This document shows positions 1 to 64,000 of a stretch of 64,000 nt of DNA, in pieces. Source of the stretch: Hyphomonadaceae bacterium (GTDB lineage Bacteria > Pseudomonadota > Alphaproteobacteria > Caulobacterales > Aquidulcibacteraceae); assembly GCA_022841905.1 (NCBI GenBank), contig JALHQO010000004.1:62001-126000 (forward strand), given 5' to 3'. Position 1 is the stretch's first letter. Each line of letters starts with the position of its first letter. A program made the translations under genes and the position numbers. The notes beneath the pieces are model-generated. The model made no database searches. It had not been told where the DNA came from and saw only the letters and a list, made by a program, of their open reading frames with translations.

Positions 1-362
1 GCCTTCTTTGCCCCGGCGAGGAGTGCTTCGGCAGATCCTTCCGCCCCCTTGGAGGCGGTTTCGGCAAGAAACACGACGGCATGTTTCATCGCCACCTGGG
101 CCTCTTGGCCAAATTCTTTCAGCTTTTCCTGCATGGCGGAAGTCTGTGTTGGAAGATCAGCGCGGATCGCCTGCGCCATCAGTCCGGCGTGCACCTTGAA
201 CGCCTCAAGTTGTTCAGCCGCTTCGTCGATCTGCTTTTTGGCCTCGCCGCCTAATTGCGTGGCCCCGCTGTCCAGGCTTCGCTTGGCCTTGCCAAGGCGG
301 TCTTCGAGACCCAGCAGTGTGGCCTTCAGGCCTTCACAGAAATCAAGCACAGCTTGGCTCAT
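1..362 (-). CDS. Coiled-coil hypothetical protein (partial, C-terminus cut by window edge)
   Basis: This reading frame opens at an ATG at 362 and runs off the left edge with no stop, so about 120 residues are visible. A GGAG ribosome binding site sits six bases before the ATG. The protein starts MSQAVLDFCEGLKATLLG and is rich in Ala, Glu, Lys and Gln with heptad-like spacing, so a long alpha-helical or coiled-coil protein is likely. It has no signal peptide or membrane segment in the visible part. It faces the same way as the small gene at 422-688 and may share its transcript. I do not recognise the family; a phasin-like or stress-associated helical protein is only a guess. Confidence 0.6.
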   Translation of the reverse strand, partial: MSQAVLDFCEGLKATLLGLEDRLGKAKRSLDSGATQLGGEAKKQIDEAAEQLEAFKVHAGLMAQAIRADLPTQTSAMQEKLKEFGQEAQVAMKHAVVFLAETASKGAEGSAEALLAGAKK

Positions 363-421
363 TGCACACTCCAATTTTTCCGCGGCACGCTCACGCGGCG
401 GGCTGTTGGAAGGTCTGAAAC

Positions 422-688
422 TCAAGCCTCGTCAGTCGGCTCACTCTCGGCGTCGCGCGCCAGCACCTCGGCTATTGCGCGTGCTGTGGCGCTGAGTTCC
501 AGCTGCTCGCGCGCGACCGCGTCGCCGTCGCCGCGCACCCAGATTGCCGCATCGCTCAGGTCCGCAAAGGATGGCTTCTTGGACAGAATTTTGACCGCCA
601 GGCTGTCGTCAATGGCGCCAAGCACATGGCGAATGTCATCGCGCGTCGCTGTGCGAATGTCGGTTGCGGTCTGGTTCTGCGTGGCCAT
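422..688 (-). CDS. Small conserved-type hypothetical protein, 88 aa
   Basis: The 88-residue protein begins MATQNQTATDIRTATRDD and has a perfect GGAG ribosome binding site eight bases before its ATG. It is acidic, soluble and alpha-helical in appearance, with the central stretch HVLGAIDDSLAVKILSKKPS. No catalytic motif, metal site or membrane segment is visible. It is divergent from ppsA, and the 116-base gap between them carries a FixK/FNR-type box that could serve both. The function is unknown; the position at the edge of a stress-gene region suggests a small stress-related accessory protein, which is inference. Confidence 0.6.
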   Translation of the reverse strand: MATQNQTATDIRTATRDDIRHVLGAIDDSLAVKILSKKPSFADLSDAAIWVRGDGDAVAREQLELSATARAIAEVLARDAESEPTDEA

Positions 689-736
689 GAACGGTTCTCC
701 TATTCCGCCAATCTAGACCCCCACCATCTCGGGGAC

Positions 737-750
737 TTGACCCAGCGCAA
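737..750. promoter_or_regulatory. FixK/FNR-type box between the 422-688 gene and ppsA
   Basis: TTGACCCAGCGCAA fits the palindromic pattern TTG[AC]-N6-[GT]CAA known for FixK/FNR proteins of the Crp family. It lies 54 bases before the ppsA start and 48 bases before the divergent small gene, so it could act on either. It is the first of eleven such sites in the first 30 kb. Confidence 0.6.
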
Positions 751-804
751 TAGCGAACGGCCGGCGGTGGGTGATTGATAAGAGATTGCAGTGGAGCATG
801 ACCG

Positions 805-3195
805 ATGGCGGGTGCGTCAGAGCACGTGGCGTGGTTTGAGAGTGTCGGGCGCGGCGATGTCGCCAAGGTTGGCGGCAAGAACGCCTCGATCGGCGAGATG
901 GTCCAGACGCTCGGCGGGCAGGGCGTGCGCACACCGCCGGGCTTCGCCACGACGACCGATGCCTATAGGGCGTTCGTTGAGGCCAACGGACTACAGCCCA
1001 TAATCGTTGCTGCGCTTAGGGATTTTGCTTCAGGCCAGATGCCGCTTGATGAGGCCGGTGGAAAGATTCGCGCGGCTTTCTTGCGGGGAGAGTGGCCGGT
1101 CGAGATCGCGCAGGCGATCACACGCGCCTACCATGAACTCTGCACCCGCGCCGGACGCGCGAATGTCGATGTCGCTGTGCGCTCAAGCGCAACCGCGGAG
1201 GACCTCCCAAACGCCAGCTTCGCCGGTCAGTTGGAGACATTCCTCAACATTCGGGGCGAGCAGGCGCTGCTTGACGCCTGCAAGAGATGCCTCGCGTCGT
1301 TGTTTACAGATCGCGCCATTAGCTATCGGATCGCCCAGGGCTTGGATGATCTCAAGGTCGCGCTTTCGGTGGGCGTACAAGTCATGGTGCGATCCGACTT
1401 GGCCGGCGCGGGTGTCATGTTCTCGGTCGATACCGAAACTGGTTTCGACAAGATCGTGATCATCGATGCGGCGTGGGGGCTCGGCGAAACCGTCGTGCAG
1501 GGCGCGGTGGACCCTGACGCATACCAGGTGTTCAAGCCCTTATTGGCGAACCCCGCGTTGAAGCCAATCGTCGAAAAGAAACACGGCGGCAAAGAGATCA
1601 AGATGATCTACGCCGAGGGCGGGGACTGTCCGACCAGCATAGTGACGACGTCCTCGGCCGAGCGCGCCGCGTTCGTGCTGACAGACGAGGAAATTCTCCT
1701 GCTGGCGCGGTGGGCTTGCGCGATCGAGCAGCACTACGGATGCGCTATGGATATGGAATGGGCCAAGGACGGAAATACCGGCGATCTTTATATCGTACAG
1801 GCTCGTCCCGAGACGGTGCAGTCGCGCCGCGGCGCCGACACGTTTAAGCGCTATCGCTTGCTTTCCAAGGGTAAAGTGCTGGCGAAGGGACTGAGCATTG
1901 GCGACGCGGTTGCCTCGGGGCCTGTCTGCCGCATCGAGAGCGCAGCCGACATTGGCCGTTTCGTCGATGGCGCCATTCTCGTCACCACAACAACCGATCC
2001 CGACTGGGTGCCGATCATGAAACGCGCGGCCGCGATCGTCACCGATCATGGCGGGCGGACCTCTCACGCCGCGATTGTCAGCCGGGAGCTCGGGTTGCCG
2101 GCGATTATCGGCGCAGGCAACGCCACGCACGTCTTGGCCGACGGCCAGATCGTGACCGCATCCTGCGCAGAGGGGGGAGAAGGCTTCGTCTATGAAGGCG
2201 CTTGCGACATCGAGATTGTCGATATTGATCTCCGAAAACTGCCAACCACGCGCACCCAAGTCATGTTGAACCTCGCCAATCCAGCCGCGGCCTTCAGGTG
2301 GTGGCGTCTCCCTGCCGACGGCGTCGGGTTGGCGCGTATGGAATTCGTCATCAGCAACCACATAAAAGTCCACCCGATGGCGCTGCTGGGCTTCGATGAT
2401 CTGAAAGACGAGGCGGCAAAGCAGGCGATCGCGGGGCTGACGCGCGGCTACGACGACAAGGCTGAGTACTTCGTCGATAGAATGTCACGAGGACTCGCGC
2501 GCATTGCCGCGGTCATGTGGCCAAAGCCCGTGATCGTGAGGACGAGCGATTTCAAGACCAACGAATATGCACATCTGATCGGCGGCAGCGAATTCGAATC
2601 TGAAGAAGAGAACCCGATGCTGGGGTTCCGCGGCGCGTCGCGCTACTATTCTCCACGCTATCGTGATGGATTCGCCCTGGAGTGCAGAGCCCTGCGCAGA
2701 CTTCGGGACGAATTGGGGCTCTCCAATGTGGTCATCATGATTCCGTTTTGCCGCTCTCTGGCCGAAGCGGATCGTGTACTCGCCGTGATGGCGGCTAACG
2801 GCCTGCGCCGGGGTGAAAACGGGCTTGAAATCTATGTGATGTGCGAGATCCCCTCCAACGTCATTTTAGCGAAAGCGTTCGCCCGGCGGTTTGACGGCTT
2901 CTCGATCGGCAGCAACGATCTGACGCAATTGGTATTGGGCGTCGATCGTGACTCCGCAGAGCTCGCCGCTTTGTTCGACGAACAGGACGAAGCGGTGAAA
3001 TGGATGATCAAGACGGTTATCACCGAGGCGCATGAAGTGGGCGCGAAGGTTGGATTATGCGGTCAGGCGCCGAGCGACCATCCAGAATTTGCCGAGTTCT
3101 TGGTCGATTGCGGCATAGATTCCATGTCCGTGACGCCGGATAGTTTCGTGACTGTGAAGCGCCATGTCGCCGCCGCCGAGGCGCGCGGCGTTTAA
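805..3195 (+). CDS. ppsA: Phosphoenolpyruvate synthase
   Basis: This 796-residue enzyme converts pyruvate, ATP and water to PEP, AMP and phosphate in the cytoplasm and lets the cell run gluconeogenesis from three-carbon acids. The N-terminal third is the ATP-grasp/PPDK nucleotide domain (VGGKNASIGEM near residue 22). The swivelling phosphohistidine domain carries TDHGGRTSHAAI with catalytic His421. The C-terminal TIM barrel has CEIPSNV, GSNDLTQLVLGVDRDS and the GLCGQAPSDHP loop with its acid/base Cys. The length matches the family. GGAG lies eight bases before the ATG. It follows a FixK-type box, and the nearby phosphoketolase and acetate kinase suggest a role in carbon flow under low oxygen. 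Confidence 0.95.
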   Translation: MAGASEHVAWFESVGRGDVAKVGGKNASIGEMVQTLGGQGVRTPPGFATTTDAYRAFVEANGLQPIIVAALRDFASGQMPLDEAGGKIRAAFLRGEWPVEIAQAITRAYHELCTRAGRANVDVAVRSSATAEDLPNASFAGQLETFLNIRGEQALLDACKRCLASLFTDRAISYRIAQGLDDLKVALSVGVQVMVRSDLAGAGVMFSVDTETGFDKIVIIDAAWGLGETVVQGAVDPDAYQVFKPLLANPALKPIVEKKHGGKEIKMIYAEGGDCPTSIVTTSSAERAAFVLTDEEILLLARWACAIEQHYGCAMDMEWAKDGNTGDLYIVQARPETVQSRRGADTFKRYRLLSKGKVLAKGLSIGDAVASGPVCRIESAADIGRFVDGAILVTTTTDPDWVPIMKRAAAIVTDHGGRTSHAAIVSRELGLPAIIGAGNATHVLADGQIVTASCAEGGEGFVYEGACDIEIVDIDLRKLPTTRTQVMLNLANPAAAFRWWRLPADGVGLARMEFVISNHIKVHPMALLGFDDLKDEAAKQAIAGLTRGYDDKAEYFVDRMSRGLARIAAVMWPKPVIVRTSDFKTNEYAHLIGGSEFESEEENPMLGFRGASRYYSPRYRDGFALECRALRRLRDELGLSNVVIMIPFCRSLAEADRVLAVMAANGLRRGENGLEIYVMCEIPSNVILAKAFARRFDGFSIGSNDLTQLVLGVDRDSAELAALFDEQDEAVKWMIKTVITEAHEVGAKVGLCGQAPSDHPEFAEFLVDCGIDSMSVTPDSFVTVKRHVAAAEARGV

Positions 3196-3292
3196 AGCCG
3201 ATCGCTGTTCGGCGCCCTGATTGGCCTCGCAAATGAGGCTCCTCGCGACCATGCCTGGCTCCAAAGATAAGGCGCGCCGCAGCGCAAGCTCC

Positions 3293-4615
3293 CTAGGCGC
3301 CCACGCACGTACTGACCGATGGCGCAAAGACTGTCGCCTCGGCCTCAGTCGCCGGCGCGTCGAGGGCGGCAATCAAGGCGGCGTCACGCCCATAAATGTC
3401 CTCAGCATACATAACGGCGCCGTGGTCGCTCGAGGCGGTGATATAGAGAACATAGACCGGAAGCGGCGCTGCGAGCGGCAGCGATCTTGTCTGACCGGTC
3501 TCGACCGTCGCTTGAAGGGAAGACGCTGAATAAGCCGGCGCCAAAACCGCCGCGGCGAGATCAAGCGCATCGTCCACGCGGACGCAGCCATGGCTGAGCG
3601 CGCGCTGGTCCCGTGCGAATAGAGCGTGACTAGGCGTGTCGTGAAGATAAATGGCATGAGGATTGGGCATCTCGAATTTCACCCGTCCCAAGGCATTGAG
3701 CGGACCGGCGCGTTGGCGCACCTGATAAGGAAAAGGTCGCGCCGCCCAATCAACCGATGCGGGATCGACAATCGCGCCCGCTGCATCGATCGCATCATAA
3801 CCGCCACGTGAGGCAGCATTGGGGTCACGCGCAAACTGGGGCAATAGCTCATTATTCAGGATGCTGCGCGGCGGCGTCCACGTGGGGTTCAATGTGACCG
3901 CATTGATCACTGCCGCGAAGGACGGCGTCTGCCGCGTTCGGGCGCCAACAATCACGTTGTGAACGCGAGTTGCCGCGGGGTTCTGATGCAGGACGGCCTG
4001 GAACTGCGCAATGCGCACCTCGATGCGAGAGCTCGGCAAATCGCGCGGCAGCCAGCGCCACCGTTCGAGACTGGCGCGCACGCTTGCGATCCGCGCCTCG
4101 CGCGAACGCCCGCCCGCGTCGAGCGCGCCAGGCGCCAGCGCGCGCACCAGGTCAAGTTCAGCGCGAAGCAGCGCATAGTCGGGGGACTGCGGCAAAAGTC
4201 GTGCGAGCCCGAGAACGGCCGCTCTGTCGGCGCGGGCCGCGACCAGCAATGATGAGACATCGGGGGCGGCCGGACGGGCTATGAGCCACGCCGGGTCGGC
4301 GCGTGCGGGATCCACCGCCCCTTGCGCAAAGGTTGCCGCCAACTGGAGAAAAAGCGCATCGGCGGCGCGGTCGAACGCGGCCGCATCGGTCGCGCTCGTC
4401 GTCGCAGTCGTCCGCAAGGCGGCGAGCTCAGCCGTCGCACGCTCATAGGGGGCAAGCCCCTCGGCCTCGACGGAAAGCGCGAGCGCTGCAAGCGCGTCGG
4501 CCGCATCCAACGACCACAAGGGTTCGATCTGCGCGGCCGGGGCGTCGGGCGCCGGCGCCAGAGTGCAGGCCGTCGCCGCCAATGCGGCGCACATAATCAA
4601 CACTCGATGCACCAT
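3293..4615 (-). CDS. L,D-transpeptidase, YcbB/LdtD-like, predicted lipoprotein or exported
   Basis: This 440-residue protein probably makes 3-3 crosslinks in periplasmic peptidoglycan. I chose the ATG at 4615 because it gives a signal sequence, MVHRVLIMCAALAATACTLA, ending in a possible lipobox; longer versions would run into the divergent arsR gene. The C-terminal YkuD catalytic domain carries His in HDTPSHALF and the SHGCVRV motif with nucleophile Cys344. Upstream is the typical YcbB stretch with WLPRDLPSSRIEVRI near residue 235. The usual peptidoglycan-binding domain is not evident, so the N-terminal half is an Ala-rich helical scaffold. A FixK/FNR box lies 54 bases upstream of the start. 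Confidence 0.88.
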   Translation of the reverse strand: MVHRVLIMCAALAATACTLAPAPDAPAAQIEPLWSLDAADALAALALSVEAEGLAPYERATAELAALRTTATTSATDAAAFDRAADALFLQLAATFAQGAVDPARADPAWLIARPAAPDVSSLLVAARADRAAVLGLARLLPQSPDYALLRAELDLVRALAPGALDAGGRSREARIASVRASLERWRWLPRDLPSSRIEVRIAQFQAVLHQNPAATRVHNVIVGARTRQTPSFAAVINAVTLNPTWTPPRSILNNELLPQFARDPNAASRGGYDAIDAAGAIVDPASVDWAARPFPYQVRQRAGPLNALGRVKFEMPNPHAIYLHDTPSHALFARDQRALSHGCVRVDDALDLAAAVLAPAYSASSLQATVETGQTRSLPLAAPLPVYVLYITASSDHGAVMYAEDIYGRDAALIAALDAPATEAEATVFAPSVSTCVGA

Positions 4616-4669
4616 TTGGGAACTCGCGCGACAAGCCAAGGAGTGTGACGTGCTTGGCTTCAGACAAAG

Positions 4670-4683
4670 TTGATCTCTCTCAA
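4670..4683. promoter_or_regulatory. FixK/FNR-type box upstream of the L,D-transpeptidase
   Basis: TTGATCTCTCTCAA fits TTG[AC]-N6-[GT]CAA. It lies between the L,D-transpeptidase (start 4615, minus) and the ArsR-family gene (start 4790, plus); the distance favours the former. Confidence 0.5.
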
Positions 4684-4753
4684 CAGCGACCGGCCGCGCC
4701 TGAGCGGCGGGCGCCGCCGGCGCGCTCGATTGTCTCCGCCGGCTAGGAAAGAC

Positions 4754-4771
4754 ATGCGATAATGCTAATAT
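4754..4771. promoter_or_regulatory. Candidate operator of the ArsR-family sulfide sensor
   Basis: Read on the minus strand, this AT-rich stretch gives ATATTAGCATTATCGCAT, 18 bases before the arsR ATG. It shares ATATTAG-x-AT-x-AT with the sequence upstream of the SQR-like operon at 7081-7105, and the flanking CTAATAT-x-TGT is also shared. AT-rich islands in this GC-rich DNA and the shared motif suggest a common binding site. This is inference from two sites. Confidence 0.4.
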
Positions 4772-4789
4772 CTGTCGCGGGAGTAAGCG

Positions 4790-5110
4790 ATGGCGACCAA
4801 GGCAAAGAGCAAACGCGCGATGCGCGATCTGGAGGACCGGGCGGGTGAAGCCGCGGACCTGCTGAAGCTGCTCGCGAACGATCAGCGGCTCATCATCTTG
4901 TGCCGACTGAGCGAGGCGGAGATGTCGGTATCCGAGCTTGCTGAACATGTGAGCCTCGCCCAGTCGGCGCTGTCGCAACATCTGGGCAAGCTCCGCGCGC
5001 ACGGCCTCGTCTCAACCCGCCGCGAGGGGCAAAACATATTCTATAAGCTGGCAAATCCCACCGCTCAAAAGCTGGTGGGCGCTCTGTGCGAACTCTACGG
5101 CGCCAAGTGA
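4790..5110 (+). CDS. ArsR/SmtB-family repressor, SqrR/BigR-type persulfide sensor
   Basis: This 106-residue winged-helix regulator has the ArsR recognition region SLAQSALSQHLGKLRAHGLV (about residues 55-74). It has exactly two cysteines, Cys38 in LIILCRL and Cys100 in GALCELYG, at positions matching the reactive pair of SqrR/BigR/YgaV regulators, which form a persulfide bridge and leave DNA when sulfide rises. No metal-binding ELCVCD motif is present. It converges on a DUF2892-thioredoxin-SQR-like operon. AT-rich motifs shared by its own promoter and the operon promoter fit autoregulation and control of sulfide oxidation. The family call is firm; the persulfide ligand is inferred from cysteine position and context. 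Confidence 0.87.
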   Translation: MATKAKSKRAMRDLEDRAGEAADLLKLLANDQRLIILCRLSEAEMSVSELAEHVSLAQSALSQHLGKLRAHGLVSTRREGQNIFYKLANPTAQKLVGALCELYGAK

Positions 5111-5113
5111 CGG

Positions 5114-5317
5114 CTATTTGAACAAGACGCCCGGCTTGAAACCCAAGCGCTTAAAGACCATTGCCGCCGGACAAAAGCCGGTAAATGCCGATTGCACCAT
5201 GTTGAGGCCCGCAAAGACCGACAACAGCACCCAATAGGGATGCACCCAGGCCGCAAGCGCCAGGCTGGTCAAAACAACAAGTCCGGCGAAGGCAAACACC
5301 GCGCGATCAACGGTCAT
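5114..5317 (-). CDS. DUF2892 (YgaP-tail) small inner-membrane protein
   Basis: This 67-residue protein has two hydrophobic segments (VFAFAGLVVLTSLALAAWV and WVLLSVFAGLNMVQSAF) followed by TGFCPAAMVFKRLG, the signature of DUF2892, the membrane tail found on YgaP rhodaneses and often near sulfur-handling genes. It overlaps the thioredoxin gene upstream by four bases, so it is the last gene of the SQR-like/thioredoxin operon. A second DUF2892 protein lies at 11510-11704. Its exact role is unknown; handling of persulfide or thiosulfate at the membrane is a reasonable guess. Confidence 0.85.
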   Translation of the reverse strand: MTVDRAVFAFAGLVVLTSLALAAWVHPYWVLLSVFAGLNMVQSAFTGFCPAAMVFKRLGFKPGVLFK

Positions 5318-5766
5318 GATTCACTCTCCATGGTCGATATGGACGCAAGCGCCTGGTCGAGCCATGCGCTCAATTGCTCGCCGCTCATCAAGCCGGCCCG
5401 GCGATCAATCTCGCGCCCGTCGTGAAACAGAATGAGCGCGGGGATGCCGCGCACGCCGAGCTGAGCCGGCGCTTTGGTCTCGTCGGCGTTGAGCTTCAAG
5501 AAGCGGACGCGAGGTTCAATGTGTTTGGCCGCCGCTTCAAAGATGGGCGCCATCGTCCGGCAGGGGCCACACCACGGCGCCCATATATCGACGAGCACCG
5601 GCGTTGAACTGAGTTTGAGATGCGCTGCGAAGCCGGCGTCATCGACATCAATGGGCGCGCCCGTGAACAATCGCGCGCCGCAGCGGCCGCACTTGGCGGC
5701 GTGGGGATCGCCGCCGGCCACACGATTGCCGGTGTTGCAGGCCGGGCAAGCCGTGATTGTCGTCAT
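5314..5766 (-). CDS. trxC: Thioredoxin 2-type (TrxC) with N-terminal zinc ribbon
   Basis: This 150-residue cytoplasmic thioredoxin has a zinc-binding N-terminus, CPAC at 7-10 and CGRC at 26-29, then the thioredoxin fold with active site WCGPC (Cys66 and Cys69) and the cis-proline region GVRGIPALILF. This layout is the TrxC (thioredoxin 2) form, known from oxidative and thiol stress. It overlaps the SQR-like gene upstream and the DUF2892 gene downstream by four bases each, so the three are translationally coupled. In this context it could reduce protein or low-molecular-weight persulfides made during sulfide oxidation. Confidence 0.9.
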   Translation of the reverse strand: MTTITACPACNTGNRVAGGDPHAAKCGRCGARLFTGAPIDVDDAGFAAHLKLSSTPVLVDIWAPWCGPCRTMAPIFEAAAKHIEPRVRFLKLNADETKAPAQLGVRGIPALILFHDGREIDRRAGLMSGEQLSAWLDQALASISTMESES

Positions 5767-7043
5767 CGTTTCGTCTCTTTGAGTTTGGCGATGCCGAGCA
5801 CTTTGAGGGCGAGCGCTTCGTAGAAGGTCTCGCTTTGGCCGCGGCGAAGCTTGCCAATGAAGTACTTTTCAAACTGCTCTTTGGCGAGATGCACCCACTT
5901 GCCGTGCGCCGACCAATTGACATTGCGCGGCGGGATCTGGGGCTGAGCGATGAAAGCGACCCCTTCGTCGCCGAAATCGGCCAGGCAGACCGCGTTCCAG
6001 GTCGCCTGTTCTTCCGCCGGCTTGTTGTGCAGCAATGAGCCGATGTTCTTGGCCGTCGCCGTCACCATCGACTCGATCATGAAACCGGTCTTCGGCACCC
6101 CGACGGGGACGGGCGTTTTGCCGGTTGGCGCAATAGCCACGGCCACACCAATGCCGAACACGTTCGGGTAAGTTGGATTGCGCTGATATTTGTCGACCAA
6201 GACGAAGCCGCGCGGATTGACCAGCCCTTCGAGGCCCATGATTGCGGGCACGCCGCGAAAGGCGGGTAGCAACATGGAATATTTAAACGGCAGGTCGTGT
6301 GTGGCTTTGACGGCGCCGTCTTCACTGAGTTCTTCGGCGGTCATTTTGCCCGCCTCGATTTTCGTCACGCGGGCGTTGGTGATCCACTTGATGTGGCGTT
6401 CGCGCATCTCGCTCTCAAGCAAACCCTTTGTGTCGCCGACCCCGTCGAGACCGAGGTGACCGACATAAGGCTCGGCCGTAACAAAAGTCATCGGCACTTG
6501 ATCGCGCAGCTTGCGGCGCCGCAGCTCGGTGTCGAGGATCATGGCGAATTCGTAGGCCGGGCCGTAACAGGACGCGCCCTGCACAGCGCCCACCACAATC
6601 GGTCCCGGCGCTTGGCAAAAAGCATCGAACGCGATGGCGGCGCGCTCGGCATGATCGACGTGACAGATCGATTGGGTGAAGCGCTCGGGCCCCAGGCCCT
6701 CAATCTCATCGAAGGCAAGGTCTGGCCCGGTTGCGATGACGAGATAGTCATAAGTGAGCGAGGCGCCATCATTGAGCTCAAGGCGGTTTTCGCCCGGATG
6801 CACGCGCTTGGCGCCCTGGGGCATGAACTCGACGCCCTTGCGCTTCATCACTGGCGGCAGGTCGATTTCGATCGCCTCGCGCTTGCGCCAGTGTACCGCC
6901 ACCCAAGGGTTGGAGGGGACAAAGTGGTACGTGTCGCCCTTTGAGACGAGCACGACTCTGTCGGCGGCGCGCGCTTCAGCCTTGATCTCGTAGGCCGCCA
7001 GAACGCCGCCAAGCCCGGCGCCGAGAATTGCGATGGTCGCCAT
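5763..7043 (-). CDS. Sulfide:quinone oxidoreductase-like FAD flavoprotein
   Basis: This 426-residue two-dinucleotide-binding-domain flavoprotein starts with the FAD motif ILGAGLGGVLAAYEI. Cys127 (SICHVD), Cys159 (GASCYGPAYEF) and Cys353 (AVCLADFG) sit close to the three redox cysteines of SQR, and YPNVFGIGVA is the second FAD contact. It should oxidise sulfide to sulfane sulfur and pass electrons to quinone at the membrane face. It heads the operon with TrxC and DUF2892, and its promoter region holds an AT-rich palindromic site. Flavocytochrome-type or other pyridine nucleotide oxidoreductases are alternatives; the SQR assignment rests on the cysteines and the sensor gene nearby. Confidence 0.83.
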   Translation of the reverse strand: MATIAILGAGLGGVLAAYEIKAEARAADRVVLVSKGDTYHFVPSNPWVAVHWRKREAIEIDLPPVMKRKGVEFMPQGAKRVHPGENRLELNDGASLTYDYLVIATGPDLAFDEIEGLGPERFTQSICHVDHAERAAIAFDAFCQAPGPIVVGAVQGASCYGPAYEFAMILDTELRRRKLRDQVPMTFVTAEPYVGHLGLDGVGDTKGLLESEMRERHIKWITNARVTKIEAGKMTAEELSEDGAVKATHDLPFKYSMLLPAFRGVPAIMGLEGLVNPRGFVLVDKYQRNPTYPNVFGIGVAVAIAPTGKTPVPVGVPKTGFMIESMVTATAKNIGSLLHNKPAEEQATWNAVCLADFGDEGVAFIAQPQIPPRNVNWSAHGKWVHLAKEQFEKYFIGKLRRGQSETFYEALALKVLGIAKLKETKR

Positions 7044-7080
7044 TTTCCTGTCCTCCGGCGCCCGCTATGCCGTTGCACAC

Positions 7081-7105
7081 ATATTAGAATATGCGTATAT
7101 ATGCA
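7081..7105. promoter_or_regulatory. AT-rich palindromic operator upstream of the SQR-like operon
   Basis: Two adjacent inverted repeats are visible: ATATTAGAATAT (7081-7092, arms ATATT/AATAT) and TGCGTATATATGCA (7092-7105, one mismatch). They begin 38 bases before the SQR-like start. The first shares ATATTAG with the site in front of the ArsR-family gene. A SqrR/BigR-type operator is the simplest reading. Confidence 0.5.
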
Positions 7106-7156
7106 AGTATTGCAATGAGGCGTTGGTTAAAGATCGCAGCCTCGGGGCCAGGCGCC

Positions 7157-7170
7157 TTGATCTAACGCAA
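7157..7170. promoter_or_regulatory. FixK/FNR-type box upstream of the RND pump operon
   Basis: TTGATCTAACGCAA fits TTG[AC]-N6-[GT]CAA, ending 46 bases before the adaptor gene ATG. It suggests low-oxygen control of the pump, separate from the sulfide operator closer to the SQR-like gene. Confidence 0.6.
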
Positions 7171-7216
7171 GGTCAGTCACGGTCTGGCGCCTCAGGCTCA
7201 AGCGAGGGAGTTGGCC

Positions 7217-8251
7217 ATGCGAGGCGTTCACGGAATGCTGGCGGCGTTGGGGCTGCTTGGCGCGTGTGGACAGCCCGAGCCTGCGGCTGTGGCGCCGCCG
7301 CCGTCGCATTACGTCGGCCAACTCATTGTCCAGCGCTCGACCGTGCCTGACTACAAGACCGTGTCGGCGGTGCTGACAAGCCGCGACGTGGGCGATGCGC
7401 GGGCGCGGATTGGCGGCACGCTCAGCCGGCTTTTGGTGCGCGAGGGCGATACTGTGCGCCGCGGTCAAGTGCTCGCCATCATCAGTGATCAGCGGCTGGC
7501 GCTCGAGGCGCAAGCTGGGGCCGCTGGCGTCGCGGCCGCCGAAGCGGCGGTTGAACGCGCCCGCGCTGACCAGGGGCGGTTTCAAGTTCTGTTCGACCGG
7601 GGCTTTCTCTCGCCGGCGCGCATGGATCAGGTCAATGCCGAAACACGCGCCGCGGAGGCGCAGCTGCGCGCGGCGCGCTCGCAGGGCGGCGCTCTTGTCG
7701 AAGCCAACGCGCAGGGCCGGGTCCTCGCCCCCGCTGACGGACAGGTGACGCGTGCGCCGGTTCCGCAGGGCGCGGTGGTCATGCCGGGCGAAGTTGTGAT
7801 CGCGATCGCAACGGGCGCGCGCGTCCTTCGTCTTGAGCTGCCCGAAGCCCAAGCCGCGTTTGTACGCGAAGGGCAAGAGATAACGCTCCTCGACCTTGAG
7901 GGCGCCGGCGCGGTCCGCACGGTGCGCGTGCGTCAAGTTTATCCCGCCATCGAGAACGGGCGCTTCACCGCTGATCTGGACGCTCAGAGTCTGGAAGGCG
8001 AGTTCGTGGGGGGCCGCGTGCGTGTCCTCATTCCAGCAGGCGAGCGCGAGGCGATCGTCATACCAGGCCGCTACGTCCAGACCAGATATGGCGTCGACTA
8101 TGTGCGCCTGGTCCGTGCTGGCGGTGCGGCGATCGATGCCCCGGTTCAGCGCGGCAGCGCCGTGCCAATGGCAGGCGCGCCAGATGGTGTCGAGATTCTG
8201 TCAGGGCTTGCGTCCGGCGATGTCATTATACCGCCGGCGTCGCGCTCATGA
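7217..8251 (+). CDS. RND efflux periplasmic adaptor (membrane fusion protein), lipoprotein
   Basis: This 344-residue adaptor links an inner-membrane RND pump to an outer-membrane channel. The ATG at 7217 is preferred over a TTG six bases upstream because GAGGGAG ends six bases before it. The N-terminus is a lipoprotein signal with lipobox LLGAC (Cys17). A split biotinyl/lipoyl domain flanks an alpha-hairpin: GTLSRLLVREGDTVRRGQ, the helical AEAAVERARADQGR stretch, then GRVLAPADGQVTRAPVPQG. Beta-barrel and membrane-proximal parts follow. The gene overlaps the RND permease by four bases. No TolC-type gene is nearby. The substrate is unknown; the sulfide module next door is the only clue. Confidence 0.9.
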   Translation: MRGVHGMLAALGLLGACGQPEPAAVAPPPSHYVGQLIVQRSTVPDYKTVSAVLTSRDVGDARARIGGTLSRLLVREGDTVRRGQVLAIISDQRLALEAQAGAAGVAAAEAAVERARADQGRFQVLFDRGFLSPARMDQVNAETRAAEAQLRAARSQGGALVEANAQGRVLAPADGQVTRAPVPQGAVVMPGEVVIAIATGARVLRLELPEAQAAFVREGQEITLLDLEGAGAVRTVRVRQVYPAIENGRFTADLDAQSLEGEFVGGRVRVLIPAGEREAIVIPGRYVQTRYGVDYVRLVRAGGAAIDAPVQRGSAVPMAGAPDGVEILSGLASGDVIIPPASRS

Positions 8252-11200
8252 AACTCGGTGTCTCCGGCGCGCTGACCAAGAGCACAATCGGCTCGCCGCT
8301 GACGCCGCTCTTTCTTCTGACAGCGTTGGCGGTTGGGCTCATCGCCTTGTTCACGATCCCGCGTGAGGAAGAGCCGCAGATCTCGGTGCCCTTAGTGGAC
8401 ATCAGCGTGCGCGCGGATGGTCTGCGCGCCGCTGACGCCGTCGAGCTCATCACCAAGCCGCTTGAGACCATCGTCAAGGGCGTGGAAGGGGTCGAGCACG
8501 TCTATAGCCAGACCGAGGATGACCGCGTCCTGGTGACGGCGCGCTTTTTGGTTGGGACCGATCCTGACGATGCGATCGTGCGCATCCAGCAAGAGATCAG
8601 GGCCAATTACGACCGCATACCGATCGGCATTCCAGAGCCTCGAATCGTCGCACGCGGCGTAAGCGATGTGCCGATCATGGTCATTACGCTTTCGCCCAGT
8701 GCTCGAGCCGCCGACCGATGGGATGACAGCGCGCTCTACCGCCTCGCCGACGAACTGCAGAGCGAACTGATGAAGGTGGACGATGTCGGCCTGACCTTCA
8801 TTGTCGGCGGCCGGCCGCAAGAAATCAGAGTGGCGCCAGATCCCGGCCGTTTGGCGCTTTATGGCGTGCCGCTGGGGCGGTTGATCGAAACCGTTCGCAA
8901 CGCCAACCGCGCTTTCCCCGGCGGCGATTTGAGGGGCCGCGACGGCGCGACCTCAACCGCAATCGGGCAGACGCTCGATGATCCCGCCGAAATCGGCCTA
9001 CTGACCGTACAAGCCGGCGATGGCCGCACCGTCTATGTGCGCGATGTCGCCGAGGTGACATTAGGACCGCGCGAGGATCAGGCGCGGGTCTGGCGCTTCA
9101 CCCGCGAAGACGGTCGCCAGCGTATGGCGCCGGCGGTGAGCCTCGCCATCGCCAAGCGCGACGGTGCCAACGCCGTTTTGGTCTCCCAGGAGATCGAAGC
9201 GCGCTTGCATGCGCTTGAAGGGGGGCTCATCCCTGAGGGCGTCGATGTCGCCATCACACGCAATTACGGCGAAACGGCCAACGAAAAAGCCAACGAGCTT
9301 CTGCTCCATCTGGGGCTTGCGACGCTTTCGATTGTTGCGCTGATCTATTTTGCCATCGGCCGGCGCGAAGCCATGGTCACCGCCGTCGTCATCCCGACCA
9401 CCATCCTGCTTACGCTCTTTGCCTCCAATCTGATGGGCTACACGATCAATCGGGTCAGTCTTTTTGCGATCATTTTTTCGATTGGCATTCTGGTCGACGA
9501 CGCCATCGTCATCATCGAAAATATTGCCCGCCATTGGGCCATGAAAGATGGCCGCTCGCGCCTCGATGCAGCCATCGCCGCTGTCGCCGAGGTCGGCAAT
9601 CCAACCATCGTTGCGACGCTCACAGTGATCGCGGCGTTGCTGCCGATGATGTTTGTTTCCGGTTTGATGGGCCCTTACATGGCGCCGATCCCCGCTAATG
9701 CTTCAGCCGCCATGGTGTTTTCGTTCTTCGTCGCTGTGGTGATTGCGCCTTGGCTGATGCTCAAATTTGCGCCCAAGGGCGCGCTCGCCGGGCACGGCAA
9801 ACCCCATGACGAAGAAGGCGTGTTCGGGCGGCTCTACCGCCGGGCTGCAACGCCGATCGTCCGCTCGCGTAAAGGCGCGCGGAAGTTTTTGGTCATAGTT
9901 GGCGTTGCAACCTTGGTGGCGTGCGCGCTATTTGCGACGCGCACCGTGCGCGTCAAGCTCTTGCCCTTCGACAATAAATCCGAGCTGCAAGTGGTCATCG
10001 ACCTGCCGGAAGGTGCAGCGCTTGAAGCCACGGAGCGGGCGCTGATCGAGGCGGCCGCTATCGCGACGACTGTGCCCGAGGTGGTGTCTGTTGACGCTTA
10101 TGCGGGGACAGCGGCGCCGTTCAACTTCAACGGTCTGGTGCGCCACTATTATATGCGCCAGCGGCCTGAATTGGGCGATCTGCAGCTCACGCTTTTACCA
10201 AAGGGCGAGCGCAGCCGCACCAGTCACGCCATCGCGCTCGATCTTCGCCAGCGCTTGCGCGACTTGAGTTTGCCGGCAGGGGCGGTGGTGCGCGTGGTTG
10301 AAGTGCCGCCCGGTCCGCCGGTGATCGCAACATTGCTGGCCGAAGTGTATGGACCCGATGCGCAAACGCGCCGCGATGTCGCCCGCCAACTCCAAAACAT
10401 CTTTCATGAGGTGCCTTATCTCGTCGACATCGACAATGGCTTTGGCGTGAACCGTCCGCGCCTGCGCCTCACGCCCAACCGTGAGCAATTGGAATTCTTC
10501 GGCGTCTCCGAACGCGACATGATGGATTCTGTGGCGGTGGCTTTAGGGGGAGAGGTGATCGGCTATTCGCACCGCGGCGAAGGGCGCAATCCGATCGAGA
10601 TTTCCGTCCGATTGCCGCAATCGGCGCGGTCGTGGACGCAAAGCCTGGCGTCGATGCCGGTGGCTGGCGCCCAAGACGGCTCTCGGCTGGTTGAGCTTGG
10701 CGAGCTTGTGACCGCCGATGAAGAGATCGGATCATACCCCATCTTCCGCCGCAACGGCCGCTATGCCGAGATGGTCATGGCCGAACTCGCCGGCGCCTAT
10801 GAGGCGCCAATTTATGGCATGCTCGATGTCGAACGCCTGGTGCGCGAACACGATTGGGGAAGCCTGCCGCAACCGCAAATCCTGATGCACGGCCAGCCGG
10901 CCGACGAGACTGCGCCTTCGTTGCTTTGGGACGGGGAGTGGGAGATCACCTACGTCACCTTTCGCGACATGGGGGCAGCCTTCGCCGTCGCGATCCTCGC
11001 GATCTACATTCTCGTGGTGGCGCAGTTCAAAAGCTTTAAACTGCCGCTCGTCATCTTGACGCCGATCCCGCTGACCTTGATCGGCATCGTCATTGGCCAC
11101 ATCCTCTTTAACGCGCCGTTCACGGCGACATCGATGATCGGCTTCATCGCCCTCGCCGGCATCATCGTGCGTAACTCGATCCTACTGGTCGATTTTATCC

Positions 11201-11499
11201 GTCACGCCAAGAGCGCCGATCGGCCGCTGCGTGAGGTTCTGCTCGAAGCCGGCGCCATTCGCTTCAAGCCGATCATGCTGACAGCGCTCGCCGCCATGAT
11301 TGGCGCGTCCGTCATCCTGTTTGACCCGATCTTTCAGGGGCTGGCGATTTCGCTGCTGTTTGGACTGGCCTCCTCGACGCTGCTCACGGTGCTGGTGATC
11401 CCTGCGATCTACATCGTCATGCGTGATGACGAGAGGCCGCTCGATGCGCCGCCGATCGCCGAGACGCCGCATCTTCCGCGTTTGAAGGCTGCTGAGTAG
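8248..11499 (+). CDS. RND-family efflux permease (AcrB/HAE1-like)
   Basis: This 1083-residue inner-membrane transporter has the usual RND length and layout: TM1 near residues 21-40, a large periplasmic loop, the TM2-6 block (about 345-500) with GILVDDAIVIIENI, whose adjacent aspartates form the proton relay, a second periplasmic loop, and TM8-12 ending IPAIYIVMRDDERP. It uses the proton gradient to export substrates through the adaptor encoded just upstream. The sequence is of the drug/hydrophobic type rather than clearly CzcA-like. It is followed after ten bases by a DUF2892 gene, an unusual partner that ties the pump to the sulfur module. Confidence 0.93.
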   Translation: MKLGVSGALTKSTIGSPLTPLFLLTALAVGLIALFTIPREEEPQISVPLVDISVRADGLRAADAVELITKPLETIVKGVEGVEHVYSQTEDDRVLVTARFLVGTDPDDAIVRIQQEIRANYDRIPIGIPEPRIVARGVSDVPIMVITLSPSARAADRWDDSALYRLADELQSELMKVDDVGLTFIVGGRPQEIRVAPDPGRLALYGVPLGRLIETVRNANRAFPGGDLRGRDGATSTAIGQTLDDPAEIGLLTVQAGDGRTVYVRDVAEVTLGPREDQARVWRFTREDGRQRMAPAVSLAIAKRDGANAVLVSQEIEARLHALEGGLIPEGVDVAITRNYGETANEKANELLLHLGLATLSIVALIYFAIGRREAMVTAVVIPTTILLTLFASNLMGYTINRVSLFAIIFSIGILVDDAIVIIENIARHWAMKDGRSRLDAAIAAVAEVGNPTIVATLTVIAALLPMMFVSGLMGPYMAPIPANASAAMVFSFFVAVVIAPWLMLKFAPKGALAGHGKPHDEEGVFGRLYRRAATPIVRSRKGARKFLVIVGVATLVACALFATRTVRVKLLPFDNKSELQVVIDLPEGAALEATERALIEAAAIATTVPEVVSVDAYAGTAAPFNFNGLVRHYYMRQRPELGDLQLTLLPKGERSRTSHAIALDLRQRLRDLSLPAGAVVRVVEVPPGPPVIATLLAEVYGPDAQTRRDVARQLQNIFHEVPYLVDIDNGFGVNRPRLRLTPNREQLEFFGVSERDMMDSVAVALGGEVIGYSHRGEGRNPIEISVRLPQSARSWTQSLASMPVAGAQDGSRLVELGELVTADEEIGSYPIFRRNGRYAEMVMAELAGAYEAPIYGMLDVERLVREHDWGSLPQPQILMHGQPADETAPSLLWDGEWEITYVTFRDMGAAFAVAILAIYILVVAQFKSFKLPLVILTPIPLTLIGIVIGHILFNAPFTATSMIGFIALAGIIVRNSILLVDFIRHAKSADRPLREVLLEAGAIRFKPIMLTALAAMIGASVILFDPIFQGLAISLLFGLASSTLLTVLVIPAIYIVMRDDERPLDAPPIAETPHLPRLKAAE

Positions 11500-11509
11500 G
11501 AGAAGAGCA

Positions 11510-11704
11510 ATGCCAACCAATGAAGGCGCTTTGGACCGCATCATCCGCGTGGTCGCCGGACTCGCACTCATATCGCTCGTGTTTATAGGGCCCCAGACGC
11601 TATGGGGATGGCTGGGGCTGGTGCCGCTTCTGACCGGTCTTTTTGGTTTTTGTCCCGCCTATGCGCTCTTGGGCCTCAACACCTGTCGTGCGCCCAAGCC
11701 ATAG
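11510..11704 (+). CDS. DUF2892 (YgaP-tail) small membrane protein, second copy
   Basis: This 64-residue protein has the N-terminal RIIRVVAGLALISLVFIG helix and a second helix ending LTGLFGFCPAYALLGLNTC, the conserved FCPA signature of DUF2892. It follows the RND permease by ten bases with an AGGAGAAGAGC ribosome binding site, so it is the third gene of the pump operon. Together with the copy at 5114-5317, it places the same small membrane module on both sides of the sulfide sensor, SQR-like protein and pump. The function is unproven. Confidence 0.87.
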   Translation: MPTNEGALDRIIRVVAGLALISLVFIGPQTLWGWLGLVPLLTGLFGFCPAYALLGLNTCRAPKP

Positions 11705-11759
11705 CGATCAAGTGAGCCGCTTGACTGCGCCGCCGCAGACAGCCGGCCTTAAGGGCGCG

Positions 11760-12128
11760 CTATTGGTTTGTCTTGAGCGTCGCCAGATAGGCCGAGAGGT
11801 CGTCAATGCGATCAGCATCGACAATGAAGTTGGGCATCGATGGGTGCGGCGTGTGAAGCCAGACATTGAGCGCAATGCCAGTCATGCCGGGCGTGTTGGC
11901 GATCGTATCGAAAGCGGGCGCGGCCGGGTTGGGCGACAAAGATTCGCCAGCAGCAATAGCGTGACAGGATGCGCAGGTCTGCTGGGCATAAGTGAAGCCC
12001 AAGGCCGGGTTACCCGCCTCGCCTGCGTCGATGCCAGATGCGTGTGGCGCTTCCGGGGCTGGTGCGACGCAAGCGGCGCTGGCAAGAGCGATCACCATGC
12101 ACGGGACGAGTAAAAATTGGCTGCGCAT
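11760..12128 (-). CDS. Small monoheme cytochrome c, exported
   Basis: This 122-residue protein starts at the ATG at 12128, which gives a signal sequence MRSQFLLVPCMVIALASAAC; longer frames run into the divergent cytochrome gene. The mature part has one heme c site, CASCH, in AQQTCASCHAIAAGES, and a likely axial Met in HPSMPNF. The domain resembles each half of the diheme protein encoded divergently at 12282. It ends LSAYLATLKTNQ, a normal class I cytochrome c C-terminal helix. It should carry electrons in the periplasm. Partners are not shown; the SQR-like protein or a terminal oxidase are candidates. Confidence 0.85.
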   Translation of the reverse strand: MRSQFLLVPCMVIALASAACVAPAPEAPHASGIDAGEAGNPALGFTYAQQTCASCHAIAAGESLSPNPAAPAFDTIANTPGMTGIALNVWLHTPHPSMPNFIVDADRIDDLSAYLATLKTNQ

Positions 12129-12281
12129 GGCCCATTGTGCGGCGGCGGCGCCGGCGCCGCAACACTTGTTTGATGACACGCCCGTTGAAGCGTAATCTTC
12201 TGTGTCTGCGTCGCCAGACTGGATGTTTGAGACAAGCGGGTAGGCCATGAGAGAGCCACGAAGCGTGTTGAGGAGGCCAGT

Positions 12282-12917
12282 ATGATCCGTGCTTTGTTCA
12301 GCGCCGGCTTGGCGCTCGTCGTCACGGGCTGCGCTGCGCCGCCACTCGCGCCTGTCGCAAGCGCAGAAAACCTCGCGGGCGACGGACGCGATATCGCCGA
12401 AGCCCAATGCGCTGCGTGTCATGCGATCGCCGCCTTTGGCGAAAGCCCCGATCCCCGCGCGCCGCATTTCCGCACGCTCTTGTCGCGCTACCGGGGCGAT
12501 GTTTTGGACGAAGAACTGATCGCCGGCATTCAGGTCGCCCACCCCATGCCTGCTTTTCAGTTCAATCCCCAAGGCGCTGAGGCGCTGATCGCCTACCTGC
12601 AATCGATTCAAGAGCCGGCGCCGCGCGGGCGGCCCGCCGAGACCTTGCCTGGAGCCAACGTTGCAGAAGGGCGCAGGCTTGCCGAGATAAATTGCGCCAG
12701 CTGTCACGCCATTGGGCCAAGCGGCGAAAGCCGTCATCCAATGGCGCCGCCGTTTCGCGCCTTGTCGCAAGACTATCCGGTGAATTCTTTAGAGGAAGCA
12801 TTTGCCGAAGGCATACTCGTCGGCCATCCCGATATGCCGGAGTTTCGCTTAACGCCCGCCGAGATCGACCATTTACTGGCCTATCTCAACACCATCCAGT
12901 CGCGCCAAGGCGGTTGA
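12282..12917 (+). CDS. Diheme cytochrome c lipoprotein with tandem domains
   Basis: This 211-residue protein has a lipoprotein signal (VVTGC) and two near-repeat cytochrome c domains. Domain 1 has CAACH near residue 44 with axial HPMPAF; domain 2 has CASCH near 143 with HPDMPEF. The two share the frame GES-xx-P-xx-P-x-FR and both end in an AYL-x-x-IQ helix, so they arose by tandem duplication. An AGGAGG ribosome binding site precedes the ATG. It is divergent from the monoheme cytochrome at 11760, which matches the same domain. The likely role is periplasmic electron transfer, anchored to a membrane by lipid. Confidence 0.88.
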   Translation: MIRALFSAGLALVVTGCAAPPLAPVASAENLAGDGRDIAEAQCAACHAIAAFGESPDPRAPHFRTLLSRYRGDVLDEELIAGIQVAHPMPAFQFNPQGAEALIAYLQSIQEPAPRGRPAETLPGANVAEGRRLAEINCASCHAIGPSGESRHPMAPPFRALSQDYPVNSLEEAFAEGILVGHPDMPEFRLTPAEIDHLLAYLNTIQSRQGG

Positions 12918-13132
12918 GCGGCGCGTGCTGGAAGACTGCTAAAGCGCAGGCGTGAGGCAAGCGCGATCGTCCTCAACGTTCGAGTTTCTCGCGCCGTCCG
13001 CGGGCGACCGTCCGTGGCGCCGTGAGGCGCGCCCGGCGTGGCCCCACAATCCCAGGAGAGATGCGAGAGCACGGGCGACTGACAGCGGTCCAGCCGCGCG
13101 TGTTCATGGCGTTGAGGGAGCCCGCCCAAGCG

Positions 13133-13471
13133 TCACGGAACGATGCGGCACACCGCGCCTGCGGCGTCGATGTTCAGCGTGGCGCGCTCTCCGCGCTCCA
13201 GCACAAAAACGGTTTGGCGCGAAGCTGATCGGACGGCGATGAAACCCGGACCGGTTGCCTCACAGTCCACCGAACCCGCCAGGCCGGCATGGTTGCACAC
13301 CAGCACGCGCGGCGTCGCGGCGATGCGTTGTCCCGCCGCTGTTGCGATCTCCTCCAAATTGGCCTCGACCGGCGCTTCAGATCGGGCGCAGGCGCGTGAG
13401 CTGGGCGGGCTGGGCGGCGAGGTGCAGCCCAACACGAACGCAAAGAGCAGTGACGTGATCAGAACTCTCAT
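13133..13471 (-). CDS. Hypothetical lipoprotein, 112 aa
   Basis: The protein begins MRVLITSLLFAFVLGCTSPP, a clear lipoprotein signal with lipobox VLGC, so it should be exported and lipid-anchored. The mature part has several cysteines (VCNHAGLAGSVDC and AVCRIVP), which may form disulfides, and a short beta-rich C-terminus. No family is recognised. It is isolated on the minus strand between the diheme cytochrome and the universal stress protein, with gaps on both sides that hold nothing else I can name. Confidence 0.55.
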   Translation of the reverse strand: MRVLITSLLFAFVLGCTSPPSPPSSRACARSEAPVEANLEEIATAAGQRIAATPRVLVCNHAGLAGSVDCEATGPGFIAVRSASRQTVFVLERGERATLNIDAAGAVCRIVP

Positions 13472-13874
13472 CTTCTATTCCTCGTCGCCCGCCGCTCTTG
13501 GCCTGACGCTTCGAAGCTTGGAATGTTCCGCGCGCACGGCCTGCCGCCGCCGCGAAAAGCGGATGCCGCGCTGAAAGTTTGGTCGTGCAGGGCGCTCCAC
13601 GCTGCACGACCGGCGCGCGCGATCGCCATGCCCTGGCGGGATCGCGCCCGTGTTGTGATGGATGCGCGCCAGCGAGGGCTGAAGTATCAAGCGTTCGACT
13701 GAGTCCGTACTGGACCCGCGGCCCCCAGCGGCTTGAGTTTGCGCAAGACTGCGGTGCGCGCTGCGCCTAGACTGTCTGGCTGCCGGCGGCGTGGCGGAGG
13801 CGTGCTTTAGAAATTGCGTTTTCAAAGGGCCCTCGCACCCTTGTGACCCCAACAGCGATAATCGAGGGATCGCC
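13472..13874. other. Intergenic stretch, no gene recognised
   Basis: About 400 bases separate the lipoprotein from the universal stress protein. Open frames here are compositionally poor and lack ribosome binding sites. The only feature I support is the FixK/FNR-type box at 13733-13746. Confidence 0.5.
13733..13746. promoter_or_regulatory. FixK/FNR-type box upstream of usp-xfp-ackA
   Basis: TTGAGTTTGCGCAA fits TTG[AC]-N6-[GT]CAA. It lies 128 bases before the universal stress gene that heads the phosphoketolase/acetate kinase run, leaving room for a promoter and 5' leader. Confidence 0.6.
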
Positions 13875-14708
13875 ATGTATCGAACCATTCACCTGACGCT
13901 ATCGACGCATCCATCCCCGATTTCACCAAGTGCGATCGACTATGCGTGTCGGGCAGCACTCTATTTTGACGCAAAGTTGACTGTCACTAGTCCCCGCCTG
14001 CGTGTTCGCACGCCCAACCAAGTGCTTGCAGTCGGCGTGTTTGAAGGCATGGCGGCCGACTTTGAGCGCGACGCCGCTGCAAAGTCGGCCGAACTCGAAC
14101 AATCCGTCCGGGAGACGGCGGCCGCTTTGGGGTGTGATGTTGCTATTGTTCCGGTTACGGCTGAGTGGCCGTCTTCGCCAAGCGCGATGACGTGGCGTGG
14201 ACGGGCAAGCGATTTGTGCATTCTGGGTCTGCCGCAGGCGGGGATCGAAGCGCGGCTCGATGTTGAGGATTGGATTTTCGGCGTGGGCCGTCCCTGTCTG
14301 CTTTACCCCCATGAGCGCCAAGACGCCCTCAGACTGGATTCGGTTCTGATCAGCTGGGACTTCAGCAAGTTTGCCGCGCGCGCCGTCTGCGAAGCGCTCC
14401 CCATCTTGAAAACCGCCCACACGGTGCGTGTGCTGACGGTCCGCGGCGAAAAGTCCATGCCCATGGAAGACGCTAAAACGCCCATTCTTGACTTGCTCGC
14501 CGCCCACGAGGTGAAGGCGGACTTTGTGGAAGTGGACTTGGGGGCCCAGTCGGTGGCGCGCATTGTCCTGGACCAGGCGCGCCACATTGACGCCGACCTC
14601 ATCGTTATGGGCGCCTACGGCCATTCGCGTCTGAAAGAATTCGTGCTGGGCGGCGCGACCAAGGAAATCTTGAACACCACGCACATTCCTCTGCTCGTGT
14701 CGCACTAG
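13875..14708 (+). CDS. Universal stress protein, tandem UspA domains
   Basis: This 277-residue protein starts at the ATG at 13875 (MYRTIHLTLS) with GAGGGA just upstream; an in-frame longer version has no such site. It has two Usp domains. The second ends DADLIVMGAYGHSRLKEFVLGGATKEIL, the classical ATP-binding G-2x-G-9x-G[ST] motif, while the first domain is degenerate at that site. Two-domain Usp proteins are typical of low-oxygen and stationary-phase stress sets. The phosphoketolase gene follows after 42 bases, so co-transcription is likely. Confidence 0.88.
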   Translation: MYRTIHLTLSTHPSPISPSAIDYACRAALYFDAKLTVTSPRLRVRTPNQVLAVGVFEGMAADFERDAAAKSAELEQSVRETAAALGCDVAIVPVTAEWPSSPSAMTWRGRASDLCILGLPQAGIEARLDVEDWIFGVGRPCLLYPHERQDALRLDSVLISWDFSKFAARAVCEALPILKTAHTVRVLTVRGEKSMPMEDAKTPILDLLAAHEVKADFVEVDLGAQSVARIVLDQARHIDADLIVMGAYGHSRLKEFVLGGATKEILNTTHIPLLVSH

Positions 14709-14750
14709 CGCAGCAAAGGCGGAGGCGCGTTGGAGGAGTGCGCGATAGCC

Positions 14751-17114
14751 ATGACCGATGGTCCAAACTTTGAGACATGGGCGCGAGGCTACGGCGTGAT
14801 CCAGCACACGCCACAGACATGCGCGCGCATTCAAGAGCTGGTTGCGCGCCTGACGGAGACGCGCGCAGGTGAAGCGGAGATCTATGCTGTTTTGACGGCG
14901 GCTGATCGGTTGGCGAACGCCACCATGTGGGTCGTGGCGCACATGACCTATGCGCGCCGGGTCGATTCCACTGGTGCGGCGCTGCCGGCAGAAGCCTTCA
15001 AGGCCGCGCCGGAAGGCCATACCGGCGGCTCGCTGAATGTGGCGCCGGCCTATGTCGGCTATCTCGCGGCAAACATCGTGACCGCAAAGACAAGAGCCTG
15101 GATTTTGGGGCAGGGCCATTGCGTCGCGGCAATCGAAGCGGCGAACGCGTTAGTAGACAATTTGACGCCCGCGCAAGCGGCGCGCTACGGCGCCGATGAG
15201 GCCGGCCTTTCGAGGCTTTGCGCTGATTTCTACAATTATGAAATCGACGCCGCCGGTCGGCCGGGCGCGCCCCTTGGCAGTCATGTGAACGCCCATACCG
15301 CCGGCGGCCTCTCAGAAGGCGGCTATTTGGGATTTGCCGAGATCCAGTACGTCCATATGCCGTTGCCTGGCGAAAGCCTCGTTGCATTTTTGAGCGACGG
15401 CGCCTTTGAAGAACAACGCGGCGGCGACTGGGCCGAGCGCTGGTGGCGCGCCGAAGATTGCGGCCTGGTTGCGCCAATCATGATCCTCAATGGGCGCCGC
15501 ATCGAGCAGCGCACCGAGATTGCTCAAGACGGCGGGGTCGGTTGGCTGAGCCGGTATCTTGAGGTCAACGGCTTTGATCCCATCGCAATCGACGGACGCG
15601 ATCCGGCCGCCTTCGTGTGGGCGATCCTTGAGTGCGAGGGCCGATTGGAGGACGCAGCCGCCGCCATCCGCGACGGACGCCGCGCCTATCCAGTCAAATT
15701 GCCGTTTGTGATCGCCCAAACGGAAAAGGGGTTTGGCTTTCCGGGTGCGGGGACAAACCGCGCTCACAATTTGCCGCTCGAGGGTTCGCCGCGGCTCGAT
15801 GAGGCGGCGCGCGCCTCGTTTAATGATGCAGCAAGGCGATTGTTCGTCCCAGCAAGCGAGCTGGCGGCGGCCCAGCTTGTATTCGCCGCACACGAGGCGC
15901 AGCGGCGGGAAAAGGAACGCGACAACCCGCTCGCAACCCGCAACCCTTTATCCCCCGTATTGCCGCCGCCGCCCTCAATCGCGGCAGCCGGGACGGTTTC
16001 TCCGATGGCGGCGATGGATGCGTGGGTTGTCGCCTTGGCCCGCGCCAATCCCTCACTGCGCTTTCGGGTGGGCAATCCCGACGAGTTGAAGAGCAACCAA
16101 ATGGGCGCCGTTCTCGATGCGCTAAAGCATCGCGTCAACCATCCAGAGCCCGATGGCCCGGAGGCGGTCCACGGCGCCATCATCACCGTCCTCAATGAGG
16201 AGGCCGCCATTGGCGCAGCGCTCGGCAATAAGGGCGGGCTCAACCTGGCCGTGACCTATGAAGCGTTCGCGATGAAGATGCTGGGAGCGCTGCGTCAAGA
16301 CATCGTCTTTGCGCGCCAGCAGATTGAAGTTGGACGTCCGCCGCAATGGATTGGCGTCCCGCTCATTGCGACATCCCACACATGGGAAAACGGCAAGAAC
16401 CAGCAGTCTCACCAAGATCCAACGATTGGAGAAGCGCTGCTGGGAGAGATGTCCGATGTCTCGCGGGTCTTATTTCCCGTCGATGCGGCATCGGCGGTCG
16501 AATGCCTCAGGCGTGTGTATGCTGATCGCGGCGTGATCGCTTGCGTGATTGCGCCAAAACGCCCCCTGCCGACACTTTTCGATGCGGCCTCCGCCGCGAC
16601 GGCGCTGGATCATGGCGCAGCCGATGTCGAGCAAGAGGATGATCCCCAGCTTCAAGTCGTAGCGATCGGCGCCTATCAGCTGGCGCAGGCGCAAAGAGCG
16701 GCCGCGAGATTGCGTGGGAAAGGGTGGCGGGTGCGCACGACCGCCATCATCGAGCCCGGCCGAATACGCCAGCCCCGCGATGAATTCGAGGCGCGAGTGA
16801 CCCTGTCCGATGAGAAGCTCCAGGCTTTATTCCCCGCCGGCGTCGCGCGCGTGATCGTGAGCCATACAAGGCCCGAGATCATGCTAGGCATGATGCGCCG
16901 GATTGATGAAGGTCCGTCCCGGTTGCGCGCACATGGCTATCTCAGTCGCGGCGGCACGCTTGACGCGATGGGGATGTTGTTCGCGAACCGATGCACGTGG
17001 GCGCATCTTCTCGTTTCAGCCGCCAGTTTGATCGGCGTGCCTGCGTCTGATGTGTTGACGCCGGACGAGGAAGCAGCCGCGCTTGGGCGCGGCGCGCCCT
17101 TGGCGCTTTGGTAG
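14751..17114 (+). CDS. xfp: Xylulose-5-phosphate/fructose-6-phosphate phosphoketolase
   Basis: This 787-residue ThDP enzyme splits xylulose 5-phosphate (and often fructose 6-phosphate) with phosphate into acetyl phosphate plus glyceraldehyde 3-phosphate or erythrose 4-phosphate. Visible motifs are GHTGGSLN near residue 84, the ThDP site FLSDGAFEEQRGGDW near 210, and HNLPLEG in the middle domain; the length matches the family. The ATG at 14751 is chosen over an upstream TTG; GGAGGAG lies a little far (12 bases). Acetate kinase follows directly, giving a pathway from sugar phosphate to acetate and ATP with no oxidation step, useful under oxygen limitation. Confidence 0.93.
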   Translation: MTDGPNFETWARGYGVIQHTPQTCARIQELVARLTETRAGEAEIYAVLTAADRLANATMWVVAHMTYARRVDSTGAALPAEAFKAAPEGHTGGSLNVAPAYVGYLAANIVTAKTRAWILGQGHCVAAIEAANALVDNLTPAQAARYGADEAGLSRLCADFYNYEIDAAGRPGAPLGSHVNAHTAGGLSEGGYLGFAEIQYVHMPLPGESLVAFLSDGAFEEQRGGDWAERWWRAEDCGLVAPIMILNGRRIEQRTEIAQDGGVGWLSRYLEVNGFDPIAIDGRDPAAFVWAILECEGRLEDAAAAIRDGRRAYPVKLPFVIAQTEKGFGFPGAGTNRAHNLPLEGSPRLDEAARASFNDAARRLFVPASELAAAQLVFAAHEAQRREKERDNPLATRNPLSPVLPPPPSIAAAGTVSPMAAMDAWVVALARANPSLRFRVGNPDELKSNQMGAVLDALKHRVNHPEPDGPEAVHGAIITVLNEEAAIGAALGNKGGLNLAVTYEAFAMKMLGALRQDIVFARQQIEVGRPPQWIGVPLIATSHTWENGKNQQSHQDPTIGEALLGEMSDVSRVLFPVDAASAVECLRRVYADRGVIACVIAPKRPLPTLFDAASAATALDHGAADVEQEDDPQLQVVAIGAYQLAQAQRAAARLRGKGWRVRTTAIIEPGRIRQPRDEFEARVTLSDEKLQALFPAGVARVIVSHTRPEIMLGMMRRIDEGPSRLRAHGYLSRGGTLDAMGMLFANRCTWAHLLVSAASLIGVPASDVLTPDEEAAALGRGAPLALW

Positions 17115-17128
17115 GCGGGACTGCGCTG

Positions 17129-18292
17129 ATGTCTGATTGGCTCCTCGCGCTCAATGTCGGTTCGTCGAGCGTCAAGTTTGCGGCTCACCCCGCCGCGTCG
17201 GGCCCTGAACTTCTGCGTGGTTCAGTCTTTGATCTCGTCGCCGCGCCGCAGCTGACCTTATGGCGCGCAGGCGAGATGCCCTCAACCATTCCGTGCCCGG
17301 CGCGCGTGACAGACCTGCGCAGCGCAATCGATCACGCTCTTGATGTCGTGTTTTCGTTTCTGGATCCCGCAACGCTTTTGAGCGTAGGGCATCGCATCGT
17401 TCACGGCGGCGATGGTTTTGTCGCGCCCGCGCTCTTGACGCCCGAGACGGTGTCGGCGCTCCACCGGCTAGAGGCGCTTGCCCCTCTGCATCAACCGGCG
17501 AGCTTAGCGGCGATAGAATGTGTCTGGCGCAGGGCCCCCGACCTTTGCCAATACGGATGCTTCGACACCGCGTTTCATGCGACGCAGCCGCGCATCAATC
17601 GCTTGTTTGCGCTCCCCAGCGGCTTGGGCGAGCGCGGCGTGCGACGCTACGGGTTTCATGGACTGTCTTACGAACACGCAGCAGAGGTGTTGAAACACAC
17701 TTATGGCGGCGGCGGACGCGCGGTGATCGCGCATCTGGGCGCTGGGGCGAGTTTGTGTGCGCTCAAGGACGGGATCAGCGTGGCGACAACCATGGGTCTG
17801 ACCCCCTTGGGCGGCATACCCATGGCGACGCGCCCCGGCGATCTCGATCCGGGCGCTATCCTCTATATGCTCGACGCGCTGGGCATGGACGCCGCGCAGG
17901 TGCGCGATGTGCTTTACCGCCAGTCCGGACTGTTGGGCGTGTCCGGCGAGAGTGGCGACTTGAAGATTTTGTTGGCCAGTCCGCGCATAGAAGCGGCGGA
18001 GGCTGTCACGCTCTTCATCGACGCGATCCAGCGCCAGATCGCCTCGCTCGCCGGGGCGGTTGGCGGACTAGACACGCTGGTCTTCACCGCCGGCATTGGC
18101 GAGCGCGCGCCGGTCGTGCGCGCTCGCGTCGGGGCGGCGTGCGCTTGGATGGGCGTCTCCATTGACCAGGCTTTAAACGACGCCAATGCCGATGAAATTC
18201 ACCACCCCAAAAGCGCGGTCCGGGTGCTCGTCCTTCGCGCCGACGAAGAAGCCATGATCATCAAACATCTGCGCGCCGTGTTGCAGGTCTGA
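17129..18292 (+). CDS. ackA: Acetate kinase
   Basis: This 387-residue cytoplasmic kinase makes ATP and acetate from acetyl phosphate supplied by the phosphoketolase encoded 14 bases upstream. It opens with the phosphate-binding LALNVGSSSVKF, followed by GHRIVHGG, GVRRYGFHGLSYEH (catalytic His/Arg region), HLGAGASLCA and VFTAGIGERAPVVR, all standard for the ASKHA acetate kinase family. An ATG at 17129 gives the expected N-terminus. The pairing of xfp and ackA is well known. No phosphotransacetylase gene is present here. Confidence 0.94.
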   Translation: MSDWLLALNVGSSSVKFAAHPAASGPELLRGSVFDLVAAPQLTLWRAGEMPSTIPCPARVTDLRSAIDHALDVVFSFLDPATLLSVGHRIVHGGDGFVAPALLTPETVSALHRLEALAPLHQPASLAAIECVWRRAPDLCQYGCFDTAFHATQPRINRLFALPSGLGERGVRRYGFHGLSYEHAAEVLKHTYGGGGRAVIAHLGAGASLCALKDGISVATTMGLTPLGGIPMATRPGDLDPGAILYMLDALGMDAAQVRDVLYRQSGLLGVSGESGDLKILLASPRIEAAEAVTLFIDAIQRQIASLAGAVGGLDTLVFTAGIGERAPVVRARVGAACAWMGVSIDQALNDANADEIHHPKSAVRVLVLRADEEAMIIKHLRAVLQV

Positions 18293-18390
18293 CGGCGGCG
18301 GTGATGCGCCGCTGGGTCTGCCGACCCGTGCAAAGCTCAATGTCACTGAAAACCCTTATGGGCGCCAAGGCCCGCAACAGCGAACCCTTG

Positions 18391-18960
18391 TCATTTGCGC
18401 CGGTCCAGAAACAGCATGAAGAGCGCCACTGGCCGTTTGAAAATGAGCAGATAGGTGACGTGCAGGGCGACCACCAAGACAAGTAGATTGCCCAAAAACT
18501 CATGCACTTCGGAGAGGGCGCTGTCCTCGTCGTCATGCTCTTGTGCGTCGGAATGCTCGCGTCTGTCTCCTTGTTCCGCGCTGCGTGCGTTGCCGTTGAC
18601 CGCGGAGGCGGCGACCCTTGAGGCGCCAGAGAATTGCAGCGCACGTCCTTGGTCCATCGCGATCCCGGTTCCGGTCACGCCGAGCAGACTGATGGCGATC
18701 GCCAGCAAAAGCGTTCGGCTGACAGCCGGATGGGTCATCGCATTGCCCAACTTCAAGCCATCGAAGTGCGGATAAAACCGCATCAGGCCCAGTTGCGGCG
18801 CGCCGGTCAGTGCAAGGCCCAAGCGCAGCACGATCATGGCGGCGACGCTGTATCCAAGCCATGCATGAACTCTGCCCCACTCGGCGCTGAGATAGGCGCC
18901 GATCGCAAAGAAGGCGAGCAGGGCGTGATAAGCCCTCAAACGGTGCATGACGGCGATCAT
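18391..18960 (-). CDS. Cytochrome b561-like diheme membrane protein
   Basis: This 189-residue integral membrane protein starts at the ATG at 18960, which has GGAG eight bases upstream. It has four hydrophobic segments with conserved histidines: RLRAYHALLAFFAIG, RVHAWLGYSVAAMIVLRLG, a third around TLLLAIAISLLGVTG, and the last with FLGNLLVLVVALHVTYLL. This is the pattern of cytochrome b561/Ni-hydrogenase b-type subunits. A charged His/Asp/Glu-rich loop (residues about 130-145, REHSDAQEHDDED) lies before the last helix and may bind metal. It likely moves electrons between quinones and a periplasmic partner. A FixK-type box lies upstream. Confidence 0.85.
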   Translation of the reverse strand: MIAVMHRLRAYHALLAFFAIGAYLSAEWGRVHAWLGYSVAAMIVLRLGLALTGAPQLGLMRFYPHFDGLKLGNAMTHPAVSRTLLLAIAISLLGVTGTGIAMDQGRALQFSGASRVAASAVNGNARSAEQGDRREHSDAQEHDDEDSALSEVHEFLGNLLVLVVALHVTYLLIFKRPVALFMLFLDRRK

Positions 18961-19034
18961 CGCGGGCTCCAGGGCATGATGGCGAGCAATGAGCGCGCCT
19001 CTGGTCCAGTAAGGCGCCATTCAAACTGCGCCCC

Positions 19035-19048
19035 TTGATTGAGCGCAA
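19035..19048. promoter_or_regulatory. FixK/FNR-type box between cytochrome b and DUF302 genes
   Basis: TTGATTGAGCGCAA fits TTG[AC]-N6-[GT]CAA and lies in the divergent gap, 74 bases from the cytochrome b start and 96 from the DUF302 start. Either or both genes may be controlled. Confidence 0.6.
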
Positions 19049-19144
19049 TGACAGGCGCGCGTCCATGCGGCTCGCTCGCGGCGCCGAGCAGAAGCCCGCG
19101 GGCGCCAATCGCCATCACAAAGTTTGCCGGCGAGGTGTTCAGCC

Positions 19145-19531
19145 ATGAGCTATTATTTTTCAAAGGTCATCGAGGCGCCGTTCGCTGAGGCGGTTGAGCG
19201 CACCAAGGCGGCGCTCGCGGCGCACGGCTTTGGCGTGCTCAGTGAAATTGATGTGGCGGCGACCTTGAAGGCCAAGCTTGGCGCCGACATGGCGCCTTAT
19301 CTCATCTTGGGCGCCTGCAATCCGGGATACGCCCATCGGGCGCTGCAGACCGAGTCAAAGATTGGCGCCATGCTGCCGTGCAACGTGATCGTGCGTGAAG
19401 ATGCGACAGGAAAAGTCGAGATCGCGGCTGTCGATCCCGTGGCGTCCATGCAGGCGGTGAGCAATTCCGCCCTCGCCGATATAGCAGGACCGGTTCGGGC
19501 GCTGTTGCAAGACGTCATTGAGACGCTCTGA
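19145..19531 (+). CDS. DUF302 domain protein
   Basis: This 128-residue soluble protein begins MSYYFSKVIEAPFAEAVERT and has the DUF302 pattern: LAAHGFGVLSEIDVAATLKAKLG, then YLILGACNPGYAHRAL and MLPCNVIVRED. The ATG at 19145 has GAGGTG upstream and gives the usual family N-terminus. DUF302 proteins have a compact alpha/beta fold and unknown biochemical role. They recur beside sulfide, cytochrome and low-oxygen genes, as here. Two cysteines (ACNPGYA and PCNVI) are the likely functional residues. Confidence 0.88.
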   Translation: MSYYFSKVIEAPFAEAVERTKAALAAHGFGVLSEIDVAATLKAKLGADMAPYLILGACNPGYAHRALQTESKIGAMLPCNVIVREDATGKVEIAAVDPVASMQAVSNSALADIAGPVRALLQDVIETL

Positions 19532-19596
19532 TCGCTTGGGCAGAGCGTCACGCGCCTTACTGCGCGTGGGTGCGGTCGCTCGCTTCTAGCTCGCGC

Positions 19597-20007
19597 TCAG
19601 ACATCCGCCGCGCGCCTGATGACGCCGTTGAGTTCGGCGGCCGCGGCGATGGTGTTTGATACCGTGCCGTATTTGCGAATATTCTTGTGCAGCAACTCAA
19701 GCCGTTGATCGGTTTCGGTCGTGTCGACGATGATCTCATAATCGATGCGGATCATCTTCGGCGGTGCGTCTTGTCGTACGCCATGGAGACGGACCTCCAT
19801 GCCGCGTAAGTCGAACTGGAGCATTGGCGCGACGCGCTCTGCGCCCTTGATCATGCACGCGGCGATGGCGGCGAGCAGCAGTTCGGCCGGGTTGAAAGCA
19901 TCGGCGCGCCCGGCGGCGCTGGTGTCGAGCGTGATCGTTGCAGCCTTGGTCTTTGCGCTGGCGCCGTCTGCATCGATGCGCCGCGCCTTGATTTGATATT
20001 CAAGCAT
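19597..20007 (-). CDS. OsmC-family protein lacking one redox cysteine
   Basis: This 136-residue protein starts MLEYQIKARRI at the ATG at 20007, with AAGGGA eight bases upstream. It has the OsmC/Ohr fold signature AFNPAELLLAAIAACMIKGA with the first cysteine. The second cysteine expected near the CPVS-x-T motif is replaced: the sequence reads KYGTVSNTI. Classic thiol peroxidase chemistry with two cysteines is therefore unlikely. Single-cysteine OsmC relatives are known and their role is unclear. It stands alone on the minus strand, convergent with the DUF302 gene. Confidence 0.85.
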   Translation of the reverse strand: MLEYQIKARRIDADGASAKTKAATITLDTSAAGRADAFNPAELLLAAIAACMIKGAERVAPMLQFDLRGMEVRLHGVRQDAPPKMIRIDYEIIVDTTETDQRLELLHKNIRKYGTVSNTIAAAAELNGVIRRAADV

Positions 20008-20150
20008 GTGCTGCATCCCTTGCCACTGCATCGGGGGGGCTGATCGACGTCGATGATATGCGACGCCTTCCGCTCGCCTGTTTAGTGATGGCCCCTCGAC
20101 CGCGCATGTCACCGCCCAGCCCCGTTGGTCTGTGCGTTCGGTTTGTCTGG

Positions 20151-21341
20151 TTACTCTACGGGCGCGCTGACGCGCGACCATACCTGGCCCGTGACCGCGC
20201 TTGTTCTTCCGAGTTCGAACAGCGACCGCATGGTGTCGGGGTCGAAATCTAGACTGGAGGCATCGACGCTGGCGGGAATGGTGGTGATGAACACGCTTAC
20301 GCCCACGCTGTTGGCGTAAGCGGCGTTTTCTGCAAGCGCGGTGCGGAGCGCGGCATTGCTCCAGCTGTCAAAGCTGCGGCTCAAAATGCCGGTGAGGTTT
20401 CCAGGGGTCGCGCGGTAGCGGGCCGTGACCTGCCCGTTGACGATGACGAAAAGGACGTGCTGGGCGCCGTCCCGCAGCGCCGCGCTCGGCGAAGGCAAGG
20501 CCTCCGGCACGCCGAGAAATGGCAGGTTGACGCCGCCATCGACGTGCATCTCCTCGACTGTAACACCCGCGGGGGAGACGCCTGGCAGCAGGACCGGCGG
20601 AAAGATGCCGGGCAGGCTGGCCGAGGCCAGCAATATTCTGCGGAAAAGAAGCAAGCCTGGTTCGCCGCCAATCGTGGCGATGACGCCCATGTCCCAAATG
20701 ACGGGCTGAGCGGCGTCAAGATTGGTGGTCACCACAAGCAGCCGTCGCCCGGCTGCGTGTTCAGCCGCAATCTGGCGCAACATTTCAGCGCTGATGTGAT
20801 GGTCGAGCAGCTCGCGCAAGGTCCGCGAGCTGAACAGGCTGGGGCTTGCCAACGCCGCCACACTTCGCCAGTCCACCAGACCGCGCGTGCCGCCGTCTGT
20901 ATAGACTTGCTGAAGCTCATCGTCCCAATCGGGTCCGAGAAACGCAAACGGCGCGGCGAGCGCGCCAGTGCTTACACCGGTCACCACATCAAAGTGCGGC
21001 CGGTCCCCGCTTTGCGACCAGCCGACGATGACGCCCGCGCCATAAGCGCCGTTGGCGCCGCCGCCCGACAACGCAAGGATAGCGTGGCTTTCTGTTGGCG
21101 GCTGCGCTGGGACGCGCTCGGCCAGCGCCAAATCTTGCGGCGCCTGACGGGCAAGCACTTGCGCGCCCGCGGGCAGGAGAGCTGCAGCCTCCGACAAGCG
21201 CAAGGCAGCGCCGTCATCGCGAGAGATCGTGCCGCAGCCGCCGAGGCACAATGCGACGATCACAGCCAGGAAGCGGGCGCCCTCGCTACGCGCGACGCCC
21301 GCTTTCCCCGCTGATATCGCATCGATCAGTTCAACGCGCAT
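20151..21341 (-). CDS. Patatin-like phospholipase, predicted lipoprotein
   Basis: This 396-residue protein has the patatin Ser-Asp dyad: oxyanion loop LSGGGANGAYGAG near residue 93, nucleophile in GVSTG near 122, and the aspartate in HVDGGVNLP near 268. A hydrophobic stretch, FLAVIVALCLGGCGT, about 30 residues from the chosen ATG looks like a lipoprotein signal; a later start may be correct. The enzyme should hydrolyse acyl esters of lipids at the cell envelope. It is flanked by stress-type genes (DUF883-like, OsmC). No FixK box was seen directly upstream. Confidence 0.85.
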   Translation of the reverse strand: MRVELIDAISAGKAGVARSEGARFLAVIVALCLGGCGTISRDDGAALRLSEAAALLPAGAQVLARQAPQDLALAERVPAQPPTESHAILALSGGGANGAYGAGVIVGWSQSGDRPHFDVVTGVSTGALAAPFAFLGPDWDDELQQVYTDGGTRGLVDWRSVAALASPSLFSSRTLRELLDHHISAEMLRQIAAEHAAGRRLLVVTTNLDAAQPVIWDMGVIATIGGEPGLLLFRRILLASASLPGIFPPVLLPGVSPAGVTVEEMHVDGGVNLPFLGVPEALPSPSAALRDGAQHVLFVIVNGQVTARYRATPGNLTGILSRSFDSWSNAALRTALAENAAYANSVGVSVFITTIPASVDASSLDFDPDTMRSLFELGRTSAVTGQVWSRVSAPVE

Positions 21342-21422
21342 GCAACTCCTAAGGGGCTCTTGAAGACATGCCGCCTTGATTGGCGCTGCTGAGCGTCGAG
21401 GCCCGCTCGTCAGGGCCGACGA

Positions 21423-21722
21423 TTATCGCTTGCCAGCTTGGGTCACCGCATAGCCGAGCAATCCGACAGCCGCCGCCGCCAGCGCCGCCGCGGCGATCGG
21501 GTGTTCGCGCACTTCTTCGCCGGCGGCCTTGGCGAGGTGTGTCGACTGCTTCTTGATCTTCTCAGCGAGGGCCGCAGCTGAGTGAACAAAGGCCTTAGCC
21601 GATTCCGCAACCGCGTCATCGCCGTGTTCGCCGAGATTTTTGGTCATGCGGCCCAGCGCCTTTACGACGACGTCGTAATCATCCGACAGCTCGGTCATAA
21701 GTTGGTTTCCGACTTTGGCCAT
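21423..21722 (-). CDS. DUF883/ElaB-like helical protein with C-terminal membrane anchor
   Basis: This 99-residue protein is largely helical (DYDVVVKALGRMTKNLGEHG and on), with a C-terminal hydrophobic segment IAAAALAAAAVGLLGYAVTQ followed by basic residues. This is the layout of DUF883/ElaB/YqjD proteins, small stress-induced inner-membrane proteins that can associate with ribosomes. The sequence match is by pattern only. A perfect FNR-type box (TTGAT-N4-ATCAA) lies 51 bases before its ATG, so it is likely induced under oxygen limitation. Confidence 0.65.
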   Translation of the reverse strand: MAKVGNQLMTELSDDYDVVVKALGRMTKNLGEHGDDAVAESAKAFVHSAAALAEKIKKQSTHLAKAAGEEVREHPIAAAALAAAAVGLLGYAVTQAGKR

Positions 21723-21773
21723 GTTCGTCTCCTTATGGATGGCGAGATGTTAGGGCCTGTTGAGGTCCTGCTC

Positions 21774-21787
21774 TTGATGCGGATCAA
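21774..21787. promoter_or_regulatory. Perfect FNR-type box upstream of the DUF883-like gene
   Basis: TTGATGCGGATCAA is an exact TTGAT-N4-ATCAA palindrome, the consensus half-sites of FNR/FixK. It ends 25 bases past the stop of the upstream Usp gene and lies 51 bases before the DUF883-like start. Confidence 0.75.
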
Positions 21788-21812
21788 GCGGCCACAGCCA
21801 TATGGCGCGGGC

Positions 21813-22646
21813 TCAGTGCGACATCAGCACCGGTATTGGCGCGGTCTTCATGGCTTCGCGCGTGACCCCGCCAATAATCGCCTCCAACACGCGCGGGCTG
21901 CCATAGCCGCCCATCACCACAAGATCGGCCCCGAGCGCGCCAGCTTGGCCAAACAATGTCGCGCCATCGCTGAACCCGAATTCTCCAGCGTGACGCACAT
22001 GTGCGCGTTTTCCCCGTCTGGAAAGATGCGCAACAAGCGCCTGAGCGGATGCGTCCGCTTGTGTGCGCGCAGCGCCCAAGGACACGCAAACCACTGTGAC
22101 GCTGGCGGCTCTGTCTAGAAACGGCGCCGCATCGGCAAGCGCTCGCGCCGCTTCGCGACTATTGTTCCAGCCGACGACAATATTGACGCCGATGGCGGCG
22201 GCCTCCCACGCCGGCGGGATGAGCAAGAGCGGCCGTCCAGAGCCAAATAACACACCTTCCGCCATCGCCATGCGCAAGTCTTCCATGGGCGCTGCGCCCG
22301 GGCGCAGCATTATCGTGAGATCGGCTTGGCGCGCTTCGGCGCCTAAGCGTTCGCCCGCGCGCCGGGCGCTCAGCCCAAGTTCGCGAACCTCAAATCCGCG
22401 CGGTCCGTGTGCATGGGCCTCAAGTTTGCGTTTTTCGACCTCGAACGCTTGGCGCAGACGCGCCTGCGCGACCAAGCCGGTCTCCTCGGCGGCGCCTGCA
22501 ATCGTATGCGCCGGATCCGGCTCGAGCGCGATCATGAGCGCAGTGACCCGTGCATCACCAAACGCGGCGACACTGGCGGCCGCCGCCAAGGCGGGTTCGT
22601 CGGCCTCTAGTGAAAGCACCGGACACAAAATATCGCTGAACGCCAT
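21813..22646 (-). CDS. Universal stress protein, tandem UspA domains (second copy)
   Basis: This 277-residue protein starts MAFSDILCPV at the ATG at 22646 with GGAG upstream. Two Usp domains are visible; the second ends GADLVVMGGYGSPRVLEAIIGG, close to the ATP-binding glycine motif, and the first has a weaker GVNIVVGWNNSREAARAL start of domain 2. It is distinct in sequence from the copy at 13875. It is divergent from the lipid kinase; a palindromic FixK-type box lies in the gap, 94 bases from this start. Confidence 0.87.
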   Translation of the reverse strand: MAFSDILCPVLSLEADEPALAAAASVAAFGDARVTALMIALEPDPAHTIAGAAEETGLVAQARLRQAFEVEKRKLEAHAHGPRGFEVRELGLSARRAGERLGAEARQADLTIMLRPGAAPMEDLRMAMAEGVLFGSGRPLLLIPPAWEAAAIGVNIVVGWNNSREAARALADAAPFLDRAASVTVVCVSLGAARTQADASAQALVAHLSRRGKRAHVRHAGEFGFSDGATLFGQAGALGADLVVMGGYGSPRVLEAIIGGVTREAMKTAPIPVLMSH

Positions 22647-22740
22647 GTCGCAATCTCCGAAAGACGAACGGCTCACGTGCTTGAGCGTCGTCGGAAGGGT
22701 GAGCGCCACGCCTCTCTACGATGGGCGCGGGGCAGAAGGC

Positions 22741-22754
22741 TTGCGCGAGCGCAA
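22741..22754. promoter_or_regulatory. FixK/FNR-type palindrome upstream of the lipid kinase
   Basis: TTGCGCGAGCGCAA is a perfect palindrome and fits TTG[AC]-N6-[GT]CAA. It lies 31 bases before the lipid kinase start and 94 bases from the divergent Usp start; the larger distance fits activation of the Usp gene. Confidence 0.55.
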
Positions 22755-22785
22755 CAGCTACGGTGGCCGACGCTTCCTATGTAGC

Positions 22786-23697
22786 ATGACAACTGGGCAA
22801 CCGGAGCCATTGGGTGTGCAGGAACAACGTCAAAACGCGCGTTCGCGCCCCTGGGCGGAGGGTCGAACACATTTGCAGGCGTTGGTGATTGTGAATGAGG
22901 CGGCGGGTTCAGTCGGGCAAGGCGGGCGAGACAAGCTGTTGGGCGAGATCGAAGCCTTAAGCGTGCGCGCCACCAAGGTGGTCTCTGATCTCGATCAGCT
23001 TTGCGAGGCCGACGCCGCCCGGGCCGACCTCGTTATCGTGCTGGGCGGAGATGGGACAGCCAGCAAGGCGGCGTCCCTGTTTAAGGGCGGCGCGCCGCTC
23101 ATCTTGTTGCCCGGAGGTACGCGAAACCTCTTGCCGCATGCGCTTTACGGCGTCGTCACATGGCCGTCGGCGTTGCGAGCGGCGCTCGCGCACGGGCGTA
23201 TCGTGAAACTGATCGGTGGCGAGGCGAACGGACGAAAATTCTTCGTCGCCGCCATGTTCGGCGCACCGACCCTGCTTGCGCGAGCCCGAGAGGCCGCCCG
23301 GTCGGGGAGACTGGATCTGATGATGGCGCGCTTGAACCAGGTGTTCACGCGCATATTTGCGCGCCGGATCGCGGTTAGACCTTTGGGCGGGGTGGCCACA
23401 CGAGCGGAGGCGGCGGGCGTGCTTTGCCCCGCCTATCGCGGCGAGGTGGAAGCGCAGAGCCTTGAATGGGTTCGCCTCAATGCGGCGCAACCTGTCGATT
23501 TGATACGCGTCGGCATGCGTTCGGTGTTTGGCGGCTGGCGCGACGATGCCGCCATCGAACGCTCCTGGGCCCGCAGCGGGGAAATAAGAGCCGTTGGGGC
23601 GATCCCGGCAATCTTGGATGGCGAGCCCACGACATTTAAAGCGCATGTGCGCATAACCATGGTGACCGATGGCCCCAATGTGCTGAGCACCCTCTGA
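22786..23697 (+). CDS. Diacylglycerol/lipid kinase catalytic-domain protein
   Basis: This 303-residue protein carries the DAGK catalytic signature: LVIVNEAAGSVG, then VIVLGGDGTASKAA with the nucleotide-binding GGDGT, and LILLPGGTRNLLPHAL. These mark the DAGK/YegS/sphingosine kinase fold, which phosphorylates lipid hydroxyls at the membrane using ATP. The C-terminal beta sandwich is shorter and diverged. The ATG at 22786 lacks a good ribosome binding site; a GTG at 22816, with CGGAG upstream, is an alternative start. The lipid substrate is unknown. It sits among FixK-boxed stress genes. Confidence 0.82.
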   Translation: MTTGQPEPLGVQEQRQNARSRPWAEGRTHLQALVIVNEAAGSVGQGGRDKLLGEIEALSVRATKVVSDLDQLCEADAARADLVIVLGGDGTASKAASLFKGGAPLILLPGGTRNLLPHALYGVVTWPSALRAALAHGRIVKLIGGEANGRKFFVAAMFGAPTLLARAREAARSGRLDLMMARLNQVFTRIFARRIAVRPLGGVATRAEAAGVLCPAYRGEVEAQSLEWVRLNAAQPVDLIRVGMRSVFGGWRDDAAIERSWARSGEIRAVGAIPAILDGEPTTFKAHVRITMVTDGPNVLSTL

Positions 23698-24095
23698 TTT
23701 TTCAGACTACGCGAGCGCCGGGGTGATGAAGCATGAAACATGCGATCGACTGCGCGCGGCCCGCCTATCGGACCCGCGGGGGCGCTCAAGCGCTGGAACG
23801 AGAAGTCTTTTTGATCTGGAAAGCCGGCCGAGCTTGGCGCGTTTGGTGGGCCCCGCCGCCAACGGGCGCGGGAAATCGGCATAAGATCGGCGCGGTCTAT
23901 AGTCTGAAACCGGACATAATTGATTTGCCGCAAAATGACGGGCGCGCCGCGGGTGCAGCGTCGGCTTGCCCGGGGGCGGCCCCGACGACGATCTCTCGGC
24001 AAGGGTCAACACATGCCCGCTCTATGCAGTGCGCGTCGCACCCAGGCGTCAAGCTCGCCTCAGCAGCTCAGCCGCGGACGCAGCTTTCGCTTTGA
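23698..24095. other. Intergenic stretch, no gene recognised
   Basis: Nearly 400 bases lie between the lipid kinase and the sensor kinase. Frames on both strands are rich in Arg, Pro and Ala and look like non-coding readings of GC-rich DNA. A FixK/FNR-type box is at 23920-23933. Confidence 0.5.
23920..23933. promoter_or_regulatory. FixK/FNR-type box upstream of the HWE kinase
   Basis: TTGATTTGCCGCAA fits TTG[AC]-N6-[GT]CAA. It lies 162 bases before the kinase ATG and is the only recognisable signal in this gap. Confidence 0.5.
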
Positions 24096-25253
24096 ATGCG
24101 AGCAAACGATGGTCTCATCGCCGCGATCCTGGGCGCGACTGTGGCTGGGGTCGTTCTCCTCCTGGTCGTCACACTGTTGCGCCCGACCCGTTCAATGACG
24201 GCGATCGTCGATAAAAAATCGCCGGAACAGACCGCCGCAGAAGCGGAAGTCGAGAGCTTTCGCCAAAACCTCGGCCCCTTCGTGACTGCGGCCGAGACGA
24301 CGCGCATGGCGATGGTGTTCACCAATGCGAAGGCGCCTGGTGATCCGATCATTTTCGCCAATGAGAGCTTTCTGCTTCTTACTGGTTATCGCCGCGAAGA
24401 AGTGCTGGGCAAGAGCTTCAACTTCTTGATGGCCCATGTGACCGGGCCCGACGCTCTGGCGCAAATCGAAGCCGAATTGGCCGGCGGTGGGGAAAGCGTT
24501 TCAGAACAACATTGCCGCCGCAAAGACGGCACGGAGTTCTGGGCCGCCATGTTCATCAGCGCCGTCCGCGACGAAACCGGCGCTGTGGTTCAGCACTTTG
24601 GCTCATTCGTCGACCTCACGCCCCACATTCAAGATGAAGCGCGCAGCAGACTGTTGATCGATGAGTTGAACCACCGGGTCAAGAATACCCTTTCAACCGT
24701 CCAATCGATCGTGCGGCAGGCGCTGCGCACCTCAACCGATCAAGAAACCCTCCGCGATACGGTTGAATCGAGGCTGTTTGCGTTGTCTCGTTCGCACGAT
24801 CTGTTGACACGGGAGGATTGGAAAGGTGCGGGCCTGCTTGATCTCATCAACGCGGCGTTGGCGCCGTTCGGACTGATCGATGCGCGCCCCGCGCGGTTGG
24901 CCGTTGCCGGAGAAAATATACGTGTGCCGCCCAAGGCGGCGCTGGCGCTCGGGATCGCCTTTCACGAACTGGCGACCAATGCCGTCAAGTACGGCGCGCT
25001 TTCCAATGCGTCGGGCGTCATCGACATTCGATGGACGATCGAACCGTCCGCCAAGGGAGAGCGGCTCGTCTTGTCTTGGCGTGAAGAGGGAGGCCCGCCT
25101 GTGGCCACGCCCATTCGCAGAGGCTTTGGTTCGCAAGTGCTCGAGCGGGGGTTGGCGCACGAACTGGGTGGCGAGGTTCATCTTGAGTATCGGCCGGAAG
25201 GTCTTGTTTGCACACTCGACGTCCCCGACCCGCGCAGCGCACACAATGGATGA
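24096..25253 (+). CDS. Membrane-anchored PAS (LOV-like) HWE-family sensor histidine kinase
   Basis: This 385-residue kinase has one N-terminal membrane helix (GLIAAILGATVAGVVLLLVV), then a PAS domain (about 60-180) with FANESFLLLTGYRREEVLGK and a typical PAC end. The PAS core matches LOV domains, but the photoactive cysteine of the GRNCRFLQ motif is Phe108 in GKSFNFLM, so blue-light adduct formation is excluded. The HWE/HisKA_2 dimer region has ELNHRVKNTLS with phospho-acceptor His193, followed by FHELATNAVKYGAL in the ATPase domain. It overlaps the response regulator gene by eight bases. The signal is unknown. FixK box upstream. Confidence 0.9.
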   Translation: MRANDGLIAAILGATVAGVVLLLVVTLLRPTRSMTAIVDKKSPEQTAAEAEVESFRQNLGPFVTAAETTRMAMVFTNAKAPGDPIIFANESFLLLTGYRREEVLGKSFNFLMAHVTGPDALAQIEAELAGGGESVSEQHCRRKDGTEFWAAMFISAVRDETGAVVQHFGSFVDLTPHIQDEARSRLLIDELNHRVKNTLSTVQSIVRQALRTSTDQETLRDTVESRLFALSRSHDLLTREDWKGAGLLDLINAALAPFGLIDARPARLAVAGENIRVPPKAALALGIAFHELATNAVKYGALSNASGVIDIRWTIEPSAKGERLVLSWREEGGPPVATPIRRGFGSQVLERGLAHELGGEVHLEYRPEGLVCTLDVPDPRSAHNG

Positions 25254-25623
25254 ACTGCTTTTGTCCGGGCGATCTGTACTGCTGGTCGAGGACGAGATGC
25301 TGAATTTGATGATGTTTGAGGACATCTTGGCCGACCTCGGATGCCAATCCATCACCGTCGCCGCAACCGTAGAGGCCGCGCTTGCGCATCTCGCGGTCAA
25401 AACTTTTGATATCGCCATGCTCGATGTCAATTTGGGCGGCGCAAAGAGCTACCCGGTCGCCGATGCGTTGGCGGCGCGCGGAATGCTGTTCTTCTTCTCA
25501 ACCGGCTATGGCGAAACGGGCATTGAGACGGCCTATCGCGACCGGCCGGTGCTGAGAAAGCCATTCCAGCCCGCGGAGATGGCCGCGCTGCTAAAAGATC
25601 TGCTGGGATCGAAGCCGGGTTGA
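25246..25623 (+). CDS. Single-domain response regulator
   Basis: This 125-residue receiver-only regulator starts MDELLLSGRSVLLVEDEM at the ATG at 25246, overlapping the kinase gene. The acidic pair Glu15/Asp16, phospho-acceptor Asp60 in IAMLDVNLGG and Lys105 in VLRKPFQP are all present. There is no output domain, so it should act through protein contact or as a phosphorelay sink. Pairing with an HWE kinase and a receiver-only regulator is common in alphaproteobacterial general stress circuits; no PhyR/NepR/EcfG genes are in the window. Confidence 0.9.
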   Translation: MDELLLSGRSVLLVEDEMLNLMMFEDILADLGCQSITVAATVEAALAHLAVKTFDIAMLDVNLGGAKSYPVADALAARGMLFFFSTGYGETGIETAYRDRPVLRKPFQPAEMAALLKDLLGSKPG

Positions 25624-25731
25624 TCAGCGCAGCATGAACGGCCACGCCCACCGGCGCGGACGCCCGCGAACCTCTCAACGCGCGAGGTGGAGCATAGCCT
25701 GTCACGCGCGCGCGCTGACGCGGTCGTTTGA

Positions 25732-25745
25732 TTGATGCCGATCAA
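25732..25745. promoter_or_regulatory. Perfect FNR-type box upstream of the LprI-like gene
   Basis: TTGATGCCGATCAA is an exact TTGAT-N4-ATCAA palindrome, 68 bases before the ATG at 25814. Confidence 0.75.
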
Positions 25746-25813
25746 GGAGGGGCTGAACGCCTTCGTTAGTGTGGCGCCAAGGCGGGGACGTTTCCGAAAA
25801 AAGGACGTCTTCA

Positions 25814-26773
25814 ATGATAGTGACACAAATGGAGGGAGCGGCCCAATCGGCGCTCACGTTGCACGCGCGCATTTTCGCGCTGGTCGGCCTATCACTTCTC
25901 GCTTTTGCGCCGCCGGCGGCCGCGCAAAATCAAGATGATCGATACCGCGGCGATGCAGAGTCGTCGTACCGCTATCGCGACACGTCTCAGTCAGACCTGG
26001 ACGCCGCTGACCGGCGTCTCACTGAGATATATCAGCGCCGCATTGCAGAGGCCCGCGCCGCCGATCGCGCCTGGCGGCGCAATCGCCCGCGCAACTGGTT
26101 CAGCCAGGAGACAGCGCTGCGTACGGCCGAACGGTCATGGATCGCCTATCGCGACGCTGATTGCCGCTACCTGGCGCAGCCTTATGTCGGCCGGCGTCAA
26201 TATGACGGCTATCTCCGTGGCTGTTTGCTTGACCGCATCAATGAACGCGCCAGCGCACTTCGCCAGTCACGGTTGACTGGGGCCGATAACGACGATCGCG
26301 ATCAAAGATGGCGTCAACGTTACGAGCGAACCTACAGCTACAATGACGACACCTTCTACCAGCAGTGCCGCAACGGCCCCGATCCGGCAGCCGTTATCGC
26401 CGGCGGTTTGATTGGCGGGCTGATCGGCAATGCGGTCGGCGATAACAATCGAACCGGCCCCACGATTGCCGGCGTGGTGGTGGGCGCCGCCATTGGTGCG
26501 GTCTTGACCAACAATATGGAATGCACTGATCGCAGCTATGCCTATCGCACCTATTATGACGGCCTCAATTCGAACCGTCCCAATAGCGACCACAATTGGC
26601 GCAACCAGAGCAACGGCAATTCTGGCCGCTTCCATGTCGATCAATATTACGAAGATCCGGATGGCTTCCGCTGCGCAACCTACCGCCAGTCCGTCACGAT
26701 CAACAGACGGACACGCCAAACCCAGGGTCATGCCTGCCAACAACCAAACGGCGTTTGGGTGGTGGTGGACTAG
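25814..26773 (+). CDS. Exported LprI-like (DUF1311) protein with glycine-zipper segment
   Basis: This 319-residue protein starts at the ATG at 25814 (AAGGA eight bases upstream) and has a signal peptide ending PPAAAQNQ. The first mature part resembles the lysozyme-inhibitor LprI domain: a DLDAADRRLTEIYQRRIAEA helix, then RTAERSWIAYRDADCRYLA and GCLLDRINERASALRQ. The middle has a glycine-zipper stretch AVIAGGLIGGLIGNAVGD, typical of small outer-membrane or envelope proteins, and the C-terminus is basic and Cys-paired. It probably acts in the periplasm or outer membrane. A perfect FNR box precedes it. Confidence 0.8.
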   Translation: MIVTQMEGAAQSALTLHARIFALVGLSLLAFAPPAAAQNQDDRYRGDAESSYRYRDTSQSDLDAADRRLTEIYQRRIAEARAADRAWRRNRPRNWFSQETALRTAERSWIAYRDADCRYLAQPYVGRRQYDGYLRGCLLDRINERASALRQSRLTGADNDDRDQRWRQRYERTYSYNDDTFYQQCRNGPDPAAVIAGGLIGGLIGNAVGDNNRTGPTIAGVVVGAAIGAVLTNNMECTDRSYAYRTYYDGLNSNRPNSDHNWRNQSNGNSGRFHVDQYYEDPDGFRCATYRQSVTINRRTRQTQGHACQQPNGVWVVVD

Positions 26774-26890
26774 CCGATCGAAGCGACCCGCGTGCGTATC
26801 GGTGCAAATCTAATGCGCCCGGATGCCGGCGGCGGTCTTTTTGATCGCCGCCAGCTGGCGCTCACGGGAAGTCAAAACAGGAGTCGCAGA

Positions 26891-27292
26891 ATGTTGTTGC
26901 CGCACGGCGCCGTCATTGCAGTCATCGATGGCGAGCAGCTTGAACTCTATCGCAATGGCGGCAACGAGGCCAAGCCCGAGCTCTTAGCAATGGATGCGCC
27001 AGCGCTTGATGAACACAATAAGGATAGCGGGGCTCGCCATCTTTCCAGTTCGGCCAATCCAGGCCACTTGCTGGAGGAAGACGCGCATGCCGCCGCAATT
27101 GTGCATTGGCTGAACCGGCAGGCGACGGATGGTGAGATCAAGCATCTGGTTATTGTCGCCCCGCCACGGACCTTGGGGGAGATGAGGCGGCGTTACAGTA
27201 AGCAACTCAAGGCCGCGTTAGTGGATGAATTGCACAAGGACCTGATCGGCCGAAGCAAAAACGATATTTTGGCCGCGCTGCAGACCAAATAG
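26891..27292 (+). CDS. Host attachment-type (baeRF-like) protein
   Basis: This 133-residue protein starts MLLPHGAVIAVIDGEQLELY at the ATG at 26891 with AGGAG nine bases upstream. It has the pattern of the proteins named 'required for attachment to host cells', found throughout alphaproteobacteria: an N-terminal ADG/DGE strand-turn, a central EDAHAAAIVHWLNRQATDG, then LVIVAPPRTLGEMRRRYS and a C-terminal ELHKDLIGRSKNDILAAL. The fold is related to release-factor domains. Despite the name, a cytoplasmic role is likely and the function is unknown. Confidence 0.85.
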   Translation: MLLPHGAVIAVIDGEQLELYRNGGNEAKPELLAMDAPALDEHNKDSGARHLSSSANPGHLLEEDAHAAAIVHWLNRQATDGEIKHLVIVAPPRTLGEMRRRYSKQLKAALVDELHKDLIGRSKNDILAALQTK

Positions 27293-27333
27293 CGATCGCC
27301 GTTTGAAAAGGTGAGGTCGCGGATCGTGCGTTA

Positions 27334-28416
27334 TCAGCGCCCGCGCACCCTCTTGCTCGGCTTGGTCGGATAGGGATTGCCGTCGCTTGAGAGCAAGACC
27401 GCCAGCCAGCGGGTCTTTTTGAACTCCGCCAACATCGCCATGGCAGTCACCGTAAGCGGTGTCGAGAGAAAGGCGCCCGTGGCGCCCAGCAAAACGCCCC
27501 AAAACGCCAGCGACAGCAGAACAACGACCGGATCGATGTTAAGGATGCGGCCCTGCATGCGTGGCTGGATCACATTCCCAACAAAGACGCCGATGGCCTG
27601 CAAGGCGAAGAGCAGCACTAAAGGCTTGGCCAGATCGTCGAATTCCAACAGGCCAAACAGCGCCGGCGCCAAAATCCCCAGCGCCCCGCCAACGATAGGC
27701 ACATAGCTCGCGACGAAGATCACCAGCGCCCAAAACAGGGGTTGCGGCAATTCAAGGGACCACATCACCAGCCAGGATGCGCCGGCAATCATCAGTCCCG
27801 TCACCGTCTGCACCCAAACATAACTCTCGACGGCGCTGCGAATTCTTTCGAGGACGTCGCCAGCTTCACCAAAGCCTTCCTGCTTTGAACTCAAGGCCGC
27901 GACTTTGCGCCCGAAACTCCGTCGTGACGCCATCATGAAGCCGAGATAGATGAGCACGAACATGGTTGCGCTGAGCCCGTTCTGCACCGAGGTCAGCATG
28001 ATGCCCGCCGCTCGTGAGAGATCGATGCGCTCTAATAAGCTCTCGATGTTCGGGGGCAGGGCAAGGCCTAGCCGATCGCCGATGGTCGCAAGAATGCTAT
28101 CGAGCCGAGTGACGTAAGCTTCGGCATTGGCCAGCAAGCCTGTGAGATTGTCGATGATGATCCAGGAGATCAAGGCAAACGCCGCCACGATGACGGCCAG
28201 CGAAAGTCCAAGCGTCAGACCGCGCGGCAAGCTCGGCGCCGCGCGCTTGATCCGGCGCGCGAGTTCGCTCACCACGATAAGAAGGAACGCGGCCAACGCG
28301 AGGGGGGCGATAATGTCGCGTAACAGAAAGATAGCGGCGCCCGTTAAGAGCGTCGCTATCAAGATGGTGGCGTCCATGCTTGGACGAGTGGGCGCCTCCT
28401 CAGGGGTCGTCGTCAT
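27334..28416 (-). CDS. AI-2E/PerM-family transporter
   Basis: This 360-residue inner-membrane protein has about eight helices: two at the N-terminus (ATILIATLLTGAAIFLLRD and LALAAFLLIVVSEL), a third around residue 80, a central soluble part, then a C-terminal bundle including SYVPIVGGALGILAPALFGL, the family signature near residue 240. AI-2E proteins export small molecules, or act as ion or cation antiporters in some species; the substrate here is unknown. The DUF1134 gene lies 23 bases upstream on the same strand, so they are probably co-transcribed with CsbD. Confidence 0.9.
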   Translation of the reverse strand: MTTTPEEAPTRPSMDATILIATLLTGAAIFLLRDIIAPLALAAFLLIVVSELARRIKRAAPSLPRGLTLGLSLAVIVAAFALISWIIIDNLTGLLANAEAYVTRLDSILATIGDRLGLALPPNIESLLERIDLSRAAGIMLTSVQNGLSATMFVLIYLGFMMASRRSFGRKVAALSSKQEGFGEAGDVLERIRSAVESYVWVQTVTGLMIAGASWLVMWSLELPQPLFWALVIFVASYVPIVGGALGILAPALFGLLEFDDLAKPLVLLFALQAIGVFVGNVIQPRMQGRILNIDPVVVLLSLAFWGVLLGATGAFLSTPLTVTAMAMLAEFKKTRWLAVLLSSDGNPYPTKPSKRVRGR

Positions 28417-28439
28417 CTTTAAAAGCGCCGCGTCGCAAC

Positions 28440-29039
28440 TCAGAACGGCAGGACGTGACGCTCTCGCGAATAGGCGAGGTAACCGACATTGACGCCGAGG
28501 CGAAAGCCGACGCCGGCTCGTATCGGCGCCAAGGTCACATCGCCTCGTCTTTGATAATTGACGCCCATGCCGGCTATGAAATAGGCGCTGCCGCTGACGC
28601 CGGGAAAACGCTGATAGATCGCGTCGCCATCGGTGAGGCCGTAGACGAGTGTGAACACCTTGGACGCGTTGGCGCCGGTATCAAACCCGATTGAAGGTCC
28701 TTGCCAAAAGACGCGCCGCGTTTGGCCGTTCCTGAGCTGCATCTCGCCGCTGCCATAGCGCAAGCCAACGCCAAGCGCGCCTGAGACTTCCTCGCCTCGG
28801 ATGTAGCCGGTTGGCCGGCCATTCTCTCGAAACGCCTCCTCAACGATCTCGCTTGCGGCTTCGGCGGTGATGCCAAAAAAATCGGCGACCTCGGCGACGA
28901 TCTCACCTTCTTCGTAAGTCGGCCCCGATTGCGTTTGCGCGTTCGCCGGCGCAGAGGCGCCATTGGTGCTGGCGCAGCCGGCTGCAAAGAGAAAAAACGC
29001 GCCGACGAGCAGCGCGCGGCGCAGGGTGCAGAGGTTCAT
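28440..29039 (-). CDS. DUF1134 family lipoprotein
   Basis: This 199-residue protein has a lipoprotein signal (FFLFAAGCAST) and the DUF1134 core: TYEEGEIVAEVADFFG near the N-terminus, then WQGPSIGFDTGANASKVFTL and a glycine-rich beta C-terminus ending GFRLGVNVGYLAYS. DUF1134 is largely alphaproteobacterial and of unknown function. The fold resembles lipid-binding or YSC84-like domains in outline. It sits between CsbD and AI-2E genes on one strand. Confidence 0.88.
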   Translation of the reverse strand: MNLCTLRRALLVGAFFLFAAGCASTNGASAPANAQTQSGPTYEEGEIVAEVADFFGITAEAASEIVEEAFRENGRPTGYIRGEEVSGALGVGLRYGSGEMQLRNGQTRRVFWQGPSIGFDTGANASKVFTLVYGLTDGDAIYQRFPGVSGSAYFIAGMGVNYQRRGDVTLAPIRAGVGFRLGVNVGYLAYSRERHVLPF

Positions 29040-29065
29040 ACTGCCCTCCTTCTGTAAAACGGGGC

Positions 29066-29254
29066 CTAGCGCTTCTTTTTCCGAGCGTCGCTCAACTTAT
29101 CTTGGAGTTTGCCGACCGCCTTTTGCGCCGAGCCGGCGGTTTTCTCGATGGCGCCTTTAGTCTCCAGGCTTTTGTCGCCCACGGCTTTTCCGACTTGCTG
29201 CTTTGCGCCGCCCATGACTTCCTTGGCGGCGCCTTCGATCCTGTTCTTGCTCAT
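29066..29254 (-). CDS. CsbD-like stress protein
   Basis: This 62-residue protein begins MSKNRIEGAAKEVMGGAKQQ, the CsbD signature, and continues with KAVGDKSLETKGAIEKTAGS. I chose the ATG at 29254 because GGAG lies six bases before it; an ATG twelve bases further upstream lacks one. CsbD proteins are small, hydrophilic, helical and induced by general stress; the molecular role is unknown. A perfect FNR-type box lies 62 bases upstream, making it the likely first gene of a CsbD-DUF1134-AI-2E transcript. Confidence 0.92.
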   Translation of the reverse strand: MSKNRIEGAAKEVMGGAKQQVGKAVGDKSLETKGAIEKTAGSAQKAVGKLQDKLSDARKKKR

Positions 29255-29316
29255 TTGAAGCTCCATTTTTGCAAGCCCCGCCGTCGCAAAGCCTAGCCCG
29301 ATGCGGGTGGTGCGAT

Positions 29317-29330
29317 TTGATTGGAATCAA
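29317..29330. promoter_or_regulatory. Perfect FNR-type box upstream of csbD
   Basis: TTGATTGGAATCAA is an exact TTGAT-N4-ATCAA palindrome, 62 bases before the CsbD start. Confidence 0.75.
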
Positions 29331-29427
29331 GATGCAGGGGCGCTCCTTGGGATCCAATACGCCAACGCGCCGCAATCGCTGGTTCGCTCGAGTAGGCGCG
29401 GCGCAGGCCTCAAGGCAGCGTGGTCGA

Positions 29428-29968
29428 ATGATGGTCGGAGCGACGCTAGTCGAGCTGAGACCGCGTGCGATTTTCGCGCACCGACCGAGCCTCTATCGGT
29501 GGCGCTCGCTTGTGGCGCTTGCGGCTTGTGTCTGGGCTCTTGCCGTTGACGCCTTGGCTCAGCCGGCGACGCCTCACGGTGTTTGGCTCATGGACGCACG
29601 GGTCGCGGTGGAGACCTTTGAGTGCAATGGTTTGATGTGCGGACGCATTGTCCGGCTTGCTGTGCCACGGGACGCATCCGGTGAGCGCCGATCGATGGCG
29701 AAACGGCTGGTTCTACAATCCCGATGACGGGCAAACCTACCGGGTGTCAGCGCGACTGGTCTCAAATGATGTCATGCGCGCGCGCATCTATGTGGGTTTG
29801 CCGATCCTGGGCGAGAACCGGTCGTTGGTGCGCGTGCCACATGGTGTAACGTTGAACCAGCGGGCGGTCTTGGTGTCAGCTGCGCCGGTTTTGAATGACG
29901 CGCAGCAAAACCACAACAATAGCGATGACCAGCAGCACATGGATGAACCCACCCATCGTGTAGGATGA
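29428..29968 (+). pseudogene. Broken DUF2147 gene (internal deletion plus frameshift)
   Basis: The first frame gives a signal-like start and GVWLMDARVAVETFECNG then LMCGRIVRLAVP, the N-terminal half of DUF2147. From about 29690 the rest of the domain, DRWRNGWFYNPDDGQTYRVS and ARIYVGLPILGENRSLVRVP, continues in another frame. Roughly twenty residues expected between them are missing. The downstream frame runs through the normal end into the antisense 48-residue membrane gene. DUF2147 proteins are small periplasmic proteins of about 140 residues. A base-calling error could explain the frameshift but not the missing stretch. Confidence 0.7.
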
Positions 29969-30022
29969 GACAAGGCCCAAGAGCCAAAGCACCACCAAAA
30001 TCACGGCAATCGTGTAGAGCAT
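29876..30022 (-). CDS. lmo0937-family small membrane protein, 48 aa
   Basis: On the minus strand an ATG at 30022, preceded by GGAGGAGAGC, opens a 48-residue protein starting MLYTIAVILVVLWLLGLVSS. The second helix follows as GGFIHVLLVIAIVVVLLRVI and the tail is basic. This two-helix pattern with the central YTMGGFIH turn matches the lmo0937 family of small membrane proteins often seen beside CsbD and general stress genes. It overlaps the end of the broken DUF2147 frame in antisense. The function is unknown. Confidence 0.88.
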   Translation of the reverse strand: MLYTIAVILVVLWLLGLVSSYTMGGFIHVLLVIAIVVVLLRVIQNRRS

Positions 30023-30104
30023 GCTCTCCTCCCTCGCTCGAACGCCCAGGGCTTTTGGGCCTCTGCTTCAAGGGGCAAGCTAACCGGGGGCGAGGCCAAG
30101 GGTG

Positions 30105-30118
30105 TTGCGCTCAATCAA
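30105..30118. promoter_or_regulatory. FixK/FNR-type box between the lmo0937-type and lipoprotein genes
   Basis: TTGCGCTCAATCAA fits TTG[AC]-N6-[GT]CAA. It lies 82 bases before the 48-residue membrane gene (minus) and 56 bases before the small lipoprotein gene (plus). Confidence 0.6.
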
Positions 30119-30174
30119 CTGGACGTCGCCGCTTTCGCGCTAGACTTTCTCTATTGTTTGAAGAGGAGCAGCGC

Positions 30175-30438
30175 ATGAAGTTCAAAACAGTGCTCGCGGC
30201 GGTGGCGGTGCTTGCCTTTGCCGGACTTGGCGCCTGCAGCCAGGAAGGCAGTTCTGAGCAGGCGGGCGAGGATATGGATTCCGCCATCGAGGAAGCCACG
30301 CAGGGCGAAATCAATCGCGGCGATGGCGCCCTGGAGAATGCGGGCGAAGCGATCGATCAAGCGACCGGGCGTGAGAACGACGATCCGGTCGACGCGATCC
30401 ACGACGCCACAGACGACAATCCCGCTACCCAGCCCTAG
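30175..30438 (+). CDS. Small acidic lipoprotein, 87 aa
   Basis: This protein begins MKFKTVLAAVAVLAFAGLGA followed by Cys, a standard lipoprotein signal, with AGAGGAGCAGC just before the ATG. The mature part is short, very acidic and probably helical or disordered (EDMDSAIEEATQGEINRGDG, ENAGEAIDQATGREND). It resembles small entericidin-like or stress-linked envelope lipoproteins in composition only. It follows a FixK-type box and precedes another lipoprotein gene by 18 bases. Confidence 0.75.
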   Translation: MKFKTVLAAVAVLAFAGLGACSQEGSSEQAGEDMDSAIEEATQGEINRGDGALENAGEAIDQATGRENDDPVDAIHDATDDNPATQP

Positions 30439-30456
30439 CGGCGAATAGGGCCGCTC

Positions 30457-31023
30457 GTGAGCAGCTTTCGTTCCATCGCGTTTGCGCTTTGCGTGTTGGC
30501 GACAACCGGTTGCGCCGCCACGACCTACGCGCATCGGACCGGAGATCACCGGGTCGGCGATGCCATCGGAGAGCCGTTCCGAGACAGTGGTTGGACCCGC
30601 GAGAATCCGCCGGAGGTCCTGATACGCGCCGCCGACGCGCCCTACGGGTTGCCGACCGATCTGGAATGCAGCGCGCTCCTGAACGAGATTTCGGCGCTTG
30701 ATCTCGTCTTGGGACCGGACTTGGACGCAACCGATGAGCACGAAGATGAATCCGATCTTGACGGGTCGGCTCTGCTGTCGGGGGCGATCGGGGGCATAGT
30801 TGGACTGCCGTATCGCAGCATCGTGCGCAGGATCTCTGGCGCTGCGGGCAGGGAGCGCGTCCTGCGCGCCGCCATTTTCGCCGGCATGGTGCGGCGCGCG
30901 TTCTTGAAAGGCCTCGCGCACAGCGCATGCGCGCCCGCTGCGGCGGACGCGGAAGCGGCGACGCCGAGCACGGCGGTTCCGGCGCCAGCCGAAGTCGAGA
31001 ATTCGCCGGTTGAACCACCATGA
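30457..31023 (+). CDS. Hypothetical lipoprotein, 188 aa
   Basis: A GTG start gives MSSFRSIAFALCVLATTGCA, a lipoprotein signal with lipobox TTGC. The mature part includes GDAIGEPFRDSGWTRENPPE and a conserved-looking block AADAPYGLPTDLECSALLNE, then a Gly-rich SALLSGAIGGIVGLPYRS and a Pro/Ala tail. The LECSALLNEISALD-LVLGPDLD pattern is seen in alphaproteobacterial envelope proteins of unknown role. It follows the acidic lipoprotein gene by 18 bases and is likely co-transcribed. Confidence 0.7.
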   Translation: MSSFRSIAFALCVLATTGCAATTYAHRTGDHRVGDAIGEPFRDSGWTRENPPEVLIRAADAPYGLPTDLECSALLNEISALDLVLGPDLDATDEHEDESDLDGSALLSGAIGGIVGLPYRSIVRRISGAAGRERVLRAAIFAGMVRRAFLKGLAHSACAPAAADAEAATPSTAVPAPAEVENSPVEPP

Positions 31024-31101
31024 CCAGCGATTGCACCATGTGTGTTCGACCAAGACGGTCGCCAAAAGGAACCAAACCAAGCCGACGCACGTAACAGCGC
31101 C

Positions 31102-31725
31102 ATGAGAAATCTAGTGATACGCCTGTTGTGCGCCTTGTTGATGTTTGGAGGCGAGGCCATGGCGACTGAGGAACCTGCGTTCATCGTCGCGTTTCACGAG
31201 GGCGAATTCGAAGTGCGCGACTATCCCGCGCTCGTTGTTGCGGAAGTCAGCGTCTCGGGTAGTCGCGACCAGGCGTCCAATGCCGGCTTTCGGTTGCTGG
31301 CTGGCTACATCTTCGGCGGCAACACGCGCCGCCAAAGCATCGCGATGACAGCGCCGGTGGTGCAGGAGCGTGCATCGGGCGAGACGATCGCGATGACGGC
31401 GCCTGTCACCCAATCGGGAGAGGAGGGCGCGTGGATCGTCCGCTTCACGATGCCCAGCAATTACACGCTGGAGACGCTGCCAACGCCGAACGACGCGCGC
31501 GTGCGCCTCGTTCCAATGCCAGCGGCGCGCTACGCTGTGGTGCGTTTCTCAGGATTGTCGCGCCCGGCTGATGTCGAGCGCCAGACCGAAGCGCTAAGGA
31601 CGTTCATGGCGCGACAGCAGCTTCGCCCCGCGGGTCCTCCCTCGCTCGCGCGCTATGATCCGCCATGGACGCTATGGTTCATGCGCCGCAACGAGGTCTG
31701 GATTCCGGTTGAGCGGACGGCGTGA
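31102..31725 (+). CDS. SOUL-family heme-binding protein
   Basis: This 207-residue protein starts at the ATG at 31102 and has a signal peptide (VIRLLCALLMFGGEAMA). The SOUL/HBP core is clear: FEVRDYPALVVAEVSVSG, FRLLAGYIFGGNTRRQSIAM, TAPVVQE, IAMTAPVTQ, then FTMPSNYTLETLPTPNDARV and YAVVRFSG. The family binds heme or tetrapyrroles; here it should be periplasmic. The length is normal. No direct FixK box was seen. It is the last gene before the ABC efflux operon. Confidence 0.93.
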   Translation: MRNLVIRLLCALLMFGGEAMATEEPAFIVAFHEGEFEVRDYPALVVAEVSVSGSRDQASNAGFRLLAGYIFGGNTRRQSIAMTAPVVQERASGETIAMTAPVTQSGEEGAWIVRFTMPSNYTLETLPTPNDARVRLVPMPAARYAVVRFSGLSRPADVERQTEALRTFMARQQLRPAGPPSLARYDPPWTLWFMRRNEVWIPVERTA

Positions 31726-31875
31726 GAGTGGGCAGGTCGATTGGGCGAGAGGCTCGCGCCAGAAGCGTCCCCGCGTGCTCGCCCTCGTGAATGCGCCTAA
31801 GGGTCGAACGAGCGTTTGCCCACGCAGCGAGATGAGGACCTTCTCCGTGCGCCGCGGCGAGCTGAAAGTGTATGT

Positions 31876-33063
31876 ATGACGGATGACGTAAGCGTCGCTG
31901 CGCCGCCGCCGCCGCCTCTCAAAGGTAGTGTGCGTCAGATAGCCGATGCCTTGCGGCGCCGCGCAGAGGCTCTTCTCTCCGATCCCAAGCGCCGTCCTGT
32001 TGTGCTTAGTGCGCTCTTGGCCGGCGTTCTCCTCTTTTCGGGGCTTGGCTGGCGGCTCTTGCGGCCTCCCGAGATTGCGGTTGTTGAAATTCAACCAGGA
32101 CCTGTTGAGATTGTGCTTTCTGTGGTCGCACGCGTCCGGCCGGACAATCTCGTTGATGTGCGCTCACCGAATCCTGGTCAGGTCATTCGCTTGTTGCATG
32201 ATGACGGGGATGTGGTGGCGGCGGGCGCACCTCTGGCCATCGTCCGCTCGACTGTGGAGCAAGCGCAAACCGACGCCAACAGCGCGCGCGAACGCGCCGC
32301 ACGCGCCGAACTCGACCGGGCGCAACTGGCGTTCAACCGGACGCGAACGTTGGCGGATCGGGGCTTTGCCTCTGCCGCAGCGCTCGATGAAGCGCGTGCG
32401 ACGCTACGCTCGGCGCAAGCTGGTCTCGCCGCCGCGTCCGCCGATCGGCGCGCCACCGCCGCACAAACGCGGGAGTTCACAATTCGAGCGCCGATGGCTG
32501 GCATCGTCCTGGTGCGCCCGATCGACAACGGCCAGGTGATCTCTCCAGAAACGACTCTGTTTCAACTCGGCTCTCGCAACGGCGTAGAACTTCAAGCAGA
32601 TGTCGACGAAGCCTATGCCGATGTCCTGCGTGCTGGAATGGAGGCGCGCGCGGCGCTCTCGGGGTCCGACGAGATATTTGCAGTTCGCATCACCGAAGTG
32701 TCGCCGCGCGTGGATCCGGCGACAGGCGGGCGCTTGATCAAACTTGCGCCAGTCGAGGCGGCGAACATCCCTCCGGGACGGTCTGTCGATGTAACGATCA
32801 TTGTCGACCGTCGCGAGGCGGGGATTGCAGTGCCGCGCCAGGCAATCATCGACGCCAGCACGGAACCAAAGGTCTATGTGGTCAATGCGAATGGCCGCAT
32901 CATCGTGCGCGCGATCGAAACCGCCGATTGGCCGTCTTTGAACGCGATCGTCGAAAGTGGTCTCGCTTCGGGGGATCGGATTGTGCTCGCGCCGGCCGAC
33001 ACCAGGCCAGGGGCCCAGGTACGCATCCGCGTGCAGCCCAGCGTTTCGACGCCGGGGAGTTAG
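31876..33063 (+). CDS. HlyD/DevB-type periplasmic adaptor of an ABC efflux system
   Basis: This 395-residue adaptor starts MTDDVSVAAPPPPPLKGSVR; one N-terminal membrane helix (VLSALLAGVLLFSGLGWRLL) anchors it. A split lipoyl domain (VRSPNPGQVIRLLHDDGDVV and EFTIRAPMAGIVLVRPIDNG) flanks a coiled-coil hairpin with ARERAARAELDRAQLAFNRT. A beta-barrel domain follows. Permease and ATPase genes come next with no gap worth the name, so this is an adaptor-permease-ATPase (DevBCA-like) exporter linking to an outer-membrane channel. Lipids, peptides or drugs are possible substrates; nothing here decides. Confidence 0.88.
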   Translation: MTDDVSVAAPPPPPLKGSVRQIADALRRRAEALLSDPKRRPVVLSALLAGVLLFSGLGWRLLRPPEIAVVEIQPGPVEIVLSVVARVRPDNLVDVRSPNPGQVIRLLHDDGDVVAAGAPLAIVRSTVEQAQTDANSARERAARAELDRAQLAFNRTRTLADRGFASAAALDEARATLRSAQAGLAAASADRRATAAQTREFTIRAPMAGIVLVRPIDNGQVISPETTLFQLGSRNGVELQADVDEAYADVLRAGMEARAALSGSDEIFAVRITEVSPRVDPATGGRLIKLAPVEAANIPPGRSVDVTIIVDRREAGIAVPRQAIIDASTEPKVYVVNANGRIIVRAIETADWPSLNAIVESGLASGDRIVLAPADTRPGAQVRIRVQPSVSTPGS

Positions 33064-33068
33064 CGCTC

Positions 33069-34274
33069 GTGTTCGCCTTCACCGTCGCCCGCCGCTATCT
33101 CTTTTCTAATCCATCTCAAACCGCATTGTTGATTGTGGGCGTTGCGTTAGGCGTTACGGCCTTTGTTTTTATCACCGCTCTCATTCAGGGATTGGCTATA
33201 CGGCTGACCGACGATGTGACCGCCAATAGCGCCCATGTCTCTCTGGAGCCCGTAACGCGCGTGGCGCGTGTCTTACCTAGCCCTGACGCGGATGTTGAAT
33301 CTGTCGCGATCGTTTCGACCTTTCAGCGCCGCCAGATTCGCGCCTGGGCGTCTACCGTTGAGCTGTTGCGCAGCCAGCCATCGGTCGCCGCCATCAGCCC
33401 GCAGATTTCCGGAAGCGCGTTTCTGGTCAAAGGGGAAGCGGTCGCGCCAGTCGCGGTCACCGCGATCGATCCCTCCGGACTTGACGCTATCTCGTCAATC
33501 AGCACGGAGATCATAAGCGGCGATGCGAGCCTTGGCGCTGACGGCATCTTGATCGGCGTGCGGTTGGCCGAGACTTTGGGCTTGTCAGCCGGCCAACCTG
33601 TGCTTTTTCGAACCGACCGCGGTGTTGACCGGCTGCTTATTGTGCGGGGCATTTTCCAGACCGGTCTGCAAAGCCTCGATGAGAGGGTCGCGTACCTCTC
33701 ACTTCAGACCGCGCGGCCGCTATTCTTGCTGCCCGAAGGCGTGACCAACATTGAGCTCAAGCTCACCGACCCCGCTCGCGCGCGTGATTTTGCGGCCTTC
33801 CTGGCGGAGGCCACGGGGCTGCGCGCGACCTCGTGGCAAGAGAAGAATGCAAGTCTTGAAGGCGCGCTAACCGCTCAAGCACAGACCGGAACGCTCATCC
33901 AGATATTCTCATTGATATCGGTGCTGATCGGCATCGCCAGCGCCTTGAGCCTTTCGGCCAACCGCCGCCGGGGCGAAATCGGCATCATGCGCGCGTTCGG
34001 GGTTTCGCGCCGGTTCATCGCTGGGGTCTTCGTTCTGCAAGGGCTGCTCATTGGCTTGGTCGGCGCAGGGATCGGCTGCCTCAGCGGCTTTGCCCTTTGT
34101 TCGTGGCTGGCGACATTGATTCAACCCGATGGAAGCATGGTGCTGCCGATCGCGCCGAACGAGGGCGGCTATATCGCCGTCTTCGTGCTGACAACGCTCG
34201 GCGCTGTCTTGGCGTCGGTCATCCCCGCCCGATCGGCTGCACGGCTCGATCCACTGGAGGCGATCCAGCAATGA
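33069..34274 (+). CDS. ABC transporter permease, FtsX/MacB-type
   Basis: This 401-residue membrane protein begins at a GTG (33069) nine bases after a GGGGAG ribosome binding site. It has one N-terminal helix (TALLIVGVALGVTAFVFIT), a large periplasmic MacB_PCD domain of about 220 residues, then three helices including FSLISVLIGIASALSLSA, followed by the cytoplasmic coupling stretch RRRGEIGIMRAFGVSRRFI, and the last ending IPARSAARLDPLEAIQ. This is the FtsX fold used by MacB, LolC/E and DevC. It overlaps the ATPase gene by four bases. Confidence 0.92.
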   Translation: MFAFTVARRYLFSNPSQTALLIVGVALGVTAFVFITALIQGLAIRLTDDVTANSAHVSLEPVTRVARVLPSPDADVESVAIVSTFQRRQIRAWASTVELLRSQPSVAAISPQISGSAFLVKGEAVAPVAVTAIDPSGLDAISSISTEIISGDASLGADGILIGVRLAETLGLSAGQPVLFRTDRGVDRLLIVRGIFQTGLQSLDERVAYLSLQTARPLFLLPEGVTNIELKLTDPARARDFAAFLAEATGLRATSWQEKNASLEGALTAQAQTGTLIQIFSLISVLIGIASALSLSANRRRGEIGIMRAFGVSRRFIAGVFVLQGLLIGLVGAGIGCLSGFALCSWLATLIQPDGSMVLPIAPNEGGYIAVFVLTTLGAVLASVIPARSAARLDPLEAIQQ

Positions 34275-34957
34275 GCGCCGTTCTAGAGGCGCGCGGGATT
34301 GCGATGACGTTTCGCAACGGCGATGAGCTCACCAACGTGTTGAAAGGCGTTGACCTCGCACTTGAGCCCGGGGAGTTGGTCGCGCTCTTGGGCGCATCTG
34401 GATCGGGGAAGTCGACACTTTTGTCGATTGTCGGGCTTTTGCTTCGTCCGACGGCGGGAACGATTGCGATTGCGGGCGAGCGCGTCGAAGGCCTGTCGGA
34501 GGTGGAGCGCGCGTCGTTTCGCAATCAGCGCCTCGGTTTCATTTTCCAGTTTCATCACCTGTTGCCGGACTTCACCGCCACAGAGAACGTGGCCTTCCCG
34601 GCGGCGGCGCCGGCCGGCGGCATAACGGCTCCAATGCGGCGACGCGCGCGGGACTTGCTGGCGCGGGTTGGCTTGTCGGACCGTATGGATTTTCCAGCGA
34701 CGCGTCTGTCCGGCGGCCAAAAGCAAAGGGTCGCCATCGCACGTGCGCTGATGAACAAACCAGAACTGGTGCTTGCCGATGAACCTACAGGAAGCCTCGA
34801 TCGCGTCGCCGCAGAGCAGGTTCTCGACCTAATGCGCGAGGTCAATCGCGAGGACAAGGCCACATTCTTGATCTGCACGCACGACGAACACGTCGCCGCC
34901 CGCTGCACGCGCCGCGTCACGCTGAAGGACGGTCTCATCGACACTGAAGTCGTCTAG
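34271..34957 (+). CDS. ABC transporter ATP-binding subunit, LolD/MacB/DevA-type
   Basis: This 228-residue ATPase has the Walker A GASGSGKST near residue 42, Q-loop IFQFHHLLPDFTATEN, signature LSGGQKQRVAIARAL, Walker B LVLADEPTGSLD and switch His in ICTHDEH. The FQFHHLLP and TALEN-like region place it in the LolD/MacB/DevA subgroup. It drives the permease encoded upstream. It is the last gene of the three-gene exporter operon and directly borders the decayed integrative element. Confidence 0.94.
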   Translation: MSAVLEARGIAMTFRNGDELTNVLKGVDLALEPGELVALLGASGSGKSTLLSIVGLLLRPTAGTIAIAGERVEGLSEVERASFRNQRLGFIFQFHHLLPDFTATENVAFPAAAPAGGITAPMRRRARDLLARVGLSDRMDFPATRLSGGQKQRVAIARALMNKPELVLADEPTGSLDRVAAEQVLDLMREVNREDKATFLICTHDEHVAARCTRRVTLKDGLIDTEVV

Positions 34958-35316
34958 ATTGTATCAGCGTACGCATCGAGCAGGCGCTTGGCGCCGCGCT
35001 GCTGATGGCGGCCGGAGACGACTGGGACCTTCATTACAGCTTAGCCGGGGCCGCATGCGCGAGCGCCACATTGCCCGCGCGTCCGGCGCTGTCGAGGGAC
35101 GCTTTGCTCTAAAGCCCTCGACAGCGCCGGCCTAAACGCGGGCCCCTCGAACGGGGTCGCGCATGCGGCCCCGGCAAGCAATCTCGCGGCCGGGAAGCCA
35201 AAGAGGCTTTCGATGAAGGTCAGACGAGAACGAGGCCGAAGCGGTCTGAACTGATCCCATCAAACTCTAGCGCCGTCGGTTCTGCCGATGGCGTCATTCT
35301 TTCCGGAGTAATTTCC
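34958..35316. other. Intergenic stretch with a large nested palindrome
   Basis: No gene is visible between the ABC ATPase and the ArdC-like gene. The main content is the nested inverted repeat at 35044-35175. A GGAG ribosome binding site for the ArdC-like gene lies near 35305. This is probably the left side of the integrative element. Confidence 0.6.
35044..35175. repeat. Nested perfect inverted repeats (19 bp outer, 16 bp inner)
   Basis: The outer arms, 35044-35062 and 35157-35175, are perfect complements of 19 bases (left arm GCCGGGGCCGCATGCGCGA). Inside, 35083-35098 and 35115-35130 are perfect complements of 16 bases (CCGGCGCTGTCGAGGG). A 7-base pair (GCCCGCG/CGCGGGC) lies between them. 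The whole can fold into one long hairpin. It could be a processing or transfer site or an RNA structure; no T-run follows. Confidence 0.85.
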
Positions 35317-36240
35317 ATGAACACGCATTCTGTGCGCGATAGCGCGCGCCGCGATGTCGCCGCTGAAATCACCACAAAGATCTTGGCTGAATTAGAGGCA
35401 GGCGTTTCGCCATGGCGGAAGCCCTGGGACGGCGCACGCACAGGGCTTGTATTGCCGCGCCGCGCCACCGGCGAAAACTATCGAGGCGTGAACGTCATCA
35501 TCCTATGGAGTGCAGCCATGGAGCGCGGCTATGCTTCGCCCTATTGGCTGACTTTCAACCAAGCTTTGAAACTCGGCGCGCACGTCCGCAAAGGCGAACG
35601 CGGTGAGGTCGTCGTCTATTACGGGCAGGGCAAGCGCAAGCGGCTGGACGAGGGCGGGGCCGAGGTCGAGGACGCGTTTCGCTTTCTGAAGTGGTACGTC
35701 GTCTTTTCCGCTCACCAGATCGACAATTTGCCCGCGCAGTTTTATCCGGCGACCGCGGCCGATGATCTACTGCCCATCCCGGCCCATGAGGCTTGGTTCG
35801 AACGGCTCGAGATCGGGCGTATCGCGACGCGTGACATCGCCTGCTATATCCCCAGCCGCGATGTCATCGGCATGCCGCCCATCGGCGCCTTCGACACAGC
35901 CGAGGATTACGCGGCCACGCTCAATCATGAGAGCGTGCACGCCACCATGGCGCCCAACCGCGTCGGGCGCGACATGGGCAAGAAGTTCAGTCAGCACGCG
36001 CTTGCGGCTGAGGAGCTCGTCGCCGAGATCGGCGCAAGCCTCTTGGGCGCTCACTTGCGGCTGCCGCCGCATCACATCCACGATCACGCTTGCTATATTG
36101 GTCACTGGATGAAGCTCCTAGCTTACGACAAGCGCGCATTTTTGACTGCCGCCGCCCAGGCGCAGGTTGCAGTCGATTGGCTGTTGGCCAAGAGCCCTTC
36201 GCCGTTCGCAGAAGAGGAGGCCGCTTATGTCGCGGCTTGA
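35317..36240 (+). CDS. ArdC-like antirestriction protein (ssDNA-binding plus zincin)
   Basis: This 307-residue protein has the ArdC N-terminal ssDNA-binding domain (AEITTKILAELEAGVSPWRK then PWDGARTG, and NYRGVNVIILW, YWLTFNQALKLGAHVRKGER) and a C-terminal zincin-like metallopeptidase with LNHESVHAT (HExxH form) and a downstream acidic AAEELVAEIGASLLG. ArdC proteins are carried by plasmids and integrative elements and protect incoming DNA from restriction. GGAG lies eight bases before the ATG. The Toprim gene overlaps its end by 14 bases, so they are coupled. Confidence 0.9.
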   Translation: MNTHSVRDSARRDVAAEITTKILAELEAGVSPWRKPWDGARTGLVLPRRATGENYRGVNVIILWSAAMERGYASPYWLTFNQALKLGAHVRKGERGEVVVYYGQGKRKRLDEGGAEVEDAFRFLKWYVVFSAHQIDNLPAQFYPATAADDLLPIPAHEAWFERLEIGRIATRDIACYIPSRDVIGMPPIGAFDTAEDYAATLNHESVHATMAPNRVGRDMGKKFSQHALAAEELVAEIGASLLGAHLRLPPHHIHDHACYIGHWMKLLAYDKRAFLTAAAQAQVAVDWLLAKSPSPFAEEEAAYVAA

Positions 36241-37117
36241 GCGCATCGTGGCTGCATGCGGCGGCGTCCTGCTCGATGGCGGAACGCGTGCGCTCATTCC
36301 GGGACTGGGTCACAGCAACAAAGACCGCTCCGTTTCGCTGGCCGAGACGGAGGAGGGGCGCATTCTCATTCATTGCTTCAGCCCCAGGGACGATTGGCGC
36401 GACGTGCGCCGGGCTTTGGCGGATCTTGGATTGCTCGACGATGAACAGAGCAGCGATCAACACGGCGCTCGATGGTCGTCCTCAAAGATTGCGGCGCTGC
36501 CGGTCAGTGAAGATCGGATCGCGCGTGCACAGCGCATCTGGGATGAGATCCGGTCACTCTCGCACACGGTGGCGACAACCTATCTGCGTCGGCGCGCCAT
36601 TCCTGAGGATTTGTGGGACACGCCCGCCCTCCGGTTTCATCCGCAGATGACGAGCCTCGACGATCGGGAAAAACGGCCCGCGCTCGTCGCCGCGATCACC
36701 AACGGCCATGGCGCCTTGCAGGGCGTTCAGGTCACGCTGCTCTCGCCGCACGGCACGGCCAAAGCGGCTGTGGCGACACCGCGGCGCGTTATCGGCAAAC
36801 TGCTGGGCGGCGTCGTGCGCCTTGGCGACGTGCATGACGACCTCGCAATCGGCGAAGGTGTTGAGACCATGCTCACAGCCCAGCACATGCTGGGCGTCCC
36901 GTCATGGGCGGCGCTCACCGCAGACAATCTCAGTCGCTTTACGGCCGTTCAGTCCGTTCGACGGCTGATCGTCGTGATCGACAACGACCTGGCGGGAGCG
37001 CGCGCGGCGCAAGCGCTTCGTAATCGAGCGCGTGCGAGCCTACGGGTGGAGACGACATCAGCCCCTGAGGGCTTCAACGATCTCAACGATTGGGCGCGAG
37101 CCAACGCGGAAGCTTAG
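36227..37117 (+). CDS. Toprim-domain primase-like protein of mobile elements
   Basis: This 296-residue protein starts MSRLERIVAACGGVL at the ATG at 36227 with GAGGAGG six bases upstream. The N-terminus resembles the CHC2-like zinc-finger-less part of element primases (GHSNKDRSVSLAETEEGRIL, HCFSPRDDWRDVRRAL). The C-terminal half is a Toprim fold: LAIGEGVETMLTAQHMLG with the catalytic Glu, then LIVVIDNDLAGARAAQ with the DxD-type acidic pair. Such proteins pair with ArdC on alphaproteobacterial plasmids and integrative elements and likely prime transferred single-stranded DNA. Confidence 0.87.
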   Translation: MSRLERIVAACGGVLLDGGTRALIPGLGHSNKDRSVSLAETEEGRILIHCFSPRDDWRDVRRALADLGLLDDEQSSDQHGARWSSSKIAALPVSEDRIARAQRIWDEIRSLSHTVATTYLRRRAIPEDLWDTPALRFHPQMTSLDDREKRPALVAAITNGHGALQGVQVTLLSPHGTAKAAVATPRRVIGKLLGGVVRLGDVHDDLAIGEGVETMLTAQHMLGVPSWAALTADNLSRFTAVQSVRRLIVVIDNDLAGARAAQALRNRARASLRVETTSAPEGFNDLNDWARANAEA

Positions 37118-37429
37118 CAGCCCACATGGGCGAGCTCCGGTTGCGGAGACGCTTCACCACGGGCGTCGGTTTCCTCCAAGCAATACGCTGCCGCGTCGCC
37201 GCAAGCGTCGCCCACGCTGTCGCCCTGTCTCGCCCGGCCGGCGGCGCTAGCAAGGAGAAAATCGTCTCCCCGCCCGCTTGCGCGGCTTCGGGGCCGCGCA
37301 TGCGCGCAACCCTCGGGCCCCACCATTTTCACCTTGCCAGCGCCGCCTCATGGCCGGGCGCTTCCAAGCGCCGTCGCGGGCGACGCCCGCGGCCCGGGAT
37401 CAGCCGGGAACACTTTCGAGGAAACGCTC
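37118..37429. other. Palindrome-rich intergenic stretch before the SSB gene
   Basis: No gene is visible. Several short perfect hairpins occur: GGCGCTTCCAAGCGCC at 37357-37372, CGCGGGC/GCCCGCG at 37375-37391, and the self-complementary GCGCATGCGC near 37297 set between GGGGCC and GGCCCC. The GGGGCCGC and CATGCGCG pieces recall the outer arm of the repeat before the ArdC-like gene. Likely non-coding element DNA. Confidence 0.55.
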
Positions 37430-37780
37430 ATGACCAATCGCGTCACCATTATCGGCAAGCTCATCGATGCGCCCAAGATGCGCAGTTTCGAACAGCGCGG
37501 CGGCACAATCGACATCGTCTCGCTTTGGCTCGAAGTGCAGGACGAGAACCGCACCGATCGCTTCACGATCGAGATCAATGACGGCAAGGCCGCGACCGCC
37601 GCCAAGGCGATGAAGAAAGACGTCATCGTAGAAGTCACCGGCAAACTTCGTCACGACCGCTGGAAGGACAAGGCCACCAGCCGTTGGACCGGCAAGGTCT
37701 TCGTTGCCGTCGATCCCGGCGAGGGCAGTGTGCGCTCCAAAGGCGTCGCGCCCGAAGCCGCCCAGTCCCACGCGGCGTGA
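37430..37780 (+). CDS. OB-fold single-stranded DNA-binding protein (element type)
   Basis: This 116-residue protein starts MTNRVTIIGKLIDAPKMRSF with GAGGAA six bases before the ATG. The N-terminal strand pattern and IDIVSLWLEV, DRFTIEINDGKAATAAKAMK and VIVEVTGKLRHDRWKD fit an OB-fold SSB, without the acidic C-terminal tip of chromosomal SSB. With the ArdC-like and Toprim genes it forms a set that handles single-stranded DNA during transfer or establishment. A strong hairpin terminator follows. Confidence 0.83.
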   Translation: MTNRVTIIGKLIDAPKMRSFEQRGGTIDIVSLWLEVQDENRTDRFTIEINDGKAATAAKAMKKDVIVEVTGKLRHDRWKDKATSRWTGKVFVAVDPGEGSVRSKGVAPEAAQSHAA

Positions 37781-37788
37781 GCTAGGCG

Positions 37789-37823
37789 AAAGCCTGCTGC
37801 GCCGCTTGGGCGCAGCAGGCTTT
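37789..37823 (+). terminator. Rho-independent terminator after the SSB gene
   Basis: AAAGCCTGCTGCGCC and GGCGCAGCAGGCTTT form a perfect 15-base stem with loop GCTTG, nine bases after the SSB stop, ending in TTT. A run of only three T limits certainty. Confidence 0.8.
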
Positions 37824-37924
37824 CATTCGGATGAGATCGCGTTGACGACGAACAATACTCAACGTCTGTGTTGAATTGAGCTTCTATTCATGGCGTTCCC
37901 TCGCGAACCAGAACACGCCCGGTT

Positions 37925-38380
37925 TTAGTTTTCAGTGCGGCGCACGACGAGGCCAGGCACGCGCTTTGCCAGTTCGGCCATCGCACTCTGCTTGGCCGCG
38001 TCGAGCAGCTTCTGCGGGATGAAGCCATAAAGCGCGTCGCTCGGATTGCTGCCCGGCACAGGTCGTAGATCGGGACCCGGCCAAACGAAGCGATTGAGTG
38101 TAGCGATGCTGATCCAGGATTGATCGGCGTCGAGACCTAAATGCGCCCGCACGCGCGCGGGCACTTCTATCGCAGGCGGCGCGTCTCGTTGGGGTGGGCG
38201 TGTGGTGACGGGGGCGACGACGACTTCCTCGCCATCCGCCAAGAGGACGAGCACAACGACAGGACGATCCTTGGCGCCTTCGTCGTGACCGCGCTCGGCC
38301 TCATGCTTCCAAAGGAAGCTATAGTGCAAAACCATGCCGGCTTTCGGCGCCTTCGGGATCATGCGCGGCGGATCAGTCAC
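37925..38380 (-). CDS. PemK/MazF-like toxin-type protein
   Basis: This 151-residue protein has the start of a PemK/MazF-like barrel: PKAGMVLHYSFLWKHEAERG, KDRPVVVLVLLADGEEVVVA and PVTTRPPQRD, followed by ISIATLNRFVWPGPDLRPV. This is the layout of the 'type II toxin PemK-like' group; such proteins are often RNases. Its gene overlaps the antitoxin gene by four bases, antitoxin first. Activity is not proven from sequence. It belongs to the cargo or maintenance part of the integrative element. Confidence 0.75.
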   Translation of the reverse strand: MTDPPRMIPKAPKAGMVLHYSFLWKHEAERGHDEGAKDRPVVVLVLLADGEEVVVAPVTTRPPQRDAPPAIEVPARVRAHLGLDADQSWISIATLNRFVWPGPDLRPVPGSNPSDALYGFIPQKLLDAAKQSAMAELAKRVPGLVVRRTEN

Positions 38381-38673
38381 GCGCCCTTTCGGGCGTCGTC
38401 ATCCATCAAGCGGTCGAGCGCGACCGACTCCGGGGTCGGAGGCGCATTGGCGAGCGCCTGGAAAAGTTCGGCTGCCTCATCGGAGGTCATCTCGTTCAGC
38501 ACCAAAACCCGCCGGAATGCGGCCCGGAGCCGCTCGTATTCTGCCGCCGACAGCACCACCAGTTCGTCGCGGCCATACCTCGTCACCACGACCGGCGCCT
38601 GCCTGGCGGCGTCGGCGTAGCGGCCGAAATTGTTCTGGAATTCCGCCGCGGAGACCTTAGTTTTCGTGCTCAT
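38377..38673 (-). CDS. Phd/YefM-type antitoxin
   Basis: This 98-residue protein starts MSTKTKVSAAEFQNNFGRYA and continues QAPVVVTRYGRDELVVLSAA, the Phd/YefM DNA-binding fold. The C-terminal half (NEMTSDEAAELFQALANAPP) is the expected toxin-binding tail. The ATG at 38673 gives the family N-terminus; in-frame ATGs at 38694 and 38700 would place the operator inside the coding region. A 9-base palindrome abuts the start, consistent with autoregulation by the toxin-antitoxin complex. Confidence 0.83.
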   Translation of the reverse strand: MSTKTKVSAAEFQNNFGRYADAARQAPVVVTRYGRDELVVLSAAEYERLRAAFRRVLVLNEMTSDEAAELFQALANAPPTPESVALDRLMDDDARKGA

Positions 38674-38692
38674 GTTCGCTAAGTTAGCGAAC
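38674..38692. promoter_or_regulatory. Palindromic operator at the antitoxin start
   Basis: GTTCGCTAA-G-TTAGCGAAC is a perfect inverted repeat with 9-base arms, directly before the chosen antitoxin ATG. It is the probable binding site of the antitoxin and would block ribosome access or transcription. Confidence 0.7.
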
Positions 38693-38709
38693 ATCCCCAT
38701 GAGAGTCAA

Positions 38710-39150
38710 GATTTACGCGCGGCCAAAATCTGAGTGCTGTCGCTGAAGGCTTTAACGGAAAAGCGCCCGAAACCAATAAGATGAAGCGGAGTTTCGGCTT
38801 GGCGCGGGATTTTCGCGGGCAGTTACGGCGAGCCAACAGCTTGTGCTTGGGAAAACCTATTCGATCTCAATGATGCAAGGAAAAGTGAAGGCGACGCCTT
38901 CGCTCTGTCTTGAACGCTGATTCCTCTTTCTCTCCGCACACGAATTATGGCGGAGCTTCCCGGTAATGCGGGGTAACACCGTGCTACGTTTAGCCTGCGA
39001 CACGAGGATACAGGGCGCCGCTCAAGGCAGTGCGGTCATCCAGTGTGAGTTGGAGCGAGAAGACTAAGCTCAGTCTGATCCCGTACAAATCGTCCGCGCC
39101 TGTCGGGTTCATCTGCTTTTCGACCGGAGTGCACGCGTTCACATTCATGC
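38710..39150. other. Intergenic stretch, no gene recognised
   Basis: About 440 bases between the antitoxin gene and the integrase remnant hold no supported gene. Base composition is lower in GC than the flanks. It may be further eroded element DNA; the catalytic half of the integrase is not recognisable here. Confidence 0.45.
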
Positions 39151-39157
39151 ATCGGCA

Positions 39158-39519
39158 ATAAGCAGGGATGAGATGTTTGTCGATGACCTTTCGTTCTTTG
39201 TAGAGTGTGTTTCGTGTTTCCAGTGCCGCTGACGCGGCGCGCGAAATCCATGGCGTGACGCCTCCACGTATGCGTCCGCCAGTCTGGTGAAGGTCCATTC
39301 GCGGGCTTTGGCGTCCTCGATGCGTTTTTGCTCGGCTTCTCGCCTCGTTCGGCGCATTTCCTCGGTCGGGTCTACACGTCGGCGACTGATGCGCGCCCGC
39401 ACGAGCCCTGCATCGGCGCGCGCCTGATCGATCAGAAGTCCCGGCCAATCACCCAACACCTTCTCACTCTCGCGCCCATCGAGGGTGTCGTATTTTACGG
39501 TCCAAAACTTGCGGCCGTT
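39158..39519 (-). pseudogene. Tyrosine integrase remnant (DUF4102 arm-binding and start of core-binding domain)
   Basis: Read on the minus strand from 39516, GRKFWTVKYDTLDGRESE then KVLGDWPGLLIDQARADAGL and RRVDPTEEMRRTRREAEQKR match the arm-type DNA-binding region of phage-type integrases, then TFTRLADAYVEA starts the core-binding domain. The next expected piece, YKERKVIDKHLIPAY, continues in a different frame. The first 30-40 residues are absent: the frame hits TGA at 39520-39522 where tRNA-like sequence begins. The catalytic domain is gone. This marks a decayed integrative element. Confidence 0.82.
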
Positions 39520-39521
39520 TC

Positions 39522-39546
39522 ACAGGTTCAATCCCTGTCGCGCCCA
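39522..39546 (+). other. tRNA 3'-end fragment (likely attachment site scar)
   Basis: ACAGG-TTCAATC-CCTGT forms a perfect T arm, followed by CGCGCCC and a discriminator A, the 3' side of an acceptor stem. No matching 5' GGGCGCG, D arm or anticodon arm is found in the 75 bases upstream, so this is not a tRNA gene. Integrases of this class use tRNA 3' ends as att sites. The trailing bases are GCA rather than CCA. Confidence 0.75.
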
Positions 39547-39728
39547 GCATTGTTTCTCAGCAAATACCGTGAACGCCTGCGGAAGATGCAAGACTTTCGC
39601 TCGATCGCACGCGATCGGCTGAAGAAGTGGAGTCCCACGCGTCCGCGCTGACGGCAAATGTCGGAAGACGACAGATGCGGGCTCAAGTGTGCGTCATCCC
39701 AGCAAAGTCAGTCCGTGCATTCCCGCGG

Positions 39729-40739
39729 TCAGGATTTTGAGCGTCGAACGGGCTTCTTTGGCTCTTGCGCGGCGCCGAAATTTTCGGGCGCTACGAACTC
39801 TTCTCGAAACCAGGGATGGGCGCGGGTATCGAAGATGCTCTTCAGCCACTCCGCGACGCGCTGAACGCGGGCGGCATTGCGCGCTTCGCGATGCACGATG
39901 AGCCAGAGCTTGATCGGCGTGCTTGGCTCCGCGCCGATTAAGATGAGCTCTGGTGCGAGCGTGAAGAGATAGGTGGGCACAGTGGCCACGCCTGCGCCGG
40001 CCCTCAAGGCGGCGACCATGGCCGCGCTCGAATTGGTCTCGAAGGCAAATGAGGCGAGGCTGGCGACGGCGATGGCGCGCTTGCCCCAAACTTCCTGCTG
40101 CGAAATCTGTCCGGTTTGGCGGAGCGTGCGATGGTCGCCGGCGGCGGAGGCTGCCGATGCAGGCAGGCCGTATGTCTCGACATAAGTCGGCGCCGCGGCG
40201 AGCACGTAGTGCAGGGTAGCGAGCGTTGATGTGTCATCGCCGATTTCAGCGCGTGACTTGTCGAGCGCGATCGTGATGTCGGCACGAGCCTGCGAATCCG
40301 GCGCGGCTGGACCGATCAGGCAATCCAAGGAGAGCTGGATTCTCGGATTGCGCTCTAGGAACGTGCTGACCCGCGGCGCCACCCAAAGCGATCCAACGCC
40401 ATCAGGCGATGCGACGCGGACGAGCCCTTCTTCGCGTTGGTCGCGCGCACGCACACTCCGCTCGATGTCATCGGCGAAATGTTGCATGGAGCGCGCTCGC
40501 TCATAAAGATCCTCGCCAGCGCTCGTGAGCGCCGTGCCGCTGCGACGCCGGTGAAACAGCTTCACTTCAAGCCGCGTTTCCAGTTCATCGATGCGTCGGC
40601 TTACACTTGAAGGGCGCAGCTTTAGCGCCTCGGCCGCTCGATTGACGCCGCCTGCCTCTGCGACCGCCGCAAATATCCGCACTGCTTCCCAGTCGAGCCG
40701 GCTACGCGGACGCTCGTCGCGATGTTTGGATTTAGCCAA
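39729..40739 (-). CDS. LysR-family transcriptional regulator
   Basis: This 336-residue regulator has a short basic N-terminal extension, then the LysR helix-turn-helix WEAVRIFAAVAEAGGVNRAA and LKLRPSSVSRRIDELETRLE, and RRRSGTALTSAGEDLYERA. The substrate-binding domain follows (about 105-310) and ends with a C-terminal basic tail. It is divergent from the four-gene operon at 40971-42881 with a 230-base gap, the usual position of a LysR activator for its target. The effector is unknown. Confidence 0.88.
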   Translation of the reverse strand: MAKSKHRDERPRSRLDWEAVRIFAAVAEAGGVNRAAEALKLRPSSVSRRIDELETRLEVKLFHRRRSGTALTSAGEDLYERARSMQHFADDIERSVRARDQREEGLVRVASPDGVGSLWVAPRVSTFLERNPRIQLSLDCLIGPAAPDSQARADITIALDKSRAEIGDDTSTLATLHYVLAAAPTYVETYGLPASAASAAGDHRTLRQTGQISQQEVWGKRAIAVASLASFAFETNSSAAMVAALRAGAGVATVPTYLFTLAPELILIGAEPSTPIKLWLIVHREARNAARVQRVAEWLKSIFDTRAHPWFREEFVAPENFGAAQEPKKPVRRSKS

Positions 40740-40970
40740 GTGCCCCCGTCTCTCGCCGTCAAAGCCCAGTTGCAGTCTAGAGCCAGCCGCCTGCGAAATG
40801 AAGTGGGTTCGTTGGTTGCGGGTTCGCTCCCCCGTTCAGCGTGGTCGCCAAGTTGGCCTTGCCCCGGTCCTTAGCCGCTCACTCCACGCAACAGGATGTT
40901 GCGAGATTTGAAGCAGCCGAACCGCCTTGAACGGTCCATCGTCGATGCATTGCAGCCGAGGAGCGCCGCC

Positions 40971-41585
40971 ATGGATATGCATGAACTCTCTCGCTTCGCC
41001 GATCCGACCGGTCGTTGCAGCAACCCCCGCATGATCAATGCGGTCGCCGCATACTGCGGGGTAACGCTGGCAAGCGACGCTGAGATTGTCGAGGGGCAGG
41101 CGCTGGCGCAGGAGCGCATCGGCGGCGAGGTGGTGTCGGCCGCAATGCTCAAGGCCGTACAAGACATCACAGGCTCCAGCGTTTTTGTGGTGCGGGAGGG
41201 GGGCAAGGTGACGGGCTTGACCGCGTTCTTCCTTTTGCGCGCGGCGGGCATGAAGGCGTTCGACGATGGTGTCTTCGACACGGTGAACGTCAATCTCGAT
41301 TTCGTCTGGCGTCCGCGCGAGACGCCAGCCGGGGGCTATGCGTGGGGCTTTGTCGCGAGCAACGACCGCGCCGCCGGGCGGGTGGTGAAGGCTTCGCTCC
41401 TCATCCGAGAGGCGTTGCTCTGGGCCTTGCCGGGTTATACGCGCGCGGCGACTGATGACGGCGCGCGGCTGATTTTCGGATCGTTGGGTTTTGAGCCGGT
41501 TCCAGACCAGCCCACCTTGGCGCGCTACTTCCCGCGCGCGCGCGCGTTCGAGGGCCTGCTGGATGCCGGCAAGGCGGCGGCCTGA
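40971..41585 (+). CDS. Uncharacterised protein, possibly acyltransferase-like, 204 aa
   Basis: The ATG at 40971 has CCGAGGAGC eight bases upstream; MDMHELSRFADPTGRCSNPR opens the protein. The middle, VVREGGKVTGLTAFFLLRAA, and the end, RVVKASLLIREALLWALPGY then LIFGSLGFEPVPDQP, have the feel of a GNAT fold (a beta-strand core and a late L-x-x-LGFE motif), but no clear acetyl-CoA pyrophosphate loop is seen. No signal peptide. It shares one base with the next gene, a GNAT protein, so the two are translationally coupled. Confidence 0.7.
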   Translation: MDMHELSRFADPTGRCSNPRMINAVAAYCGVTLASDAEIVEGQALAQERIGGEVVSAAMLKAVQDITGSSVFVVREGGKVTGLTAFFLLRAAGMKAFDDGVFDTVNVNLDFVWRPRETPAGGYAWGFVASNDRAAGRVVKASLLIREALLWALPGYTRAATDDGARLIFGSLGFEPVPDQPTLARYFPRARAFEGLLDAGKAAA

Positions 41586-42133
41586 TGAAGGCCGGGGCGT
41601 TGCGTGTCGAGGTCGTCCGCGGCCTGGACCGATGGCTGGCGGCGCTCGCCATCCGCGCGATCGTCTATATTGGCGAGCAAGACTATTCGATCGGCGAAGA
41701 GTTTGACGGCGCAGACCTCGCCGGCGCCACCCACTTGCTGGCGCTCGAAGGCGAGGAGCCAGTCGGTGCGTGCCGCATCCGTTGGTACGCTGATTTCGCC
41801 AAGCTGGAGCGCGTCGCGGTCAAGCGTGCGCAACGCTCCGGCCGGGTGACGCGGGCGCTTTGGCGCGCGGGCGCGGAACTGGCCTCACGCAAGGGCTATC
41901 GGCTCATGCTGGGGCACATTGAGCGCAGGCTGCTGCCGTTCTGGGAACGCGCGGCTGGCTTCAGGGCGCGCGCCAATCGCGCGAGTTACTGGCTCAATCA
42001 GCGCGAATTCCTGGAAGCGATTGCAGAACTCCCACCTCATCCAGAGGCCATCTGCCTCAATTCGCCTGCGGCCATATTGCTTGAAGGCGACGCCGATTAC
42101 GCCTCGCCACAGCCCATGCTGCGTGCGTCATGA
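41585..42133 (+). CDS. GNAT-family N-acyltransferase
   Basis: This 182-residue protein shows GNAT features: EEPVGACRIRWYADFAKLER, then VAVKRAQRSGRVTRALWRAG (motif A, loop QRSGRV, with Val in place of the usual last Gly or Ala), then SRKGYRLMLGHIERRLLPFW and ERAAGFRARA (the motif B -GF- end). It overlaps its neighbours by one and four bases. The substrate is unknown; the gene set has no pathway enzyme that names it. The closest loose resemblance is to small-molecule N-acetyltransferases encoded in nitrogen-related operons. Confidence 0.78.
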   Translation: MKAGALRVEVVRGLDRWLAALAIRAIVYIGEQDYSIGEEFDGADLAGATHLLALEGEEPVGACRIRWYADFAKLERVAVKRAQRSGRVTRALWRAGAELASRKGYRLMLGHIERRLLPFWERAAGFRARANRASYWLNQREFLEAIAELPPHPEAICLNSPAAILLEGDADYASPQPMLRAS

Positions 42134-42672
42134 ACTCTGTACTTCTTAAGGTCGAACATTCTGCGCTGCTCTGCCTCAACGTCAGGCGCGAGCACGCACA
42201 TCTCTCGAGCGATGTCAGCGCCGCCCTTGTCGAACTCGCCGCAGTACTGCGCCAGGCGCGTCAACGAGGCGCGCCCGTGTTGCATGCCTACGCCCGTGTG
42301 CCGCGCAAGAGCCAGAGCGGCTACGGCGCGCTGCCAGGCCTTGAACCGCTTGCGGACGAACCTGTTTTCGCGCTCACGGGCCTTTCGGCTTTAGCCGAGC
42401 CTGCGATTCTCGAGCATGGCGCGGGCGGACTGCTGTTGGCGGGGGGCGTCTTCTCACGGGCGGGGCTCGCGAGTGCGTTGGCTGCGCAAGAGCAGGGCAT
42501 CGACGTCGCCATCTTGGCTAAGGCCTGCTTCACGCCCTGTTTCGACGGGGCGCGTGCAGCACAGATTATAGATCTTGCGAACTCAAGCGTTTCCGCAAGG
42601 GGCGCAAAACACGCGGCACTAGAGGCAAGTTGGGGGGAGAATGTGGTATGTCTGGATCGTTGGCGCACGTGA
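42130..42672 (+). CDS. Isochorismatase-fold protein lacking the usual catalytic residues
   Basis: This 180-residue protein has the isochorismatase-like order: LLKVEHSALLCLNVRREHAH, helix LVELAAVLRQARQRGAPVLH, the AYARVPRKS turn and the late GAGGLLLAGGVFSRAGLASA strand-helix. In active members, Asp in the first strand, a central Lys and a Cys in the late turn form the triad. Here the first strand reads LLCLNV (Asn for Asp) and the late turn GVFSRAG lacks the Cys. It may be a non-catalytic or binding protein. It overlaps both neighbours. Confidence 0.75.
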   Translation: MNSVLLKVEHSALLCLNVRREHAHLSSDVSAALVELAAVLRQARQRGAPVLHAYARVPRKSQSGYGALPGLEPLADEPVFALTGLSALAEPAILEHGAGGLLLAGGVFSRAGLASALAAQEQGIDVAILAKACFTPCFDGARAAQIIDLANSSVSARGAKHAALEASWGENVVCLDRWRT

Positions 42673-42881
42673 CTAAGTCGAGGCGGCCGATAGCGGCGGC
42701 CAATGCCGCGGTCAAAGCAAATGCGGAGTCACTCCGCGCATTGGCGCGTCTGATCGCAACGGCGAAGAATACCGCCCACGCGTTGGTGAATGTGGACCCT
42801 GTGGCCAAGCAGGAACTCTTGGACTGTCTTGCGCTCAGCGAACTCTGCGTCATCCGCCTAGATGGCGGTGGCTCACGCTGA
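42648..42881 (+). CDS. Small hypothetical protein, 77 aa, operon end
   Basis: The ATG at 42648 lies inside the end of the isochorismatase-like gene, with GGGGGGAGAATG upstream. The protein begins MSGSLAHVTKSRRPIAAANA and is mostly helical, with VKANAESLRALARLIATAKN and DPVAKQELLDCLALSELCVI. Two cysteines are present near the end. No family is recognised. The 25-base overlap ties it to the operon led at 40971. Confidence 0.6.
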   Translation: MSGSLAHVTKSRRPIAAANAAVKANAESLRALARLIATAKNTAHALVNVDPVAKQELLDCLALSELCVIRLDGGGSR

Positions 42882-42914
42882 GTCAAAGCCGCCCAGGCGG
42901 GTTCTGCTTTCTGA

Positions 42915-43316
42915 CTAGCGCTTCTTCAAGAGGCTCTGCTGACGGGCCAGAGCGCGCGCGACATCCACCAGGACCGCCCGGCCCTCCGGGTTGAGGCGGG
43001 CGCTGAGGATTAGGATCTCGCTGTTGGCAGGATCGTCATTTGAGCCTTGTGAGGAAGCCGCTGTTCCGCTGCGCGGAATGAGCGACATCAGCGGTGTGTT
43101 GAGCACGCGGCTGATCTGATAGAGCGTAACCGCCGCCACGCGATTGACGCCCTTTTCGTACTTCTGGATTTGCTGGAAGGTGATGCCCAGCGCCTCAGCC
43201 AGTTGAGTCTGGCTCAGGCCAACCTCAAGACGCCGTTCCCGCACGCGCGCCCCGATTTGCCGGTCAAGTTCGCCCGCCGTCCGCGAGGCGATCCGCGTGC
43301 CCGCGTTCTTAGCCAC
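42915..43316 (-). CDS. XRE-family HTH transcriptional regulator
   Basis: This 133-residue regulator starts at a GTG (43316) with GGAGGA nine bases upstream; ATGs at 43346 and 43349 lack such a site but cannot be excluded. The helix-turn-helix is textbook XRE: ARVRERRLEVGLSQTQLAEA then LGITFQQIQKYEKGVNRVAA. A Ser/Asp-rich linker and a C-terminal helix (LNPEGRAVLVDVARALARQQ) follow, as in alphaproteobacterial single-HTH regulators. It converges on the four-gene operon. Confidence 0.87.
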   Translation of the reverse strand: MAKNAGTRIASRTAGELDRQIGARVRERRLEVGLSQTQLAEALGITFQQIQKYEKGVNRVAAVTLYQISRVLNTPLMSLIPRSGTAASSQGSNDDPANSEILILSARLNPEGRAVLVDVARALARQQSLLKKR

Positions 43317-43657
43317 CAAAACATTCCTCCAGTCCCGTTTGACCATCATGCAATAGCGCCAACGGCTTGCATACCTCAATGGCCTGAGAATGCGACCTAT
43401 GGGTGCGGGGGAGCCGGGCGCGATCGGGCCCATGGAAGCGCCCAAAGGATGAAGTATCCGTGCGGCATGGTGTGCAGTGAATTGTCGCTAACCAAAGGAC
43501 GCAGTAACGCGGTTGACCGAAGGGGATCCGGTGCTGGCGAGCGTCAGTGTATCTGAATCCGTGTACCGTTTGCGTGTAGCCATCCACTAGCGCGAACGTA
43601 GTAGGCCCCGCGGCGGAGCCGCGATTCGCCGATGGGGTTACTTCGGCGCCATCGCGG
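43317..43657. other. Intergenic stretch between XRE gene and leuB, no gene recognised
   Basis: The gap holds the promoter side of the XRE regulator and the 3' end of the leu block. Apart from the hairpin at 43609-43623 nothing is recognised. Confidence 0.5.
43609..43623 (-). terminator. Short GC hairpin downstream of leuB
   Basis: CGCGGC-GGA-GCCGCG is a perfect 6-base stem, 35 bases past the leuB stop on the minus strand. No T-run follows, so it may only pause or stabilise the end of the long ilv-leu transcript. Confidence 0.35.
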
Positions 43658-44746
43658 TCAGCCCCAGTGCATCTGGACATGGTGCGAGAACGAGACCGAG
43701 CGGAGCACATCGTCGGCGATCAGTTCTGCCATGGCTTGGCAGCCGATGTCGCCGCCAAGGTCGGCGGTGCGCGCGCCGCGATCCAGCACGTGTTCGACAG
43801 CCGCCTCAACCGCGCTCGCTTCGTCGAGCAACTTCAGTCCATAGCGCAGCAGCAGCGCGGCCGAGAGGATGGCGCCGATCGGGTTGCAGAGATCGCGCCC
43901 GGCAATGTCCGGGGCCGAACCGTGCACGGGCTCGAACAGGCCGGGGCCCTCGGCGCCGAGCGAGGCGGATGGCGCCAGCCCAATCGAGCCGCCGAGCACG
44001 GACGCTTCGTCGGAGAGGATGTCGCCAAACATGTTCTCGGTCAGGATGACGTCATAGTGGCGCGGCTTGCGGATGAGTTGCATGGCGGTGGAATCGATCA
44101 GCGCGTGTTCGAGGCGCACGTCGGGATACTCCTCCGCGTGCACGCGCGTGACCACTTCGCGCCAAAGCCGGCTCGTCTCCAGCACGTTGGCCTTGTCGAC
44201 GGAGGTCACCTTGCCTTCGCGCGCGCGCGCGGCTTGGAACGCGGCGCGGGCGATGCGCTCGATTTCGATGACGGTGTAGATGCACTGGTCGCTGGCGAAG
44301 TCTTCGCCGCGGCGCTTTTCGCCGAAATAGGCGCCGCCGGTCAGTTCGCGGAACACTACGAGATCGACGCCGGCCACGATGTCGGCGTGCAGCGGCGAGG
44401 CCGGGATCAGCGCGTCATAGATGCGCACTGGGCGGATGTTGGCGAAGAGGCCGAAGGCTTTGCGCAGTTCGAGCAAGCCTTGCTCCGGCCGGCGCGGGCT
44501 TTTGTCCCAGCGCGGGCCGCCGACGGCGCCCAGAAAGATCGCCTGCGCTTCACGACACGCGACCAGCGTCTCCTGCGTCAGCGGCTCGCCGGTGGCGTCG
44601 ATCGATGCGCCGCCGATCAGGTGTTCGTCGAACACGAAGCGATGCTGGAAACGATCGGCGACGGCATGAAGCACCTCAACCGCCGCGCGGGTGACCTCGG
44701 GCCCCACGCCGTCGCCGGGCAGGAGGGCAATTTTATACGTCTTCAT
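43658..44746 (-). CDS. leuB: 3-isopropylmalate dehydrogenase
   Basis: This 362-residue NAD-dependent enzyme oxidises and decarboxylates 3-isopropylmalate to 2-ketoisocaproate, the third step of leucine synthesis. Visible motifs: YKIALLPGDGVGPEV, LGAVGGPRWD, LRKAFGLFANIRPVR, FRELTGGAYFGEKR, VDKANVLETSRLWR and EPVHGSAPDIAGRDLCNPIG. Length is typical. It is the last gene of the ilvDCBN-leuACDB block and overlaps leuD by four bases. Confidence 0.96.
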   Translation of the reverse strand: MKTYKIALLPGDGVGPEVTRAAVEVLHAVADRFQHRFVFDEHLIGGASIDATGEPLTQETLVACREAQAIFLGAVGGPRWDKSPRRPEQGLLELRKAFGLFANIRPVRIYDALIPASPLHADIVAGVDLVVFRELTGGAYFGEKRRGEDFASDQCIYTVIEIERIARAAFQAARAREGKVTSVDKANVLETSRLWREVVTRVHAEEYPDVRLEHALIDSTAMQLIRKPRHYDVILTENMFGDILSDEASVLGGSIGLAPSASLGAEGPGLFEPVHGSAPDIAGRDLCNPIGAILSAALLLRYGLKLLDEASAVEAAVEHVLDRGARTADLGGDIGCQAMAELIADDVLRSVSFSHHVQMHWG

Positions 44747-45321
44747 GCTGTTCTCGCTTCAAAGGAGTCGATGGCGGGCAGGCGATCCACGAGCCAGCCC
44801 AAGGTGTCGACGCCGTCCAACAGGCAGCGCCGGGCAAAAGGATCGATGACAAACTTCACTGGCGGTTCGTTGCCGGCGATGAGTTCGCAGCATTCGACAT
44901 CGACCGTCACGCGCCCGCCGGGATCGGCCAGCAGGCGTGCATGCGTGTCGGCGTCAACGATGACCGGCACCAAGCCGTTCTTCAGCGCATTAGAGGCGAA
45001 GATGTCGGCGATGCCGGTGGAGACGATAACGCGGAAGCCATAATCGAGCAGCGCCCACGGCGCGTGCTCGCGCGAAGAGCCGCACGCGAAATTGTCGCCC
45101 GCGACAAGGATGCGGTGCTCGGCTGGATCGATCGTGTTCAGTTGCGCGTCCGGCACTAGCGCGCCATCGGGGCCGTAACGCCAATCGTAGAAAGCGGCCG
45201 AGCCGAGACCATCGCGCGTCGTCGTGGTGAGAAAGCGTGCCGGGATGATCTGATCGGTGTCGATGTTCGCCTGCGGCAGCACCAGTGTCCGCGAGGTGAG
45301 GCGCGTGAATTGCTCAGGCAT
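44743..45321 (-). CDS. leuD: 3-isopropylmalate dehydratase small subunit
   Basis: This 192-residue subunit forms the isomerase with LeuC that turns 2- into 3-isopropylmalate. It starts at the ATG at 45321 ([20 protein letters not shown]) behind GGAGG. The swivel-domain substrate loop is [11 protein letters not shown] and the active-site region [15 protein letters not shown]. It overlaps leuC by eight bases and leuB by four. Confidence 0.95.
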
Positions 45322-46729
45322 GGGCCGCCTCCAGAAACGCGCGCGGATCGGTGAGCTTGCCGGTGACGGCGCTCGCGGCGGCGGTGGCGGGGCTGGCGAG
45401 AATGGTGCGCGCGCCTTTGCCTTGCCGGCCTTCGAAATTGCGGTTCGACGTCGAGACCGCGAGTTGCCCGGCGCCGACGAAATCACCGTTCATGGCGATG
45501 CACATGGAGCAACCCGGCAGCCGCCACTCGGCCCCGGCATCGATGAACACACGGTCCAGGCCTTCCGCTTCGGCTTGCTGCTTCACCGACTCGGAGCCGG
45601 GCACGACCAGCATGCGCACGCCTTCTTTCACGCGCCGTCCGCGCAGGACGGCAGCGGCATCGCGCAAATCCGTAAGGCGGCCATTGGTGCACGAGCCTAC
45701 GAAGACGACGTCGATCGCATGATCCGTCGTCGGCGCGCCAGCGGCGAAGCCCATGTAGTGGAGCGCTTGGCGTTCGCTGTCGTCGCGCGCGGACGGGGTC
45801 GGTGCGCCGATAGCGATGGAGGCGTCGGGCGTGGTGCCGAAGGTGGCCATTGGCGAGATAGTGGCAGCGTCAATCTGGATTTCGCTGTCGAAGCGCGCGC
45901 CATCGTCTGTCACGAACGCACGCCATTTCGCGACGGCGGCTTCGAAGTCTTCCGGCGCGTGGCGGCGGCCGCGCAGATAGGCGAAGGTCGTCTCGTCCGG
46001 GGCGATCATGCCGGCGCGGGCGCCGGCTTCGATCGACATGTTGCAGAGCGTCATCCGCCCTTCCATGCCGAGCACGCGGATGGCGTCGCCGGCGTACTCG
46101 ATGACGTGGCCCGAGCCGCCGCCGAAGCCGATGCGATTGACGACCGCAAGCGTTAGATCCTTCGCCGAAACGCCCGGCCCCAAGCGGCCATCGACGGTGA
46201 CGCGCATCTGCTTCGGCTTGCGTTGCAACAAACACTGTGTCGCCAGCACGTGTGCGACTTCTGAAGTGCCGATGCCAAACGCCAGCGCGCCGAACGCGCC
46301 ATGCGTGGCGGTATGACTGTCGCCGCAAACCACGACCATGCCCGGCTGCGTGAGCCCCAACTCCGGCGCCATCACATGCACCACGCCGCGATCATGGCTG
46401 TCCCAATCCGCCAAGCGCACGCCGTGGCGCTCGCAATTGGCGCGCAGCTGATCCACCTGAGCTGCCGCGGCGGCGGTTACGTAAGTGCGCGCTCCGCTCG
46501 CCGCTGGCGGCAACGTTGGCGTCGAGTGATCGAGCGTGGCATAGGTGCGGTCGGGGCGGCGCACGCGGAGGTCGCGCTGATTGAGTTCGGCGAATGCCTG
46601 CGGGCTGGTGACCTCGTGCACGAGGTGTAGCCCGACATAAAGAATAGCCGGCGCATCCGCCCTCTCCGGCTCCACCAGATTGGCGTCCCACAATTTGTCG
46701 AACAGCGTGCGCGGCTCAGGCGGCGGCAT
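45314..46729 (-). CDS. leuC: 3-isopropylmalate dehydratase large subunit
   Basis: This 471-residue aconitase-family subunit binds the [4Fe-4S] cluster: Cys in [14 protein letters not shown] and the pair in [12 protein letters not shown]. Other motifs are [20 protein letters not shown] and [10 protein letters not shown]. The ATG at 46729 has GGAGACGCCA before it; an earlier in-frame ATG would only add ten residues inside leuA. It overlaps leuA by 14 bases, so translation is coupled. Confidence 0.96.
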
Positions 46730-48269
46730 TGGCGTCTCCGCTTCGCCCTTGCAGCGCAACTAGCCGGTTGAGCGCGGCCACATAAGCGCGCGCGCTGGCG
46801 ACCAGCGTATCGGCGTCCGATGCGCGGCCGGATACGGAGCGGCCGTTGGCCGAGAGACGCACACTCACCGTGGCTTGCGCGTCCGTGCCCTCGGTGACGG
46901 CCTGTACCTGGTAGAGCTCAAGCGTCGCTTCATGCGGCGCGGCAGCCTTGATGGCGTTAAAGATCGCATCAACCGGGCCTGCGCCACGCGCGGTTTTCCA
47001 AACCTGCTCGTCATTGACGAGCAAATCGATCTCGGCGGTTTGCGGGCCGTCTGTGCCGGCCACAACGCGCAGGCGGGTGACCTGGATCGCTGCGTCCGCA
47101 TGGGCGATCTGATCGTCGACCAGCGCAATGATGTCTTCGTCGAAGACATGGCGCTTGCGGTCACAGAGTTCCTTGAAGCGATGGAAGGCGTCGGCGAGCG
47201 CATTGTCGCTCAAGGCGTAGCCGAGCTCTTCCAGTTTGTTTTTGAACGCATGACGGCCGGAGAGCTTTCCCATCACCAGGCTGGTCGCGCCCTGGCCGAC
47301 ATCTTCGGGCCGCATGATCTCGTAGGTCTGCGTGTTCTTCAGCATGCCATCCTGATGGATGCCGCTTTCGTGGCTGAAGGCGTTTTTGCCGACGATCGCC
47401 TTGTTGTATTGAACCGGAAAGCCAGTGATGCGCGAGACGGTTTGGCTCGCGCGCATGAGGTGCGCCGGATCAACCGCGGTCTGGAACGGCAAGTCTTCGC
47501 CGCGCACGCGCAGCGCCATCACGATCTCTTCGAGCGCTGCATTGCCGGCGCGTTCGCCCAAGCCGTTGACGGCGCACTCGATCTGGCGTGCGCCGCCTTG
47601 CACCGCGGCTAGCGAATTGGCGACGGCGAGGCCCAGATCGTTATGGCAGTGCGAAGAGAACACGACGCTGTCAGCGCCGGGAACATTGGCGATCAGATCT
47701 TCGAAGATGGCGCGGTATTCGTCCGGAAACGAATAGCCGACGGTGTCGGGGATGTTGATCGTGCCGGCGCCGGCCTTGATGGCGGCTTCGACGCAGCGGC
47801 GCAGGAAGTCGCGTTCCGTGCGCGTCGCGTCCTCGGCGCTCCATTCGACGTCGTCGGTGAAATTGCGCGCCAGCGTCACACTTGCCGTCACCGCGTCGAG
47901 CACTTGCTCTTGCGACATGTTGAGCTTGTGTTTGCGATGGATTGGCGAGGTCGAGATGAAGGTGTGAATGCGACCGCGCGGGGCTGAGCGAATGACTTCG
48001 GCGCAGCGTTCGATGTCTTTCGGGCTCGCACGCGACAGGCCGCACAGAATTGAGTTCTGGAGCACGCCACCGACGGCGCGGACAGCTTCGAAATCGCCAT
48101 TGGAGGCGGCCGGAAACCCGGCCTCAATGATATCGACGCCCATCTGTTCGAGGATGCGGCCGAGTTCGACTTTGTCTTCGAGCGTCATGGCGGCGCCCGG
48201 CGATTGCTCGCCGTCGCGCATCGTGGTGTCGAAGATCTTGACCGTGGCGGCGTTGGACTGGGCGGTCAT
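46716..48269 (-). CDS. leuA: 2-isopropylmalate synthase
   Basis: This 517-residue enzyme joins acetyl-CoA to 2-ketoisovalerate, the committed leucine step. The catalytic barrel starts [20 protein letters not shown] and includes [20 protein letters not shown] with metal-binding His residues, and [15 protein letters not shown]. The C-terminal LeuA dimer domain (about 390-510), where leucine feedback binds, is present. It follows ilvN after an 84-base gap that holds a 21-codon ORF whose stop overlaps this ATG. Confidence 0.96.
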
Positions 48270-48331
48270 ACACTAATCCCCGTCTGCACGACTTTGAACG
48301 AGCGGGCGGCGGAGAGAGAAAACTGCGTCAT
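48266..48331 (-). CDS. Candidate 21-aa ORF translationally coupled to leuA
   Basis: An ATG at 48331 opens MTQFSLSAARSFKVVQTGIS followed by Val and a TGA that overlaps the leuA ATG as ATGA. GGAG lies ten bases upstream. It fills the only sizeable gap in the ilv-leu block. It could be a leader or coupling peptide for leuA; branched-chain residues are not unusually dense, and no hairpin with a T-run was seen. Too short for coding statistics. Confidence 0.35.
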   Translation of the reverse strand: MTQFSLSAARSFKVVQTGISV

Positions 48332-48353
48332 GGGGCGGGAGCTCCGAGAATTG

Positions 48354-48914
48354 TTAAGAAGCAAGGGGTTCGGGCGAGCGCTCGGCGTCGCCCCCCATAA
48401 GTCGATCCGCATGCGGGCCGCGATGGATCGACAGAACGCCGGTGCGCGAAATCTCGGTCAGGCCGATGGGGCGCATCAGATCGATGAAGGCGTCGACCTT
48501 CTCGCTCGCGCCGGTGACCTCAAAAATGAAGCTCTCCAGCGTCGTGTCGATCACCTTGGCGCGGAAAATATCGGCCACGCGCAGCGCTTCGATGCGGTCC
48601 TGTCCGCTGGAGCGCACCTTCACCAGAGCCAGTTCGCGCAGCACGCCAGCGGCGTCATCGGTGACATCGATGACTTGCCGCACCGAGACGATGCGGTCGA
48701 GCTGTGATTTGATCTGATCGATGGTGGCGGGCTCGCCGCGCGTCACGACCGTGATGCGCGAGGTGTGCGCCGCGGTGTCGGTCTCGGCGACTGTGAGGCT
48801 TTCGATATTGTAGCCGCGCGCCGAGAACAGACCGACGACGCGCGCCAGCACGCCTGGTTCGTTGTCCACCAAGATGGCCAGCGTGCGTGCTTCGGAGCGG
48901 GCGGAATGCGTCAT
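48354..48914 (-). CDS. ilvN: Acetolactate synthase small (regulatory) subunit
   Basis: This 186-residue subunit carries an N-terminal ACT domain (RTLAILVDNEPGVLARVVGL, FSARGYNIESLTVAETDT) that binds valine and sets feedback, and a C-terminal ALS_ss_C domain with DRIEALRVADIFRAKVIDTT. It shares one base with the ilvB stop, so the two subunits are made in step. The last residues are family-typical for the IlvH/IlvN type. Confidence 0.95.
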   Translation of the reverse strand: MTHSARSEARTLAILVDNEPGVLARVVGLFSARGYNIESLTVAETDTAAHTSRITVVTRGEPATIDQIKSQLDRIVSVRQVIDVTDDAAGVLRELALVKVRSSGQDRIEALRVADIFRAKVIDTTLESFIFEVTGASEKVDAFIDLMRPIGLTEISRTGVLSIHRGPHADRLMGGDAERSPEPLAS

Positions 48915-50716
48915 CAGACCAGCTTCTTTCCGGCGTCGTCGATGCGGGTCGCGGCGAGGTCGTCGGCCAAGATCATCTCGTTGTGCGCCTTGCCGGACGG
49001 GATCATGGGAAAGCAGTTTTCCTCACGCGCCACGCGGCAATCGAACAGAACGGGGCCGGGCGCCGCGATCATTTCCGCGATTTTGGTATCGAGTTCTTCG
49101 GGCCGGTTGGCGCGGATGCCGGTGCAGTCGAAAGCCTCCGCCATCTTCACGAAGTCCGGCAGCGCTTCCGAATAGGAGTGCGAATAGCGTTCGCCGTGCA
49201 GCAATTGCTGCCACTGGCGGACCATGCCCATCCATTCGTTGTTGAGGATGAACACCTTGATCGGCAGGCGATGCTGCACGGCTGTGCTCATCTCCTGCAT
49301 CGTCATCTGAACACTGGCTTCGCCGGCAATGTCGATGACTAGGGCGTCCGGGTGCGCGGCTTGGACGCCGAGCGCGGCGGGCAGGCCGTAGCCCATGGTG
49401 CCGAGCCCGCCGGACGTCATCCAACGGTTCGGCTCGTCGAAGTGAAAGTACTGCGCCGCCCACATCTGATGCTGGCCGACTTCGGTGGTGATGTAGACGT
49501 CCTTTCCGCGCGTTGCGGCGAACAGGCGTTCGATCGCGTACTGCGGCTTAATCACGTCGGTGTCGTGCGCGTATGAAAAGCACTTGCGCGCCCGCCATTG
49601 ATCGATGCGCTGCCACCAGGCGTCGATGGACGGCGCAGGCGCCCGCCGCGTACGCCAAGCGCTGAGGATCGCACGCAAAGCTTCGCCAGCGTCGCTGATG
49701 ATGGCGACATCGACGCGGACGTTCTTGTTGATCGATGATGGATCGATATCGATGTGGATCTTGATGGAGTTCGGACTGAACTTGTCGAGGCGGCCGGTGA
49801 CGCGGTCGTCGAACCGAGCGCCGATGCAGATCATCACGTCGCAATCGTGCATGGCGTGATTGGCTTCCCACGAGCCGTGCATGCCGAGCATGCCCAGCCA
49901 TTGCGGATCGGAGGCGGGAAAGGCGCCGAGGCCCATTAAGGTGGAGGTGACCGGAAAGCCGGTTTCCCGCGCCAGTTCGCGCAACGCCGCGCTCGCGGAA
50001 GGCCCGGCATTGATGACGCCGCCGCCCGTATAGAGGATTGGCCGCTTGGCGCGGGCCATGATCTCCACGGCTTGTGCGATTTTCGTCTGATCGACCTGAC
50101 GCGTGGTGCGTTTGGAGCGACGCGGTGACTGCCCCGGGGGCAGATACGTGCCTTGCGCGAACTGAATGTCCTTCGGAATATCGACCACGACAGGCCCAGG
50201 CCGGCCGCTACGCGCGACGTAAAACGCCCCGTGCAGAATGGCCGCCAGATCATCGATGTCGCTGACCAACCAATTGTGTTTCGTGCACGAGCGCGTGATG
50301 CCGACCGTGTCGCACTCTTGGAACGCGTCAGTGCCGATCAGATGCGTGGGCACCTGACCGGTGATGACGACGAGCGGAATGGAATCCAATAGTGCGTCCG
50401 CCAACGGCGTCACCATATTGGTGGCGCCGGGGCCGGAGGTGACCAACGCCACGCCGACCTTGCCGGTCGACCGCGCATAGCCTTCCGCCGCGTGACCGGC
50501 GCCTTGTTCGTGACGCACCAGAATGTGGCGCATGTCATCATTGGCGAAGAGCGCGTCATAGATCGGCAGCACAGCGCCGCCCGGATAGCCGAACAACGTG
50601 TCGACGCCATTATCGCGCAGCGCCTGGATCACCATCTCGGCGCCCGTCATCTCGACCCCAGCCTGCGGGGCAGGCGTGGGTGGATGAATTTGCGCTATGT
50701 TGCTGGTCGCGGTCAT
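48914..50716 (-). CDS. ilvB: Acetolactate synthase large (catalytic) subunit
   Basis: This 600-residue ThDP enzyme makes acetolactate or acetohydroxybutyrate from pyruvate. Motifs: LFGYPGGAVLPIYDAL, VRHEQGAGHAAEGYARSTGK with the ThDP-activating Glu, VTSGPGATNMVTPLADAL and the C-terminal NNEWMGMVRQWQQLLH. In the metal-binding GDG position it reads DIAGEASVQM (Glu466); I believe related alphaproteobacterial enzymes can show this too. It lies eight bases after ilvC and shares a base with ilvN. Confidence 0.96.
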   Translation of the reverse strand: MTATSNIAQIHPPTPAPQAGVEMTGAEMVIQALRDNGVDTLFGYPGGAVLPIYDALFANDDMRHILVRHEQGAGHAAEGYARSTGKVGVALVTSGPGATNMVTPLADALLDSIPLVVITGQVPTHLIGTDAFQECDTVGITRSCTKHNWLVSDIDDLAAILHGAFYVARSGRPGPVVVDIPKDIQFAQGTYLPPGQSPRRSKRTTRQVDQTKIAQAVEIMARAKRPILYTGGGVINAGPSASAALRELARETGFPVTSTLMGLGAFPASDPQWLGMLGMHGSWEANHAMHDCDVMICIGARFDDRVTGRLDKFSPNSIKIHIDIDPSSINKNVRVDVAIISDAGEALRAILSAWRTRRAPAPSIDAWWQRIDQWRARKCFSYAHDTDVIKPQYAIERLFAATRGKDVYITTEVGQHQMWAAQYFHFDEPNRWMTSGGLGTMGYGLPAALGVQAAHPDALVIDIAGEASVQMTMQEMSTAVQHRLPIKVFILNNEWMGMVRQWQQLLHGERYSHSYSEALPDFVKMAEAFDCTGIRANRPEELDTKIAEMIAAPGPVLFDCRVAREENCFPMIPSGKAHNEMILADDLAATRIDDAGKKLV

Positions 50717-50724
50717 CAGATCGC

Positions 50725-51726
<1,002 letters not shown>

Positions 51727-51735
51727 CGTCAGGCC

Positions 51736-53448
51736 TCACGTTGCGCCGGCGCGCGGGTTTGCGCCGGGGGGGGGGGTGGGAATGGTGACCGCACCCTGCG
51801 ACGCTGACGCGACAAGGACGGCGTATTTGGCGAAAGCGCCGACGGGCGCTTCTCGTGTCGGCGGCTGTGCAGTGCGTGCGCTCAGATCGGCGCTTGTATT
51901 GATGCTGCGCGCGGCGACATCGATGCGGATGATGTCGCCATCGCGCAGCAAGGCGATCGGACCGCCCGTCGCCGCCTCGGGGGAAACGTGCCCGGCGACG
52001 AAGCCATACGATGCGCCTGAGAAGCGCCCATCGGTGATGAGCGCGACGTTTTGCATGCCGCGCCCTTTGAGCGCGGCGGTGACTTGCAGCATTTCGCGCA
52101 TGCCGGGGCCGCCCTTGGGGCCCTCGTAGCGAATGACGATCACATCGCCTTCGGCGATGGCGCCCGCTTGCACCGCGTCGAACGCCGCGTCCTCGCTGTC
52201 GAACACGCGGGCTGGACCTTCGAAGTGCGCGGTGTCATGGCCGACCAGTTTGATTACCGCGCCATCGGGGGCGACGTTGCCGTAGATCACCGCGTAGGAG
52301 CCGCGCGGCATGACCGGCTTGGCGAAGGTGCGGACCACGGTTTGGCCGCCGGTTTCAACCGCCTCGCGCGCTTCCTCGAACATGGTGCGGCCGGAGACGG
52401 TCGGCGCATCGGTGATTTTGCCGGCTTGCATCAGGCGATGCATGACGAGCCGGGTGCCGCCAGCCTCGAACAAATGGTGCGCCAAGAACTGGCCGCCCGG
52501 CTTCAGATCGCAGATCACGGGTGCGGTCTCGCAAGCCTCGTTGCAATCCTCGACGCCGAACGCGATGCCCGCTTCGGCGGCGATTGCGGTTAGGTGCAGC
52601 ACGGCGTTGGTTGAGCCGCCGCTGGCGGAAACGGCTATGGCGGCGTTGCGCAATGAAGCGGCGGTGATGAAGCGGCGGGCGTTCAATCCGCGTTGTGTCA
52701 GCTCTACGGCGACGCGCCCGCAACGTTCGGCTTCGGCTGGTTTGTTTTTGTGAACCGCAGGCACGTCATTGGCGCCCATAGGCGACAGGCCCATCGCCGA
52801 GAGCGCCATCGCCATGGTGTTGGCGGTGAATTGGCCGCCGCACGCACCGGCGCCGGGGCAAGCTGCCTTTTCGACGTCGCGCAGGCCTTCATCATCCAGT
52901 GAGCCTGCGCCATGCGCGCCGATTGCCTCAAACACGTCCTGGATCGAAATTTCTTTGCCGGCGTGGCGACCCGGCATGATGGTGCCGCCATAGAGCACGC
53001 ATCCCGGCAGATCCATGCGCGCCAGCGCCATGGCGGCGGCAGGAATGGTCTTGTCGCAACCGACAATGCAAACCACGCCGTCCAGCTGATGGCCTTGCAC
53101 GGCCAGCTCGATGGAATCGGCAATGATCTCGCGCGAAATCAGCGACGCCTTCATACCGGGCGTGCCCATCGAGATGCCGTCAGTGACGACGATAGTGTTG
53201 AAATCGATCGGCACGCCGCCGGCCTCGCGCACGCCGCGGCGCACGTATTCGGCCAGATCGCCCAGATGCATGTTGCACGGCGTGACTGACGACCAGGTGT
53301 TCACCACCGCGATCAGAGGCCGCGCGAAATCCTCATCGCCGAGGCCAGCCGCCCGCAAATAGGAGCGTGCAGCCGCGCGCGATGGGCCGCGCGTGACGAC
53401 TTCGCTGCGATGTGCTTTTCGCGTGTTTGGCGGCTCTTCGTGCGACAT
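51736..53448 (-). CDS. ilvD: Dihydroxy-acid dehydratase
   Basis: This 570-residue iron-sulfur enzyme makes 2-ketoisovalerate and 2-keto-3-methylvalerate. Cluster cysteines are visible in VTPCNMHLGD, VGCDKTIPAA and CPGAGACGGQFTANTM. The ATG at 53448 gives MSHEEPPNTRKAHRSEVVTR; upstream in-frame codons fall in the terminator region. It is the first structural gene of the block, 32 bases after the attenuator T-run. Near its end an 11-base homopolymer encodes IPTPPPGANP, where a slip would alter only the tail. Confidence 0.95.
   Translation of the reverse strand: MSHEEPPNTRKAHRSEVVTRGPSRAAARSYLRAAGLGDEDFARPLIAVVNTWSSVTPCNMHLGDLAEYVRRGVREAGGVPIDFNTIVVTDGISMGTPGMKASLISREIIADSIELAVQGHQLDGVVCIVGCDKTIPAAAMALARMDLPGCVLYGGTIMPGRHAGKEISIQDVFEAIGAHGAGSLDDEGLRDVEKAACPGAGACGGQFTANTMAMALSAMGLSPMGANDVPAVHKNKPAEAERCGRVAVELTQRGLNARRFITAASLRNAAIAVSASGGSTNAVLHLTAIAAEAGIAFGVEDCNEACETAPVICDLKPGGQFLAHHLFEAGGTRLVMHRLMQAGKITDAPTVSGRTMFEEAREAVETGGQTVVRTFAKPVMPRGSYAVIYGNVAPDGAVIKLVGHDTAHFEGPARVFDSEDAAFDAVQAGAIAEGDVIVIRYEGPKGGPGMREMLQVTAALKGRGMQNVALITDGRFSGASYGFVAGHVSPEAATGGPIALLRDGDIIRIDVAARSINTSADLSARTAQPPTREAPVGAFAKYAVLVASASQGAVTIPTPPPGANPRAGAT
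51766..51776. repeat. Eleven-base G homopolymer in the ilvD 3' end
   Basis: Eleven G on the plus strand (C on the coding strand) lie about ten codons before the ilvD stop, far longer than any other single-base run noticed in the window. A change of one base would alter the last ten or so residues and perhaps run into ilvC. It may be an assembly weak point or a slippage site. Confidence 0.9.
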
Positions 53449-53479
53449 TCGGGTCCGTTCGAGGCCGACCGCGCGCAAC

Positions 53480-53506
53480 AAAAAACCCGCTTCCGGAGGG
53501 AGCGGG
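53480..53506 (-). terminator. Attenuator terminator before ilvD
   Basis: On the minus strand CCCGCT...AGCGGG forms a stem (with further CC/GG pairs inside) followed by six T, 27 bases after the leader-peptide stop and 32 bases before the ilvD ATG. A competing pairing is visible: GGAGCGG in the leader (53554-53560) with CCGCTCC inside the terminator (53499-53505). This is the classical attenuator layout. Confidence 0.85.
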
Positions 53507-53533
53507 GTGTTGCGGGCGATCCTGTTGGTTGGG

Positions 53534-53683
53534 TCAGGGTACGCTCAGCCACTCCGCTCCGGCGGTAAGAATGACCGCGAGGCTAAGAAGGACTACGTTG
53601 AGTACGACGACGCCAAGCGCGCGCACGTCCACCGCGACAGCAGTCGCGGTCTTGCGGGCGGCGAGAGGACGGGTCGACGTCAC
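53534..53683 (-). CDS. Candidate branched-chain leader peptide (ilv attenuator), 49 aa
   Basis: A GTG at 53683 opens a 49-codon frame ending TGA at 53534, just before the terminator. Residues 23-39 read LGVVVLNVVLLSLAVIL, 13 of 17 being Leu, Val or Ile, so ribosome speed here would report charged Leu, Val and Ile tRNA. GGAG lies 12 bases before the GTG, a little far. The dense hydrophobic run could also be a membrane helix, but place and downstream terminator favour a leader peptide. Confidence 0.7.
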   Translation of the reverse strand: MTSTRPLAARKTATAVAVDVRALGVVVLNVVLLSLAVILTAGAEWLSVP

Positions 53684-53706
53684 GATGTGTATGTGCTCCG
53701 TCGAAA

Positions 53707-53735
53707 ACTAGAACGGACTTTTGTGCGGTGCGCAA
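53707..53735 (-). promoter_or_regulatory. Candidate promoter of the ilv-leu block
   Basis: On the minus strand TTGCGC (53730-53735) and TCTAGT (53707-53712) are spaced 17 bases apart, a fair sigma-70 match. Transcription would start near 53700, giving about 220 bases of leader up to the attenuator. By eye only. Confidence 0.4.
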
Positions 53736-53910
53736 TAAGAAAATGCTCTGAGGTGCTGAACGAAGCGTTGATGTCGTCTGAAGAGTCAGCGGCGCCCGCT
53801 AAAGCGGCGCCGTAAGTTCAGGCAGTTCGCGGCCTTCCGCGTACACGCGCGTGTGAAGCGATTGTCGCGTTTTGGGGAGGTGACAGACGCGCTGCGCTGC
53901 ACTATGAACG

Positions 53911-53965
53911 TCGTTGCGCCGATTTGATCTCAGCTTGCGGGCGCGTTAAAAATACAGCTAAAGCG
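53911..53965 (+). ncRNA. SAM-II riboswitch
   Basis: The stretch reads GCGCC-GATTTGA, then CTTGCGGGCGCGTTAAAAAT and AGCTAAAG. These are the conserved blocks of the SAM-II (metA motif) riboswitch in order. GCGCC (53916-53920) pairs with GGCGC (53940-53944) as P1, and the GCTAAAG tail forms the pseudoknot. SAM-II is known mainly in alphaproteobacteria upstream of metA, metX and metZ. It stands before the ACT-like ORF and metX-metB here. A hairpin (TTGCGGG/CCCGCAA) follows at 53972-54004 as a possible expression platform. Confidence 0.87.
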
Positions 53966-54048
53966 AAGATGATTGCGGGTTTCCGCATCGTCCTCAGCCC
54001 GCAAGCAATCCTCAAAAACGCGCACCGTTTGAACGCTGGAGCGCGGCT

Positions 54049-54372
54049 ATGCGAGCTTGTCAGGACGCCTATGAAGCGAGTGCGGAGTACGCGCTCGACG
54101 ATCTTCCGGGCGTCGAGATTCAACACGATCTGTTTTTGGCGCTCCCAGACCTGACCGCATGGTCAGCGATTGCGGAGCGTTTGTCGGCGGCGCGCGCCGA
54201 GGTGCGCGCACTTCAAATCGCGCCCGATGGCGATGGCTTGGGCCTCAGATGTCGGCTGACGCGGATTGCATCTGGTGAGGCGCGAGCGTTGGTCTCGGAC
54301 CTGCTTGAGGCGGGCGTCGCGCGGCGCGGGCAGGTCGAGCACTTACTCTTGGCGGCGGGGGCGGCGCGATGA
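54049..54372 (+). CDS. Small ACT-like protein upstream of metX
   Basis: This 107-residue protein starts at an ATG with GGAG eight bases upstream. The central part, GVEIQHDLFLALPDLTAWSA then IAERLSAARAEVRALQIAPD and GLRCRLTRIASGEARALVSD, has the beta-alpha-beta rhythm of ACT domains, with the LLEAGVARRGQVEHLLLAAG end. It overlaps metX by four bases (ATGA), so it is coupled. ACT domains bind amino acids; a regulatory role in methionine synthesis is possible but unproven. The ACT match is by pattern only. Confidence 0.6.
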   Translation: MRACQDAYEASAEYALDDLPGVEIQHDLFLALPDLTAWSAIAERLSAARAEVRALQIAPDGDGLGLRCRLTRIASGEARALVSDLLEAGVARRGQVEHLLLAAGAAR

Positions 54373-55328
54373 CTGCGTTAGCGCGCCAGCGCGCCGATCC
54401 GCTTGCGATCGAGGATTTGGACGTCTCGATCCCCGCCGGGTTCCAACTCGAAAGCGGTGATTCATTGCCGGATACGCACACCCGTCTGCGCTTCTTCGGC
54501 GCGCGCGGCGCGCCTTTGGTTCTGGCGCTCGGCGGCATTTCTGCCGGCCGCGACGTGTGCGGCCCGAACGGCTGGTGGAGCGACACCATTGTTGGGCGGG
54601 GCGCGGTTGATTTTCAGCGCTTCACGCTCGTCGGCCTCGATTTTGCGCCCACGGCGGATGCAAAACTCCGCATCTGCCCGCGCGATCAGGCGCGTCTCAT
54701 TCTAAGTGCGCTCGATGCTCTGGACGTTCGCGCGCTGCACGCCTTTATCGGCGCGTCTTATGGCGGCTTGGTTGGGCTCGCTTTAGCGGCGCTGGCGCCT
54801 GAACGTGTCGAGCGGCTTTGCGTTATCTCCGCCGCGCACCGGCAATCGGCGCAAGCCTTGGCTTGGCGCGGCGTGCAGCGGCGCGTGTTCGCTTACGCCG
54901 CGGAGAAAGGCGAGCCCGAGGCGGGCCTCGCCCTCGCTCGGCAGCTCGCCATGATCACCTATCGCACCGGCGATGAATTCGACGCCCGCTTCGGCGCTGG
55001 CATCGACGGTGAAGGCCACGGCGAGATCGATCGCTACCTCGAAGCGCGCGGCCGGGCTTATGCCGCAGCGCCGCGCCGTTGGTTTTCGCTGAGCGAATCC
55101 ATCGATCGCGCCAGCGTTGGTCCCAACACCGTGCGCGTGCCCACAACCCTCATCGCATGCGCCGAGGATCAACTCGTGCCGCTGCCGCTGATCCGAGAAC
55201 TCAGCGCCGCGCTGCCGATTTCGAGCGGTTTGCACATCATCAACTCGATCTACGGCCACGACGCCTTCCTCAAGGCGCCGGCCGACATCGCCCCGATTAT
55301 CGCTCAATGCCTGGAGAACGCACCGTGA
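54369..55328 (+). CDS. metX: Homoserine O-acyltransferase (MetX, short xanthomonad-like type)
   Basis: This 319-residue alpha/beta-hydrolase activates homoserine for methionine synthesis by acetylation or succinylation. The nucleophile elbow is GASYGGLVGLALA, the catalytic Asp lies in CAEDQLVP and the His in IYGHDAFLK. PLVLALGGISAGRDV and RFTLVGLDF are typical of a shorter MetX form that I recall beside metB in Xanthomonas relatives. It overlaps the ACT-like ORF by four bases and metB by four (GTGA). The acyl donor cannot be read from sequence here. Confidence 0.88.
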   Translation: MTALARQRADPLAIEDLDVSIPAGFQLESGDSLPDTHTRLRFFGARGAPLVLALGGISAGRDVCGPNGWWSDTIVGRGAVDFQRFTLVGLDFAPTADAKLRICPRDQARLILSALDALDVRALHAFIGASYGGLVGLALAALAPERVERLCVISAAHRQSAQALAWRGVQRRVFAYAAEKGEPEAGLALARQLAMITYRTGDEFDARFGAGIDGEGHGEIDRYLEARGRAYAAAPRRWFSLSESIDRASVGPNTVRVPTTLIACAEDQLVPLPLIRELSAALPISSGLHIINSIYGHDAFLKAPADIAPIIAQCLENAP

Positions 55329-56485
55329 CCGACCGCGACGAAACCATCGCCAGCCGCACTGGCGTCGATACGGATGCCGCGTACGGCGCGGTGATGCCGC
55401 CGATTTTTCTCTCGGCCAATTACAGCTTCGCCGACTTCAACGAGAAGCGCGCCTATGGCTATTCGCGCTCGGCCAACCCGACGCGCTCGCTACTGGCCGA
55501 GGCCATCGCCAAGCTCGAGCAAGGCGCGGGCGCCGTGATCACCAGTTCCGGCATGTCGGCCGTCGATCTGGTGTTGAACCAAATCCCGGCTGGCGGCCTC
55601 GTCCTCGCGACGCACGATTGCTACGGTGGCTCATGGCGCCTGTTCGAAGCGCGCGCGCGCAAAAAGCAAATCCGCGTTCGCTACGCCGATCTGCGCGATA
55701 GCGATGCGGTGGGCGCCGCCCTCAAAGAAGAACCGGCGCTGCTCTGGATCGAAACGCCCAGCAATCCGTTGATGCGCGTCAGCGATATCGCAGCACTCGC
55801 TAAGCGGGCAAAAGCGGTTGGCGCGCGGGTGGCGGTCGATAACACGTTCTTGTCGCCGGCTCTGCAAAAGCCGATTCCGCTGGGCGCCGACTATGTCGTC
55901 CACTCCACGACCAAATATCTCAATGGCCATTCCGACGTCGTCGGCGGCGCCGTGGTGGCGGCGCGGAAGGAGGATTTGGACGAGCTTATTTGGTGGGCCA
56001 ATTGCACCGGCGTCACCGGCGCGCCGTTCGATGCCTGGCTGGCGCTTCGCGGCCTGCGCACGCTGCATGTTCGCCTCGAACGCCAGCAAGCGACGGCGGG
56101 GCGCATTGCCAAGCGCTTGGCCGAGTCGTCGGCGGTCGCCGCGGTTCACTATCCGGGGCTCGAAGGCCATCCCGACTATGCCTTAGCGCAGCGCCAGCAA
56201 AAGGGCGCAGGCGCAATGCTGAGCTTCGAACTGGCCGCTGGCGCGGACGTTCGCGAGTTCACGCGCGCGGTGCGCCTCTTCGCCTTGGCGGAGTCGCTCG
56301 GCGGTGTCGAAAGCCTGGTCGCGCATCCGGCGACCATGACGCACGCCTCCATGAGCCCCGAAGCACGCCGCGCCGCCGGTATTGGCGATAATCTCATCCG
56401 CGTCTCCGTCGGCCTCGAACATGAGGACGATCTGACCGCGGACCTGGATCGCGCGCTCACGCAGGCAGCGGCGCGGGCGAGGTGA
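55325..56485 (+). CDS. metB: Cystathionine gamma-synthase-type PLP enzyme
   Basis: This 386-residue Cys/Met-metabolism PLP enzyme starts at a GTG overlapping the metX stop. Motifs: YGYSRSANPTRSLLAEAIAK, TSSGMSAVDLVL, THDCYGGSWRLF, WIETPSNPLMRVSDI, VAVDNTFLSPALQKP and the PLP lysine in VVHSTTKYLNGHSDVVGG. It joins activated homoserine with cysteine, or with sulfide if it is a MetZ/MetY-like form; the two cannot be separated safely by eye. It shares the SAM-II-controlled transcript. Confidence 0.88.
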   Translation: MTDRDETIASRTGVDTDAAYGAVMPPIFLSANYSFADFNEKRAYGYSRSANPTRSLLAEAIAKLEQGAGAVITSSGMSAVDLVLNQIPAGGLVLATHDCYGGSWRLFEARARKKQIRVRYADLRDSDAVGAALKEEPALLWIETPSNPLMRVSDIAALAKRAKAVGARVAVDNTFLSPALQKPIPLGADYVVHSTTKYLNGHSDVVGGAVVAARKEDLDELIWWANCTGVTGAPFDAWLALRGLRTLHVRLERQQATAGRIAKRLAESSAVAAVHYPGLEGHPDYALAQRQQKGAGAMLSFELAAGADVREFTRAVRLFALAESLGGVESLVAHPATMTHASMSPEARRAAGIGDNLIRVSVGLEHEDDLTADLDRALTQAAARAR

Positions 56486-56539
56486 ATTGCGCGCCGTTGA
56501 GGCGTTGTCTAACTGGTCGAGACGACAGAAGAGGACGTT

Positions 56540-59020
56540 ATGTCGGGGAAGCCCGCCTGGGTGGTGCATAAATTCGGCGGCAGCAGTGTCGCTGACGCTG
56601 ACTGTTTCCGCCGTGTCGCCGAAATCGTGGAAGCGCGGCGCGATGAGCGTTCGGCTGTGGTGCTCTCCGCTTGCCGGGGCGTGACCGATGCGCTCTACGC
56701 CTTGGTCGACCTCGCCGAGCAGCGTCAGGACATCACCGCAGCAATTGCCGCCCTGCGCAGCCGCCACACAGACATCGCCGAAGAATTGCTCTCGCCCAGC
56801 GCAGCAGCACGCTACGCCGACGAACTCGAGAACGACCTCAATGACATTCGCGGCGTCCAGCACGCCGTCCAGCTGACGCGAACGGCCGCGCCGAATGTCC
56901 GCGACCTCGTTGCGGGCTATGGCGAGATCTGGTCGTCGAAGCTGTTTGCGGCCTTCTTGCGCGAGCGCGGCAACGTGTCTTCGGCAGTCGCGTGGGTGGA
57001 TGCGCGACAGATCGTCTTCGTTGATAGCGGTCCGCTTGGGCCGATGGTGGATTGGCAGCGTTCGCGCAAAGGGCTGGCCGATACGGTCGACGCCAGCGCC
57101 GACCAGCTCTTTGTCATTACCGGTTTTGTCGCCGCCGATGCGCGCGGCGCGCAGACGACGCTCGGCCGCAATGGCAGCGATTTTTCCGCATCGATCTTCG
57201 GCGCGCTGCTAGCGGCGCGCGAGATTTGCATCTGGACGGATGTTGATGGCGTTCTCTCGGCCGATCCGCGCCGCGTGCCGGGCGCGGCGGTGATCGATGC
57301 GCTCTCTTATAATGAAGCGATGGAGCTGGCCTATTTCGGCGCAAAGGTCATCCATCCCCAGACCATGGGCCCCGCTGTCGCCAGCGGCATTCCGATCCGC
57401 ATCTTGAACACCTTCGCGCCCGACGAGCGCGGCACGGTCATCTCTGCCGAGCCGCAGACGAACGTAGCGGTTAAAGGTATCACCAGCATCGAGAACGTTG
57501 CGATGATCGATCTTGAAGGCGCCGGCATGATCGGCGTGCCCGGCACTGCACATCGCTTGTTCGGCGCGCTGCGCGAAGCGGAAGTGTCGGTGATCCTGAT
57601 TTCGCAAGGTAGTTCGGAGCACTCGATCTGCTGCGCGGTTCCCGCAGCACAAGTCGACCGCGCCGCCGCGATCGTGCGCGAAGCGTTCGACCGCGAATTG
57701 CGCACCGGGCAAATCCAGGACGTGGCCGTCGATCGCGATCTCGCCATCCTCGCCATTGTCGGCGACGGTATGGCCGGCACGACCGGCGTTGCGGGCAAAC
57801 TCTTCTCAGCGCTCGGCCGCGCCGGCGTGAACGTGCGCGCCATCGCGCAAGGCGCTTCGGAGCGGAACATCTCGGCAGTGGTGGATGCCGCGCACGTCAC
57901 CCGCGCGTTGCGGGCTGCGCATGCCAGTTTTTATCTTTCGCCGCACACGCTCTCGCTCGGCGTGATCGGGCCGGGCTCAGTCGGCGGCGTCTTCCTCGAT
58001 CAGCTCGGCTCGCAGACAGGCCGGCTGCGCGACGCGTTCAACCTTGATCTCCGCGTGCGTGGCATCGCGGCGTCGAAGCGCATGGCGCTCTTTGACCGTG
58101 GCGTCGATCTCGCCAACTGGCGCGCGCAGTTTGAAGCGGCCGCTGAGCCGCTCGATATCGAGCGCTTCCGCGATCACATCCGCGCCGACCATCTGCCGCA
58201 CAGCGTTATCGTCGATTGTTCCGCAAGCGAATCCGTCGCGCTGCGTTATGCGGACTTTTTCGAGCGCGGCATTCACGTGGTCACACCCAACAAGAAAGCC
58301 TACAGCGGCGCCTACGCCTATTACCAGGAACTGGGCGAAGCGCGCCGGCGTGGCAACGCGCACTTCCTCTACGAAGCCACCGTCGGCGCGGGCCTGCCGA
58401 TCATCGGCACGGCGCGGGAATTGCGCGAAACTGGCGATGAGATTGCCAGTATCGACGGCATCTTCTCCGGCACGCTGGCCTACCTCTTCAACGTTTATGA
58501 CGGAACACAGCCATTCTCCGAGGTGGTGAGCGATGCGAAAGCGCGGGGCTATACAGAGCCCGATCCGCGCGATGACCTGTCCGGCCTCGATGTGGCGCGC
58601 AAACTGATCATTCTCGCGCGCGAGATGGGACTTGTGCTCGATCTCTCGGACGTCGAGATTGAGAGCCTCGTGCCCGCAGCATTGCGCCATGTCAGCGTCG
58701 AGGAGTTCATGCGCCGTTTGCCGGAGTTCGATGCCGAGATGCAGGCGCGTTTCGATGCGGCGCGCGCACGTGGGAAAGTGTTGCGCCATGTCGGACGCGT
58801 GACTGCGACCGGCGAGGCGCGCGTCGGCATCGTCGAGTTGGACGAAAATGCTTCGCTCGCCAACACGGCGCTGACCGACAATATCGTCCGCTACACCACG
58901 CGCCGCTACAGCGCCAATCCGCTGATCGTGCAAGGGCCGGGCGCGGGACCTGAGGTGACGGCGGGCGGCGTCTTCGCCGATCTGCTGCGGCTCGCCTCTT
59001 ATCTCGGAGCGCGCATGTGA
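56540..59020 (+). CDS. thrA: Bifunctional aspartate kinase / homoserine dehydrogenase
   Basis: This 826-residue fusion catalyses the first and third steps from aspartate to homoserine. The N-terminal aspartokinase (about 1-290) starts WVVHKFGGSSVADADC, and ITGFVAADARGAQTTLGRNG is the substrate site. Two ACT domains follow (about 310-460). The homoserine dehydrogenase opens LGVIGPGSVGGVFLDQL near 472, with TPNKKAYSGAYAYY and EATVGAGLPIIGT. Fused ThrA is usual in gammaproteobacteria; most alphaproteobacteria I know encode separate lysC and hom. It overlaps thrB by four bases. Confidence 0.96.
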   Translation: MSGKPAWVVHKFGGSSVADADCFRRVAEIVEARRDERSAVVLSACRGVTDALYALVDLAEQRQDITAAIAALRSRHTDIAEELLSPSAAARYADELENDLNDIRGVQHAVQLTRTAAPNVRDLVAGYGEIWSSKLFAAFLRERGNVSSAVAWVDARQIVFVDSGPLGPMVDWQRSRKGLADTVDASADQLFVITGFVAADARGAQTTLGRNGSDFSASIFGALLAAREICIWTDVDGVLSADPRRVPGAAVIDALSYNEAMELAYFGAKVIHPQTMGPAVASGIPIRILNTFAPDERGTVISAEPQTNVAVKGITSIENVAMIDLEGAGMIGVPGTAHRLFGALREAEVSVILISQGSSEHSICCAVPAAQVDRAAAIVREAFDRELRTGQIQDVAVDRDLAILAIVGDGMAGTTGVAGKLFSALGRAGVNVRAIAQGASERNISAVVDAAHVTRALRAAHASFYLSPHTLSLGVIGPGSVGGVFLDQLGSQTGRLRDAFNLDLRVRGIAASKRMALFDRGVDLANWRAQFEAAAEPLDIERFRDHIRADHLPHSVIVDCSASESVALRYADFFERGIHVVTPNKKAYSGAYAYYQELGEARRRGNAHFLYEATVGAGLPIIGTARELRETGDEIASIDGIFSGTLAYLFNVYDGTQPFSEVVSDAKARGYTEPDPRDDLSGLDVARKLIILAREMGLVLDLSDVEIESLVPAALRHVSVEEFMRRLPEFDAEMQARFDAARARGKVLRHVGRVTATGEARVGIVELDENASLANTALTDNIVRYTTRRYSANPLIVQGPGAGPEVTAGGVFADLLRLASYLGARM

Positions 59021-59946
59021 GCGCCCAAAGCGCCACCGCGTTCGCACCGGCGTCGGTGGGCAATGTCGCCGTCGGCTTCGATATTCTGGGCTTTGCCGTC
59101 GATGTGCTGGGTGATCGCGTTACTGCGACGATAACTGACGCTCCCGGCGTTACAATCACGTCCATTTCGGGCGTGGTGGACGATCTGCCAAAGGATGCGG
59201 CGCTGAACACGGCCGGGCGCGCCGTGCAAGCTTTGCTTGAGCGCGCCGCGCCCGGTTTTGGTATTGCGCTCGCAATCGGAAAAGGCATTCCGCTTGGCTC
59301 CGGCCTGGGCGGTTCAGCGGCGTCCGCAGTGGGCGGCGTTGTAGCGGCGAATGCGCTTCTGCCATCGCCGCTGAGCAAACTCGATCTGCTGAAATGCGCC
59401 ATGCACGGCGAAGCCGTCGCCAGCGGCGCGCTGCACGTGGACAATATCGCGCCTTCGCTTTTCGGTGGGCTCGTGCTCACAGTCGGCATCGATCATCCGC
59501 GTGTGAAGCAAATTCCGGTGCCGGCTGGCGTGCGCGCGGTTGTCGTGCATCCGCGAATGTTTCTGGCGACGCGGGAAGCGCGCGGCGTGTTGAGCCGGAG
59601 CGTCGAAATGTCGGACTTTGTCTGGCAGACAGCCAATCTCGCTGGCTTTATTTCTGGTTGCTACACGGACGATCTCGATCTCATTCGCGAGTCGTTCGAA
59701 GACGTGATCATCGAGCGCCAACGCCAGTCGCTCATTCCCGGATTCGCCCCCGCACGCGCCGCCGCCATGGCGGAGGGCGCGTTGGGTTGCTCGATCTCTG
59801 GCGCGGGGCCGAGCATTTTCGCTTGGGCGCTCGATGCCCAAGCCGACGCCGTACGCGCGGCGATAGAATCTCAGTTCGCCGTCGAAGGCATCGAAACCGA
59901 TGGCTGGGTGATCGATATCGATAGCCCCGGCGCGCGGCTGGTCTGA
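59017..59946 (+). CDS. thrB: Homoserine kinase (GHMP family)
   Basis: This 309-residue kinase phosphorylates homoserine for threonine synthesis. It opens with SATAFAPASVGNVAVGFDIL, carries the GHMP phosphate loop GIPLGSGLGGSAASAVGGVV, and has AALGCSISGAGPSIFAWALD near the C-terminus. The gene overlaps thrA by four bases and thrC begins one base after its stop, so thrABC is a tight operon. This is the GHMP type, not the ChoK-like type seen in some alphaproteobacteria. Confidence 0.95.
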   Translation: MSAQSATAFAPASVGNVAVGFDILGFAVDVLGDRVTATITDAPGVTITSISGVVDDLPKDAALNTAGRAVQALLERAAPGFGIALAIGKGIPLGSGLGGSAASAVGGVVAANALLPSPLSKLDLLKCAMHGEAVASGALHVDNIAPSLFGGLVLTVGIDHPRVKQIPVPAGVRAVVVHPRMFLATREARGVLSRSVEMSDFVWQTANLAGFISGCYTDDLDLIRESFEDVIIERQRQSLIPGFAPARAAAMAEGALGCSISGAGPSIFAWALDAQADAVRAAIESQFAVEGIETDGWVIDIDSPGARLV

Positions 59947-59947
59947 G

Positions 59948-61222
59948 ATGCGCTTTGTCAGCACACGCGGCGGCGCCGCTCCCGCAAGCTTGAGTGCGGC
60001 GCTCACGCAAGGTTTGGCGCCAGATGGCGGGCTTTATGTTCCCGAAACTTGGCCGCGCTTCCAAGATCGCAGTGCGCCGGAAGCCTTGCCGGCGTTCGCT
60101 GCACGCTTGCTCGCGCCGTTTTTCGAGGGCGACCCATTAGCGTCTTCGCTGCCGGAGATCACTGCCGACGCCTTCAACTTCCCCGCCCCGCTCACGGCGC
60201 TCGACAGCAACACCCGCGTCCTCGAGCTTTTCCACGGCCCCACGGCGGCGTTCAAGGATTTCGGCGCGCGCTTTCTCGCCGCCTGCTTGACACGCACGCC
60301 GCGCGACGATGATCGGCCTTTGTACATTCTTGTCGCGACCTCCGGCGATACGGGCGGCGCAGTGGCCGCTGCGTTTCACAATCGGCCGGGCATCTCCGTC
60401 AGCATTCTTTATCCGGCTGGCATGGTCTCGCCCGCGCAGGAGCGGCAGCTCACATGCTGGGACGGGAACGTGCGTGCGTTCCGCGTGGCGGGCGCTTTCG
60501 ACGATTGTCAGCGGCTGGTCAAAGAGGCGTTCGCCGATCGCGCGATCACGCAGCGCTTTGCGCTCTCGTCGGCCAACAGCATCAACATCGCGCGTCTGTT
60601 GCCGCAGATGAGCTATTTCGCGGCGTCGAGTCTCGCCATTTGGAACGAAACTGGCGCTCCAGCGTCGTTCGTCATCCCCAGCGGCAATCTCGGTCACGCC
60701 ACCGCGTGCGTTTGGGCGCGGCATATCGGCTTGCCGATCGATCGCATTGTCCTCGCCCACAACGCCAATCGCACGATGCCGGACTTTCTCGAAGGCGGCG
60801 AGTGGCGTCCGCGGCCAACCATCGCGACGCTCGCTTCAGCCATGGATGTCGGCGATCCCAGCAATGGCGAACGCCTGCGCCATCTCTTCCCGAAGCTTGA
60901 CGATCTCCGCCAGGCGGTCAGCGCTTATGTCATCGAAGATGCGGCGATCGCCGCCCGCATCCGAAGCGGCTTTGCGGAGCACGGCCAAATCTGGTGCCCG
61001 CACACGGCCGCCGCGGCCGAAGCCTATGCCCGGTTGAGCGAGCGCGGCGAGGGTGTCTGGGTCATTGCGGCGACCGCTCATGCCGCGAAGTTCGCCGAAA
61101 TCGTCGAGCCTCTCATCGGGCGAAAAATCGACCAGCCACCGGCGCTCCAAGCCTTGCCGCCGGGTCGGCCCGCCATAAATATTCCTTCAAGCCTAGCGGC
61201 CTTACGCGACGCGATTGTCTGA
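59948..61222 (+). CDS. thrC: Threonine synthase
   Basis: This 424-residue PLP enzyme makes threonine from phosphohomoserine. It begins MRFVSTRGGAAPASLSAALT; the PLP lysine sits in GPTAAFKDFGARFLAACL, the phosphate-binding turn in VATSGDTGGAVAAAF, and SSANSINIARLLPQMSYF is also diagnostic. The layout matches the E. coli-type enzyme of about 425 residues. A hairpin overlaps the stop and may end the thrABC transcript. Confidence 0.96.
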   Translation: MRFVSTRGGAAPASLSAALTQGLAPDGGLYVPETWPRFQDRSAPEALPAFAARLLAPFFEGDPLASSLPEITADAFNFPAPLTALDSNTRVLELFHGPTAAFKDFGARFLAACLTRTPRDDDRPLYILVATSGDTGGAVAAAFHNRPGISVSILYPAGMVSPAQERQLTCWDGNVRAFRVAGAFDDCQRLVKEAFADRAITQRFALSSANSINIARLLPQMSYFAASSLAIWNETGAPASFVIPSGNLGHATACVWARHIGLPIDRIVLAHNANRTMPDFLEGGEWRPRPTIATLASAMDVGDPSNGERLRHLFPKLDDLRQAVSAYVIEDAAIAARIRSGFAEHGQIWCPHTAAAAEAYARLSERGEGVWVIAATAHAAKFAEIVEPLIGRKIDQPPALQALPPGRPAINIPSSLAALRDAIV

Positions 61223-61234
61223 GCAAGCTCAGAC
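61217..61234 (+). terminator. Hairpin over the thrC stop codon
   Basis: GTCTGAGC-AA-GCTCAGAC is a perfect 8-base stem that includes the thrC stop. No T-run follows, so it is a weak terminator candidate or an RNA-stabilising structure. Confidence 0.4.
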
Positions 61235-61484
61235 GGACCGGCCTAGCCCTCTGAAATCCTTGGGCCGACCCGCCTCCGCTACCTTTCGTCCCGTTCAGGA
61301 ATTCGTGATCCGGATTGCGCCTCTGTCGCGAGACCGCCATATCCGCGCCTCGCTCGGGGTCCATAACGGTCCCGCTGCGAAGCGATCAGGGGGCTGACGC
61401 AAGGCGCGGAGCGTTTACCGCGTGACCGGTCCCGGGGCCATTGAGCCCAACCCCGGAACCGAACGAGAGAAGTGGTGGAGCTGA

Positions 61485-61727
61485 ATGGATCACGATTTCT
61501 GCAACGTCGACGGCGCCAGACGCCTGAAGCAGCGGATCGAGGAATATTGGCGTGAGCGTGGGTTCACGGTCGATGTGAAGCTCATTGAAGCGGGCTTCGT
61601 TGCGGCCATGCGTTCTGCGCGAACCGATGTTCGAAGCGATATGGTCAACGGGTTCCCGACCAAGCGGGACGCCAATGAGCGGGAACGCTCAAGCCCTAGT
61701 CGGCGCGGCTTGATGGAAGTCGCGTAA
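61485..61727 (+). CDS. Small conserved alphaproteobacterial-type protein, 80 aa
   Basis: This 80-residue protein reads MDHDFCNVDGARRLKQRIEE and YWRERGFTVDVKLIEAGFVA, then ALRS-like AMRSARTDVRSDMVNGFPTK. I recall this DGARRL-x-x-RI-x-x-YW plus RSA-x-x-DVRSDMVNG pattern in many short alphaproteobacterial hypothetical proteins. GTGGTGGAGCTGA lies before the ATG. It is soluble and of unknown function. About 260 bases separate it from thrC, with no other gene in between. Confidence 0.8.
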   Translation: MDHDFCNVDGARRLKQRIEEYWRERGFTVDVKLIEAGFVAAMRSARTDVRSDMVNGFPTKRDANERERSSPSRRGLMEVA

Positions 61728-61745
61728 GCGCCGCATCCTGCGGGT

Positions 61746-62438
61746 TTACGGGCGCGCCGCCAGCAAGCGGCGGCAGGCCGGCGCTAAATCTGAAAATCGA
61801 TGGAGCAAAACGTCGGCGCCGAGCAATTCGGCGCCGACGTCGCTATAGCCAAAGCTCACAACGATAACCGGCGCGGCAGCGCCGCGCGCGGCGGCGACAT
61901 CGGCGACCGAGTCGCCGACCATCAGCGAGCGGCGCACCGTGCCTCCGGCGCGTCTGACGGTTTCGCGATAGTGCTCCGGATGCGGTTTTCGCTCCGCCAC
62001 CGCATCGGCGCCGACAATGGCGGAGAAGCGGTCGGCGAGTTTGAGCGTTTTCAGGAGCTGTTCGGAGAGGCCGGTGCGCTTGTTGGTGCAAACCGCGAAT
62101 TTCGCGCCGAGGCCTGCCAGAGCATCCATGGCCTCGACGACGCCAGGAAACGGCTTCGAATGGCGCGCGATATCGGCGGCATAGAAGCGGACGAACTCTT
62201 CGGTCAGTTCATCGATCCGCGCCGGAGAGAAAGTGATCCCATGCAGCTTCGAAGAGCGCTCGATCAGCACCTTGGCGCCTTGGCCGACCATTTGCCGGAC
62301 CGTCTCGATCTTTACGCGCGGCAGGCCTTCCAGGTCCATCGTTTCGTTGAGCGCGCGCACCAAATCGGGCGCGGTATCGACCAGCGTGCCGTCGAGGTCG
62401 AAAACGATGGTCGCGCCGGCCAGTTCGCCGCTGCTCAT
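61746..62438 (-). CDS. gph: Phosphoglycolate phosphatase (HAD family)
   Basis: This 230-residue HAD hydrolase has motif I VFDLDGTLVDTAPDL, the Gph-type cap with VRQMVGQGAKVLIERS, motif II VCTNKRTG, motif III lysine in AERKPHPEHY and motif IV VGDSVADVAAAR. It removes phosphate from 2-phosphoglycolate, made in DNA repair or by photorespiration. It is divergent from glmU with 62 bases between the starts. Other small HAD phosphatases are possible, but the sequence is typical of Gph. Confidence 0.88.
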   Translation of the reverse strand: MSSGELAGATIVFDLDGTLVDTAPDLVRALNETMDLEGLPRVKIETVRQMVGQGAKVLIERSSKLHGITFSPARIDELTEEFVRFYAADIARHSKPFPGVVEAMDALAGLGAKFAVCTNKRTGLSEQLLKTLKLADRFSAIVGADAVAERKPHPEHYRETVRRAGGTVRRSLMVGDSVADVAAARGAAAPVIVVSFGYSDVGAELLGADVLLHRFSDLAPACRRLLAARP

Positions 62439-62500
62439 GGGATGCCCCGTTCAAACCAATCCGCTAAGACAGGGCCTGGATTCGAACAAGCGGAGCGCAC

Positions 62501-64000
<1,500 letters not shown>

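Follow-up and report, generated by a model that had tools for sequence, protein, structure and literature searches.

A conserved leader ahead of an ilvD-first ilv-leu block in a Hyphomonadaceae bacterium is very probably a branched-chain amino acid attenuator with an additional helix around its terminator

The region upstream of ilvD was analyzed in a window of 64,000 nucleotides, the whole stretch of DNA under study. Judged by its sequence, conservation, codon choice and mutually exclusive folds, this region is very probably a ribosome-mediated transcription attenuator for branched-chain amino acid synthesis. The features of the attenuator class found here are a run of codons for the end products, a terminator, an antiterminator that depends on ribosome position (40/69 leaders) and genes of the same pathway downstream. 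We infer a promoter and start, translation of the leader, a response to amino acids and a single eight-gene transcript. In the proposed mechanism, the transcript would begin near 53701 and the leader frame would be translated immediately. When charged Leu, Val or Ile tRNA is scarce, the ribosome would slow on codons 23-37, the RNA ahead of it would form a long antiterminator hairpin, and polymerase would continue into ilvDCBN-leuACDB. When charged tRNAs are plentiful, the ribosome would reach the stop codon and open the 5′ arm of the antiterminator, the terminator would form, and transcription would end after six U. A branched-chain attenuator ahead of an eight-gene block had been proposed in an initial annotation of the DNA; the proposal is borne out by a leader that relatives conserve, and codon choice and folding with a ribosome footprint fit it. 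The elements were located as follows, with the basis of each in brackets.

53708..53735, minus strand: promoter-like TTGCGC-16-TTCTAG, candidate -35 and -10 (sequence and TTGC spacing in relatives)
53696..53699, minus strand: GGAG, 12 bases upstream of the GTG; candidate ribosome-binding site for the leader frame (20/21 genus leaders)
53534..53683, minus strand: leader frame of 49 codons plus TGA, GTG start (sequence; frame with the Leu/Val/Ile run in relatives)
53567..53617, minus strand: regulatory codons 23-39, 13/17 Leu/Val/Ile (codon counts)
53562..53578, minus strand: small hairpin GCGGT (53578-53574) / ACCGC (53566-53562) (present; proposed in the initial annotation)
53499..53560, minus strand: antiterminator, a single long hairpin with GGAGCGG (53560-53554) and CCGCTCC (53505-53499) at its base (folding and strand-pairing tests)
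53509..53521, minus strand: GATCGC-C-CGCAAC, 5′ side of the outer helix, shared with the 3′ arm of the antiterminator (pairing tests)
53480..53506, minus strand: intrinsic terminator CCCGCTCCC-TCC-GGAAGCGGG plus six T, with the stem at 53506-53486 and T6 at 53485-53480 (sequence; relatives)
53467..53479, minus strand: GTTGCG-C-GCGGTC, 3′ side of the outer helix, downstream of the U-run (pairing tests)
51736..53448, minus strand: ilvD, first gene of the block, ATG at 53448 (NCBIfam)
43658..51726, minus strand: ilvC, ilvB, ilvN, leuA, leuC, leuD and leuB (NCBIfam)

On direct reading of the minus strand, the leader frame runs from GTG at 53683 to a TGA stop at 53536-53534 and holds 49 sense codons; the annotated counts and coordinates (13 of 17 residues Leu, Val or Ile at positions 23-39) are correct. 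Within this run, CTT encodes four of six Leu, GTA two of six Val and ATT the only Ile. Following a scan of the open frames in all six frames of the whole 64 kb, at least 13 Leu, Val or Ile residues were found in 5 of 90,158 overlapping 17-residue windows, the leader itself counted. A GGAG with a start codon behind it was present in 20/21 genus leaders and absent from one (L038). Among the 21 genus leaders examined, window included, TTGC lies 36-38 bases upstream of GGAG in 18 of the 20 having that GGAG; five control distances gave 0, 0, 1, 4 and 5 of 20. This spacing makes a promoter at 53735-53708 likely, with transcription presumably starting near 53701. The sequence TTGCGC-16-TTCTAG is a weak consensus match. 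Neither a promoter nor a terminator was found by a generic scan of 53300-54100, probably because its rules accept only promoters nearer to the sigma-70 consensus, and only unbroken stems whose loop measures 3-8.

The terminator sits between the leader frame and ilvD. GGAGCGG, CCGCTCC and the terminator with T6 were found at the annotated positions. The 5′ arm of the antiterminator consists of the last eight codons of the leader frame and its stop, GGAGCGG lying inside the reading frame; a ribosome completing the frame must therefore open the antiterminator. The structures were compared in 69 leaders (21 from the genus, 23 from the Brevundimonas group and 25 from a distant set; L031, near-identical to the window, was excluded) and in alignment A2, comprising 28 chosen leaders of the 45 available for Caulobacterales. 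The segment from GGAGCGG to CCGCTCC folds as a single unbranched long hairpin in 28/28 A2 sequences, as judged by eye. Relative to dinucleotide shuffles, its z-score is -5.43 in the window and below -2 in 21/21 genus, 23/23 Brevundimonas group and 20/25 distant leaders.

Pairing partners were further assessed by comparing cognate with swapped strands; the resulting permutation counts are not independent probabilities, because close relatives remain among the 69 leaders. For the strands at the base of the antiterminator the count was 0/2000 across the 69 leaders and 47/2000, 243/2000 and 42/2000 within the genus, the Brevundimonas group and the distant set, respectively. The middle arms prefer their own partner overall (7/2000) and in the distant set (0/2000); no cognate preference was seen in the genus (1533/2000) or the Brevundimonas group (1925/2000), where their sequence is nearly invariant. 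Partners taken from different clades do not match: Caulobacterales arms reach -13.8 kcal/mol among themselves and -8.2 when combined with Parvularculaceae-type arms. On A2, the antiterminator covariation count was barely above its shuffles, and covariation support for the antiterminator is mixed. The structure that RNAalifold returned for alignment A1 was weak and mixed, at -8.3 kcal/mol with a covariation term of 0, and was set aside; a single alignment cannot display mutually exclusive folds.

For folding with a ribosome footprint, the RNA was left free beginning 14 bases beyond the start of the A-site codon. In the window, a ribosome stalled 31 to 13 codons ahead of the stop gives a predicted antiterminator probability of 0.51-0.86. 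That of the terminator is 0.82 at 12 codons before the stop and at least 0.95 from 11 on; at the most distant stall tested (32 codons) the terminator returns (0.80). The Leu/Val/Ile run spans 27 to 11 codons before the stop. In footprint folding, which the initial annotation had suggested, the antiterminator of the window leader thus gives way to the terminator where the ribosome exits this run. By a fixed rule applied to equilibrium folds, a switch was obtained in 10/21 genus, 19/23 Brevundimonas group and 11/25 distant leaders, 40/69 in total, versus 0, 0 and 2 (2/69) when the antiterminator strand was shuffled. The remaining 29/69 gave no switch in this equilibrium test, and in L035 and L073 the terminator was favored at all stall positions tested. 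Ribosome-free, the window favors the antiterminator (0.71), and L035, L064 and L073 favor the terminator; a general default state cannot be deduced from these folds.

Attenuators of the enteric and trp type have, in the textbook layout, a 1:2 pause or protector hairpin. A full 1-2-3-4 arrangement had likewise been annotated here, with GCGGT/ACCGC as the small hairpin. Its sequence is present at that position; conservation as a pairing within clades was not found. Cognate versus swapped strands 1 and 2 gave 126/2000 in the genus, 1670/2000 in the Brevundimonas group, 270/2000 in the distant set and 6/2000 over all clades, and the hairpin is not supported as a conserved 1:2 element, having no clear within-clade pairing signal. 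The full layout is not borne out, given this result and a ribosome-free window leader that still favors the antiterminator. What emerges is a simpler layout than that annotated, in which the end of the leader frame would decide between antiterminator and terminator.

Codon usage was counted in the densest 20-codon stretch of each leader. The 21 genus leaders use CTT for 61/134 Leu, GTA for 39/81 Val and ATT for 23/36 Ile, and in the eight operon genes of the window these codons are rare, at 13/245, 7/259 and 32/183, respectively. In Brevundimonas, CTT is used for 0/305 Leu codons in eleven ilvD genes versus 51/156 in the 23 leaders of the group. Codons ending in A or T make up 56% of Leu/Val/Ile codons in genus leaders, compared with 11% of the other codons in the same stretch and 12.5% of the Leu/Val/Ile codons in the operon's own genes. 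The corresponding values for Leu/Val/Ile and the rest of the stretch are 48% and 9% in the Brevundimonas group and, with weaker contrast, 48% and 30% in the distant set. Selective charging theory, in the available text of PMC1183508, accounts for codon bias of this kind; in GC-rich genomes, a preference for CTT, GTA and ATT that is confined to Leu, Val and Ile offers a direct test case for it.

The closest named IlvD relatives, among the best 80 loci of a larger set, come from Hyphomonadaceae metagenome bins, followed by Brevundimonas. From these 80, 58 alphaproteobacterial-type ilvD loci with upstream DNA were kept, including two metagenome bins labeled otherwise (L049, Bordetella; L074, Gammaproteobacteria); L039, without upstream DNA, was left out, and 21 Xanthomonadales-type loci were tallied separately. 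A Leu/Val/Ile-rich frame and a terminator-like stem precede ilvD in 58/58 loci by a permissive pattern, so that the comparison with relatives called for in the initial annotation found the leader frame conserved. At least eight Leu, Val or Ile in 15 residues occur in 57/58 (L097 has seven), and a stricter search recovered the terminator in 54/58, missing it in L040, L048, L051 and L071.

RNA model R1 matched 44/150 genomes of the order at E 0.01, 11 of them from the genus of the window; its training set came largely from this genus, and many genus matches are the training sequences themselves. At order level 30 loci were fetched, own locus included and weaker matches left out; behind the element in the other 29 lies ilvD in 26, ilvC in one (L173) and neither in two (L165 and L168). 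In the class, R1 matched 8/289 genomes, the window's own included. A spread of R1 across the class was discarded: at the eight loci from the other seven genomes (E 2.5e-4 to 0.0087), which are probably chance matches, not one of the eight ilv/leu proteins is encoded. A second model (R2), whose training leaders were those of R1, matched before ilvD in five Lysobacter-type loci (L106, L096, L110, L100 and L092; E 8e-5 to 1.3e-3 in 1.18 Mb). Among the Xanthomonadales-type loci, 11/21 have at least nine Leu, Val or Ile per 15 residues before ilvD, eight of these with a terminator as well. In Lysobacter- and Arenimonas-type loci ilvD comes first and the leader is present. In nine Dyella, Rhodanobacter and Tahibacter loci (L086, L088, L095, L098, L099, L101, L103, L108 and L109) ilvD follows leuB, and a Leu/Val/Ile-rich leader directly before it is absent.

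The eight proteins of the block were named IlvD, IlvC, IlvB, IlvN, LeuA, LeuC, LeuD and LeuB by NCBIfam; for IlvD, the best model scored above its cut-off and TIGR00110 just below its own. A single leader setting all eight genes is plausible because the gaps are short (9, 8 and 84 bases after ilvD, ilvC and ilvN). Terminator-like sites inside the block, on both strands, numbered 8 versus a shuffle mean of 7.8, no excess. In the own genome, one match each was obtained for ilvD (E to 1e-100), the AHAS large subunit (1e-20) and leuA (1e-10). One leader would then set the sole copies found of these three genes, placing three amino acids under one switch.

The middle of the operon occurs in two forms within the genus, both between the same ilvDC and leuCDB and with the same leader in front. 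The window form (46716-50716) reads ilvB-ilvN-leuA and is also found in L031, L036 and L039. The other form (e.g. L032-L035; L032:12720-15895) has an AHAS that is 42-45% identical, of AHAS II type by NCBIfam in L032, and a shorter LeuA, about 50-55% identical. Upstream, a SAM_alpha riboswitch (RF00521) was matched at 53906-53982 on the plus strand, ahead of a metX-like gene (54369-55328, just below the cut-off of its model) and a metB-like gene (55079-56485). It lies on the opposite strand, so that a single divergent intergenic region holds two RNA switches. The riboswitch is present in L032 and L033 among six relatives scanned, and metX stands divergently beside ilvD in L031-L034 and L037 among the best 80 loci.

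The outer helix (53521-53509 / 53479-53467) comprises 12 pairs with one mismatch and brackets the terminator; its 3′ strand lies downstream of the U-run, and the helix is therefore possible only in read-through RNA. Cognate versus swapped strands gave 0/2000 in the genus, 0/2000 in the Brevundimonas group and 11/2000 in the distant set; a control segment pair gave 1470, 603 and 1918, respectively. On A2, 85.5% of cells pair; shifting the strands by one to three columns lowers this to 28.6-44.9%. Changes on both sides were seen in 13 cells, versus 5.3 in shuffles. With the terminator forced, the outer helix dominates in only part of the relatives. We tentatively consider, at odds that remain rather low, a two-layer switch in which, after read-through, the helix rearranges the folding at the 5′ end of the operon's mRNA and adds a second control through processing, stability or ilvD translation; its 3′ strand (GCGGUC) and the arm at the leader stop would then compete for one partner. 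If true, Caulobacterales attenuators would have a conserved part that the searchable literature does not describe. The conserved outer helix appears to be the new element here, and its role is a proposal.

A related reading, which we hold to be improbable, adds to attenuation an inverted repeat that masks the translation start of ilvD and is released by the outer helix. Directly before the ATG, many relatives carry a repeat like GGTCCG...CGGACC, for whose 5′ arm the outer helix is a competitor; cognate repeat arms, however, scarcely beat swapped ones (63, 194 and 208 of 2000), and the predicted openness of the ilvD start shows no consistent difference between folds, being alike in both (0.61 and 0.51 in the window). 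As arm swaps and start openness lend it little, masking of the ilvD start was not adopted.

The reading as a ribosome-mediated attenuator was also weighed against two explanations that dispense with it. Hydrophobic short frames are sometimes genuine proteins, and a Leu/Val/Ile run that resembles a transmembrane helix, conserved together with its frame, would suit a small membrane protein that has a function and a terminator of its own, with ilvD controlled only incidentally. This is very unlikely, as Leu, Val and Ile interchange freely within the run, the shift to A- or T-ending codons is confined to these residues, the codons of the C-terminus also serve as an arm of RNA structure with complementarity to the terminator, the frame keeps its position before ilvD, and it has no Pfam match. 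Least probable of all is a ligand-binding riboswitch or protein-binding leader that governs the terminator with the frame as a by-product: a conserved frame with codon-specific bias requires translation, and an Rfam search of the leader strand with E up to 5 returned only a sub-threshold sRNA match further upstream, even though the RNA structure is strong and conserved, as such a leader would have it.

Attenuation of Caulobacter ilvBN, mentioned in the initial annotation, is described for C. crescentus in the available text of PMC4117421, citing Tarleton, Malakooti and Ely 1994. As given there, that leader is alike in its tandem Ile and Val codons, rho-independent terminator and downstream branched-chain genes, and occurs in related bacteria; it lies ahead of ilvBN, whereas the present one precedes ilvD and a block with leuACDB, as far as codons, terminator and genes were compared. 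The accessible part of PMC1273637 refers to a leader peptide of an alphaproteobacterial ilvB, citing Vitreschak et al. 2004, and the terms 'ilv' and 'Caulobacter' are absent from the main text of Naville and Gautheret 2010 (PMC2965389). No attenuator ahead of ilvD in Caulobacterales was found in a literature search that covered few subscription papers, and the leader has no gathering-score match in Rfam release 15. The ilvD (WRC-18-2) motif, according to the available text of PMC8632094, was named for its position ahead of ilvD, sometimes with a terminator, and is a weak riboswitch candidate from Veillonella only; it is a different element from another phylum.

The ilvBNC leader of Corynebacterium glutamicum, from an unrelated phylum, likewise has an overlapping antiterminator and terminator, and its control codons CUU (Leu) and GUA (Val) are those favored here (accessible text of PMC11857589). 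As portrayed in that source, it forms three hairpins including an anti-antiterminator, whereas no such hairpin is supported here, and it differs from the present leader in the helix that follows the U-run here. The enteric ilv, leu and trp attenuators share the same logic and biased regulatory codons, as set out in the available part of PMC1183508. Compared with these, the textbook 1:2 hairpin is unsupported here, the 5′ arm of the antiterminator is the end of the leader frame itself, and an outer helix follows the terminator. The mechanism is already known; among gene switches the leader very probably belongs to an established class, of which it is a well-conserved case carrying one extra helix.
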